The notes under the pieces were generated by a model. It made no database searches, was not told the origin of the DNA, and was given only the letters and a program-made list of their open reading frames with translations. Shown here in pieces: positions 1 through 47,190 of a DNA stretch of 47,190 nucleotides. Positions within the stretch are counted from its first letter, which is position 1. Each line of letters starts with the position of its first letter. The translations under genes and the position numbers were made by a program. Source of the DNA: Planctomycetaceae bacterium (GTDB taxonomy: Bacteria; Planctomycetota; Planctomycetia; Planctomycetales; Planctomycetaceae); NCBI GenBank assembly GCA_020426345.1, contig JAGQQE010000009.1:1-47190 (forward strand). Direction: 5' to 3'.

Positions 1-257
1 TGAATGCCGAGCCTGATGAACCGGATAAGAAACTGATTGCATTTGTTGTCGTCGATCTTGGCCAGAGAATTGGGCAGCTATCTCAGGCACTTGAAGTTGC
101 CGCTCCTTTCCTCAATCGTCTTGAAGACCCAGCAGGCTTTTCATTTACTGAAGCCTGCGTCGACGCCAATCGTCTGGATTTGCTGGAACAATTTGCGAGA
201 GAGAACGACGACATCCTCAGCATGGCAACAGTCCTGCTGACGCGCAAAGCTGACTGA
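1..257 (+). CDS. C-terminal fragment of an unidentified protein
   Basis: An open frame enters from the left edge (first whole codon at 3) and stops at TGA 255-257, leaving 84 codons. The visible residues are hydrophilic and look helical, with a stretch reading KKLIAFVVVDLGQRIGQL near the start and many Asp and Glu residues later. There is no membrane segment or recognisable motif. Codon choice resembles the neighbouring genes, so this is probably the true tail of a gene that starts outside the window. It converges with the DUF2585 gene across 63 bases. The family is not recognised and no function is proposed. Confidence 0.5.
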   Translation, partial: NAEPDEPDKKLIAFVVVDLGQRIGQLSQALEVAAPFLNRLEDPAGFSFTEACVDANRLDLLEQFARENDDILSMATVLLTRKAD

Positions 258-320
258 AGCCGATCCGTTATTGACTAGTTTTCCCAATCGCAGAAACCTG
301 CAGGCGCTATGTCTGGCAGG

Positions 321-902
321 TCATGGCATCTGCCATTCGCGAACGGAATCGAGAGGGTAAATCAGCATCAGGATGTTCAGCAGCAAGCTATCTCTGATTG
401 TCAGCAATAGAAACAGTTCGGTTGCGACAAAGAGTCCAGTCGACCATCGGAAACCAATCTGTCGTGCCAACAGAAAACCAGCACCGCAGGCAAGTATGTC
501 AACGCAGGAATTGGCCGTCGAATCACCGAGATAGTCCAGCGAAATTGTCGCTTCACGATATCGATTGATAATGAAGGGCGTATTCTCCAGGACTTCCCAA
601 CCGGCTTCGATCGTTAACGCAATCATGTAACGTACCAGCCACGAAACGCGTTGTGGAAGCAGGACAATCAGCCCACAAAATGCGATTCCGTGCAGAACAT
701 GAGTCAGAGTGTAGGGATCGACGAAATGCTGTGAATTATGGCTTGTCCAGATATCCCACGACCACGGCACAGGACGACCGCATTTGCACCAGGCAGGCTG
801 TCCCATCAGCAGAAGCACTGCACAAACGACAGTACAAACGATGATCGTGCCCACCAGCATTTGTTTGAGTTCATCTCTGCGACAAGGGATACCCTGATGC
901 AT
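321..902 (-). CDS. DUF2585 (UPF0314) family membrane protein
   Basis: A 193-residue integral membrane protein of unknown function. After a short polar N-terminus there is a hydrophobic helix (about residues 16-34), then the block SQHFVDPYTLTHVLHG (about 57-72). That histidine/aspartate-rich block is the hallmark by which I recognise DUF2585. Further hydrophobic segments follow (about 73-95 and 135-180), with a conserved-looking WEVLENTPFIINRYR stretch between them. The whole family length appears present. ATG 902 is preceded by AAGG about ten bases upstream; the Met at residue 15 is an alternative start directly before the first helix. Its upstream region is shared with a divergent methyltransferase gene and contains a 13-bp tandem repeat. 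The biochemical role is unknown. Confidence 0.8.
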   Translation of the reverse strand: MHQGIPCRRDELKQMLVGTIIVCTVVCAVLLLMGQPAWCKCGRPVPWSWDIWTSHNSQHFVDPYTLTHVLHGIAFCGLIVLLPQRVSWLVRYMIALTIEAGWEVLENTPFIINRYREATISLDYLGDSTANSCVDILACGAGFLLARQIGFRWSTGLFVATELFLLLTIRDSLLLNILMLIYPLDSVREWQMP

Positions 903-1366
903 TGCCAGCAGCCTTCATGGGATTCAAATAAAGATGACTGGGTACCTGTACTGGGTACATGTACTGGGTACCTGTACCAGGGCGACAAGAAGATTGGCCC
1001 ACGATGGAAATTCCGGTAACGGCAGACACAAGTCCCGATGCAGTCTCATATTAAACGCGAAGAAACGGTGACGTTTAAAGGCTGGTGAACCGGCAGAATA
1101 ACACGCCTGTCGCGTGAAAAATATGCGATCGGTTGGTGATGCAGAAAAACAACAGCTCCGGCAAACCGTCGTCGATTTGAGTGGCAAGCCATGAATAGTA
1201 AACAATACCTGGAAACCCAACGGATAGAGCTCTATTTTCGGGCCAGCACCGTGAGGTGGATGGCCTTACGACAGCGACAACTGAATCTGAGACAGAATCC
1301 CTGCTGCAACTCGGCAGTTCAACAACGCAGGGCAAAACCAAAACGCTGGGAAGAAAGTCATTCATC
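903..1366. other. Divergent intergenic region with repeats
   Basis: This 464-base gap lies between the divergent DUF2585 gene and the methyltransferase. It holds the 13-bp tandem repeat at 937-975 and an inverted repeat TTAAACG (1051-1057) / CGTTTAA (1072-1078) with a 14-base spacer, which could be an operator. The methyltransferase frame stays open upstream to an in-frame ATG at 1256, but the translated extension is low in conserved character. No RNA gene was seen. Confidence 0.5.
937..975. repeat. 13-bp tandem repeat, three units
   Basis: Three head-to-tail copies of ACTGGGTACCTGT lie at 937-949, 950-962 and 963-975. The first and third are identical and the middle one differs at one base (CATGT for CCTGT). 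The array is 35 bases upstream of the DUF2585 start codon, inside the region shared with the divergent methyltransferase gene. The period is not a multiple of three and no convincing gene covers it. It could be a slippage-prone microsatellite or an array of protein-binding sites; the sequence does not decide which. Confidence 0.9.
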
Positions 1367-2380
1367 ATGATACAAGCTGTGGCGACATCAGAATTGCAGG
1401 ACGGCGTAAGCAGTAAGCTCAGTGGGCTGGTGAATTCAAACTGCCCCTTATGCAATTCTCCGAAATCAAGGTTCGAAACAACGATTGCCACTTACCAGCT
1501 CGACAAATGCGAGAACTGTGACTTTGTTTTCATGAATCCACGATGCACTCCGGAGCACCTCGAGGAAATCTACACTGTTCGTGATGAGGAAGAGCTAGTC
1601 GAGCTCTATGCGAAAATTGCTTCGGCCAGTGTGATCGCTGAATATCAGCAAAAACTTGAGAGAATTGAAGCACTGGTGCCGAACAAAGGCCGTCTTCTGG
1701 ATTTCGCCTGTGCTGCGGGGTACTTCTTTGAACAAGCTCAGAATCGAGGGTGGGATGCCCATGGTTGTGATATCGGCCAGTGGGCCAATCGAGCAGCAAA
1801 GGAACGCGGACTGAAAAATCTGCACGTTGGTATGCTGGATGAAATCGGGTTTGAGCCAGAGTCCTTCGATGTCATCTATGCGGCACAAGTATTTGAACAC
1901 CTTCTTTCGCCGAAGGTCGATCTCGCAAACCTCCTTCGCCTGCTGAAACCCGGTGGGCTTCTTTACATCGATGTCCCGAACTACCAGACACTGCCAATCA
2001 TGCTTGGCAGGGACGACTTTATGCTGAACGAACCCCCGCAGCATATCAATTACTTCACACCGTCGACGCTCAGGCAAATGCTGCAAGACGTCGGCATGGA
2101 GAAAATCAAGCTGACATCCGATGGAGGACTAAAGTGGGAGAACCTTCTGGGGCGACCAATCACCAGCGACATCGCCAGTGCCTATGGCCTTGGGGAGGAT
2201 TCGCAGGAGGATCGAAAGCATGGATCTCCCGGGGACGACGCAAACGTTGTCTCAACTCGCCCCGGCCTGAAACAGTCACTCAAATCGATGGTCAAAGCCA
2301 CACTAATCGAACCAGTGTTTTACAATCGATTCCGAGTTGGGATGAACCTGGCCGCCTATTCTTTTAAGCCAGTGAAGTAG
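1367..2380 (+). CDS. Class I SAM-dependent methyltransferase with N-terminal zinc ribbon
   Basis: A 337-residue protein. Four cysteines (C26, C29, C48, C51) in the pattern CPLC...CENC form a probable zinc ribbon, followed by FMNPRCTPEHLEEIY. A Methyltransf_23-like Rossmann domain follows, with SAM motif I LLDFACAAGYFFEQA, the acidic strand end HGCDIG, then FDVIYAAQVFEHL and LKPGGLLYIDVPNY. This layout is common in methyltransferases acting on sugars or other small metabolites in cell-surface or secondary metabolism, but the substrate cannot be read here. ATG 1367 is chosen because GGAAG sits about nine bases upstream and the zinc ribbon begins soon after; ATG 1256 would add 37 non-conserved residues. 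The stop is followed by a palindromic element that could act as its terminator. Confidence 0.85.
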   Translation: MIQAVATSELQDGVSSKLSGLVNSNCPLCNSPKSRFETTIATYQLDKCENCDFVFMNPRCTPEHLEEIYTVRDEEELVELYAKIASASVIAEYQQKLERIEALVPNKGRLLDFACAAGYFFEQAQNRGWDAHGCDIGQWANRAAKERGLKNLHVGMLDEIGFEPESFDVIYAAQVFEHLLSPKVDLANLLRLLKPGGLLYIDVPNYQTLPIMLGRDDFMLNEPPQHINYFTPSTLRQMLQDVGMEKIKLTSDGGLKWENLLGRPITSDIASAYGLGEDSQEDRKHGSPGDDANVVSTRPGLKQSLKSMVKATLIEPVFYNRFRVGMNLAAYSFKPVK

Positions 2381-2393
2381 AGGCAGGGACTAA

Positions 2394-2499
2394 CCTAACC
2401 TAACTGTCCGTTGAAGAATCGGGACAGGCACGCAGGACGACTGGAAACCATCGTGTTTTCAGGCCTCCTGCTCGAACAAGTCCCGTTTTTCCACAGGCT
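2394..2499. repeat. Palindromic dispersed repeat element, full copy
   Basis: A roughly 100-base imperfect inverted repeat starts in CTAACC-type repeats. Stems pair from outside inward: CTGT 2404-2407 with ACAG 2493-2496; CGGGAC 2420-2425 with GTCCCG 2480-2485; GCAGGA 2432-2437 with TCCTGC 2466-2471; CTGGAAA 2441-2447 with TTTTCAG 2456-2462 (one G-U). Its first 46 bases (2394-2439) match 47145-47190 at 42 positions. The CGGGAC/GTCCCG stem is followed by five Ts (2486-2490), so the element could also terminate the methyltransferase transcript. A REP-like or MITE-like identity is inferred; no transposase is nearby. Confidence 0.7.
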
Positions 2500-2525
2500 G
2501 CCAAACCTGCATTCCTGGTGCAGAC

Positions 2526-2560
2526 GATCAGCGCACAGGCAACATGCCTGTTCGCTGATC
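2526..2560 (-). terminator. Stem-loop overlapping the argC stop codon
   Basis: Arms 2526-2540 and 2546-2560 pair at 14 of 15 positions around the loop AACAT. The argC stop (TGA, minus strand, 2528-2530) lies inside the distal arm, so the hairpin is partly coding. No T-run follows on the argC strand, so it is not a textbook intrinsic terminator. It may stabilise the 3' end or help stop the convergent transcripts. Confidence 0.5.
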
Positions 2561-3550
2561 CAGCCCCAGCATCAAGTTCATATTCTGAACGGCAACTCCG
2601 CTCGCACCTTTGATCAGATTATCCAGTGCAGAAAAGACGACCAGCTGTTCACGATTCATGCGCACAGTGATATCGCAAAAGTTCGTGTGCGCCACATCTT
2701 TTGTGGCCGGAATATGATCTACGATGCGAATGAAAGGCTGCCCCTGGTAGAATGATCGGTACACTTTCAGCAGTTCCTCTACGCTCATCGACGTCCTGAG
2801 TTTTGGATAAACAGAACACAGAATTCCGCGATCCATCGGCATCAAGTGAGGATTGAAAGCGACATTCACGTTGTCGCCTCCTCCCACGTCCGTCAAGACC
2901 TGCTCAATTTCCGGCGTGTGTCGATGAGTCCCAATCCCATAGGCCGTTACAGACTCGTTGCATTCAGAAAACAGGTTGCCCAGCTTTGGATTTCGACCTG
3001 CTCCGCTCACCCCGCTTTTTGCATCGATAATAATGCCCGTTGGTTCGATCAGTTTTGCGGCCAGCAACGGTGCAAGTGCCAGAATTGACGTGCTTGTGTA
3101 ACAGCCGGGGTTGGCAACCAGATCAGCAGAAGGAATTTTGTCTTTATAGATCTCGGGCAGACCGTAGACAGTCGTGGCAAGCCGTGTCGGATCTGTATGC
3201 ACGTGCCCGTACCATTGTTCATAAACTCCAGGATCGGTGAGTCGATAATCAGCACTCAGGTCCACGACTCGGCACCCGGCATCCAGCAACTGCGGAACGG
3301 CTTCCATACTGGCGGTATGTGGCAATGCACAGAACGCAATGTCACACCGCTGCCCCGCTTCGTCTGCACTCAGGTTCTCGCAGTTCACGTCCAGCAGGCC
3401 GGTCAGGGAGGGATGAATGCTGGCAATCGACGGCCTTCCCTCCTGACGTGTCGTCAGAGCCGTCACTTCGACCTCCGGATGCCTCACCAGGATCTTCAGA
3501 AGTTCCAGCGCTGTATATCCCGTCGCTCCCAGTATTGCTACGCGTGTCAT
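2528..3550 (-). CDS. argC: N-acetyl-gamma-glutamyl-phosphate reductase
   Basis: ArgC performs the NADPH-dependent reduction of N-acetylglutamyl phosphate to the semialdehyde, the third step of arginine synthesis, in the cytoplasm. The 340 residues include the N-terminal nucleotide-binding start [15 protein letters not shown], the block FCALPHTAS, and the active-site motif [10 protein letters not shown] with nucleophile Cys150. The length is typical of the family. ATG 3550 gives the usual short N-terminus ([11 protein letters not shown]); an upstream in-frame start at 3583 would add 11 residues with no conserved character. No other arg gene is adjacent, so it is probably transcribed alone. It converges with the methyltransferase gene, and its last codons form half of a strong hairpin. 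Confidence 0.95.
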
Positions 3551-3887
3551 TTGTTTGCCGTTTATCGCTGGCACTGATCTCAAATGCTGAGTTTCTGAAA
3601 TCAGACCGAAGGTTTCAGTTGCGGTTCATCAGCCCGAAGTATAGACCGCGACACAGCACACTCAACGAAGGCTCGGAGCTGAAGAATTGCTTTCCGGAGA
3701 ATTACCAGACAGACAAACAAAGGTGAACTTTGAATCTGCATCTCCACCGCCCCAGCCTGCAGACCGCGAAGGCCGATTCCTGGCAGTCCATCGAGATGAA
3801 GTTCCTGGAATGGAATCTTTCGATCCGCATGTCGTGGCGGGCTCTCGAATGGAATGCCATCCTCCCGCGTTAGAAAGATGATTGCCC
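3551..3887. other. Intergenic region upstream of argC and the CaCA exchanger
   Basis: This 337-base stretch lies between divergent genes and probably carries both promoters, although no convincing -35/-10 pair was picked out. A rightward open frame from GTG 3723 (or TTG 3687) to TGA 3879-3881 ends one base before a possible TTG start of the exchanger. It could encode a 52-64 residue peptide, but there is no ribosome-binding site or recognisable motif, so it is not called as a gene. Confidence 0.4.
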
Positions 3888-4922
3888 ATGCTGATATTGT
3901 TTCTGACGTTCACCGGGCTTGCAGCCGTGATCATCGTCGCTGCAATGTTCCTGGCCAGATATGCAGACCGTATTGCTGACCAGACAGGTCTTGGGGGTAG
4001 TGTCACAGGACTGGTGCTTCTCGCCGGAGCGACGAGCCTTCCGGAATTCTCGATTGGCATGAACGCCGTGACGATGGGTGCCGTCGATCTGACGGCTGGC
4101 GATGTGCTCGGCAGTTCCCTGATCAATCTGCTCATTCTGGCCATGATGGATCTCGTCTCGCGAAACACTGACCGAATTCTTTCGAAAACGGCGGCGGCGC
4201 ATGCCCTGTCTGCAATTGTGGCGTGCATGCTGACCGGAATCGTATTGCTGGGAATTGTTTTGGATTGCCCCTGGTCCGTAATGCGTCTTGGCCCTGTCAG
4301 CTGGGCACTGTTGATCACTTATTTCCTGTGTGCTCGTTTGTTGTTTCTCGATCAGAAAACGGCAGCGCGAAGCAGTGTTGAGGGCGATCGGTCAGGACTA
4401 AGAGAAGCGGACCTGATTGAAGCTTCTCAGGACCCGAAAGAACGAACGCCCGGGCGTTTGCCTCACAATATCGGGGCATTCATTGCAGCCGCAGCGGTCA
4501 TCTTTTTCGTTGCACCCAGACTGGCTCACACCGCAGATACTCTGGCGGCAGAAACTGGTCTGGGACGAACATTTTTCGGCACTTTGTTTGTCGCCGTGAT
4601 GACATCACTCCCCGAAGGAGTGTCCACTTTTTACGCCATACGGATGGGAACGACCGACATGGCTATCGGAAATATTCTGGGCAGCAACGCATTCAATATG
4701 GTCATCCTGGCAGCGGTTGATCTGGCAAGTCCAGTGCCCGTCCTGTCCATGGTCTCCAACACCCACTGTATAACGGCAGCCTGTGTCATCATCACGACAT
4801 GTGCGACCATGCTGAGCTTGTTGTATCGAGCAGAGAAACGGTGGTGGATCATTGAACCGGATGCTGCACTTGTGTTGTTGCTCGTAATCGGCTCCCTTTG
4901 GCTTGTCTATTCCAACGGTTAG
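3888..4922 (+). CDS. Sodium/calcium exchanger family (CaCA) membrane protein
   Basis: A 344-residue polytopic membrane protein with the two-fold alpha-repeat architecture of CaCA cation/Ca2+ exchangers. The first repeat reads AGATSLPEFSIGMNAV then GDVLGSSLINLLIL. The second reads VAVMTSLPEGVSTFYAIR then GNILGSNAFNMVIL. The SLPE glutamates and GSx(x)N motifs are the ion-binding signature, so exchange of Ca2+ (or a similar cation) for Na+ or H+ is expected. A polar loop (about residues 165-195) separates the halves. ATG 3888 is used; TTG 3882, two codons upstream, is an alternative. Only 25 bases separate it from the P-type Ca2+-ATPase gene, so the two are probably co-transcribed and both involved in cation export. 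Confidence 0.9.
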   Translation: MLILFLTFTGLAAVIIVAAMFLARYADRIADQTGLGGSVTGLVLLAGATSLPEFSIGMNAVTMGAVDLTAGDVLGSSLINLLILAMMDLVSRNTDRILSKTAAAHALSAIVACMLTGIVLLGIVLDCPWSVMRLGPVSWALLITYFLCARLLFLDQKTAARSSVEGDRSGLREADLIEASQDPKERTPGRLPHNIGAFIAAAAVIFFVAPRLAHTADTLAAETGLGRTFFGTLFVAVMTSLPEGVSTFYAIRMGTTDMAIGNILGSNAFNMVILAAVDLASPVPVLSMVSNTHCITAACVIITTCATMLSLLYRAEKRWWIIEPDAALVLLLVIGSLWLVYSNG

Positions 4923-4947
4923 ACTCCTCAGGTAAAGGATAACCATC

Positions 4948-7644
4948 ATGAGTCTGACGATTGAAGAAAAAGTATGGGCCCGAACAGCCGAAGACATCCT
5001 TGCAGGATTGAAGTCGAACGCGGAAACAGGCCTCACCTCAAAGGAAGCGGCGGATCGACTCAGGCAATATGGTGCAAACGAACTGCCGGGATCAACCGGG
5101 CACTCTGCGATACAACTGTTTGTCATGCAGTTCGCAGACTGGATGGTGGCACTCCTGGCGGCTGCCGGCATCATCAGTGCCCTGGTCGGAGACATCAGCG
5201 ATACTTTGCTCATTGCGATGATTGTGTTTGGGAACGCCATCATCGGGTTTGCACAGGAATGGAAGGCCGAGAAGGCGGTTGATGCGCTCAGGAAACTCTC
5301 GGAACCTCACATCGAAGTCATCCGGGACGGCGCTGTAAGAAAGATCGCCGCAACAGAACTAACGCCGGGCGATATTTTTCGTGTCCGCGCCGGATCCGCA
5401 ATCCCAGCAGATGCCCGGATCGTTCAGGCAGCCGAAGCGGAAGCGGACGAATCACCGCTGACTGGCGAATCACTGGCGGTCGAAAAGAATGACCGCACTC
5501 TGGCCGAAACCACAGCGCTACCAGATCGAAGCTGCATGCTGTTTTGCGGAACCGCACTGACAAACGGACATGCGACCGCAGTCGTCACGGCAACAGGCAC
5601 GCATACGGAACTGGGCCGGATCGCTCGGATGATTGCGACGGCTCAGTCCGGGCCGACTCCGTTGCAGCAAAGATTATCGCGCCTCAGCAAACAACTTGCC
5701 CTGCTTGTCCTTGGAATCTGCATCGCAATCTTTGTTGCCGGTGTCGTCCGTGAGCCATTCGACCGCTGGAATTCGCGACTCATCTCCGAGATGCTGCTGA
5801 CAGCCGTTTCCCTGGCCGTCGCTGCAATTCCTGAAGGCCTCCCAGCGATCGTCACAGTTGCCCTTGCGCTTGGTTCCCAGCGGATGGCTGCAAGAAATGC
5901 GATTGTGCGGCGACTGTCGGCAGTCGAAACTCTCGGGTCGGTCGATGTCATCTGCTCAGATAAGACGGGCACGCTCACCCAGAATCGCATGACCGTTGCG
6001 GAAATCATCGCAGCGGATAACGGCTCCGCCAGGACAGATTCACACGACAACGAAACGTCAGTCCGCGGTGTTCTGGTCGCCGCTTCTCTCTGCAACGACG
6101 CTCGTCCGGACCCGGACGGAACACCGACTGGCACTGCAACGGAGGTGGCATTGCTGACAGCTGCGATCCGGAATGGAATCGCAATTGAATCTGTTCAGAC
6201 TCAATGGCCGAAATTGAGTGAACGACCATTTTCCTCTGACCGAAAACGGATGAGCAGCCTTCATCTTTCCGAATCGCATCAGCCAATAGTGCTGGTGAAG
6301 GGTGCCGCCGAACGCATTCTGGAAAGAGCAACTTCACACGGCAGCCTTTGTGCGGAAACACTGGAACTACGCGTCGCAACTGCGCCATTCGATCATCAGC
6401 ACTGGGCCGACCACGCAGCAGTGCTGGCATCCCGGGGACAGCGCGTTCTGGCCGTGGCGGCCCGCAAATGGGCTGTACGCGATACTCTTCAAAGCGATAC
6501 TGACGATGCAGAAAGCGGCCTGACCATTCTGGGTTTGCTTGCCATTCACGATCCCGTTCGACCGGAAGCCGCAGACGCCATCCGCCAGTGTCATTCGGCA
6601 GGCATCCACACAGTCATGATTACGGGCGACCATCAGGAAACGGCCCGGGCTGTCGCAGCAGAAGCAGGACTGAAGCCGACTGTTGATGGTTCGATGTCCG
6701 GACAGGAACTGGAATCGGTCACGGATCAGGAACTACAGAATCGGCTGCCCGATATTCAGGTGTTCGCACGAGTCGCACCGGAACACAAACTCAGAATCGT
6801 GAAGGCCTGGCAGGCCAATGGCGCGGTTGTTGCCATGACCGGGGACGGAGTCAACGATGCCCCGGCTCTGAAGCAGGCCGAAATCGGTGTTGCAATGGGC
6901 ATCACCGGCACAGACGTTTCGCGCGAAGCTTCCGAAATGATCCTCGCCGATGACAACTTTGCAACCATCGTTGCTGCTGTCGAAGAAGGCCGTGTCGTCT
7001 ATGACAACATACGCAAGTTCGTTGCATATCTGCTGACAGCGAACATCAGCGAAATTCTCGTCCTGTTCCTGGGCGTCGTATTCGGGCTGCCACTTCCCCT
7101 TTTGCCGGTTCAAATCCTTTGGATTAATCTCGTCACAGATGGACTGCCAGCCCTGGCCCTTGGTTTCGAAGCGGCCGAACAGGATGTCATGCGTCGGAAG
7201 CCACGAGGCAGAGAACCGTCCATATTCAGCGACGGTCTAGGTCGGATGGTGATTGCAATTGGAACGTTCATGGGAGCGTGTTCGCTGGCGGTCTTCATCA
7301 TGAACTACGAACCTGGCGCCCCGGAAGAGACGTTGCCGATCGCCCGGACAATGCTTTTCACAACTCTTGCCCTTTCTCAACTGTTCTACGTGCTGTCCGT
7401 TCGATCGAACTCCCGAACACTCTGGGAACTCGGGCTCTGGAGCAACTACCGTCTGGCAGGAGCAATCATTCTGGGCTTTGTCCTTCAGATGTTCATCCTC
7501 TACCTTCCCGCGTGCCACAAATGGTTCCATACGGTTTCTCTCACACCTTCCCAGCTCTTAGTTGCACTTGCCGCATCCACGTTACCCTATTTCGTGGTAG
7601 AATCGACAAAACTGTGGAAGAGACGGAAAGCAGCCATCCCATAA
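4948..7644 (+). CDS. P2-type cation-transporting ATPase, probably Ca2+-exporting
   Basis: An 898-residue complete P-type ATPase. It has an N-terminal cation-ATPase domain (about 8-75), actuator motif TGES at 172-175, PEGLP at 295-299 in transmembrane helix 4, the phosphorylated Asp338 in CSDKTGTLTQ, and TGDGVNDAP from 631. NLVTDGLPALALGFE in helix 6 matches the Ca2+-site pattern of PacL/SERCA/PMR1-type pumps, so Ca2+ (perhaps Mn2+) is the likely substrate. It would use ATP to export the ion from the cytoplasm. AAAGG lies about 11 bases before ATG 4948. It follows the CaCA exchanger gene by 25 bases, suggesting a joint calcium-efflux operon. A Na+ or H+ substrate cannot be excluded from sequence alone. 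Confidence 0.93.
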   Translation: MSLTIEEKVWARTAEDILAGLKSNAETGLTSKEAADRLRQYGANELPGSTGHSAIQLFVMQFADWMVALLAAAGIISALVGDISDTLLIAMIVFGNAIIGFAQEWKAEKAVDALRKLSEPHIEVIRDGAVRKIAATELTPGDIFRVRAGSAIPADARIVQAAEAEADESPLTGESLAVEKNDRTLAETTALPDRSCMLFCGTALTNGHATAVVTATGTHTELGRIARMIATAQSGPTPLQQRLSRLSKQLALLVLGICIAIFVAGVVREPFDRWNSRLISEMLLTAVSLAVAAIPEGLPAIVTVALALGSQRMAARNAIVRRLSAVETLGSVDVICSDKTGTLTQNRMTVAEIIAADNGSARTDSHDNETSVRGVLVAASLCNDARPDPDGTPTGTATEVALLTAAIRNGIAIESVQTQWPKLSERPFSSDRKRMSSLHLSESHQPIVLVKGAAERILERATSHGSLCAETLELRVATAPFDHQHWADHAAVLASRGQRVLAVAARKWAVRDTLQSDTDDAESGLTILGLLAIHDPVRPEAADAIRQCHSAGIHTVMITGDHQETARAVAAEAGLKPTVDGSMSGQELESVTDQELQNRLPDIQVFARVAPEHKLRIVKAWQANGAVVAMTGDGVNDAPALKQAEIGVAMGITGTDVSREASEMILADDNFATIVAAVEEGRVVYDNIRKFVAYLLTANISEILVLFLGVVFGLPLPLLPVQILWINLVTDGLPALALGFEAAEQDVMRRKPRGREPSIFSDGLGRMVIAIGTFMGACSLAVFIMNYEPGAPEETLPIARTMLFTTLALSQLFYVLSVRSNSRTLWELGLWSNYRLAGAIILGFVLQMFILYLPACHKWFHTVSLTPSQLLVALAASTLPYFVVESTKLWKRRKAAIP

Positions 7645-8227
7645 ACCACACTTCGGCATATTCGCATCGATTTGATGGCGCTGGAGCCAATCGAAACCCA
7701 GGCGCACTTCTACCGGAAGCAGCCGTTGACGGGCATCAGGCGAAAGATTTCGTTCAGACCGGTGGCCGCAAGTTCGAGGGTCAACCTCAAATCAGGCCTC
7801 GGATATGCATCAAAACTGTCAGTCGCTTCTCAAACGGCAAAGTCCCCGTCAACATATTGCGCGAAGGTTGTTCCCCACCGGCGGTTCTCATGAATTGACC
7901 TGATGCCGTCGATAAGCCCGGGGCACTTTTGTCCGCATGTCTTTAGATGGGTGAATGGTCGTAGGATCGCCTTTCGTTCTGCGAAAGCTGAACTGCTTTT
8001 GAGGAGCCAGAGGCGATGCAGACGTCATTCGCGCAATCTGCACGAAAAGCGACGGCGTCCCCCTCCATTTTTCTCATTCTGCGTGGTGACTTCACCACAA
8101 CCAGCATTTCCTAACCGGCAGAAGCAATGGCAAACGTCGCATCGTTGAGATTACTTACTGATCGTCGTCGGTATGTTTATTATTAGCAGACTTCGATCAT
8201 TTTTCTGACTCCTGAAAGGCTCAAAAC
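7645..8227. other. 583-base intergenic region
   Basis: No convincing gene was found; the longest open frame (7672-7893) lacks a ribosome-binding site and gives an unstructured basic peptide. A short hairpin CTTTCG (7971-7976) / CGAAAG (7982-7987) has a five-base loop and no T-run. The end carries the ribosome-binding site GAAAGG of the next gene. The rest of the stretch shows nothing identifiable. Confidence 0.4.
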
Positions 8228-9259
8228 ATGTCCCACGGATCTCCAAAACTTCACAATGCAATGTGGCCCGGTTTGGTCGGCAAAGGCGACGGTGAAGGTC
8301 AGGAACCACCAATCAGTCTGCAACGCATGCTTGAGCTGACGGCAGCGGCCAATGTGGATGGTCAGAAATTTGACGGCATCGACTACTTCCTTTTTCACCC
8401 GCACACGGATCCGGATGCCAGCGAGGATGATCTTCGTCGCATTGCAGACCAGATCGCATCCTTCGGTTTTTCCGTCGGTTCGCTGGTGGCTCCGATTTGG
8501 CCCGGTACCGTTGGCGATTCCGCCATGGGTTGCCCGGTTCAACGTGCGAAATTCATTCTGGCGGTAAAGAAAGCCTGCCGCATCGCCCGGATTTTTAATG
8601 AACACGGTGTACGCCAGTATGGCGTGATCCGGATTGATTCGGCGGAGTTCGGTGTAAACGCATGGCGGGAAAACGCGGCCGCCAACACAAAGACGATCGC
8701 TGCAACGTTTCGTGAAGCTGCCACCATCGCCGCAGCCAATGGAGAACGACTTGCAGCCGAAGGGGAAATCTGCTGGGCTGGCATGCACAGCTGGAAGGAT
8801 ATGCTCGACCTGCTGGAAGCTGTCGACATGCCGGGCTCCCTCGGCTTCCAGTGCGATCTGGCTCACACTTACCTGTATCTTCTTGGCTACAACGCGCCGG
8901 AGCATGCACTGGTTAAAGAAGGCTATAGTGAAGACGAATTCTATGCAGCCTACAAGACCATGACAGACAAGCTCCGTCCGTGGACAATCGACTTTCACGT
9001 CGCGCAGAATGACGGCCAGGTCCACGGAGCGGGCTCTCATGACAAAACCGGCAAGCACTGCCCGGCCGACGACCCCAATGGCAAGCTGGACATCGTCAAG
9101 TGCGCCGGGTACTGGCTGGAAGGCGCAGCCGATCGCGGGATCAGGCATATCTGCTGGGACGGCTGTATGTTTCCGAATGCAACGCTCGAAAACCCAGCCA
9201 CCTGGAACACTATCCTTGACACCATGATCAAAGTTCGAAACGCCCACGGCTGGCAGTAA
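8228..9259 (+). CDS. Xylose-isomerase-like TIM-barrel sugar epimerase/isomerase
   Basis: A 343-residue cytoplasmic protein of the AP-endonuclease-2/xylose-isomerase-like TIM-barrel superfamily. Features are [14 protein letters not shown] near the N-terminus, [10 protein letters not shown] mid-way, [30 protein letters not shown] and, late, [15 protein letters not shown]. These acidic and histidine residues at strand ends would bind the divalent metal. The likely role is isomerising or epimerising a sugar or keto-sugar, but the substrate is unknown. GAAAGG precedes ATG 8228 by eight bases. The next gene, 126 bases downstream on the same strand, is a Gfo/Idh/MocA dehydrogenase. Such pairs commonly work together in inositol-like or unusual sugar catabolism, so a shared pathway is inferred. 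Confidence 0.75.
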
Positions 9260-9385
9260 TCGACTGTTCCGTCATCTCGACGAGAATATCACGGAGAGTA
9301 TGACGTCCTTCGCAGATCAACGATTCACATGGTACTGACCAATGGCGGAATCATTTAACTTCACTCTATTTCACAGGATTTCATC

Positions 9386-10522
9386 ATGAAACCTCTTAAC
9401 ATCGGGCTCATTGGTTATGGCTTCATGGGCCGGACTCACAGCAACGGCTACAAACGCGTCAACGATTTCTTTCCGGAACTGCAGCACCGCCCGGTCCTGA
9501 AAGCTGTCTGCGGTCGCAGTGAGGACAAGGTCAAAGCGTTTGCAGATCAGTGGCAGTACGAATCCACTGAAACAGACTGGCGTGCCCTGATTGCCCGACC
9601 CGACATTGATGCGATTGACATCTGCACTCCGAACAACTCGCACGCCGAAATCGCAATCGCGGCCGCCGAAGCCGGAAAGATGATCCTTTGCGAGAAACCT
9701 CTCGCACTGAATCCGGCAGAGGGTCAGAAGATGGTCGACGCTGTGGAGAAGGCGGGGGTCGCAAACACCGTTTGGTACAACTATCGCCGCGTTCCTGCCG
9801 TCACACTGGCAAAGCAACTGATCGATGAAGGACGGCTCGGACGCATCTTCCACTACCGAGCAAATTTTCTGCAGGACTGGACAATCAACGCCGACCTCCC
9901 ACAGGGTGGAGCCGCGCTTTGGCGACTGGACGTCGAAGCTGCTGGTTCCGGTGTCACGGGCGACCTGCTGGCCCACTGCATCGATACGGCGATCTGGCTG
10001 AACGGATCAATCAGGAACGTGACGGCGATGACAGAAACGTTCGTCAAAGAACGTATGCACAACCTGACCGGCAAGGTTGAAAAAGTTGGAATCGACGATG
10101 CCTGTGCTTTCCTGTGTCGATTCGAGAATGGCTCACTTGGACTTTTCGAATCCACTCGATACGCACGCGGGCACAAAGCTCTCTATACTTTCGAAATCAA
10201 CGGTGAAAAAGCGTCAATCAAATGGGATCTGCACGATCTTCATCGTCTGGAATACTTCGACTACAGCGATGATTCTTTGATCCGCGGCTGGCACGATGTG
10301 CATTGCACAGATGGCGATATGCCCTACATGGATAAATGGTGGGTGCCCGGACTGCAGATCGGATACGAACACACATTCGTGCATCAGGTTGCCGACTTCA
10401 TCAGGAGCATCGAAAGCGGCACCGCCTGCAACCCGACATTCCGGGATGCTCTCGAAACGCAGAAGATTTGCGAAGCCGTACTGGATAGCGCAAAATCGTT
10501 GCAGTGGACAGAAATTGGGTAG
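9386..10522 (+). CDS. Gfo/Idh/MocA family oxidoreductase
   Basis: A 378-residue NAD(P)-dependent dehydrogenase. The N-terminal Rossmann fold opens with [17 protein letters not shown], followed by [16 protein letters not shown] and the family's catalytic-lysine motif CEKPLALN. The C-terminal alpha/beta domain includes [17 protein letters not shown], consistent with a substrate-binding histidine/aspartate pair. Members oxidise hydroxyl groups of sugars, inositols or related polyols; the substrate here is unknown. There is no signal peptide, so it is cytoplasmic. AGGA lies about nine bases before ATG 9386. It follows the TIM-barrel isomerase gene and ends in front of a strong intrinsic terminator, so the two genes probably form one transcription unit. 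Confidence 0.9.
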
Positions 10523-10572
10523 TCGTTAAGGTTTACCACGACTATACTCACACTCATCGAGTCATCCTGATC

Positions 10573-10610
10573 GGCGGTTGAAAGCGCAACTTTCAGCCGC
10601 CTTTCTGCTT
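10573..10610 (+). terminator. Intrinsic terminator after the dehydrogenase gene
   Basis: GGCGG-T-TGAAAG (10573-10584) pairs with CTTTCA-G-CCGCC (10590-10601) around loop CGCAA, giving a 12-bp stem with one G-U pair. TTTCTGCTT follows directly. It lies 50 bases after the Gfo/Idh/MocA stop codon. Confidence 0.8.
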
Positions 10611-10862
10611 GAATTACCAATGGTTCCTGTCACGGCAGGAATTGAGTGATGTTCATGGGATGATTCACCCGAAACACAATTGAATCAGCACTTTCAGCTG
10701 AATCAGCACTCAAGGCAATCCGTTGCCAGTCTCCGAAACAACGATTTTGCGAGACAGTGCAAAGTGAAGTTAAAACCTCGAAGCGACTCGGACAATGGTT
10801 GAGTCGTTTCTTTTTTTGTTACTGCCGGATGCAACGCATCCACAAGTCCCAGGATGTCTGTC
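10611..10862. other. Leader region of greA
   Basis: Together with the preceding terminator this makes a gene-free stretch of about 340 bases (10523-10862). It contains a partial direct repeat of a CAGCACT-type phrase around 10686-10711 and a run of seven Ts at about 10812-10818. No small gene or RNA is recognisable. The greA promoter must lie here, but no clear -35/-10 pair was identified. Confidence 0.35.
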
Positions 10863-11333
10863 ATGGAACGTCAGCCCATTTCCCGAGAAGGTTACGACAA
10901 GATCCGCGCAGAAATCGAAGCGCTGGAAGCGACAAAGCCTGACGTGCTGGAACGCATCAAGACCGCTCGCGAAGAAGGTGATTTGAAAGAAAATGCGGAA
11001 TACCACGCCGCCCGCGAAGCCCTCGCGCATCTGGAACGACAAATTGGAACCAAACGCCTGCAGCTCTCAAAATGTGAAATCGTGAAGAAGTCTGATGGCC
11101 CCAGTGACACCGTTGCGTTCGGAACGCGGGTCACGATCAAGGATCTCAGCGACGACATGGAAGAAGCCTACGAGCTTGTTGGACCGGGAGAAGAAGACTA
11201 CTCCGGCGAAGTCATGAAGATCCTGACGTCCAGCCCAATCGCTCAGGCGATGCTTGGAAAGAAAGTGGGCGACCAGGTGGAAGTTGAGATCCCGGCTGGT
11301 AAGCTGAACCTGGAAATACTTGCAATCGAATAA
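10863..11333 (+). CDS. greA: Transcription elongation factor GreA
   Basis: GreA rescues backtracked RNA polymerase by stimulating cleavage of the nascent transcript. The 156 residues match the usual length. The N-terminal coiled coil spans about residues 1-75 and includes [18 protein letters not shown], with the tip acidic residues (D and E of GDLKENAEY) that coordinate Mg2+ in the polymerase channel. The C-terminal FKBP-like domain ends in [28 protein letters not shown] 10863 is preferred because AGGA (10851-10854) sits eight bases upstream; ATG 10854 overlaps that site and adds only three residues. It is monocistronic and shares a terminator hairpin with the convergent sucD. Confidence 0.95.
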
Positions 11334-11379
11334 ACCCACTCCCTGGCATTACCGCAAATCCTGGCTCACCTGAGCGCAC

Positions 11380-11416
11380 AAAAAAGCCCGACTTCTGGTT
11401 GAAGCCGGGCTTTCTT
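11380..11416. terminator. Bidirectional intrinsic terminator between greA and sucD
   Basis: AAAGCCCG (11383-11390) pairs with CGGGCTTT (11406-11413). Inside it, CTTC (11392-11395) pairs with GAAG (11401-11404) around loop TGGTT. A-rich sequence on the left and T-rich sequence on the right allow termination in both directions, matching the convergent greA and sucCD genes. Confidence 0.85.
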
Positions 11417-11517
11417 CGTGTCATCGTTCCTGATGGTCCTGCCCTGTTCGGGGCTGATCCTGCTGGAGCAGCTCGGGTTTGCCGCGTCCGAGTGAACTGG
11501 CCAATTCCAGGAACCAA

Positions 11518-12411
11518 CTATTTGCTCATCGCCTGCTTCATCGCATCACCCATTCCTCCGGGACTGTCTGAGACGATAATCCCTGCAGCTCGCATGGCCG
11601 CCATCTTTTCGGCAGCTGTACCGCCACCACCGCTGATAATGGCGCCAGCATGCCCCATTCGCTTTCCTGGCGGGGCAGTCTGTCCGGCGATGAACCCGGC
11701 GACTGGTTTTGTAACGTGTGATTTGATGTATTCGGCTGCTTCCTGCTCTGCACTACCACCGATTTCACCAATCATCAGGATGCCTTCTGTGCCAGGATCA
11801 TTCTGGAACATTTCCAGCAGATCGATGTAGTTGGTTCCGTTGATGGGATCGCCACCAATGCCAACAGCAGTGCTCTGGCCCAGACCCACGCGACCAAGTT
11901 GCCAGGCGGCTTCGTAGGTAAGCGTTCCGCTCTTGCTGATGATGCCAATGGTCCCGGGCGTGTGAATGTAGCCCGGCATGATACCAATCTTTGCGATACC
12001 GGGAGTGATCACACCCGGGCAGTTGGGACCGATCAGTCGGGATTTCGATTTCTCGAGTCCGCGTCTGACACGAATCATATCCATCACCGGGATGCCTTCG
12101 GTAATTGCAATGATGAGATCAATGCCGGCATCAGCCGCTTCAAGAATTGCATCACCACAAAACGGAGGAGGAACGAACACCATCGAAGTATTGGCCCCGG
12201 TTTTCTCCCGAGCTTCCCGGACGGAATCGAAGACGTGGAAACCATCAACGGTTGTTCCACCTTTCCCCGGGGTCACACCACCGACGAAAACATCGACGCC
12301 GGGCTGACATTCCGCTGCGTATTCGCGGCATTTCTGGGCATGGAACAAACCAGTCTTGCCAGTAATTCCCTGAGTTATGACGCGAGTCTCTTTGGTTACA
12401 AGAATGCTCAT
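11518..12411 (-). CDS. sucD: Succinyl-CoA ligase (ADP/GDP-forming) subunit alpha
   Basis: This is the alpha subunit of the TCA-cycle enzyme that converts succinyl-CoA to succinate with substrate-level NTP formation. The 297 residues show the CoA-binding Rossmann start [15 protein letters not shown], the loop [39 protein letters not shown], and the phospho-histidine segment [11 protein letters not shown] with His254. Length and motifs are those of a functional enzyme. It lies 92 bases downstream of sucC on the same strand, and the two subunits are expected to be co-transcribed and to form an alpha-beta complex. The greA-facing terminator lies downstream. Confidence 0.97.
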
Positions 12412-12503
12412 GATTTTGAATTCACTGAAGAAACGACGAATGAGATGTAAGAAGACCGGGTACGCAAGCCGACGTGCAATATGTCCAGCGGAAGCACACG
12501 TAC

Positions 12504-13691
12504 CTAGGCACTCAACGACGCAACAACCTTCTGAGCTGCATCTGTGAGGTCTGCTGCTGCGATAATATCGCGGCCGCTTTCTTCGAGCATTTTGCGAGCC
12601 TTGTCCACGTTGGTACCTTCAAGCCGAACAACCAGCGGCACATTGAAACCAACCTTTTCGTAGGCTTCGAGCAGAGCTTCGACGATAACGTCGCAGCGCA
12701 TAATGCCACCGAAAATATTGACCAGTACGGCCTTTACGTTGGAATCCGACAGGATGATACGAAAGGCTTCCGTAACCTGATCCACATTCGCACCGCCTCC
12801 AACGTCGAGGAAGTTCGCCGGCTCGCCCCCATGGAGTTTGATCAGGTCCATGGTACTCATCGCCAGCCCTGCCCCGTTCACCAGACAACCAATGTTGCCT
12901 TCCAGTTTCACGTAGCTCAGACCAGTGTCCGCTGCACGCACTTCAGACGGATCCTCTTCGGACAAGTCCCGCAGTTCAACGATGTCTTTGTGACGGAAGA
13001 GAGCGTTGTCGTCGAAAGAGACCTTTGCATCCAGAGCCAGAAGCTGACTGTCTTCAGTCAGAACAAGGGGATTGATTTCCGTCATACTGCAGTCGTAATC
13101 AACAAAGAAACGGCAGATTCGGGGAAGGAACTTCTCGGCGCTGCGAACGGCTGTTGCATCGAACCCCAGTGCGTAGGCCATCTTACGAGCCTGATAGGGA
13201 AACAAACCTTCGGCAGAATCAAATGGCTCACTGACAATCTTCTCAGGGGTGTTGTGGGCCACTTCTTCAATATCCATGCCTCCTTCGGACGACATGATCA
13301 AGACTGGTCCGCCAGCTTCACGGTCAACGACGATGCCCAGATAGAGTTCGCGAGCGATCTTCAGCCCCTGCTCGACAAACAACGTGTTCACCTGCTTGCC
13401 TTCGGGCCCCGTTTGTATCGTGACGAGCGTGCTGCCAAGCATCCGTTCGGCATTTTCTTTTGCTTCTGCGGCAGATCGGACAAGAACCACCCCAGCCTGA
13501 TCGGGATGCTCTTTAAACCGACCTTTTCCACGACCGCCGGCATGAATCTGAGATTTGACGACAGCCAGCGTTCCGCCAAGCTGCTCGAATGCAGCAGCCG
13601 CTTCATCCGGAGACTTCGCAACGATCCCCTGAGGTACCGGAACGCCTGCTGCCTTGAAAAGTTGCTTTGCCTGATATTCGTGGATTTTCAT
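12504..13691 (-). CDS. sucC: Succinyl-CoA ligase (ADP/GDP-forming) subunit beta
   Basis: This is the beta (nucleotide-binding) subunit of succinyl-CoA synthetase. The 395 residues begin [20 protein letters not shown], the standard ATP-grasp opening. They continue with [29 protein letters not shown], the metal-binding acidic stretch [21 protein letters not shown] (split here as MTEINPL and [10 protein letters not shown]), and a C-terminal CoA-ligase domain with [15 protein letters not shown] and [14 protein letters not shown] 13691 is chosen over the in-frame start at 13721, which would add ten atypical residues. It is first in a sucC-sucD operon. Its upstream region is shared with divergent purSL. 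Confidence 0.97.
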
Positions 13692-14100
13692 CGATGATGC
13701 CGCGATGTTCTCTGAACGCAAACAGATCGAATTCGCACGCGGGGATGCTGGCTGTGTTTGCGGCAGCCTGCCTCCACCCGAACAGTCTCCGGACTATAGC
13801 GACCTGCCCCGGACCGTACGAGGTACCTGGAAACAGGAACTCTCGTTTTCCAACAAAACCCGCGATCGGGGACCATCTTCTCTTTCTCAATCACAGTCTT
13901 CGGTCGCGCGTTCATTGTACTGCGGGGCACGGGCTGAAATACTCCGCAGACACGCAGTGTATGGCTGCCGAAGGGATGAACGATCACCAGACCCAACAAC
14001 ACCTTTCTCGCCCTGCAACCCGGTCAGACGACATTCAGCCAGGTGGCGGATTTCCATCAAAATCCTGTTCTACGATTTCAGACTACGGAACCAGATTGCC
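13692..14100. other. Divergent promoter region of sucCD and purSL
   Basis: This 409-base gap separates sucC (left) from purSL (right). The purSL frame stays open back to 13705, but the extra 132 residues show no similarity to PurS and contain Cys/Pro/Arg-rich sequence typical of untranslated DNA, so the region is treated as regulatory. No PurR-type palindrome or purine riboswitch was recognised. Confidence 0.45.
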
Positions 14101-17007
14101 ATGCTTTGGGAAGTTGAAATTCTGCCTGCCGGAAACAACATCGACCACGAAGGAAACCGAGTTCTGGCCAGCGCTCAAAGCCAGGGAATCCGGGGACTGA
14201 GCACTGTCCGAACTGCTCGCTCGTTCCTGATTCAGGGTGACCTGAATCACGCAGCCGTGACTTTGGCCGCGCAGCAGGTACTGTGCGATACCGTAGTGGA
14301 AGAGTTCCGCATTCACGAGCTGCCGATGAGCGGAAGCACCACTCCGGATACACAGGTACATATGAATGTCCTGCTTCACCCCGGAGTCACCGACAGCGTC
14401 GCAGAAAATGCCGCCCGCGCACTCAAACGTCAGGACTTCAGCGTCACCAGCGTGGCGACGTGTCGAAAGTACTGGATCACAGGGGAACTGAGTCCGGCCG
14501 CCGTCGCACAACTTTCGAAAAAGGTCCTTGCAAACGATGCGATCGAATATGTTGTCAGCGGCCCATTGCAGATCAGAGACCTCACCCTGGGAAGTGATTA
14601 TCAATTCCAACTGACAACCATCGCCATTCGAAGCATGAATGACGACGAATTGATGGTCCTGAGCAAGAAGGGACAGCTTTATCTGAGCCTTACCGAAATG
14701 CAGACAGTGCGCGATCACTTTCAGTCGATTGATCGTGACCCCACAGATATTGAACTCGAAACGATCGCTCAAACATGGAGCGAACATTGCTCGCATAAGA
14801 CGCTTGGCGGCCGCATCCACTACACCGAGACCTGCAACGGCGAAGTCGTGCGAGATACACACTTCAACAACATGTTGAAGGAAACCATCTTTAACGCCAC
14901 GGTACAGATCCGTGATCATCTCGGTGCCGAAGACTGGTGCGTAAGCGTTTTCAAAGATAACGCGGGCATCGTAAAGTTCGATGAAAAGCAAAACGTCTGT
15001 ATTAAAGTGGAAACCCACAATCATCCGTCCGCCATCGAACCATACGGCGGGGCGAACACCGGATTGGGCGGCGTCATTCGCGATCCACTGGGCACGGGCC
15101 TGGGCGCTCGCCCCGTTTGCAGTACGGATGTTTTCTGTTTCGCCCGACCGGATTATCCGGCGGATCAGCTGCCTCCCGGAGTTCTGCATCCGCTTGCTGT
15201 GATGCAGGGCGTTGTGGCTGGTGTTCGCGACTATGGCAACCGCATGGGAATTCCGACAGTCAACGGCGCTGTTTGCTTTGACGACCGTTACCTGGGAAAT
15301 CCCCTGGTTTACTGTGGTAACGTCGCCATGATTCCCGTCGACAAGTGTGACAAGAAAGTCAATCCGGGTGACCTGATCGTGGCAGTCGGCGGACGCACTG
15401 GTCGAGACGGAATCCACGGCGCAACGTTTTCTTCCGTCGAATTGACTGAAGAAAGCGAACACATTTCAGGAGGCGCCGTTCAGATCGGAAATCCCGTAAC
15501 CGAAAAAATGGTGATGGACGTCATCCTGGAGGCACGAGATCGGGGCCTGTATACCGCTATAACTGACTGCGGGGCGGGTGGGTTCAGTAGTGCCGTTGGC
15601 GAAATGGGGGAAGAAACCGGAGCCGAAGTATGGCTGGATAAAGCCCCGCTCAAGTATTCGGGATTGTCGTACACCGAAGTCTGGATCAGCGAAGCACAGG
15701 AACGGATGGTCCTTTCAGTACCGCCAGACCATTGGCAGGAATTCCACGACCTTTGCGCGTCCGAAGGAGTTGAAGCGACAGCGATAGGCCGATTCACAGA
15801 CACAAAACAGCTGGTCCTGAAGTACGGTGAAAATGAAGTTGGCAACCTGAGTCTGCACTTCATGCACGAAGGTCGGCCCCCGGTCGTGCGTGAAGCGATC
15901 TACGATATTACTGCACCCGATTCAACGTCGTCGTCGTCCACAGCAGTACAGCAAACGATCGATCACACCGAGACGCTTAAGAAAATCCTCGGCTCACTAA
16001 ACGTCGCCAGTAAAGAATGGATCATCCGACAATACGATCACGAAGTGCAGGCTGGCAGCGTAGTCAAGCCGCTTGTCGGAATTAACAACGACGGGCCATC
16101 TGACGCTGCGGTCGTTCGTCCGGACCTGACATCAAAGCGCGGCCTCGTGGTTTCCTGCGGCATCAATCCCCATTTGGGTGATCAGGATCCTTACTGGATG
16201 GCCGCTTCTGCCATCGATGAAGCCGTTCGAAACTGCGTCGCTGTGGGAGCCGATCCGGACCGCATCGCCATCCTGGACAACTTCTGCTGGGGAAACACCG
16301 AACGCGCAGAAACACTCGGAACCCTCGTTCGAGCCGCCGTTGGATGTCAGGACATTGCAATTGCATATGGAACGCCATTCGTCAGCGGCAAAGACAGCCT
16401 GAACAATGAATTTAGTTACGAAGACTCCACCGGCACTCGCCGGACAGTCGCTATCCCTTCCACTCTTCTGATCACGGCACTCGGCCAGGTCGAAGACGTC
16501 GAAACCTGCGTCACAATGGACCTGAAAGGCCCCGGCAACCTGCTGTATCTGATCGGCGAAACCAAAGAGGAAATGGGGGGCAGCCACTACAACCTCGGCC
16601 TCACCGGCGGCAACGTGCCGACCGTCGACAAAGAGATGGCTCCCAGAATCTTCCGAGCCCTCCATCAGGCCATCAAACAAGGCCTTATCCTCAGCTGCCA
16701 CGACCTCAGCGAAGGTGGTTTGGCAGTGGCTGCGGCGGAAATGGCATTTGCAGGCGGGATTGGCGTGGAACTCAGCGTTGCTAACGCCACGGCTCTGTTC
16801 TCGGAATCGAATACGCGGTTTCTCATCGAAGTTAGAAGAGAAGTTGCCGATCAATTGGAATCCGTCTTCGCTCAGTTATCGCTGACCCGCATAGGTATCA
16901 CTACCGCGACTGACTCAGTGGCAGCAACAGTGGATGGAGCAACTCTCATCACGGCACAGTTGGCAGAATTGAAATGTGATTGGCAAACACCCCTGAATAA
17001 CGTTTAG
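14101..17007 (+). CDS. purL: Phosphoribosylformylglycinamidine synthase, PurS-PurL fusion
   Basis: This is FGAM synthase of de novo purine synthesis, converting FGAR to FGAM with ATP and ammonia. The 968 residues open with two PurS-like segments (about 1-80, [18 protein letters not shown]..., and 82-165, [17 protein letters not shown]...). A full PurL catalytic module follows: linker with [14 protein letters not shown], the signature [16 protein letters not shown] (His306), [38 protein letters not shown] and, late, [19 protein letters not shown]. There is no glutaminase domain, so a separate PurQ must supply ammonia. ATG 14101 starts exactly at the PurS-like fold. The product is larger than Bacillus PurL because of the fused PurS part. 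A small membrane-protein gene follows 13 bases later. Confidence 0.93.
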
Positions 17008-17020
17008 CAAACGAGCACGC

Positions 17021-17230
17021 ATGAAGAAAGAATCCACCGCACTGATTGTCACCATCATTATCTCGTTTGTTCTGACTTTGTTTGGATTTGCAGTCCGATA
17101 CTCGGTCATTGACTTATCCAGCCGAATGCGTCCACACGGATTTCGCCTCGAAGGCATGGTTGTTGGTCTCTTGGGGTTCGTGCTGTTTGCGTACGCGAGT
17201 GTTCGACTGGCGAATCAATCTCGAAAATGA
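17021..17230 (+). CDS. Small two-helix membrane protein, uncharacterised
   Basis: A 69-residue peptide with two hydrophobic helices (about residues 7-27 and 46-64) joined by a polar loop reading SVIDLSSRMRPHGFRLEG, with a basic C-terminus ending NQSRK. It starts 13 bases after the purSL stop, so translation may be coupled. The basic N-terminus MKKEST followed by a helix suggests both ends are cytoplasmic. The family is not recognised. It probably rides in the purSL transcript, and a role in purine metabolism is not implied by its sequence. Confidence 0.55.
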   Translation: MKKESTALIVTIIISFVLTLFGFAVRYSVIDLSSRMRPHGFRLEGMVVGLLGFVLFAYASVRLANQSRK

Positions 17231-17685
17231 ACGCCGCCTGTGCAATGGGGCAGACGGGTATTCGCTGTGTGAAGAGTCTCATCCGGCCTGTGTTCTTGAC
17301 AGCACGACTTCTCTTTAGGGCGTCCTTGTCAATCTTTTTCGCGCAATACGCGTCGACTTGCGTGTCGTTGGAGACTTTTGCCTGGCATTTGATTCAGGCA
17401 AAGCCGTCTAATCGCCTGAACCCGGATTTTGTGAGCTCGGCACTCTGCTCCTGAACCTTCGAGAACAACATGAATCAGATGAGATTGCTGCGAACTTAAC
17501 ACGGGAAAATTTTCTGAATGAACTTTGCGGACCAGCGAAAGACACACGGTTCTTTACGGGAACAAATTTCCCTTACAATAAGCGGCTGGTTCTGAGATTG
17601 TTTTGACCCCCGAAGGATCGTACGAGAATCCTTTTCCAGAGATATTCATCAGTCTTCCCACAATCCATCGGAAGGACGGCCTTGA
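17231..17685. other. 455-base intergenic region upstream of the NHL protein
   Basis: No convincing gene was found; an open frame at 17227-17454 overlaps the preceding stop but is rich in rare residue combinations and has no motif. There is a hairpin TTTGCCTG (17377-17384) / CAGGCAAA (17395-17402), and a promoter-like site near 17551-17579. GGAAGGA at the end is the ribosome-binding site of the next gene. Confidence 0.4.
17551..17579 (+). promoter_or_regulatory. Candidate promoter with internal inverted repeat
   Basis: TACAAT at 17574-17579 is a good -10 hexamer. TCTTTA at 17551-17556 is a poor -35 at 17-base spacing. Between them GGGAA (17558-17562) and TTCCC (17568-17572) form an inverted repeat with a five-base centre, which could be an operator. 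The site is about 107 bases before the NHL-protein start. It is an inference from sequence pattern only. Confidence 0.3.
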
Positions 17686-18759
17686 ATGCCTGCACAGCCA
17701 CTATGTCACCCGCTGATCGTGTTGATTTCGGTTTTTGTTTCCACATTGACCTGCGCCCATTGTGAAGAACACGTCGAGTTCCTGATCGGTGATCGTATGG
17801 AATCCGAGGGTGGTCACTGGCAGCCCGCTGACAGTCCGGTGAATCGGCCGTTCGGAGTTGATTTTGATACTTCCGGGAACATGTATCTGGTGGAACTCGA
17901 AGGCGGACGCGTCTTCAGAATGGATACGAAAAGACAACTGACACAAATCTCCGGAGATGGAAGTAAAGGGTACACAGGGGACGGGGGCGTTGCTGGCGAT
18001 GCAACCTACAACGGGATGCATAACTGCGCGGTGACACCGGCTGGTGACTTGTTCATCTCCGACAGCTGGAACCACTGCATTCGTCGAATTGACCTGAAGA
18101 CAGGACTGGTTTCGACAATTGCAGGAACTGGAAAGAAGGGGTTCGGGGGCGATCAGGGTCCTGCCACTGATGCAACGTTTGACTACCTGATGTGCATTTC
18201 GCTCAGCCATGATGACTCGCTGATTCACATCACCGACCTGTCGAATCGTCGCATTCGCGAAATGAACCTGAAGACCGGCATGGTTCGAACTGTCGCAGGT
18301 AACGGACAAAAGGGCGTGCCAACGGATGGCGCGATGGCCGTCAGCAGCCCCTTCGTTGATCCGCGAGCAGCGGTTGCCGATTCCCAGGGGCGACTTTATG
18401 TCCTGGAACGCGGCGGACACGCACTGCGAGTCGTCGAAACCGATGGAACGATTCGCACGGTGGCTGGCACCGGCAAGAAGGGGTTCGCCGACGGACCAGC
18501 GCTGTCAGCACAACTGAATGCCCCCAAGCATATTTGCGTCGATCCACAGGACAATGTTTACATCGCAGATGACGAAAACGCCGCCATCCGTAAGTACGAT
18601 CCAGTCACCCGGACGCTGTCAACGCTTCTGGGTCGCGGATTTGGTGACAAGCAAATCCAATTGTCACACCCACACGGTGTCTGCGTTCAGGGCGACTGGC
18701 TGTATGTCTGTGACTCCAGTAACAACCGCGTGCTCCGGATCCAACTGGCAACCCGGTAA
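17686..18759 (+). CDS. Secreted NHL-repeat beta-propeller protein
   Basis: A 357-residue protein with a signal peptide (hydrophobic core about residues 8-22, cleavage probably near CAHC-EE). At least five NHL-type repeats follow, each with a DxxGNxY/LYVxDxxNxRI-like core. Examples are GVDFDTSGNMYLVELEGGRVFRM (split as GVDFDTSGN and YLVELEGG), FISDSWNHCIRRID and YIADDENAAIRKYD, alternating with VSTIAGTGKKGFGGD and TVAGNGQKGV loops. Such propellers in exported bacterial proteins serve as binding scaffolds, and no catalytic site is visible. AAGGA precedes ATG 17686. The gene stands alone and converges with the symporter gene. Cys-26 near the cleavage site raises the possibility of lipidation, but there is no clear lipobox. 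Confidence 0.85.
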   Translation: MPAQPLCHPLIVLISVFVSTLTCAHCEEHVEFLIGDRMESEGGHWQPADSPVNRPFGVDFDTSGNMYLVELEGGRVFRMDTKRQLTQISGDGSKGYTGDGGVAGDATYNGMHNCAVTPAGDLFISDSWNHCIRRIDLKTGLVSTIAGTGKKGFGGDQGPATDATFDYLMCISLSHDDSLIHITDLSNRRIREMNLKTGMVRTVAGNGQKGVPTDGAMAVSSPFVDPRAAVADSQGRLYVLERGGHALRVVETDGTIRTVAGTGKKGFADGPALSAQLNAPKHICVDPQDNVYIADDENAAIRKYDPVTRTLSTLLGRGFGDKQIQLSHPHGVCVQGDWLYVCDSSNNRVLRIQLATR

Positions 18760-18812
18760 ACCCACAAGCCACAGGCTAATACGGATAACCGGACGCTGCG
18801 GAGCCAGCACCA

Positions 18813-18850
18813 ACAGCGTGCGTTTCAGGCGACAGCGTGCGTTTCAGGCG
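18813..18850. repeat. Tandem 19-bp duplication across the symporter stop codon
   Basis: Two exact copies of acagcgtgcgtttcaggcg lie at 18813-18831 and 18832-18850, between the converging NHL and symporter genes. The symporter stop codon (TGA on the minus strand, 18844-18846) lies in the right copy, and an identical triplet recurs in the left copy. A related phrase, GTTTCAGGCGA, occurs again near 35124. It may be a simple duplication or a small intergenic repeat. Confidence 0.85.
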
Positions 18851-20286
18851 ACACTATCTGCGAGCTTGGCGGGACCAAAGACAGCTCGCCCCACCGGATA
18901 GGCCGCGAATGCTGCAATCATACCAGGCATGAGTTTGAAGATATCGCCGTCGTAACCCGCCATGTTCCAGACGATGACGGTGATAACTCCGGCAAACATC
19001 ATCAGGGTAAACGTGCCGGAAGCGATCGGTACGCGAAACAAGCGCAGCAACAGCGCTGGACCAAGTCCTGCGCCCAGGGCGGACCAGGCAATCAGAACAA
19101 GTGAAAAGACCCCCTGCCCCGCAAAGAGAGCAACCGTGAGTGCAAGAAGTGTCACCGCGACGGTTGATAGTTTGGATGCGTAGTACGAATTCTTCCAGCG
19201 GGGATTCAGATCCTGCGTCACCGCGCCGGAACAAACAAGAATCTGAGAATCCGCGGTCGACATTGTCGCAGAGAACAGTCCGGCCAGCGTCAGACCGATG
19301 AGAACAGGGGGCAGTGTTCGACGCGCCATTTCCGGCATCGCCAGTTCCGTCGCCTGAGACTCTGTCATCCCGGCGGTGAGTGGAATCTCTGTCAGGTCCG
19401 GCATCAGCGCTCGTGCGTACAGGCCGACAGCAATACTGGCGACAAAGAACGGAATGAACCACAGAAAATAGATGGCTCGAGCTCGACCAATATCCCCGAC
19501 TGAACGCAACGCCATAAAACGCACCAGGATATGCGGCTGCCCAATGGCACCGAAGCCTCCAAACACCATGCCCAGCACGTAGAGCGGAAAACCAAATCGC
19601 AGCCCCTGCGGAAAGAAATCCACCAGCGATGCATCCTGCGCTTTGAGATTTGCCCAGACATCCGAAGGAGCCCCGACCTGAAAGCTGGCCGCAATCAGCA
19701 ATGTTGCCATGGCAATGATCATCACGAAGGACTGAGCCGCGTCTGTCCAGATGGAAGCACGAATGCCCCCGGAAAAACAATAGAGCAGCACAATCACTGC
19801 CCCGATCACCGCGCCGGTCTGAGGAGCCCAGCCGAACAAGGCCTGCAGTGCAGTGCTGCCAGCCTTCAATTGAGCAGCAGCGTAAACGGCCAGCAGCAGA
19901 AACGTCATGACGGCAGACAGGATCACAATCCATCGGTGTGACCCCTGAGAGTGATGGCCCAGAAGTCCGGAAACAGTAGCGGTCCCGGAGGATTCCGACT
20001 GAACACGAACCTGCGGATGCACGAGCAGCCAGGCAAGAAAGTCACCGATGACCCAGCCGATCATCATCCAGACAGATTCAATACCGACGCGGTACGTGTA
20101 GGCAATCAAACCGATGAACATGAATCCGCTGTTATTGGTCGCCACCGCAGACAAAGCCGCCAGCCAGGGAGGGATGCTGCGTCCTGCAATCAGGTAGTCC
20201 TCCGTTGTTGACTTGTGTCGTCGCACCGATGCAATGCCAATCGCGACAAACATCAACAGGAACACCAGAAAGCTCACAACAACCAT
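18844..20286 (-). CDS. PutP-type sodium/solute symporter (probable compatible-solute uptake)
   Basis: A 480-residue polytopic membrane protein of the sodium:solute symporter family, with about 12-13 hydrophobic helices. PutP-like signatures include the early ALSAVATNNSGFMFIGL, GGFGAIGQPHILVRFMA, and STADSQILVCSG in helix 8-9, the Na+-binding region. Na+-coupled import of proline or a related compatible solute is the likely role. ATG 20286 is chosen because GGGA lies just upstream; the in-frame GTG at 20295 lacks a ribosome-binding site. The gene diverges from ectA, which supports a function in osmoadaptation and possibly in recapturing leaked ectoine; the substrate is inferred, not shown. Its stop codon lies in a 19-bp tandem duplication. 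Confidence 0.85.
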   Translation of the reverse strand: MVVVSFLVFLLMFVAIGIASVRRHKSTTEDYLIAGRSIPPWLAALSAVATNNSGFMFIGLIAYTYRVGIESVWMMIGWVIGDFLAWLLVHPQVRVQSESSGTATVSGLLGHHSQGSHRWIVILSAVMTFLLLAVYAAAQLKAGSTALQALFGWAPQTGAVIGAVIVLLYCFSGGIRASIWTDAAQSFVMIIAMATLLIAASFQVGAPSDVWANLKAQDASLVDFFPQGLRFGFPLYVLGMVFGGFGAIGQPHILVRFMALRSVGDIGRARAIYFLWFIPFFVASIAVGLYARALMPDLTEIPLTAGMTESQATELAMPEMARRTLPPVLIGLTLAGLFSATMSTADSQILVCSGAVTQDLNPRWKNSYYASKLSTVAVTLLALTVALFAGQGVFSLVLIAWSALGAGLGPALLLRLFRVPIASGTFTLMMFAGVITVIVWNMAGYDGDIFKLMPGMIAAFAAYPVGRAVFGPAKLADSVA

Positions 20287-20299
20287 TATTCCCACTCAA

Positions 20300-20315
20300 C
20301 CGAAAAAACTTTCGG
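20300..20315. other. Short hairpin in the symporter leader
   Basis: CCGAAA (20300-20305) and TTTCGG (20310-20315) form a six-base stem around AAAC. It is 13 bases upstream of the chosen symporter start, so in the mRNA it would sit next to the ribosome-binding region. A regulatory role is only a possibility. Confidence 0.35.
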
Positions 20316-20389
20316 ACCCGCAAACCAAGTAAGACCAAGGCTTTAACCGTTGTGACCAAAGTGATCTCACAGAAACAGACGGATCGCGG

Positions 20390-20417
20390 TTGACGCCACG
20401 ACCTCATTCCTTAGCAT
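20390..20417 (+). promoter_or_regulatory. Candidate promoter of the ect cluster
   Basis: TTGACG at 20390-20395 and TAGCAT at 20412-20417 are separated by 16 bases, resembling a housekeeping-sigma promoter with a weak -10 element. It lies about 65 bases before ectA in the region shared with the divergent symporter. Osmotic induction is known for ect promoters in other bacteria, but nothing here proves it. Confidence 0.35.
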
Positions 20418-20482
20418 TGTTGAGGATCATGTTGAGCGTTTCAAACTCCGCTTCCAACCAATCATCAATTCCAGGCGGATGA

Positions 20483-21010
20483 ATGAAACTCATGGTGTCT
20501 GATCATTCTTTTGAACCACATGTGCGTCGTCCCTGCGTGGATGACGCAAGCGAGATGTGGCGCGTTGTCGCAGAATCGGGAGTGCTTGACTGCAATTCTC
20601 CCTACCTCTATCTGCTCTTGTGCCGTCACTTTCGCGAGACCTGCCTTGTGGCAGAACATGGCAACCAGATCGTGGGATTTGTCTCCGGCTATCGATTGCC
20701 TGAAGCAGGCAACACACTGTTCGTCTGGCAGATTGGTGTGAGTCCGTCAGCTCAGCGCAGGGGTGTGGCCAGCCGATTGCTGCACCATTTGGTGCAGCAG
20801 TGCAGACAATCATGCCTCGAATTCGTGGAAGCAACAGTTTCGCCGTCGAACACGGCTTCTCGGCGGTTGTTTCATTCATTAGCCCGAACACTGAACGTTC
20901 CGTTGACAGAAACTACAGGATTTGAGCAGAAGCATTTCCCGGTTCCTTCAGATGCGAATGCCACACCGCATGAAGCAGAACCTTTGCTGCGGCTTGGTCC
21001 CTTGACTTAA
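20483..21010 (+). CDS. ectA: L-2,4-diaminobutyrate N-acetyltransferase
   Basis: EctA acetylates 2,4-diaminobutyrate to N-gamma-acetyl-diaminobutyrate, the second step of ectoine synthesis. The 175 residues form a GNAT fold. Near the N-terminus are RRPCVDDASEMWRVVAESG and LDCNSPYLYLLLCRHF, which is diagnostic for EctA, then TCLVAEHGNQIVGFVSGYRL and acetyl-CoA motif A, WQIGVSPSAQRRGVASRLL. Length is typical. AGGCGG (20473-20478) lies four bases before ATG 20483, so this start is preferred over the Met three codons later. It is first in the ectABCD run; ectB begins 53 bases downstream. Confidence 0.95.
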   Translation: MKLMVSDHSFEPHVRRPCVDDASEMWRVVAESGVLDCNSPYLYLLLCRHFRETCLVAEHGNQIVGFVSGYRLPEAGNTLFVWQIGVSPSAQRRGVASRLLHHLVQQCRQSCLEFVEATVSPSNTASRRLFHSLARTLNVPLTETTGFEQKHFPVPSDANATPHEAEPLLRLGPLT

Positions 21011-21063
21011 GTGGGTCTGCGGTCAGTTGACGACCGGTGCCCAAAGAAAGATCTCGAGAGAGA

Positions 21064-22320
21064 ATGGAAGAATTTGAACGGCTGGAAAGTAACGTCCGGG
21101 GCTACTGTCGAAGTTTTCCGACAGTCTTCCAAACGGCTTCGGGCGCGACCCTCACGGACGAACAGGGCAAGTCCTATATCGATTTCTTTGCTGGTGCTGG
21201 TGCACTGAATTACGGGCATAACCCGCCGGCGATTCGCGACCGGCTGATTGAATATCTGCGCGGTGACGGCGTCATCCACGCGCTGGACATGTCAACGACG
21301 GCTAAGCGGCAGTTTCTGACGACGCTGGACGAAGTCATTCTGGCTCCTCGCCGGATGGACTACAAAGTCATGTTTCCGGGGCCGACAGGTACCAACGCGG
21401 TTGAAGCCGCGCTGAAGCTGGCTCGCAAGGTCACGAATCGCCACAACATCATTTCCTTTACTAACGGCTTTCATGGTATGACGCTGGGATCGCTGGCCCT
21501 GACAGGAAATGCATCCAAGCGAGCTGGTGCAGGTGTGCCGCTCAACAACGTCGTCCATATGCCTTATTGCGACTATCTGGGTCTCGACGCCAGTACAACG
21601 AATGCACTCGAGCGGTATCTGGAAGACACAAGCAGCGGCGTCGATATTCCGGCCGCATTTATCCTGGAAACGGTTCAGGCTGAAGGCGGCGTGAATATTG
21701 CCAGCACCCAGTGGCTGGCAGAGATTCAGCGGCTGGCCAAGCACTACGGAATACTTCTTATCATTGACGACATTCAGGTTGGTTGCGGACGCACGGGACG
21801 TTTCTTCAGCTTCGAAGGAATGGGGCTCGATCCCGACATCATTTGCCTTTCCAAGTCACTTTCCGGATTCGGGCTGCCCCTGGCAATCACTTTGTTGAAG
21901 CCGGAGCATGATGTTTTCTCTCCGGGAGAACACAATGGCACGTTCCGCGGACATAACGCAGCATTTGTGACTGCGACTGCCGCACTGGATCTCTACTGGA
22001 AAGATCATGTTCTGTCTTCGGACGTCAATCGAAAAGCGAAACTCATCCGTGAAGTTCTCCTGAACATCGCGGACGAATTCGATGGCAGCAGCGTGCGTGG
22101 TCGGGGCATGATTCAGGGCATCGAGTTCGAATGTGCCGACACGGCAACAGAAATTTCCAGGGCTGCGTTTCAGGCTGGCCTGATCATCGAAACCGCTGGT
22201 CCAAGAGATGAAGTGCTGAAGGTCCTTCCACCTCTGACCATTCCGGATCAGCAACTGCTCGAGGGGTTGCAGATTGTTACCGAGTGCAGTCAGCAGATTC
22301 AGACAAATTCCGTCGGTTGA
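21064..22320 (+). CDS. ectB: Diaminobutyrate-2-oxoglutarate transaminase
   Basis: EctB converts aspartate beta-semialdehyde to 2,4-diaminobutyrate using glutamate and PLP, the entry step to ectoine. The 418 residues belong to class-III aminotransferases: FFAGAGALNYGHNPP, PGPTGTNAVEAALKLAR (cofactor phosphate region), LIIDDIQVGCGRTGRFFSF (the D that contacts the PLP pyridine nitrogen), and the PLP lysine Lys264 in CLSKSLSGFGLPLA. ATG 21064 gives MEEFERLESNVRGYCRSFP, the usual EctB opening; an upstream in-frame GTG at 21037 would add nine residues. GAGAG precedes the start closely. It lies second in the cluster, 152 bases before ectC. Confidence 0.96.
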   Translation: MEEFERLESNVRGYCRSFPTVFQTASGATLTDEQGKSYIDFFAGAGALNYGHNPPAIRDRLIEYLRGDGVIHALDMSTTAKRQFLTTLDEVILAPRRMDYKVMFPGPTGTNAVEAALKLARKVTNRHNIISFTNGFHGMTLGSLALTGNASKRAGAGVPLNNVVHMPYCDYLGLDASTTNALERYLEDTSSGVDIPAAFILETVQAEGGVNIASTQWLAEIQRLAKHYGILLIIDDIQVGCGRTGRFFSFEGMGLDPDIICLSKSLSGFGLPLAITLLKPEHDVFSPGEHNGTFRGHNAAFVTATAALDLYWKDHVLSSDVNRKAKLIREVLLNIADEFDGSSVRGRGMIQGIEFECADTATEISRAAFQAGLIIETAGPRDEVLKVLPPLTIPDQQLLEGLQIVTECSQQIQTNSVG

Positions 22321-22412
22321 TTTCTCGTCCGTGCCGCGATCGCCGCAAAAGCATGGCGTTTCATGCGGTGGTTGACGCTCGGAATACCGACGTTGCTCGA
22401 AAAAGTAAGAGA

Positions 22413-22427
22413 CGCGCACTGTGCGCG
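22413..22427. promoter_or_regulatory. Inverted repeat between ectB and ectC
   Basis: CGCGCAC (22413-22419) and GTGCGCG (22421-22427) flank a single T, giving a near-perfect 15-bp palindrome 45 bases before ectC. It could be a protein operator; the one-base centre makes a simple RNA hairpin less likely without opening inner pairs. The 152-base ectB-ectC gap is unusually long for this cluster, so a control point here is plausible but unproven. Confidence 0.4.
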
Positions 22428-22472
22428 GACCGCTTCCGATGAAACTCTAAATTCCCGGAGAGACGCAAGCAA

Positions 22473-22892
22473 ATGATTGTCCGCTGCCTTGATCAGCTGT
22501 CCGAAACAGATCGAGAAACCAAAGCCGAAACGTGGAGCAGTCGGCGCTTTCTGCTGAAATCCGACGGCATGGGGTTTTCGCTGCACGACACCATCATCCA
22601 CGCGGGAACGCGCACGGAGATGCATTATCGAAACCATCTGGAGGCCGTGTATTGCATCGAAGGGGCAGGCACCCTGACAGATCTCACCAACAATTCTGTG
22701 CACCAAATTCAGGCTGGCACAATGTACGCACTAAACGGTCACGAAAAACATATTCTGGTTGCACACGAACGTATGCGGATGGTCTGTGTGTTCAACCCGC
22801 CACTGGTTGGACCGGAAACTCACGACGCAGACGGCGTCTATCCCCTGCTGACGGATGTCTCTGGCAAAACACACCAGCCCACCAATGCGTAG
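22473..22892 (+). CDS. ectC: L-ectoine synthase
   Basis: EctC cyclises N-gamma-acetyl-diaminobutyrate to ectoine by water elimination. It is a small cytoplasmic cupin. The 139 residues show MIVRCLDQLSETDRET, the block WSSRRFLLKSDGMGFSLHDT, the metal-site region TEMHYRNHLEAVYCIEGAG, GTMYALNGHEKHIL and VCVFNPPLVGPETHDADGVY, all characteristic of EctC. The metal ligands expected in the family (E in HLEAVYC, Y in GTMYAL and H in GHEKH) are present. GGAGAG lies about ten bases before ATG 22473. It is third in the cluster. Confidence 0.97.
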   Translation: MIVRCLDQLSETDRETKAETWSSRRFLLKSDGMGFSLHDTIIHAGTRTEMHYRNHLEAVYCIEGAGTLTDLTNNSVHQIQAGTMYALNGHEKHILVAHERMRMVCVFNPPLVGPETHDADGVYPLLTDVSGKTHQPTNA

Positions 22893-23022
22893 GCCGAACG
22901 GCAGCAAATTCTGCAGGGGAAGATTTCCATCGACGACGATGGGTGCGGTGAATTTCCCTTTGTTCGACGCTTAGCATTCTCCCGAAAACATCTGAACTCG
23001 AACTCCCGGAATCTTACGGACG

Positions 23023-23919
23023 ATGACAACACAATCTCTCGCCACTGATCCATACCATTCGCGCACTTCTGAAACATGGTCGGCTGCTGACCGAGTTGAC
23101 CCCGTGGTATGGTCTGAGAACGATGGACCACTGACGCAGCAGGAAGTGGAGTCCTATGAACGGGACGGCTTTCTGTTCTGTCAGGACCTGATTCATCAGG
23201 ACGAAGTGCAGTCATTGCTGGATGAAGCCACCGGACTTGCTGACAACTGGCCCAGCCAACAGCCAGGCCTGGTGCGAGAGCCGGACTCCCGCATTGTTCG
23301 ATCGATTTTTCAGCTGCATAGACACAGCGATCTCTTTCAACGCATGTTTGCAGACGAACGCTTACTAGCCCGAGTGACTCAGCTGCTGGGCTCAGACGTT
23401 TACATTCACCAGTCCCGGATCAATTACAAGCCGGCGTTGAATGGAAAGGAATTCTTCTGGCATTCGGATTTTGAAACGTGGCACGTCGAAGATGGCATGC
23501 CTCGAATGCGTGCCATCAGTGTGTCAGTCTTTCTGACAGAAAGCCATGAATTCAATGGGCCGCTGATGCTGATTCCCGGTTCACATCAGACCTACATCCG
23601 ATGTGCCGGTGAGACCCCTGAAAATCATTACGAACATTCACTGCGTCGGCAGGAATACGGCGTACCAACAGAGGATGCGTTGAAACTTCTGACAGAAAAC
23701 GCATCGATTGTCGCCCCGAAAGGTCCCGCTGGGTCAGTAGTCTTCTTCGAGTGCAACACGATGCACGCATCCTGCGGAAACCTGAGCCCGCAGCCTCGCA
23801 TTAACCTGTTCGCTGTTTACAACAGCGTTCACAACACTCTGGAAGCTCCCTTTTGCGACCAGCCACCGCGCCCGGATTTTCTGGCAGACCGGAATTTTCA
23901 TTCACTGCGATTGAAATGA
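23023..23919 (+). CDS. ectD: Ectoine 5-hydroxylase
   Basis: EctD is an Fe(II)/2-oxoglutarate dioxygenase that hydroxylates ectoine to 5-hydroxyectoine, using O2. The 298 residues include GFLFCQDLIHQDEV, the EctD signature FFWHSDFETWHVEDGMPRMR, and NGPLMLIPGSHQTY. Iron ligands are His147, Asp149 and His248 (NTMHAS), almost the same numbers as in characterised EctD proteins. Phe and Trp residues in the signature line the ectoine pocket in known structures. It starts 130 bases after ectC and is probably last in the operon. No specialised aspartokinase (ask_ect) or ectR gene is in the cluster, so general aspartokinase would supply precursor. Confidence 0.96.
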   Translation: MTTQSLATDPYHSRTSETWSAADRVDPVVWSENDGPLTQQEVESYERDGFLFCQDLIHQDEVQSLLDEATGLADNWPSQQPGLVREPDSRIVRSIFQLHRHSDLFQRMFADERLLARVTQLLGSDVYIHQSRINYKPALNGKEFFWHSDFETWHVEDGMPRMRAISVSVFLTESHEFNGPLMLIPGSHQTYIRCAGETPENHYEHSLRRQEYGVPTEDALKLLTENASIVAPKGPAGSVVFFECNTMHASCGNLSPQPRINLFAVYNSVHNTLEAPFCDQPPRPDFLADRNFHSLRLK

Positions 23920-23951
23920 ATTGTCGCATGGAGAATGAAGGGCAACTCACA

Positions 23952-23989
23952 GAAACTGTCCACGGCGTGTCTGAAGACCAGACAGTTTC
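23952..23989. terminator. Stem-loop between ectD and the convergent esterase gene
   Basis: GAAACTGTC (23952-23960) pairs perfectly with GACAGTTTC (23981-23989) around a 20-base loop. It lies 32 bases after the ectD stop and 24 bases before the 3' end of the convergent gene. The flanks are only weakly T-rich, so efficient intrinsic termination is uncertain. Confidence 0.5.
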
Positions 23990-24013
23990 AAACTTGTCAC
24001 TCTTCGTGCGTTA

Positions 24014-25720
24014 TCATTCCTGATGCCATGCATTCCACTGTTCATCAATCCATCCGGCATCTGCGGGCCCATCAATAATCAGGTATCGATACCGGCTTTC
24101 ATACGGGTGAGCCTTTTCGATACTGAATTCACCATCCACGCATGGTGAGAAAGCAAAATAGGGTTTCGTCGGGTGCAGTCGGGCAGCCTGAGGCGCTCGA
24201 TAGTTGTGTGAATGAGAGAGAACAGCGATCGTCACCGGTTGACGACTGAGTTTGCCGGTCATTGAAACCCAACGGGTATGTTCGTGGTTGCCTTTGATTC
24301 GATCTGAGCCTGAATCATTCAGGAAGGTCGATCCGAGGAATTCGGGCGAAACATCCTTGTCGTGTATTTTCCTGACATCCGAATCTGACTGCGTCAGCCA
24401 TTCGACGGGGCCTCGCACCGCATGGCCTCCATAGTGATACTCATGAAGCTGCAACGGCAGGTCAGTTTGATTGACCTGCGTCGACTGAAGATCAAACGCG
24501 TGCCACACACCGCTGGTCGGCAGCACGGTCACTTTCCAGCGTTCGCGAAGGATGTCAACGACGGGATCGGTCTCAGTTCGATGAATCAGGTCCACTTCAA
24601 ATCCGACATTCTGCCCATCCGCTGAAGTGCTGATGACTCGCTGATGAAGTACTCGGCCCGTCCCGCCGGCCAGGTTCCAGAAATCAATCTTTCGGTTGTT
24701 CCAGGTCGTCCGGACCCATGCCGAAAAAATTCCGTGCTGGTGAGCATGATCGAAAGGAAACGCAGCAGTCACAATTCCTCCGTCCGGGGACATGACCGGG
24801 TGAAGAAAACCACTGCGATGGTAAACAGGATTGATCCCTTCAGGTACCGGAGGCGACACCTTGTTGTAGACAAGAACTACACGATCTCGATTGCGGATCG
24901 TGATTGTGTCTGCGGTTTCTTCAAGGCTCAGAGAGCCGTTCGAGATATTCCCTTCATAAGGTTGTGGCACAGCTGAGGCTGCAAGCTTTTCGGCATCGAA
25001 GCACGCTTCAAGTGATGGCACCTTTTTCAGTAATTCAGTCACAACGAGTGGCGCAACTGCACGGCTGCCGTCGAGATTCAGATGCGTGTGATCGGCACCG
25101 TCTTCCGTCATCGGTTCAAACGCACGGAATGCAGTGGGCCCCAGAAGCTCACACTGTCGAATGCTGGACGTGTGCAAATCAATCACAGGAATCTGCTTTT
25201 CCCCGGCCACAATCAGAGTTGCCTGCGCGTATTCTTCCAGTGACGGAACGATTTTCTGACCGTCCCACTTCCGACGGGTCAGGGATGTGAGCAACACAGG
25301 CTGGATTCCAGCTGTCCTCGCCTCGTCGACATATTGTCGCAGATGGTCCCGAAATTCTGTTTCTGGTTTCGATTCACGTTCCGGCCCTTTGCCAGGCTGG
25401 TCGTTGTGGCCAAATTGAATCAGCAGGTAATCAGGCTTCAGGTCCAGACATTTCTTCCACCAGCCTTCCGTCCGATAACTTCGAGAACTGCGTCCCCCCC
25501 TGGCCATGTTGATACACCTGGCACCTTCGTTCAGCAATTCCGCGAAACCAGCGCCCCACCCTGCCTTGTCTGTCACCGTCGAATCACCGGCAAGAACAAA
25601 CAGCGGCTTACTGTCCTGCCCACCGGAATCGAGGGGCGACTGAGCCATTAAAGTTGTGGCAGGCACGGAAACACAAAGCAGAACTGCGACAAAAAGAAGT
25701 CGACCCTGGTGTGTTGTCAT
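24014..25720 (-). CDS. Secreted SGNH-hydrolase esterase fused to a DUF6807 (PmoA-like) domain
   Basis: A 568-residue exported protein. A signal peptide (about 1-26) is followed by a rhamnogalacturonan-acetylesterase-type SGNH domain (about 38-235). It has nucleophile Ser47 in LAGDSTVTD, Gly75 in ARGGRSS, Asn106 in IQFGHND and the Asp210/His213 pair in DHTHLN, so it should be an active carbohydrate deacetylase. From about 285 to 565 is a DUF6807 (methane oxygenase PmoA family) domain with PVYHRSGFLHPVMSPDGG, DHAHQHGIFSAW and DFWNLAGG; its function is unknown. It is probably periplasmic or extracellular and used on plant or algal polysaccharide. It converges with ectD and has no polysaccharide-gene neighbour. 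Confidence 0.85.
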   Translation of the reverse strand: MTTHQGRLLFVAVLLCVSVPATTLMAQSPLDSGGQDSKPLFVLAGDSTVTDKAGWGAGFAELLNEGARCINMARGGRSSRSYRTEGWWKKCLDLKPDYLLIQFGHNDQPGKGPERESKPETEFRDHLRQYVDEARTAGIQPVLLTSLTRRKWDGQKIVPSLEEYAQATLIVAGEKQIPVIDLHTSSIRQCELLGPTAFRAFEPMTEDGADHTHLNLDGSRAVAPLVVTELLKKVPSLEACFDAEKLAASAVPQPYEGNISNGSLSLEETADTITIRNRDRVVLVYNKVSPPVPEGINPVYHRSGFLHPVMSPDGGIVTAAFPFDHAHQHGIFSAWVRTTWNNRKIDFWNLAGGTGRVLHQRVISTSADGQNVGFEVDLIHRTETDPVVDILRERWKVTVLPTSGVWHAFDLQSTQVNQTDLPLQLHEYHYGGHAVRGPVEWLTQSDSDVRKIHDKDVSPEFLGSTFLNDSGSDRIKGNHEHTRWVSMTGKLSRQPVTIAVLSHSHNYRAPQAARLHPTKPYFAFSPCVDGEFSIEKAHPYESRYRYLIIDGPADAGWIDEQWNAWHQE

Positions 25721-26205
25721 ATCAGGTTATCCGAGAAGTTATCCGCGAACTTGAAGTCAGGAGTCATGGAAACGCGGGCGGTAAAGCCAGTCTGCCGCCG
25801 TTCAATTGGAGTCACTGCGTCAGCCATTTTGTGACAGATTCTCACAGATTTGCTTCATGACGGGAACTGGCAGGCGGAGGACAGCCGATTTCTACCCGGA
25901 ACAGACTCCGACCCGAAGCGAATCTGGCGAGCAGGAGTCCTTCGAATGCGGAACCTAAGTCTTTCTGACGGCAAATCGATCGGTTCGGCTTCTGTCAACG
26001 CGCTGCGCTGATGTAAATTCCGCCTTACTGCTTTGTCCAGCCATGAAACCGGGGACCAGGATTAGCTATTGAACGCCACGCAACGGCCTAAAACCCGTCA
26101 GCGTGTTCCGGCTGGTCACATAAGCCCCGGTTCCTGACGTTGACGAGGCATTGCGTTACCTTTCGGTCAGCCATAACACTGTTCTGTGATCAGCGATCAA
26201 ACGTC
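25721..26205. other. 485-base divergent region upstream of alaS
   Basis: The gap between the esterase fusion (left) and alaS (right) holds no convincing gene or RNA. An open frame runs into alaS from TTG 26140, but those 22 residues are absent from normal AlaS starts. No T-box (uncharged-tRNA sensor) features, such as the AGGGUGGNACCGCG-type core, were recognised before alaS. Confidence 0.4.
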
Positions 26206-28845
26206 ATGAAAACCGACGAACTACGTGAAAAATACCTTTCTTTTTTTGAATCCAAAGGATGTGTTCGCCGCCCATCGGATGTGCTTGTCCCGAAGGATGA
26301 CCCGACTGTTTTGTTTACGCCTGCCGGCATGAACCAGTTCAAGAACGAATTCCTGGGGATTGGCAAGCTGGAATTTACCAAGGCGACGACCTGTCAGAAA
26401 TGCCTGCGAACCGGCGACATCAGCAACGTGGGTGTCACCGCTTATCACCACACATTCTTTGAAATGCTGGGGAACTTTTCCTTTGGCGATTATTTCAAAC
26501 GCGAAGCAATTCACTGGGCGTGGGAGTTTCTGACCGACAAGAAGTGGCTCGGATTGCCTGGTGATCGCCTGACTGTCAGCGTCTACAAGGGCGCCCATGG
26601 ATTTGACGAAGAAGCTTACAACATCTGGAAAGATGAAATCGGACTTGATCCCAGGGCCATTGCCTGCCTGGAAGAAGACGAAAACTTCTGGCCGGCAAGT
26701 GCACCCAGTGAGGGTCCCGATGGCGTCTGTGGGCCATGCAGCGAGATCTTCTTCCATCCGGAAGGAACAGACAAAGATGTCGAGATCTGGAATCTGGTTT
26801 TCACTCAGTTCAATCGCGTGGGATCCCCACCCAATAATCTTCGGCCCCTGCCCGCTCGCAACATCGATACCGGAATGGGTCTGGAACGCATTGCGGCAGT
26901 CATTCAGGGCAAGCTCAGCAACTTTGAGAACGACGTTCTGAAACCGCTTTGCCTGGCAGCGGCCGACATCGTAGGAGTGAAGTACGACTTCAACGCGCCG
27001 GAAGGACGACCTCTGCGCCGCATCGCCGACCACGCTCGCGCAGTGACATTCAGTATTCACGAAGGAGTAATGCCGGACAAAGAAAAGGAGAACTACGTCG
27101 TCCGGCAACTCCTGCGCAGAGCTTTGCTGGAAGGCTATCTACTGGGCAAGCGAGAACCGTTTGTTTACCAGATGGTGCAGCCGGTTGTCGAAGTCATGAA
27201 GAACGCCTACCCGGACATTGCAGAATCCGTTGACAGTGTTCAAAACAGTATTCGCGAAGAAGAAGAACAGTTCCTGGGGACAATTGAACGCAATCTGGAC
27301 CAGTTCGAGAAAAGTGCTGTTGCGGCGAAGACATCTGAAAAGAAACAAATCTCCGGACGCATCGCCTTCAACCTGCATTCGGAAGATGGATTTCTGATTG
27401 AACTGACAGAAGCCCTCGCCGCCAACCACGGCCTGACCGTTGATCGAGCCGAATTTGAACGGCTGATGGACGAACATGGTGTCATCAGCAAAGGCAATCG
27501 CGAAAGTTCTGTGATGGTCGCCGGACCACTGGATCTGATTCGAAAGAATGCAGGAGACACAACGTTTCTCGGCTATGACGTTCTTTCATCAGAATCGAAG
27601 ATCGTTGGGTTGATTGTTGACGGCGCCGCAGTTGAAAAAGTTGATGCGGGATTCACACGACCCGTTGGAATTATCCTGGATCGGACACCGTTTTATGGCG
27701 AAGCTGGCGGCCAGGTCGGCGACACAGGCTCGCTGACAGCCAATGGCGTTCATGTTGACATCACTAATTCGCTGCGACACCAGCAAACCCTGTTTGTCCT
27801 TGAAGGTCGTTTGAAACTGGGCAGCCTTTCCGTCGGTATGAATGTGACAGCAACCGTTGATGCCGATCGCCGATCCGGCATTCGGCGAGCACATTCGGCG
27901 ACGCATATTCTGCATCATGCCCTGCATCAAACCATCGGCCCTCAGGCAACGCAGCGCGGTTCAAAAGTGGAAGCGGATGCGCTTCGATTTGACTTTGCTC
28001 ACAAGCAGGCCCTGACCCCGGATGAGATTCGGCAGGTCGAAGACATTATCAATACTCGCATTGCATCCGGTGCAGTTGTTGATACCCAGCTGATGGATCT
28101 GGAATCAGCTCGCAAGAAGGGAGCGATGGCCCTGTTCGGTGAAAAATACCCGGACAAAGTTCGCGTTGTTTCAATGGGCGACTTCAGTGTTGAATTGTGC
28201 GGTGGAACCCATCTTTCCAACACCGGTCAGGTCGGCCTGTGCCGGATTACTTCCGAAGAACCAGTAGCTAAAGGAGTCCGACGGATTACGGCACTGACAG
28301 GACCAAGAGCTTTGCAGAAAAGCCGGGAAACCGATGAGTTAGTGGCAAAGCTGCAGATCATGCTGAAGGCAAATCAGCCCCAGGATCTGCCGGGGCGGGT
28401 CGAAACGCTGCAGTCCGAAATCCGCAACCTGAATAAAGAATTGTCTCGGCTGACCAGCGCATCTGTTGCTGATGCTGTTGGGGATCTGGTAAAGGACGCC
28501 CCCACTGTGGGAGGTGTACGGATTGTCGCAAAATCTTTGCCTGGAATTGCCCGTGAATCCCTTCGTGAATTCACAGATCAACTACGCGATCAGTACGGCC
28601 CGATTGCCATCATACTTGGAACCGTGATCGATGAAAAAGTAGCCCTGATCACTGCGGTGAGCAAAGAACTGATCAAAGGTAAAAACCTGAACGCGTCCGA
28701 ATGCATCAAAGCAGCAGCGAAGGTTGCCGGAGGCGGGGGCGGAGGACGCCCCGATCTGGCCGAGGCTGGAGCGAGGTTTGTTGACAAACTGGACGACGCA
28801 ATCAACGCTGGTGCCGAATACTACACAGGTGTGTTGAATTCGTGA
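26206..28845 (+). CDS. alaS: Alanyl-tRNA synthetase
   Basis: AlaS charges tRNA-Ala and edits mischarged Ser/Gly. The 879 residues are full length. The class-II catalytic domain starts [19 protein letters not shown] and includes [34 protein letters not shown] and [10 protein letters not shown]. The editing domain has zinc ligands His563 and His567 (HSATH) and Cys665 and His669 (CGGTH). The C-terminal C-Ala domain ends with a Gly-rich stretch followed by [12 protein letters not shown] 26206 gives the family's usual N-terminus. It is monocistronic with a strong palindromic terminator 60 bases downstream. Confidence 0.97.
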
Positions 28846-28904
28846 TTCAGCACTGATGCCGATCGGGAACACAGCCCGCTCTGTGCGCACCTGATGTAAC
28901 GAAT

Positions 28905-28940
28905 AAACGTGCTGCCGGAATTCCGGCAGCACGTTTTTTA
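28905..28940 (+). terminator. Intrinsic terminator of alaS, perfect palindrome
   Basis: Positions 28905-28936 form a perfect 32-base palindrome centred between 28920 and 28921 (core GCCGGAATTCCGGC), followed by TTTATT; the T-run spans 28934-28939. The flanking A-run at 28905-28907 would let it work in both directions, though no leftward gene ends here. It is 60 bases after the alaS stop. Confidence 0.9.
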
Positions 28941-29124
28941 TTGGTAGCGATAACCCGCTAAACGATTCACTCGGTGACAGGCTATTCTTGACTCACGGAT
29001 CTCATTTCTCGGTCCGACTTTTGAAAATCACTCCCATCAGTTGAACTCCCGTACCTTTCACCAGCAGTTGCACCGGGCGATGAAATTCATTCATCACCCG
29101 ATCAAACCTGCAAACGGAACTCAC
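28941..29124. other. Leader region upstream of the PilZ gene
   Basis: With the preceding alaS trailer this makes a gene-free stretch of about 280 bases. TTGACT near 28988 is a possible -35 hexamer, without a clear -10 at the right spacing. An open frame in register with the small peptide at 29125 begins at TTG 29041. Nothing else is recognisable. Confidence 0.3.
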
Positions 29125-29223
29125 ATGAACAACGCCAGCCCCGGCGTGACATGGTCTTCCAGAGTCAAGAACACACTTTCTGAAGTCAAACGCAGCTTTC
29201 AGGCTGAAGGGGCAGCGCCATGA
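29125..29223 (+). CDS. Possible 32-residue leader peptide overlapping the PilZ gene
   Basis: An ATG at 29125 with GGAA eight bases upstream opens a 32-codon frame (MNNASPGVTWSSRVKNTLSEVKRSFQAEGAAP). Its stop overlaps the PilZ start as ATGA (29220-29223), the usual geometry for translational coupling. The peptide is short, amphipathic in its middle and resembles no family I know. It could be a genuine small gene, the N-terminal part of a longer polypeptide from TTG 29041, or chance. Confidence is low. Confidence 0.3.
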   Translation: MNNASPGVTWSSRVKNTLSEVKRSFQAEGAAP

Positions 29224-29567
29224 AGGAAGAAATCGAACGATTACTCTACGAAGCGCAACGGACAAAATTCACGGAACGAAGAACCGAATCCAGACATCCT
29301 TTTGTCCGTCCGGTCACAATCTACGTGGGGACAGAACCGGGAATGACCGCCTTTGCCAAGGACATTTCGATCCTGGGCATCGGCATTGTCAGCCCGATGG
29401 AATTTTCAACCGGGTCTCAGGCTGTTCTTCGAATTCACAGCGTCAACGGAACCCCGGTCTTCCTGAGAAGCGAAGCCCGCTGGAGCGATGCCTTCGGCAA
29501 AGGCTGGTTCAATGTCGGCTGGAAGTTCATCTCTGCTGCGTCCCCCCCCGCTCAAGCGCACCGTTAG
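29220..29567 (+). CDS. PilZ-domain protein, probable c-di-GMP receptor
   Basis: A 115-residue single-domain PilZ protein. A short helical N-terminus (about 1-18) precedes the c-di-GMP-binding motifs: RxxxR at Arg21-Arg25 (RTESR), and DxSxxG at Asp48-Gly53 (DISILG) after a beta strand (PVTIYV). Both motifs are intact, so c-di-GMP binding is likely. The rest is a compact beta barrel ending FNVGWKFI. There is no effector domain, so it presumably acts by protein-protein contact, perhaps in surface attachment, motility or polysaccharide control. ATG 29220 overlaps the stop of a possible 32-residue peptide. The gene ends before a convergent sugar-isomerase-like gene. Confidence 0.85.
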   Translation: MKEEIERLLYEAQRTKFTERRTESRHPFVRPVTIYVGTEPGMTAFAKDISILGIGIVSPMEFSTGSQAVLRIHSVNGTPVFLRSEARWSDAFGKGWFNVGWKFISAASPPAQAHR

Positions 29568-29743
29568 GCTCGACACTCGCCAGTCCTGACTGCTCGTTGC
29601 GGTAATGAACGTAGCAGAGCTTCCCATTGCGGTGTCCCCACCGACGAAGCGATGCCGGGCAGGAACTGACAATTCCGGCCGGAACGCACTCAGACTGAAT
29701 CTCATCCGCTACGCTTTCGGTTGATCACACGAGCCGTGCAGAA

Positions 29744-30643
29744 TTACTTCGATGCCGATGAGACCATCTGCTCAAAGACTTCCCGCTGCTCGATTAGGGC
29801 TTTGACTTTGTCTGAAGGATTCGTACGTGCTTCCAGCAGAATCCAGCCAGCGTAGTTCATTTTGACAAACAGATTCATCAGATCCTGATACGGGTAGTCT
29901 CCTTCGTTCAGTTCGCGGACGTGCACCGTACTTCCAAATCGACCTTTGACCAGATCAAAATTGTGTGCCAGGCCAAAGCCCTTCAAATCTTCGCCGTTGG
30001 AATTCCAGCAGACCTTAGCATTGGGATGTGTTGCCACATCAAAGATCGCCTTCATGACCGGCAGTTCCTGAGTTCCGCTGCCGTGCACTTCTACCCGAAT
30101 CTCCTGACCGAACTGTTGCCCATATTCAGCGACTTCATTCAGCGCTTTGCCGATCTGCTCAATCGTTTTCTCCCGCGGGACATCTTTGGCAAACCCATTT
30201 GGCTTCACTTTGACACCCGTTGCGCCGCAGTCGTGCATTAATTCGATGTACTTTCTTGTGAGCTCAATATTCGCCTTCAGTCTGGCCGGATCACTTGAGT
30301 GGTATTCGGCATTGGATCCATACCCAACGAGTTCGACAGGGCTATCCGCAAATCGCTTCCGAACGTCTTCACGCTGCGCAGCATTCAGGGAGGGTTCGAC
30401 GCCATGTTTGTGTTCCGTCCGCAACTCGACCCCCAGAATGCCCGCCTTTTCACAGACATCAAGCAGAGTTGGCAAATCCATATCCTTGCCCCACAGATAG
30501 GTCACGAGGCCGAAACGCATGTCTGATACTGGCCTGAGTGATGCACCACGAGCAAAGGCAGGCATTTGCTGTGTTGCACCTGTTGCCATACCTCCAGCCA
30601 GTAAAGCACCACGCAGCAGTATAGATCGGCGGGTCAAAGTCAT
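29744..30643 (-). CDS. Tat-exported sugar phosphate isomerase/epimerase-like protein
   Basis: A 299-residue TIM-barrel protein of the xylose-isomerase-like family. The N-terminus carries a twin-arginine signal (LTRRSILLRGALLAGG, about residues 3-18) and a cleavage region near AFARGA, so export in folded form is expected. The barrel includes FGLVTYLWGKDMDLP, GILGVELRTEHKHGV, GATGVKVKPNGFAKD, IRVEVHGSGTQELP, and VKMNYAGWILLEART, with acidic/His strand ends suited to metal binding. The substrate is unknown. ATG 30643 is chosen because AGGAG lies eight bases upstream; the in-frame GTG at 30652 overlaps that site. It lies 89 bases downstream of gcvT on the same strand and may share its transcript. 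Confidence 0.85.
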   Translation of the reverse strand: MTLTRRSILLRGALLAGGMATGATQQMPAFARGASLRPVSDMRFGLVTYLWGKDMDLPTLLDVCEKAGILGVELRTEHKHGVEPSLNAAQREDVRKRFADSPVELVGYGSNAEYHSSDPARLKANIELTRKYIELMHDCGATGVKVKPNGFAKDVPREKTIEQIGKALNEVAEYGQQFGQEIRVEVHGSGTQELPVMKAIFDVATHPNAKVCWNSNGEDLKGFGLAHNFDLVKGRFGSTVHVRELNEGDYPYQDLMNLFVKMNYAGWILLEARTNPSDKVKALIEQREVFEQMVSSASK

Positions 30644-30732
30644 CAGATACACTCCTGAGAATTGTGATGGCAGCGACGAATCATTTGTTCGACTTCTGCA
30701 GTCCGGGATACTACTCGCAGCGCGAGCGGCAC

Positions 30733-31815
30733 TTAACTTCGACGATAAAACGGCAACGGAACAACAGTCGCCGGGACCATGGTCCCGCGAAGGTCAACCT
30801 GCAATTCTGTTCCAGCAGTGGAAAGATTGCAGGGAACGTACGCCATCGCAATGGTCTGCTGCAAAGTTGGGGAAAACGTACCGGAAGTCACTTTCCCGAC
30901 AACCTGGCCGTTCAAAGTGACAGGAGTTTCTTCGCGGGCAATCCGACGGCTCTCAAGTTGCAGACCAACGCGTTGCAGTTGCAGACCACGTTCTCTGATC
31001 GCCAGGATAGCGTCGCGGCCCACGAAGCTGGACTTTGTCAGTTTCACTGCAAATGCTAACCCTGCCGTCAGCGGATCGACGGACTCACTTAGTTCGTGCC
31101 CATACAATGGCATCGCTGCCTCCAGCCGAAGCGTATCGCGACAGCCAAGTCCTGCAGCCACCACGCCGGCATCGTTGCCGAGTTCCAGCAAACGACACCA
31201 GATCCGTTCTGTCTCTTCAGCCGGCAATGTGAGTTCGACGCCATCTTCGCCGGTGTAGCCGGTGCGTGATACGAGCCCGGTAATTCCTGCATAGGTCAGA
31301 ACCTGGCCGGAGTAATACTTCATACAAGACACATCCTGACCGAGCAGCTGATTCGCAATGCGGATCGCCGCAGGTCCCTGGACAGCAATCATACCGGTTG
31401 CCAGTGTCTGATCATCGAAACCACAATGATCAAATCCACTTTGCCGGCGGAGCCACGCGACAATCTTTTCCCGGTTTGAAGCGTTCACAACCAGAATCCA
31501 CTGATCCGGCAGGCGATAGACCAAAACGTCGTCCAGAATGCCTCCGTCTTCTCTGCAAACCAGAGAATATCGGATCTCGCCTGCCTTCATCTTTGCGGTG
31601 TCGTTTGTCAGCACACTGTTCAGAAAATCGCCGGCGTGATCTGATGTAAACGTCAGCCGCCCCATATGTGAGATATCAAAAAGACCAGCTCGAGTGCGCA
31701 CGGCCGTGTGCTCGTCCACAATCGAACTGTACTGGACCGGCATCTGCCATCCCGCAAAATCAACCATGCGCCCATTGTTCGAATGATGCCAGGAATTAAG
31801 TGGAGTAAGATTCAT
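30733..31815 (-). CDS. gcvT: Glycine cleavage system T protein (aminomethyltransferase)
   Basis: GcvT transfers the methylene from the aminomethyl-lipoyl H protein to tetrahydrofolate, releasing ammonia. The 360 residues match the family: N-terminus MNLTPLNSWHHSNNGRMVDFAGWQMPVQY, AGLFDISHMGRLTF, GGILDDVLVYRL containing the catalytic aspartate, GMIAVQGPAA, VSRTGYTGEDGVEL and the C-terminal beta-barrel region FVGRDAIL...VGKVTSGTFSPTL. ATG 31815 is used; GTG 31821 two codons upstream is an alternative. No gcvH or gcvP lies beside it, so the complex genes are split in this genome. No glycine riboswitch core was seen in the upstream region. Confidence 0.95.
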   Translation of the reverse strand: MNLTPLNSWHHSNNGRMVDFAGWQMPVQYSSIVDEHTAVRTRAGLFDISHMGRLTFTSDHAGDFLNSVLTNDTAKMKAGEIRYSLVCREDGGILDDVLVYRLPDQWILVVNASNREKIVAWLRRQSGFDHCGFDDQTLATGMIAVQGPAAIRIANQLLGQDVSCMKYYSGQVLTYAGITGLVSRTGYTGEDGVELTLPAEETERIWCRLLELGNDAGVVAAGLGCRDTLRLEAAMPLYGHELSESVDPLTAGLAFAVKLTKSSFVGRDAILAIRERGLQLQRVGLQLESRRIAREETPVTLNGQVVGKVTSGTFSPTLQQTIAMAYVPCNLSTAGTELQVDLRGTMVPATVVPLPFYRRS

Positions 31816-32156
31816 GATCACATTTCAAATGAACGAATGAAAACTGAAAATCGCGGTCGGTTTGAAACCACCGCAGGAAGATCGAAGAGTGTGCTCCGAA
31901 CAAACGCCGCTCCGCCTCAGAACGGAGTCTACCCACCTGATTCGTTGAAACAATGTCCAGCGACTGCTGCTCTGATATGCTCCGCAGACCGAGACACCGT
32001 GCGACGGAACGTTTTGCCCTTCTGCGCAACTGACAGTTGCCATCGCAAGCTGATAGAATCGGCCTTTCGGGAGTAAATCTCGCACGGGAACATTTACAGA
32101 TGACCCTCAGCGGCGAACATACCTGCGATTAATTGCCCCCCGTCAGGAGACGTAGA
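31816..32156. other. Divergent region between gcvT and the amidohydrolase gene
   Basis: A 341-base gap. On the gcvT strand a hairpin-forming CTCCG/CGGAG pair is present (complement about 31911-31930), but no glycine-aptamer consensus. AGGAGA at 32145-32150 is the ribosome-binding site of the rightward gene. No small gene or RNA was identified. Confidence 0.35.
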
Positions 32157-33440
32157 ATGAAACTTGGCTCCGGCACCGTCGTGATTCACAACGGACAAAT
32201 CGTTGATGGCAATGGAAGTCCGCCAATTCCGTCCGGCACAGTAATCGTCACCGCTGGAAAGATTGCATACGTCGGTCCATCTGCGAATGCTCCGAGCTTT
32301 TCGGATACGGCAACGCAAATTGATGCCAACGGCGGAACCATCATGCCGGGTCTGGTTGAGGCGCATTTTCATCCGACATATTTCAATGTCGCTGCGCTGG
32401 AAGATCTGGATATCAAGTACCCTGTTGAATACGTCACGCTTCTGGCTGCCAATAATGCCCGACTTGCTCTCGAATGTGGTTACACGGCTGCACGCAGCGG
32501 CGGCAGTCTCTTCAATATTGACGTCTGGTTAAAAAAGGCAATCGAGAACGATCTGATCATTGGACCACGACTGGCAGCCAGCGGTCGCGAAATCTGCGGT
32601 GCAGCCGGACTCATGGACTGGAACCCTGACTACCGCAAGATTGGCATGGAAGGCCTTGTCCTGCTGATCAATGGCCCTGATGAAGCGCGTGCTGCCGTCC
32701 GCAAGCTGGTAAAAGATGGTGTTGAGTGGGTGAAGACATATCCCACCGGAGATGCGGCCTCCCCCGAGATTAATGACCATCATACACTCTGCATGACAGC
32801 CGAGGAGATGCAGGCTGTTGTTGCAACTGCCCATAATCATGGAATGAAAGTGACCGGACATTGCAGAGCGACTGAAGGAATTCGCAACGCGTTGATAGCT
32901 GGCTATGACGCGATCGAACACGGCACATTTATGGACGATGAAACCATGGAACTGCTGCTCAGGCGAAACGTCCCTGTTGTTCCCGCCCTTTACTTCGAAT
33001 TCGCCAGCATTCAGCTGGGGCCACAATTTGGTATGCCGCAGTCTGTCATTGATGGTCATCAGGAAACTCTGGATGGCGGAGCCGAAAGCGCTCGACGTAT
33101 CATCGCCGAAGGCGGCCGTCTGGGCATGGGCGGAGATTATGGCTTTGCCTGGAATCCACACGGCGACTATGCCCGTGAACTGGAATTCTTTGTCGATTTC
33201 GTGGGACTCAAACCGCTGGATGTGCTCAAGTGCGCGACTCGAACAGGAGCGGAAATTCTGGGGCGAGCCCACGAAATTGGTACCCTGGAGACTGAAAAAA
33301 TCGCCGACATCCTGATTGTCGATGGAGATGTCGTTAACGATATCGCCATTCTGCAGGACCGCTCGAAATTGATCGCCGTCATGCAGGGTGGCATCATCAA
33401 AGCTGAACGAGGACGCAGTATTTCACCCTCCGCGATTTAA
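32157..33440 (+). CDS. Metal-dependent amidohydrolase (imidazolonepropionase-like)
   Basis: A 427-residue cytoplasmic hydrolase. It opens with the small beta-sandwich typical of the superfamily (VVIHNGQIVDGNGSPPIPSGTVIVTAGKI, about 8-36) and continues with the first metal motif H70-F-H72 in MPGLVEAHFHPT. Later come KVTGHCRATEG and GYDAIEHGTFMDD, which carry the next histidine ligands, and GGDYGFAWNPHGDY with the catalytic aspartate region. The end (TLETEKIADILIVDGD) closes the beta-sandwich. The family hydrolyses cyclic amides, dipeptides or similar bonds; the substrate is unknown. AGGAGA lies six bases before ATG 32157. It appears monocistronic and converges with the cyclopropane-fatty-acid synthase gene. 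Confidence 0.88.
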   Translation: MKLGSGTVVIHNGQIVDGNGSPPIPSGTVIVTAGKIAYVGPSANAPSFSDTATQIDANGGTIMPGLVEAHFHPTYFNVAALEDLDIKYPVEYVTLLAANNARLALECGYTAARSGGSLFNIDVWLKKAIENDLIIGPRLAASGREICGAAGLMDWNPDYRKIGMEGLVLLINGPDEARAAVRKLVKDGVEWVKTYPTGDAASPEINDHHTLCMTAEEMQAVVATAHNHGMKVTGHCRATEGIRNALIAGYDAIEHGTFMDDETMELLLRRNVPVVPALYFEFASIQLGPQFGMPQSVIDGHQETLDGGAESARRIIAEGGRLGMGGDYGFAWNPHGDYARELEFFVDFVGLKPLDVLKCATRTGAEILGRAHEIGTLETEKIADILIVDGDVVNDIAILQDRSKLIAVMQGGIIKAERGRSISPSAI

Positions 33441-33590
33441 GAGGGGCTGGTATTTGACTGATCCCGGTACGCCCCTAGATTCGTCGAGTCGCTGCCTGGC
33501 GATTTCAGCCATCAAGACCTCTCAGGATCCGCCTGGCCGATCCGACTGGCCACAAGGCAATACGATCGGAACTGGCGACTTTGAGGCTTC

Positions 33591-34973
33591 TCAGGCGGCT
33601 TTCAGCCCAGCCTGATCCGATTCATCCGATTCCGCAACTCGCAGCGTCGATCTGTTCTCGTACAGATGCTGCCTCGTGCATGGCATGCCCGATAATCCTC
33701 GTGAGCCGTGTCTGGTTGATACGGTTTGATAAATGCGAGCTCCACCGTCTCCAAGAGCAAAAACGCATCCAGCCAGATACAACGTCCACATGCGATATTT
33801 TTCATAACCGATCAGTCGAATCGCTTCGTCGCGATTGGCTTCCAGACGCTGGCACCAGTGGCGACAGGTCAGTGAATAGTGATCACGCCATCCTTCAACA
33901 TCATGTACATCAAAACCATTGCTTTCCAGGCACTGCGTCATGTGGCCGAGATGATCAAGTTCGCCGCCGGGAAAAATATACTTTGCCAGCAGTCGGCGTT
34001 CGGGTGACTGTTTTCGGAAGGCCTTGTCCGTCGCTTTGGCAGGACGAGTAATTCCGTGATTCAGAAACATTCCGCGATCGGGGAGCAGTGAACTGACCTT
34101 GGCCATGTATCCGGCCATGTTATCGATGCCAACATGCTCCACCATGCCGATACTTGAGATCTTATCGAACGGGCCTTCGACATAGGCATAGTCTTTCAGC
34201 TCAGCAGTAACCCGGCCTTCCAGACCCATCTCACGGATGCGTCGAAGCGTTAACGACAATTGTTCTTCGGACAGGGTAATTCCATGCGCGATAACACCAT
34301 AGTTCTTTGCCGCATGGCAGATTAACGCCCCCCAGCCACAACCAATGTCCAGGTAACGCTCGCCCGGCTTCATTTGCAGCTTTCGACAAATCATGTCCAG
34401 CTTATTGACCTGAGCTTTCTCCAGCGATTCCTCCCAATGATGAAAGTAACCGCAACTGTAAACCATCTGCTCATCCAGAAACAATTTGTAGAAGTCGTTG
34501 CTGACATCGTAGTGAAACTGAATGAAGTCCTTGTTTTCCTGCTGTTCACGATTCACGCCGGTTTCATCGCCATCGTACGTATGCTCTACGTCGATGTTCT
34601 CGCCCTTCTCCAAGATGAATGCGGCTGCGAACCGGGCTATCAAAGCTAACGGAAGGCCGCGAGCCTTCCTGCGACTATTTCGCACGCGGGCCTTTTCAAT
34701 GAATGTCACCAGGTCCGCACCTGTGTAGTCGATTAATCCGCGCGCAAACAGGCGAAGCAGCGTATCTGGTTTGGGACGACGCAGAAGCGTCCCAATGACT
34801 CCGGGTCCGGCGATAGACAGTTCCAGTCCCGGTTCGACCCGATCAGACAAGGGAATGACACTTCCATCCCAAAGCCGTACGGAAATCGGTGATTGAAGAC
34901 GACCACGGAGAAACTCGAACAACGCCGTAGCCTGCTTTACCTGTCGTTTTTCTTTTGCATCCCTGCCAAACAC
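33591..34973 (-). CDS. cfa: Cyclopropane-fatty-acyl-phospholipid synthase
   Basis: Cfa transfers a methylene from SAM to double bonds of membrane phospholipid acyl chains. The 460 residues include an N-terminal lipid-binding domain (about 15-120), the motif FIQFHYDVSNDFYKLFLD (150-167), MVYSCGYFHHW (170-180), SAM motif YLDIGCGWG (207-215) and, later, SIGMVEHVGIDNM and YIFPGGELDHLG, all canonical. It is longer than the 382-residue E. coli enzyme because of the N-terminal region and a polar C-terminal tail after about residue 430. A single gene, it could modify membrane fluidity under stress. The C-terminal tail has no recognised motif. Confidence 0.92.
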   Translation of the reverse strand: MFGRDAKEKRQVKQATALFEFLRGRLQSPISVRLWDGSVIPLSDRVEPGLELSIAGPGVIGTLLRRPKPDTLLRLFARGLIDYTGADLVTFIEKARVRNSRRKARGLPLALIARFAAAFILEKGENIDVEHTYDGDETGVNREQQENKDFIQFHYDVSNDFYKLFLDEQMVYSCGYFHHWEESLEKAQVNKLDMICRKLQMKPGERYLDIGCGWGALICHAAKNYGVIAHGITLSEEQLSLTLRRIREMGLEGRVTAELKDYAYVEGPFDKISSIGMVEHVGIDNMAGYMAKVSSLLPDRGMFLNHGITRPAKATDKAFRKQSPERRLLAKYIFPGGELDHLGHMTQCLESNGFDVHDVEGWRDHYSLTCRHWCQRLEANRDEAIRLIGYEKYRMWTLYLAGCVFALGDGGARIYQTVSTRHGSRGLSGMPCTRQHLYENRSTLRVAESDESDQAGLKAA

Positions 34974-35252
34974 TGCTGAGTCTCCGCGAGTCCTTGCGTT
35001 CGAACTTCAGGCCATCACAAACCCTGCAGAAGGCATCCTGATAGTCACGGAAATACCATGAATACGGGTACAAATTCAGTTTTTGCAACGCTGTTCAACT
35101 TCCGACTCTAGCACAAGACACGTGTTTCAGGCGATAGTACTTCCGCGACTCCCCGCCTGCGTCGGGCAGATTCCTGCCATCGAAAGATCACTCAGTACAT
35201 TCAGTCCATGGATTGAACTCACGACCGGATCAAACCAACGACAGCTCACGCT
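34974..35252. other. Divergent region upstream of cfa
   Basis: This gap of 279 bases carries the promoters of cfa and of the rightward uncharacterised gene. GTTTCAGGCGA at about 35124 repeats part of the 19-bp unit found at 18813-18850. No other feature was recognised. Confidence 0.35.
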
Positions 35253-36026
35253 ATGAAAGCGGATCCAGGCAATCGGGCACAAAACCCCTACTCGGCTCCC
35301 GCAGCCAGAGAGGCGTGGAATCCCCAATTCATCAAACCCTCACGGCGCGAACTGGCTGATCTTTTTCAGGCGTGGATCAGCAACGAAATCTCCAATACTC
35401 AGTTCCACTCATCGCTTGAGACGTTTTTTGACTGTCAAGATGATGTGATCGAATGGTGCCTTTGGGAATTTCCGCCGTCATGGGATCCCGGTGCAGAGTA
35501 CCATCGCCCAGAGACGCGCGAACAATGGGAGTTTGCTCAAAGGGTGATTCTGTTGCTGCATTCCGGATTTGAGATGAAATCGACCACTAAAATACGGTGG
35601 AGTCTTTGGCAGATTCCCGCACTCCTGATCGTTATGGGAGTGACGTGGGCGGTTATGCGATGGCCAGCGCTGGATGTCTGGCGGCTCACGGTGTTCCCAA
35701 TTGCGTTCATCTCCGCACAACTCAATCGCGTGCGCAGTCAAATTGAAACAGCTTCAGAAGCAGATCCGTTGACCGCGCCGTTCAGGTCGATCGAAGACCT
35801 GGAACAGGCGGGCAGGCATTCTCCGGATTTTGTTTGGCGGCCATTCCCAGAGACGACCGCCAGCACTCAACCCGCCCGATTTCAGGGTGGTAGGCCTGTC
35901 GCAGGCAAAGCGCAGAATTTGTTGATAATGGCCCTGCTCTGGATGGTTTCCTGTCCCGTCAGCATTCTCGCCCAATGCTTTCCCATCCGTTCGGAAGAAA
36001 GCGTTCCGGTTCCCTCAGACAACTGA
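35253..36026 (+). CDS. Uncharacterised membrane protein with NPYSAP N-terminus
   Basis: A 257-residue protein of unknown family. The N-terminus reads NRAQNPYSAPAA, a pattern often found at the start of planctomycete membrane proteins. A soluble acidic region (about 30-105) is rich in Trp/Phe (WCLWEFPPSWDPG), and two hydrophobic stretches follow at about 112-150 (IPALLIVMGVTWAVM then LTVFPIAFISAQL). Another hydrophobic stretch is at the C-terminus (LLIMALLWMVSCPVSILAQ). ATG 35253 is the only reasonable start. It stands alone between cfa and a leftward TPR-like gene. The membrane location is visible; the role is not. Confidence 0.7.
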   Translation: MKADPGNRAQNPYSAPAAREAWNPQFIKPSRRELADLFQAWISNEISNTQFHSSLETFFDCQDDVIEWCLWEFPPSWDPGAEYHRPETREQWEFAQRVILLLHSGFEMKSTTKIRWSLWQIPALLIVMGVTWAVMRWPALDVWRLTVFPIAFISAQLNRVRSQIETASEADPLTAPFRSIEDLEQAGRHSPDFVWRPFPETTASTQPARFQGGRPVAGKAQNLLIMALLWMVSCPVSILAQCFPIRSEESVPVPSDN

Positions 36027-36206
36027 CCGCACCGACATCGCTCCAGTTCAGGAAACGGTGTTCATGGCCGTGTTCACCATTCGGTCTGCCTGCTGCTGCC
36101 CGATCGTGAAATGGTCTGCATCAACGCGAAACCCATGACAACCAACGCGGACGCATGCAGACCCGGGACTCGTACGATCGTGATAACGCCCGCGCAACCT
36201 TAACGG

Positions 36207-36611
36207 CTATTTCGCTAACGAATTCTTTGACTTGGACAGATTCAGGGTCACCGGGCTGAAGGGGACCGAGATTTGCAAATCAACCTGAACATCCCCCGCC
36301 AGTTGTGACGCCATCGCGGCCAGTTGTTCGCTGCCCACGGCCTTGTACGACTCAGTCAATTCCTGCCAGGCAAATCGCCTCACCGGTGAGGGCATAATTC
36401 TTGCCGCCCGCTCCAGATGACTGATCGCCTCCGGATGTCGATCAAGCGTCTTCAGTGCGATTCCCATCAGCAGATGTCGCGGGCCATCCAGCACGGTCGA
36501 TTCCGGCATGCATTCCAGTTCGGCGATCGCTTTTTCGGGCATGTCCAGATCCAGATAACCGTCTGCGGACATCAATCGTCGAACGGTTTTTGGGGTAATC
36601 TGAATTCGCAT
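36207..36611 (-). CDS. Small TPR-like protein, uncharacterised
   Basis: A 134-residue soluble protein. Residues about 10-95 consist of repeated paired helices with tetratricopeptide character: a first pair at LMSADGYLDLDMPEKAIAELE, a second at LLMGIALKTLDRHPEAISHLERA, and a third helix pair at FAWQELTESYKAVGSEQLAAM. The alanine/leucine spacing fits the TPR consensus with degenerate turns. The polar C-terminus ends in KNSLAK. AGGAG lies nine bases before the ATG at 36611, a strong start. A role as a protein-binding adaptor is inferred; no partner is evident from the neighbours. Confidence 0.75.
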   Translation of the reverse strand: MRIQITPKTVRRLMSADGYLDLDMPEKAIAELECMPESTVLDGPRHLLMGIALKTLDRHPEAISHLERAARIMPSPVRRFAWQELTESYKAVGSEQLAAMASQLAGDVQVDLQISVPFSPVTLNLSKSKNSLAK

Positions 36612-37054
36612 AGCGGCCAGCTCCTTAGTCTGCTTTGAACGAACTTTGACGTCCGATTGTGCTTTTTACGATTCCCAGCAGGACTTGCAACAAGTGACTT
36701 CCGTTGTGTTGTCCTTCTGACACCAGAATTAAGCAAGTGTCGCGCCAAACAGCAGGCGATTCAGCATTTTTTCTGTAACCTCCTATTTACAAAACACTTA
36801 CAACACCGAAGGACGACTGAACCGGGGAGACCTGACTGCCAAAACTACAATTCGATGAATGAGTTTTCCGAATTTGCGGGCGAATTGAAACGCTTCCATT
36901 GCAATAGTTACCAAACCGCTCCGGTTCCAGCGAGAAAAAGTTGTCGTACCAGACCAACATGACGTAAGTCAAAGCGGCTGTGGAATTCCGGCGAAACGAA
37001 CCGATGTATTTCCGCAGAGACGAGGCGGAAACAAGGGGTAAGTTCGAGGTAGCA
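36612..37054. other. 443-base divergent region upstream of the glycan operon
   Basis: This gap separates the TPR-like gene from the WecA-type gene and probably holds the promoter of the six-gene run to the right. The WecA frame remains open back to 36980, but GAGG just before ATG 37055 and the onset of the first membrane helix favour the later start. A rightward open frame at 36657-36962 has no family features. No RNA gene was recognised. Confidence 0.4.
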
Positions 37055-38233
37055 ATGCTGGAAGTCCTGGTGGCGGCGTTCCTGGTGCCGATGGCAATTT
37101 CGGCCATCGTAGTCCCGTTTATTCGTGGGCTTGCGCCAACCCTTGGACTCATCGACCAACCAGGGCACAGAAAGGTGCATGTGCAGCCAACCCCGCGGAG
37201 CGGCGGAATTGCCGTCTGGCTGGGAATCGTGCTGACCATTCTCATCGGGGTGCTCGGATGGAAACTGCAATGGCCCGGATTTGCCGCCCGTCTTGAAACG
37301 CTGACGGATTCCATGACTGGAAACCCCGAACGGATGCGTCAGCTGATGGCCGTTGCTGTGGGAGGATGCCTTCTTTTCTTTGTGGGTCTTGCTGATGATC
37401 GATTCAACCTTTCCTGGAAGATCAGGCTTGGTATTCAGTTGTCAGTTGCGGCAGGAGTCTCCCTTGCCGGCGTTCGGGCAACGATCTTTGTATCGCAACC
37501 CTGGATCGGCCTGTGTGTCAGCATCCTCTGGATCATGATTCTGACAAACGCCATGAATTTCCTTGACAACATGGATGCGTTGTCGGCGGGAATCGGCGTA
37601 ATCGCATCTTTAATCTTCGCGGTCATCCTTGTAGTGCTGCTGCACAATCCTGTCTGGTCCGTGGCCATCGCGCTGGTGATGCTTGCTGGTTCACTCACAG
37701 GATTCTTATTCTGGAACCGCCCACCTGCCTCAATTTTCATGGGCGACTGTGGCAGTAATCTCATTGGGTTCCTTCTGGCGACATTGACGATCGTCGGAAC
37801 CTTCTACGACCACTCCGGCAGCCGACATGTCATTCTCGCTCCGTTGTGCGTTCTGGCGATACCCCTGTACGACTTCAGTACAGTCATTCTGATTCGACTC
37901 CGGCAGGGTCGAAGCCCTTTCCATGGAGACAAGAGCCACTTTTCTCACCGACTCGTTGAACTTGGCCTGCGTCCCGGGCCAGCGGTTCTGACAATTCATC
38001 TCGCCACTCTGATGACAGGACTTGGCGGCGTTCTGCTTTATAAGGTCTCCGACTGGTCGGGCGCAGTGGTTGTCCTGAGTCTGATCGTCTGCGTGTTATG
38101 CATTGTTGCAATTCTGGAGACCGTGGGGCGAAGATCAGTCAATCAGATGACGGCGATCAAGGCCACGCAGGAAGCCAACCATAACATGGCGGGTGCAGGC
38201 GGTCCTGATGTCGCTGTGACCAGTCCATCATGA
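37055..38233 (+). CDS. WecA/MraY-type undecaprenyl-phosphate sugar-1-phosphate transferase
   Basis: An integral membrane enzyme that would load a sugar-1-phosphate (GlcNAc-like) onto undecaprenyl phosphate to begin a surface glycan. The 392 residues contain about ten helices. Diagnostic cytoplasmic motifs are PGHRKVHVQPTPRSGGIAVW, Asp114-Asp115 in GLADDRFNLSWK, NAMNFLDNMDALSAG (165-179) and MGDCGSNLIGF with Asp231. They match the polyprenyl-phosphate GlcNAc-1-P transferase branch rather than MraY. GAGG lies before ATG 37055. The stop overlaps the start of the ligase-like gene (ATGA), so the two are translationally coupled. The exact nucleotide-sugar is unknown. Confidence 0.9.
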   Translation: MLEVLVAAFLVPMAISAIVVPFIRGLAPTLGLIDQPGHRKVHVQPTPRSGGIAVWLGIVLTILIGVLGWKLQWPGFAARLETLTDSMTGNPERMRQLMAVAVGGCLLFFVGLADDRFNLSWKIRLGIQLSVAAGVSLAGVRATIFVSQPWIGLCVSILWIMILTNAMNFLDNMDALSAGIGVIASLIFAVILVVLLHNPVWSVAIALVMLAGSLTGFLFWNRPPASIFMGDCGSNLIGFLLATLTIVGTFYDHSGSRHVILAPLCVLAIPLYDFSTVILIRLRQGRSPFHGDKSHFSHRLVELGLRPGPAVLTIHLATLMTGLGGVLLYKVSDWSGAVVVLSLIVCVLCIVAILETVGRRSVNQMTAIKATQEANHNMAGAGGPDVAVTSPS

Positions 38234-40641
38234 AACGCTCTGTCTTTGGACTCATCGCGGCCATCATTACGGCCAACATGCTCTGGGCTTCAGAAGAAGC
38301 CTACGATGGTGCGGGCCTGCACTGGGTCGTCCTGTGGGGAATGGTGGGCCTGCTCGCTTCGCTGAACCAGTTCAGCCGCATGCGGTCTGATGAACAGCCA
38401 GCCGGCGGTCCTGCAAACAAAACCTTCCGAACTGCACAACTGGCTGACATTGGCTGGATGTTGATTGCTGTCGGTCAGTGGATTTCAACAGCGAGACTGT
38501 TCCGAACCGGAGGCGATCGAAGAACAGCGTTGAATTTATCGCTGGAGTGGTTTGCACTGGCCATCGCGTGGTGGGTGTTCCGGCAGTTGCAGCGACATCA
38601 CGACCAACGACGCCAGCTTGGTATCCTGTTCGCGTGCCTGATCGCCGGAATTGCAACCTATGGTCTGTGGCAGCATCATGTTATCTACGTGCAACAATCT
38701 GACTGGTACACAGGTATCCGCAACGAACTCGATGAGCTCGCAGGGTCAGATAACCCCGCATCGTTTGGCCAGATTGCGAAACTCAAGTCCGAATTGCAGC
38801 AGAATGGCATCCCACTCTCCGGCACGGACCGAATTCTTTGGGAAAACCGACTGCTGAACAGCACTGAGCCGACAGGCACCTTCGCCCTGGCAAATACGCT
38901 GGCAGGCTTGCTGGGTGTGGGATTGGTGATGATTGCGGGCCAGCTGGCAAACGAATGGATGAAGAACGTCCATCGTCGCAAACTGCAAATGCTCTACCTG
39001 TGCATCGTCTTCACTCTGGCTGGCTATTGCTTCGTCCTGACAAAAAGCCGTACGGCCTGGATCGCCACGCTGGTCGGTTTCGTCATCCTGTTTGCTCAAA
39101 GAAGACGAACCCCTGCATCCACGAGACGAGCGTTCAGAATTGCGGTCTTCGCCGGCGCTACGATGCTTCTGACATCCGCGATTGCAGCGGCCACAGGCGC
39201 TCTGGACAAAGAGGTCCTTCTCGAATCGCCTCGATCTCTGCAGTTCCGTCTTCTGTATTGGCTGGGCACCAGGGATGTCCTCCTGGAGTCCCCTGTATTT
39301 GGAGCTGGTCCCGGCAATTTCCGGCAGGCATACCTGAGACATAAGCCACCTGAATCCAGCGAAGAAATCCGCGATCCGCATAACATGCTGCTGGAAGCTT
39401 GGACATCCGGCGGGCTGATGAGTCTTGTTGGGATAATTCTGTGTTCGACCGCGTGGGGAATCAGTTTCCGCCACTCACGAAGTAGCGACCGTGAGCAGAA
39501 TGAACGTTTGAATAAGCGAGTCACAGACTCGGAAGTAACTGAGTCAGCGGATGCGTTCAATATTGAGGGAGCGTTGTGGAAAGCCTGCGTAACTGGATTT
39601 CTCCTGCATTCCGTCTGGCAATGGTTGAATGGCCGAGACTTTTCTGACGCGATTGATCCGTTTCTGCTGGTTCCGTTCACTTCAGTGGCAGGATGCTGGA
39701 TTCTTACGAGATCGATTCGACCAAGACGATCGCCTCAGAAGGAAGGACAGCAAGGCCGGAATGAATCGGAGTTCGAACCGATGTCGAACCGAATCTGCCT
39801 GGCTGCCTCCGCTGTACTGGGCATACATCTGCTTGGCGCGGGTGGTTTCCAGATGCCATCCGTCATGCTGGTGTTTGCAGCGATGCTGACCGGTGCCACT
39901 GGCAGCGATCCTGTTCTACCGCCCGCCCAAAATAATGCTGCTGAAAAGAGCAATTTGTCAACAAGGCTTGCAGCCACAACAAATCTGGTCCTCTGTACGA
40001 TCGGGCTGTTTGTCAGCATACGGTTTGGCTTGATGCCCGTTCGGGAATCTGAGCAATTCTCACAGCAGGCTCAGTTCGCGCTGATCGATGGTAATACATC
40101 GACCGCTGTCGCTTTTTTCAAAAAAGCGGCCTCTGCAGACCCATTTGGCGTGCATCCGCGCCAACAGATCGCAGAACTCGAAACGTACAGGCTTCAGGAA
40201 ATGGTCCGTCAGCAAGTGCAGGGTCACTCGGCAAGCGTGCCACCGGATGAAAGGCGGGAGATCAACCCGGCTCTCACTCGGCAGTTCAAACTGGCATTGC
40301 GGGCCTGTGAGAATCTGGAAAATGCTGATCTTCAGAGTGTTGTTGTGCCAAGACTGCGATCTGGATGCGAATACGCTATGTTCGAAGGCACAGGCGACCG
40401 CAGTCATCTCGGTAAAGCAGTAGAACATCTGCAGGAAGTTGTCAGAATGTATCCGACAAATCCGGTCGACTTGTGGAGACTGGCGATAACAGCGGCTGAC
40501 GATTCGCAACGATTGCCCCTGGCAAAAAATGCGGCTGCAAAGGCCGTCCTGCAGGATGAAATCAATCACAAATGGGGTCACATCGATCGATACCTGTCTG
40601 AAGATCAACTAGCTCAGTTAGAGTCCATCCTGAATCAGTAA
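38230..40641 (+). CDS. O-antigen ligase/polymerase-like membrane protein with C-terminal TPR-like region
   Basis: An 803-residue polytopic protein. The first half has many hydrophobic helices and the Wzy_C/O-antigen-ligase segment around 330-400, reading SLQFRLLYWLGTRDVLLESP then FGAGPGNFRQAYLRHKP and DPHNMLLEAWTSGG, which is typical of the family. After another set of helices (about 440-600) the last 200 residues are soluble and helical with TPR-like spacing (SQQAQFALIDGNTSTAVAFFKKA). Such proteins polymerise or transfer lipid-linked glycans at the outer face of the inner membrane. It is coupled to the WecA-like gene by a 4-base overlap. The glycan made is unknown. Confidence 0.85.
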   Translation: MKRSVFGLIAAIITANMLWASEEAYDGAGLHWVVLWGMVGLLASLNQFSRMRSDEQPAGGPANKTFRTAQLADIGWMLIAVGQWISTARLFRTGGDRRTALNLSLEWFALAIAWWVFRQLQRHHDQRRQLGILFACLIAGIATYGLWQHHVIYVQQSDWYTGIRNELDELAGSDNPASFGQIAKLKSELQQNGIPLSGTDRILWENRLLNSTEPTGTFALANTLAGLLGVGLVMIAGQLANEWMKNVHRRKLQMLYLCIVFTLAGYCFVLTKSRTAWIATLVGFVILFAQRRRTPASTRRAFRIAVFAGATMLLTSAIAAATGALDKEVLLESPRSLQFRLLYWLGTRDVLLESPVFGAGPGNFRQAYLRHKPPESSEEIRDPHNMLLEAWTSGGLMSLVGIILCSTAWGISFRHSRSSDREQNERLNKRVTDSEVTESADAFNIEGALWKACVTGFLLHSVWQWLNGRDFSDAIDPFLLVPFTSVAGCWILTRSIRPRRSPQKEGQQGRNESEFEPMSNRICLAASAVLGIHLLGAGGFQMPSVMLVFAAMLTGATGSDPVLPPAQNNAAEKSNLSTRLAATTNLVLCTIGLFVSIRFGLMPVRESEQFSQQAQFALIDGNTSTAVAFFKKAASADPFGVHPRQQIAELETYRLQEMVRQQVQGHSASVPPDERREINPALTRQFKLALRACENLENADLQSVVVPRLRSGCEYAMFEGTGDRSHLGKAVEHLQEVVRMYPTNPVDLWRLAITAADDSQRLPLAKNAAAKAVLQDEINHKWGHIDRYLSEDQLAQLESILNQ

Positions 40642-40701
40642 TTCGTACAGAACGCACGCATCTCCGTTGATAACGGGGCAATGGCCTGCAAGGTAATGCA
40701 A

Positions 40702-41961
40702 ATGAATAAGTCTATCGTGGTTGCAGTTGGAGTCGTGGGCCTGATCGGCGCTGGTATCGTGTTGTTTCTTTCCGATGGACAGTCGACTGAGAAACTGCTT
40801 TCTGATCCATCAACACCATCCGCTGAATATCCCTGGCTGCCCGGCAATCAGCCTGATTTGGCAGCGGACGATCACGCAGGTCACGATCATTCGCTAAGTG
40901 GCCCCGAGGCAGATGATGAAAAAGAAAAGCCCCGACCAAAGATTGCAGGAAAGGGCCCCTATCCCAAAGCGGAAGTTCCGGAGACATTGTTTGACTTCGG
41001 TCGACAGCTTCTGCATTCTGAACCCGGACAACACGATTTCACGATCCGGAATACCGGCGAAGCCGATCTCGAACTCGTCGCTGGCGAAGCAACCTGTCAA
41101 TGCACATCGTTCGACGTGAACAAAGCCCGGATTGCACCAGGTGAGGAAGCCATTGTCCATATTCGATGGAAAGCAGAGCGACGTGATGTCACGTTCAGAC
41201 ATGGCGGACCGGTCTATACCAACGACCCCGAGAATCCAGAGATCACGTTCAATGTGACCGGAGCGATTGACGAAGCTGTCGAGATTCTTCCCAGCAGCCA
41301 ATGGGACGTCGGCAACGTCTATGCCGACCGGAACGGCAAAGTGCAAACAGCATTTGCATCCAGAATGGTGGATTCGTTCGAAATTGAATCCATCGAAGCA
41401 GATTCGGAATTCATTACTGTCGAGACGACTCCTATGAGTCAGGAAATGCTCGCGCGCGATGACTGGCGCTGTGGCTATTCCCTCACCGTCACGGTCTCCA
41501 ACGAGATCCCCAATGGTTCGTTCCAGGGAAAAGTGAGTGCAAAACTCTCCTGCTCTGATGAAAAACTCATCATCCCCGTGACCGCCCGCAAGCAGGGACG
41601 GATCCGATGCCTGCCAATGCCGGGCACGTTCTTCGATCCTGAAATCATGCTCCTGAAACTGGGTGTATTCTCAGCCAGTGAAAGCAGAAGCGGTAAGATT
41701 CTGTTGCTGGTTGACCAGGAGGGACTCGAAGGGCCGCTCGAAATCACGAACCTGGAAGCCAGCCCTGGCTTTGTCAAAGCAACGATTGAACCGGACGGTG
41801 ACCAGTCAGGTCCAAAACGACGTTATATTCTGACCGTTGAGGTACCGGCGGGAAAGCCACGCGTCAAACACACGATGGGAAACCTGGCATCACTGCGAAT
41901 TGAAACGAACCACCCCAAAGGTGAGACCATACCACTCGATATTCTGTTCTCAACGAACTGA
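40702..41961 (+). CDS. DUF1573 domain protein, membrane-anchored
   Basis: A 419-residue exported protein with an N-terminal signal or anchor helix (about 4-22, IVVAVGVVGLIGAGIVLFL). A polar His/Asp-rich linker follows, then a DUF1573 beta-sandwich around 95-190 with FDFGRQLLHSEPGQHDFTIRN and the family's CxC motif in GEATCQCTSF. More beta-rich repeats of similar style run to the end (KLSCSDEKLIIPVTARKQG). DUF1573 domains resemble ASH/MSP domains and are common in planctomycete secreted proteins; their partner is unknown. AAGG lies eight bases before ATG 40702; ATG 40681 is an alternative. It follows the ligase-like gene by 60 bases. Confidence 0.82.
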   Translation: MNKSIVVAVGVVGLIGAGIVLFLSDGQSTEKLLSDPSTPSAEYPWLPGNQPDLAADDHAGHDHSLSGPEADDEKEKPRPKIAGKGPYPKAEVPETLFDFGRQLLHSEPGQHDFTIRNTGEADLELVAGEATCQCTSFDVNKARIAPGEEAIVHIRWKAERRDVTFRHGGPVYTNDPENPEITFNVTGAIDEAVEILPSSQWDVGNVYADRNGKVQTAFASRMVDSFEIESIEADSEFITVETTPMSQEMLARDDWRCGYSLTVTVSNEIPNGSFQGKVSAKLSCSDEKLIIPVTARKQGRIRCLPMPGTFFDPEIMLLKLGVFSASESRSGKILLLVDQEGLEGPLEITNLEASPGFVKATIEPDGDQSGPKRRYILTVEVPAGKPRVKHTMGNLASLRIETNHPKGETIPLDILFSTN

Positions 41962-41975
41962 ACAAGGCCATTCTT

Positions 41976-43181
41976 TTGACACGATACTTTCGCACAACTC
42001 TGCTTGTCATTATCGCATGTGGATCTGCTTCTCACGCGGACGACGCCCGATTTGAGTCGAGATTCATATTTCCGCTCGACGCTCAACACAATCACGCGGC
42101 CGGAATCACAGAACTCACTGACGGCAGCCTTCTGGTCTCGTGGTATCGCGGATCCGGCGAACGAAAGGCAGATGACGTTGCCGTCTTTGGTTCAAGACTT
42201 GTGCAGCCAGGTGACAGTCACAAGGCAGAATGGTCTGAGCCGTTCATCATGGCAGACACTCCCGGGTTTCCGGACTGCAACACCTGTCTGATGACCGATC
42301 ATCAGGGTCGGGTATGGCTGTTCTGGCCCGTCATCATCGCAAATTCCTGGGAATCCTGCATCACAAGATTTCGAGTTGCGGATTTACCAGAGGGAGAGGG
42401 AAGCCTTCATTGGTCGCGTGATGAAATGATCCTGCTGAAACCAGACGACTTCTCCATGGAAGCCTCCCTTGAACTGGACAAGCTGGTTGCAGACATCAAA
42501 CGCCCGCTCACCGATCACGAATCCAAAGTTGTGCGAATCGTCAAAGAACGGCTGCCGGATAAAATGTACCAGAGACTGGGATGGCAACCCCGATGCAAGC
42601 CCACCGTATTACCTTCGGGGCGGATTCTTTTGCCGCTCTATTCTGACACATATTCGCTGTCTCTGATGGCGGTGAGTGACGATCAGGGGGCATCGTGGTA
42701 CGCCAGCAAATTGCTTGTCGGTTTCGGGGCAATTCAGCCATCCGTCATTCGGAGAAATGACGGCACTCTGGTCGCACTGATGAGAGAGAATGGTTACACC
42801 GGTTATATCCGCCAAAGCGAATCTCATGATGACGGGCTCACCTGGGGTGACGTCACCGTCAGCCGGATCCCAAACCCCGGATCCGGCCTGGACACAATCC
42901 GACTCCGGAATGGCAATTGGGTTCTTGTTTGCAACGATACATCAGAGGGACGACACCGGTTGAGCGTCCTGTTGTCGGAGGACGAAGGTCAATCATGGCC
43001 CACACGTCGGACTCTGGAAGACAATGAATCCGGTTCGTTCCATTACCCTGCCATCATTCAGTCAAAGGATGGCCAAATCCATGTGGTGTACAGCTACTTC
43101 GTTGAAGAGGGCAAAACCATCAAACACGCCACTTTCAACGAAGACTGGATTCGCAGCAATCGAACTGCTATTCACCAGTGA
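41976..43181 (+). CDS. Secreted sialidase-like (BNR/Asp-box) protein
   Basis: A 401-residue exported beta-propeller protein. Signal peptide MTRYFRTTLLVIIACGSASH precedes the mature protein. Three Asp boxes of the S-x-D-x-G-x-(T/S)-W type occur at 234-241 (SDDQGASW), 283-290 (SHDDGLTW) and 334-341 (SEDEGQSW), and a strand containing RPL-type features appears late. Members of this group include exo-sialidases and related glycosidases, but also inactive propellers, and the catalytic Arg triad cannot be confirmed by eye. The only reasonable start is TTG 41976, supported by AAGG eight bases upstream. It lies 14 bases after the DUF1573 gene, so co-transcription is very likely. Confidence 0.82.
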   Translation: MTRYFRTTLLVIIACGSASHADDARFESRFIFPLDAQHNHAAGITELTDGSLLVSWYRGSGERKADDVAVFGSRLVQPGDSHKAEWSEPFIMADTPGFPDCNTCLMTDHQGRVWLFWPVIIANSWESCITRFRVADLPEGEGSLHWSRDEMILLKPDDFSMEASLELDKLVADIKRPLTDHESKVVRIVKERLPDKMYQRLGWQPRCKPTVLPSGRILLPLYSDTYSLSLMAVSDDQGASWYASKLLVGFGAIQPSVIRRNDGTLVALMRENGYTGYIRQSESHDDGLTWGDVTVSRIPNPGSGLDTIRLRNGNWVLVCNDTSEGRHRLSVLLSEDEGQSWPTRRTLEDNESGSFHYPAIIQSKDGQIHVVYSYFVEEGKTIKHATFNEDWIRSNRTAIHQ

Positions 43182-43246
43182 ATTAATGTTCGCTAAGGTC
43201 CGTGGCACCGTTCAACCGTCGTCGTCTATCTGTACCGGAAGTCATT

Positions 43247-44962
43247 ATGCGAGGCTCTTCGCTGGTCGCAATCGGCATTATTCTACTCGTGGGTGCCCTG
43301 GCCCTGGTCTTTCTTTTTCCCGACCAGGCTCCAGATGGAGCGACCAACCGCGAGCCGGAATCGAATGTTGTGACAGACTCCCCTGGCGAGAAAAATTCTT
43401 CGCCCGTTGCCTCAGCGGAAAGCAGTGAGTCAAAATCCCATGCCGCCGCAGATCCAGAACCGCAGGAATCCACGAACGCAAAGTCAACGGCAGGCCATGA
43501 TGAGACCAGCGATCAGCAGAAGTTTGTCCCCAGGAAGGAAGAGTTGAAATTCGTTTCCTGGCCCGTGCCCAAAGCAGGTCTCGTCATCACGGGAGAACAA
43601 CTGGGTTACTTCGAACCGTGCGGTTGCACAGCCAACCAGTTGGGTGGCATGAATCGACGCGCGTCCTTGACGGACAAGCTTCGGGAACTCGGATGGACGG
43701 CTCGCGGAATTGATCTGGGCAGCATGTCACGTCGTTCGGTACGACAGTCGCAGATTAAGTTCGAAATCACGCTTCAGGCACTTCGTGAAATGAAGTACGT
43801 CGCTATCGGTCTCGGACCTGAAGAACTGCGTCTGGATCCTGGCTACCTGATCTCTCAGCACACCACAGACGGTGATCTGCCAATCGCTTTCGTCAGTTCC
43901 AATCTCACGTTTTTCGGCACGCCGGATTTGGGTACTCCCCTCCCCTGGAAAGTTGTTGACATCAACGGGGTCAAAGTTGGGATGACAAGCGTGATGAGCG
44001 ATTCGCGGCGACGCGAAGTGATTCCCGACCGAAGTCCGGAAGACGCTGCCAACGCAGACATCCAATGGCTCGATCCCGTAGAATCACTCAAGAAGGCATT
44101 GGAACATTTTGAAGGCGAAGGGGTTCAATTCAAAGTCTTGCTGAGCCAGTCAAGCGTTAATGAATCACGCGATTTTGCGAGACAGTTTCCGGCCTTTGAT
44201 ATCGTCGTCACCAGCAAAGGGTTTGGAGACGGCGAACAAGAAGCCGAAATGATCGGAACCACCCGCTTACTGCAGGTTGGCGAAAAAGGAAAACATGCCG
44301 GTGTTGTGGGGCTGTACCCGGACCACCCGGATCAACCCGTTCGATTCGAACTCGTCACGCTGTCCGGCGAAAATTTTGGTGAATCCGAAACCATGATACG
44401 ACTGATGCAAACGTATCAGGATCAACTAAAAGACGAACGGATGGTGACAGCAGACGGCCCCGTCAGTCACCCCACCGGTGCGCAGTTTGTTGGAGCCGCA
44501 AAATGCGGCGAATGCCACACGAAGGCCTTCGAAGTGTTCGAAAAAACAGCACACGCCGATGCCTTCAAGAGCCTGGACCCGCATTATCAACGAGAAGGAT
44601 TTGAACGACTGAACGGCATCATTCGGACACACGACCCTGAATGCCTGGCATGCCACGTGACCGGCTGGGAACCCAAAGAGTATCTGCGGTTTCGATCCGG
44701 GTTTATCAATGAAGACATGGCAGAGACAGACGAAGACAAGCTGCTTCAATCGTTGCTCGCGGGAAATCAGTGCGAAAACTGTCATGGGCCGGGAAGTCAG
44801 CACATTGAACAGATTGAAGCCGACAACATCGAAGCCGCACGCAGCCTGATGAAAGTGCCCCTGAGTGAATCCGGATGCGTGAAATGTCACGATGGAGAAA
44901 ACAGCCCGGACTTCAACTTCGAAGAATACTGGGAAGCCATCAAACACCCTGGCCTTGATTGA
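43247..44962 (+). CDS. Degenerate metallophosphatase fused to a tetrahaem cytochrome c554-like domain
   Basis: A 571-residue membrane-anchored periplasmic protein: N-terminal helix (about 5-25), polar linker, a domain of about 105-400 resembling UshA/5'-nucleotidase proteins, then a multihaem domain. The phosphatase-like part retains EPCGCTANQLGGMNRR (Cys125, Cys127) but lacks the usual D-x-H metal ligands at the preceding strand (ITGEQLG) and the GNHE-type motif (GLGPEEL), so it is probably non-hydrolytic. Four CxxCH haem sites begin at Cys420, Cys466, Cys509 and Cys544, like cytochrome c554. GGAAG precedes ATG 43247 by five bases. Electron transfer is likely; the partner is unknown. Confidence 0.8.
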   Translation: MRGSSLVAIGIILLVGALALVFLFPDQAPDGATNREPESNVVTDSPGEKNSSPVASAESSESKSHAAADPEPQESTNAKSTAGHDETSDQQKFVPRKEELKFVSWPVPKAGLVITGEQLGYFEPCGCTANQLGGMNRRASLTDKLRELGWTARGIDLGSMSRRSVRQSQIKFEITLQALREMKYVAIGLGPEELRLDPGYLISQHTTDGDLPIAFVSSNLTFFGTPDLGTPLPWKVVDINGVKVGMTSVMSDSRRREVIPDRSPEDAANADIQWLDPVESLKKALEHFEGEGVQFKVLLSQSSVNESRDFARQFPAFDIVVTSKGFGDGEQEAEMIGTTRLLQVGEKGKHAGVVGLYPDHPDQPVRFELVTLSGENFGESETMIRLMQTYQDQLKDERMVTADGPVSHPTGAQFVGAAKCGECHTKAFEVFEKTAHADAFKSLDPHYQREGFERLNGIIRTHDPECLACHVTGWEPKEYLRFRSGFINEDMAETDEDKLLQSLLAGNQCENCHGPGSQHIEQIEADNIEAARSLMKVPLSESGCVKCHDGENSPDFNFEEYWEAIKHPGLD

Positions 44963-44966
44963 TTTC

Positions 44967-45413
44967 GTGAGCAATCTGAATCTATTCCTCGAAGCGCTTG
45001 CACAGCTGGGAATCGACACGGTTCCGCAGGAGTACATTCAACTGCTTCGGAACTTCCCCGCTGAACTCGCCAATCAATCCCGCTCACCGCACCAGCATAC
45101 AGACGATGCCTGCGTCAGCGATCTTGAATTGCTGAACCACCCCGACGATATCGTCACCATCAACCTGGAAGCTCGCAGTCACTGCATCGCCGATCCTGAT
45201 GGCAATGAATTCCACTGGCCGGACCAATTACTGATCATCGGTGAGAATGGCGAAGGCGACTATTACTGTCTGGATTCGACCGGCGAACATTCCGGCGTCC
45301 TGCAGTACAGACACGTACTGGTCGAATTCGATCTGATCACCGATTCACTCGACGAATACGTCGAACTCCTCAAAGAGGCTTACAGCGCTGGCAATGCTAT
45401 CGGCGAATCCTGA
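44967..45413 (+). CDS. SMI1/KNR4 (SUKH) family protein
   Basis: A 148-residue soluble protein with the SMI1/KNR4 fold. It has an amphipathic start (LNLFLEALAQLGIDTVPQEYIQLL), an acidic middle, and the diagnostic LLIIGENGEGDYYCLDSTGE, close to the family's IGxNGxGDxYxLD consensus. Further beta/alpha elements run to the end. SUKH proteins act as immunity proteins against contact-dependent toxins in some bacteria and as general scaffolds in others; no toxin gene is next to it. The start is uncertain: GTG 44967 lies four bases after the preceding stop, TTG 44955 overlaps that gene's end, and neither has a good ribosome-binding site. Translation is probably coupled to the cytochrome gene. Confidence 0.75.
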   Translation: MSNLNLFLEALAQLGIDTVPQEYIQLLRNFPAELANQSRSPHQHTDDACVSDLELLNHPDDIVTINLEARSHCIADPDGNEFHWPDQLLIIGENGEGDYYCLDSTGEHSGVLQYRHVLVEFDLITDSLDEYVELLKEAYSAGNAIGES

Positions 45414-45699
45414 CTGGCACCGCCGCCATGATGCCCGCATCCAGATGATCTCTGCAATTCAGGTACGTTAACGTCGCAGCTACAGCAGAGAACGATGCGG
45501 CGTTTCCCTCGCGCTAAGTGTGAGTCGGCACTTGCAAGCCGCATATCCCGTGCGTGATCTGATGGGGTGAGTTTCCGGGGATCGATGCATGTGATTAGAC
45601 TACGAAGCAACGACGCATTGTGACGCGATGAGTCGCCGAACAGGGTCTGCAGGATGACCCATCGAACAGAAAGATCGAACCAATCGAAAGGTTGTTCTG
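45414..45699. other. Upstream region of the sulfatase gene
   Basis: This gap of 286 bases has no recognisable gene. AACC (about 45679-45682) and GGTT (about 45690-45693) form a small inverted repeat just before the sulfatase ribosome-binding site. The promoter was not identified. Confidence 0.35.
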
Positions 45700-47121
45700 A
45701 TGAAATTCATCGGACCAGTTCTTTGTCTTGTCGCTGCCGCACTTTCGGTGTCTGTGTGTCCCGTCGTTCGGGGCGACGATCGGCCGAATCTGATCTGGAT
45801 CATGGCGGATGACCTGGGCTACGGAGATTTGGGCTGTTATGGTCAGAAAGTGATTCAAACCCCGAATCTGGACCGAATGGCATCCGAAGGAATGCGTTTC
45901 ACGCAGTTCTATGCAGGAGCCACGGTTTGTGCGCCATCGCGGTCGGTTCTGATGACCGGCCAGCATCATGGACACACACGCGTGCGCGGGAACGCCGGCC
46001 AGAGTAACCCCATTGCACAGGCACTGCGAGAAGACGACGTCACCGTCGCCAGGGCTTTGAATGACGCGGGATATAAAACAGCACTGGTCGGCAAATGGGG
46101 TCTGGGTGACATTGGTGCGGCAGAAAGCGGTCTGCCTCGCAAACAGGGCTTCGACTATTTCTTCGGATACCTGAATCAGCGACACGCTCACAACCATTTC
46201 CCGGATTTCCTCTGGCGAAACGAGCAGAAGATTTCGCTGCCAAACAAGATCACTCCGGTAGGCGACGACGGTGCCGGCTATGCCGACGAAGCAGTGCTGT
46301 ATGCCGACGATCTGTTTGCGGATGAAGCACTGAAATTTGTGGCCAACAATCAGAACAATCCATTCTTTCTTTACTGGTGCATGGTCATTCCGCATGCCAA
46401 CAACGAACGAACCCGCGCATTGAAGGATGGTGCGCACGTACCGGATAATGGGCCCTATGAAGATGAAGATTGGCCTCAGCCCGATAAAGGACAGGCTTCG
46501 ATGATTACGCGGCTGGACAGCTATGTCGGCCGCATGATGGACCAGCTGGATCGACTGGGTCTGGCAGAAAACACGCTGGTAATTTTCACCAGCGACAACG
46601 GCCCTCACAACGAGAGCAATCACAATCTGGAGCGATTCGATCCCAACGGTCCATTCACCGGCATCAAGCGAGCACTGACCGATGGCGGAATTCGTGTCCC
46701 CATGATTGCTCGGTGGCCCGGCAAGATTCTGCCTGGGCAGGTCAGTGACCACGTCGGCTATTCAGGCGACTGGTTCGCAACAGCAGCGGAACTCGCCCAC
46801 GCCAACACGCCCTCCAGTCTGGACAGCATCAGCTTTGTCCCGGAACTTCTGGGGCATTCCGACAAGCAGCTTGAGCACGAGCATATTTACTGGGAGTTCC
46901 ACGAACGAGGATTCAGTCAGGCGGTGCTTTTTCAGGGGCGATGGAAGGCAATCCGCATGAAAGACGCCGGTGCTCCGGTGCAATTATTTGATACGCATCA
47001 GGACATCGGGGAATTGGTCGATGTCGCAGAAAGGCATCCCGAGCTGGCCAGGCAGCTGGATGAATGGCTGAAGTCGGCACGCAGCGATTCTGAAGACTGG
47101 CCCGTGAAATCCGGAAAGTAG
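45700..47121 (+). CDS. Secreted formylglycine-dependent sulfatase
   Basis: A 473-residue exported arylsulfatase. A signal peptide (about 1-25) precedes RPNLIWIMADDLGYGDLGCYG, in which Asp37-Asp38 bind Ca2+. The active-site motif is Cys77-A-P-S-R81 (VCAPSRSVLMTG), where Cys77 would be converted to formylglycine. GYKTALVGKWGLG and, later, VIFTSDNGPHNE complete the sulfatase signatures. It would desulfate polysaccharide or small sulfate esters outside the cytoplasm, a trait strongly expanded in marine planctomycetes. AAAGG lies about ten bases before ATG 45700. It stands 286 bases after the SMI1-like gene. The substrate class cannot be assigned by eye; no matching sulfatase-maturase is in the window. 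Confidence 0.93.
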   Translation: MKFIGPVLCLVAAALSVSVCPVVRGDDRPNLIWIMADDLGYGDLGCYGQKVIQTPNLDRMASEGMRFTQFYAGATVCAPSRSVLMTGQHHGHTRVRGNAGQSNPIAQALREDDVTVARALNDAGYKTALVGKWGLGDIGAAESGLPRKQGFDYFFGYLNQRHAHNHFPDFLWRNEQKISLPNKITPVGDDGAGYADEAVLYADDLFADEALKFVANNQNNPFFLYWCMVIPHANNERTRALKDGAHVPDNGPYEDEDWPQPDKGQASMITRLDSYVGRMMDQLDRLGLAENTLVIFTSDNGPHNESNHNLERFDPNGPFTGIKRALTDGGIRVPMIARWPGKILPGQVSDHVGYSGDWFATAAELAHANTPSSLDSISFVPELLGHSDKQLEHEHIYWEFHERGFSQAVLFQGRWKAIRMKDAGAPVQLFDTHQDIGELVDVAERHPELARQLDEWLKSARSDSEDWPVKSGK

Positions 47122-47144
47122 CCGAACGCCGCCCTGCTCTGCAC

Positions 47145-47190
47145 CCTAACCTAACTGTCCGTTGAAGAATGGGGACATGCACGGTGGACG
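47145..47190. repeat. Palindromic dispersed repeat element, left half (cut by window end)
   Basis: Bases 47145-47190 match 2394-2439 at 42 of 46 positions without gaps, including 26 identical bases from 47145 to 47170. As in the first copy, the element begins in CTAACC-type repeats and lies shortly (24 bases) after a rightward stop codon. The inverted right half would lie outside the window. Confidence 0.85.

Follow-up and report, generated by a model that had tools for sequence, protein, structure and literature searches.

The 97-bp palindromic repeat found in the window (the whole stretch of DNA analysed, 47,190 bases, which is the entire contig C791 of the 6.83-Mb host genome, G000, assembled in 791 contigs) is very probably a MITE, a gene-less element whose 16-bp terminal repeats were used by an IS1182-like transposase to move it; we place the probability of this reading at roughly 0.88. 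Terminal repeats, copy number, target duplications, ends matching those of insertion sequences (IS) and an intergenic placement were all observed directly, and an IS1182-like transposase is the putative mover judging from the sequence of the ends. The repeat has the characters of a MITE: it is short (97 bp) with inverted ends, gives at least 150 matches in the genome, is accompanied by a target duplication, lacks a coding frame and shares its ends with an IS. A preliminary description had assigned it to the REP/BIME or MITE class, and the terminal repeats, the target duplications and the match with IS ends support the second assignment and not the first.

Extent and structure of the repeat

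Comparison of positions 2394-2439 with 47145-47190 confirmed the identity reported earlier at 42 of 46 bases, the best value in five shuffled windows being 25, and the core motif occurred twice in the window against a mean of 0.00 in 100 shuffles. Alignment of 119 near-full-length copies placed the exact limits of the element at 2404-2500 (97 nt), so that the repeat first drawn at 2394-2499 is real while its positions 2394-2403 belong to the flank. The CTAA/C units noted as a CTAACC-type start are likewise present, at 2390-2403, and lie outside the element. Of the second copy just element positions 1-36 are present, the contig being cut off within the repeat; its inverted half, whose lack was named in the preliminary description as a second refuting case, would lie beyond the assembled sequence. 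Both copies lie 3' of rightward open reading frames, as had been stated, with stops at 2380 and 47121. The features of the window are as follows.

2404..2500, plus strand: complete copy of the 97-bp palindromic non-autonomous transposon, limits from the alignment of 119 near-full-length copies
2404..2419, plus strand: left terminal inverted repeat, consensus CTGTCCGTTGAAAAAC
2485..2500, minus strand: right terminal inverted repeat, consensus read inward CAGCCTGTTGAAAAAC, as in IS1182-like ends
2390..2403, no strand: left ladder of three YTAR units with C spacers (CTAA C CTAA C CTAA)
2501..2504, no strand: right flanking 4-mer CCAA, identical to the left CTAA at 3 of 4 bases, probably a decayed target duplication
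47155..47190, plus strand: second copy, element positions 1-36, cut by the contig end
47146..47154, no strand: left ladder of the second copy, CTAA C CTAA, by direct reading

The palindromic character of the complete copy was borne out: it folded as RNA with z = -2.7 (0 of 200 shuffles as good); folded as DNA it gave z = -1.8 (9 of 200). A separate 16-nt inverted repeat with a 3-nt loop (2526-2560), at the 3' end of an argC-like gene, adjoins the element.

Copy number, divergence and distribution

Searches of the host genome returned at least 44 matches with a 121-base query (best 40 of 230 candidates scored) and at least 150 matches, all with E 1.8e-8 or better, with a covariance model built on 29 copies (best 150 of 3,836 candidates). 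The many copies anticipated in the preliminary description were thus recovered, and its refuting case, that just two matches exist genome-wide, was contradicted. A 438-kb sample, made up of the window plus 391 kb from seven further long contigs, contained 23 copies or fragments; scaling would give about 360 for the genome, an extrapolation biased upward since these contigs were preselected as holding at least one copy. Reading of 134 loci and the window gave 140 unique copies, which lie on 103 contigs and include 119 of nearly full length. This set was drawn mostly from the best-scoring matches and so favours well-kept copies, about a dozen of the at least 150 matches being left out. Integron attC sites, considered on account of the GTTAR-like edges, were set aside, the copies being scattered over those 103 contigs.

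Identity to the consensus averaged 0.911 (range 0.783-0.979; 135 copies with enough aligned sequence), and the most similar pair among 129 copies compared was 97.9% identical; these levels suggest an old burst of transposition and no recent activity. Indels of 1, 2 and 4 nt between copies indicated that no coding frame is conserved.

Among 119 genomes searched, host included, with at most the seven best candidates scored per genome, the spread was patchy: matches were found in the host, in G008 (from another genus of its family) and in G059 (ends only), and in none of the three genomes of the host's own genus. G008 carried a full-length relative, CTAA|CAGCCCGTTGAAAAAC...GTTTTTCAACAGGCTG|CTAA, with ends CAGCCCGTTGAAAAAC / CAGCCTGTTGAAAAAC. 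A sister repeat in G059 (loci L272-L301), alike in its 97-bp length and its ends but with a different interior, gave at least 45 matches (best 40 of 114 candidates), some of them being both strands of one palindrome.

Two elements in tandem on contig C388 (L028, about 1501-1700) were separated by TTAG alone, as if one copy had inserted into the target duplication of the other. Contigs C160, C187, C485 and C490 started inside an element match, C340, C304 and C225 had one within 25 nt of their start, C263 and C332 ended inside one and C262 ended within 14 nt of one. The element therefore probably contributes to the fragmentation of the assembly, with at least nine contigs besides the window starting or ending in it or within 25 nt of it.

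Target site and target duplication

Analysis of the sequences flanking the 119 near-full-length copies revealed that the left and right 4-mers were identical in 26 copies (shuffled mean 9.1, maximum 19 in 5000) and at least 3/4 alike in 72 (shuffled mean 37.3, maximum 53), leaving 93 without an identical target duplication. The consensus YTAR, comprising CTAA, CTAG, TTAA and TTAG, occurred at -4 in 60 of the 119 copies and at +1 in 54, against a background of 0.3%. Flanks of the G059 sister repeat had TA in the middle in 10 of 17 rows on the left and 11 of 17 on the right, and in 9 of 17 they agreed at three or more of the four bases, a number reached in 15 of 5000 shuffles (mean 3.7); these are 17 of 20 rows, three with unclear ends having been dropped, one of which has TTAG near both ends. 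A search for empty sites in 3.7-4.0-kb loci around argC of four relatives did not find the neighbouring methyltransferase gene in those loci and yielded no empty site.

The pattern is best explained by cut-and-paste insertion into a 4-bp YTAR, which is duplicated in the process, probably by an IS1182-like transposase recognising the 16-bp terminal repeats.

Candidate partner transposases

Comparison of the element with two IS1182-like end forms showed that the right end equals one of the two forms at 16 of 16 bases, the left end agreeing at 13-14 of 16. The host genome carried one IS1182-like transposase gene, split into two open reading frames and flanked on both sides by TTAG, whose ends differ from those of the element at 1-4 of 16 bases; an intact matching transposase was not found in the host genome. 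A family search of relatives together with a protein search of named genomes yielded 39 transposase loci; the named relatives of the transposase suggest that the host belongs to the Planctomycetota. Six of these (L170, L171, L175, L176, L178 and L179) had an end with no more than one mismatch to CAGCCTGTTGAAAAAC, and 25, some of them cut by contig ends, had nothing within three mismatches of it, which suggests that the matching ends belong to a subgroup of IS1182-like elements and not to the whole family. L179 was the sole 16/16 match to the right end of the element in a relative, and there the query match does not lie between the two ends of the pair.

Complete end pairs surrounded the transposase gene in L171 (1,506 bp), L176 (1,458 bp), L177 (1,516 bp) and L178 (1,460 bp), so that IS1182-like elements with matching ends span 1.46-1.52 kb. 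Their YTAR flanks were identical in L171 (TTAG/TTAG) and L176 (CTAG/CTAG) and 3/4 alike in L177 and L178. The open proteins of L176, L171 and L177 contained DUF772 and DDE domains and had NF033551 IS1182 as their top-scoring family, at 171-214 bits; since this is below the NCBIfam cut-off of 270, the partner is called IS1182-like. Fragments of an IS1380-type transposase, in two overlapping open reading frames, were present at L103 (G000:C312).

Placement relative to genes and stop codons

Gene context was taken from our own codon-model gene calls and not from a standard gene finder. The 140 copies comprised 58 in tandem gaps, 31 in convergent and 16 in divergent gaps; a further 3 overlapped a called gene, and 32 lay at the edges of contigs. 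The median distance to a stop was 31.5 nt against 77 nt for random placement, and in the tandem gaps 45 of 58 copies were nearer to the upstream stop than to the downstream start, in agreement with the earlier expectation that copies lie mostly 3' of genes. Start-side distances of 20 nt or less made up 1% (random placement, 9%), a scarcity likely to reflect loss of insertions in promoters. Orientation was the same as that of the genes in 25 copies and opposite in 33.

The neighbouring stop was exactly 0, 5 or 10 nt away in 35 of the 105 placed copies (23, 10 and 2, respectively, of 120 stop-side distances), and at these distances it coincided with either the flanking 4-mer or one of the outer units of the ladder, mostly because YTAR contains TAA/TAG. 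For the same reason stop codons make up many of the acceptable sites: among non-coding YTAR sites they were 54 of 247 where gaps of the 438-kb sample lack the element, and 39 of 324 in mixed loci. Stop-sited copies were not enriched in convergent gaps (12 of 31 copies; 12 of 22 available sites) and were absent, like the sites, from divergent gaps (0 of 16; 0 of 49), while tandem gaps gave 23 of 58 copies against 42 of 176 sites (odds ratio 2.1, p = 0.03). Active targeting of stop codons was rejected on these figures, which show at most a mild excess over the available non-coding YTAR sites; the placement at stop codons is mostly as insertion into such sites would produce. The target duplication would leave the stop codon in place, and the overall distribution may be accounted for by the target sequence together with the loss of harmful insertions.

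A five-base ladder at the edges

The YTAR motif recurred outward in steps of five bases. To the left, -4, -9 and -14 carried it in 60, 14 and 3 of the 119 copies, and to the right +1, +6 and +11 in 54, 30 and 8. A second unit 5 nt further out was present in 41 copies, whether or not the first was intact, and 27 copies had unbroken ladders of at least two units. On the left the base separating the second unit from the first was C in 14 of 14 cases, and on the right it was G in 28 of 30; these are the first and last bases of the element itself. Within a locus the units were mostly identical. In 13 of the 27 strict ladder copies at least one YTAR unit of the left side was also present on the right; units of other sequence, TGAA at C620 for example, did not enter this count. 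Copies with the left 4-mer CTCA or CTGA tended to have the right edge CTAAGCTAA or nearly so, and were not closely related to one another (C109:14122, C109:33214, C231:273, C44:23178, C190:965 and C768:20249 of G000).

A search for ladders adjoining CAGCC-type ends, the only ends within reach of the pattern used, covered 397 genomes including the host and found five places in the host, all with C as separator, and one place in each of 3 of the 396 other genomes, with separators G, T and G; the reversed control pattern occurred at one place, in a genome other than the host. No second unit was present in the 17 rows of the G059 sister repeat examined. Orphan ladders were few in the 438-kb sample, with four overlapping matches at three places, of which the first adjoined a degenerate left end, the second lay where a contig ends and the third stood free. 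The last, a CTAAGCTAA ladder at G000:C44:20707 (L271, about 707) with no recognisable element, is possibly a footprint.

Several origins were considered. Pre-existing YTAR arrays used as targets were rejected, since the separators within a single array would be alike left and right of the element, and they are C on the left and G on the right; the 2 of 30 right-hand separators that are C could be cases of this kind. An excision footprint followed by random re-insertion was rejected in its simple form, which would give both bases on both sides. Inheritance of the ladder by descent was rejected because copies sharing units were no more alike than random ones, some groups being less alike, and growth of the ladder with age because identity to the consensus was 0.913 with and 0.911 without a ladder.

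Replication slippage at the base of the hairpin, in which case the ladder would not be a transposase product, is a possible though doubtful origin; it concerns the ladder only and is compatible with the MITE reading of the element. It is suggested by the short tandem repeats adjoining a palindrome and by the near-uniform units of each locus. It does not readily explain a unit of exactly the target plus one terminal base at both ends with opposite bases, nor why ladders are no commoner in more diverged copies and are absent from the 17 sister repeats of G059.

Our preferred reading, put forward as an unproven proposal, is that the target together with one terminal base was duplicated locally, time after time, while transposase was active. 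In a more specific and rather unlikely scheme, an IS1182-like transposase would have a side reaction, so far unreported, in which a single end of an inserted element is cut with a stagger and filled in. The 5-nt staggered cut would start at the outer margin of the YTAR duplication and reach one nucleotide into the element, and fill-in and rejoining would add the target and the terminal base while the element stays put. Ladder-bearing ends could later be mobilised as longer ends; this idea draws on four loci (C764, C42, C620 and C498) at which the outermost right unit, and not the inner one, equals the left 4-mer.

Terminator function and REP/BIME origin

The suggestion that the repeat doubles as a terminator found little support, and it appears improbable that selection maintains it as a functional terminator acting in both directions or as an RNA structure at 3' ends. 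Such a role would fit the excess of convergent (31) over divergent (16) placements, the short distance to stops (31.5 against 77 nt), a consensus with an A-tract, a GC stem and a T-tract, and the conservation of the stem GTCCC (0.956), the A-tract (0.93) and the two ends (0.93 and 0.92) relative to the interior (0.90). The T-tract itself is conserved at 0.887, below the mean of 0.912, however, and a terminator scan of window positions 2200-2800, which covers the window copy only, gave 0 sites (shuffles mean 0.7). Stem and both tracts were kept together in 57 of 129 copies, and no better in convergent gaps (10 of 30) than in tandem (27 of 54) or divergent ones (5 of 15); the orientation to genes was mixed, as given above.

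The consensus has a good fold. Compensatory stem changes, which the preliminary description expected, remained at shuffle level for the RNA fold (4143 of 4585 cells paired against 4136, a count reached by 41 of 300 shuffles; 19 double changes against 15.7, reached by 66 of 300) and were slightly above it for the DNA fold (4148 against 4137, 9 of 300; double changes 21 against 15.9, 26 of 300), an excess that sequence relatedness alone might give. Covariation was detected in 1 of 18 pairs in the 29-copy set, and an Rfam search of window positions 2200-2700 gave three matches with E<=1, none of which reached the gathering score. The inverted ends of a transposon are the best explanation of the palindrome.

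A REP/REPIN/BIME-type repeat spread by a Y1 (RAYT) transposase is highly improbable: the element is palindromic, intergenic and of high copy number and Y1 genes exist in G000, G008 and G059, but its terminal repeats and 4-bp duplications are unlike REP/BIME, its alignment consensus lacks a GTAG or CGTC tag at the ends and measures 97 bp against 20-40 bp in the definition given in PMC3733652, and none of the 16 Y1 neighbourhoods of the three genomes holds a copy (four have isolated short motif matches only). A Y1 transposase, named in the preliminary description as one candidate, is not supported, and the ends match those of IS1182-like DDE elements.

Implications

A target that contains a stop codon, and whose duplication also duplicates the stop, would offer landing sites at gene ends that leave the genes intact, and the build-up of palindromes 3' of genes can be explained without a terminator function. 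The ladder, if made by a transposase, would be a fossil record of cleavage geometry that could be tested in vitro; no account of such a ladder, whether as repeated target duplication or in connection with insertion at stop codons, was found in the literature searched.

Comparison with known systems

The element resembles the bacterial MITEs in being short and gene-less, with terminal inverted repeats, target duplications, many intergenic copies and ends shared with an IS. It differs from them in its IS1182-like ends with YTAR targets, its frequent stop-codon sites and its 5-nt edge ladders.

Within the IS1182 family, ISPse1 is entered in a table of PMC3281130 as IS1182, 1653, 16/16, 4, which we take as length, inverted repeats and direct repeat. 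By this table row the element agrees with the family in end length and 4-bp duplication, and its likely partner IS encodes a DUF772 and DDE transposase; the partner transposases fall below the NCBIfam cut-off and the element itself is gene-less. IS1272, placed in the same broad family, shows in some copies a 25-bp tandem duplication of the left end, and replaces inverted repeats without target duplication, according to PMC5678879; its left-end duplication is a distant parallel to the ladder, which here accompanies a 4-bp duplication and has a 5-bp unit. IS711 of Brucella shares the YTAR consensus, but appears from PMC2266754 to duplicate TA only. REP/BIME sequences with their RAYT, described in PMC3733652 as 20-40 bp long with GTAG or CGTC tags, are likewise palindromic, extragenic and of high copy number, while the present element has 97 bp, DDE-type ends and 4-bp duplications.
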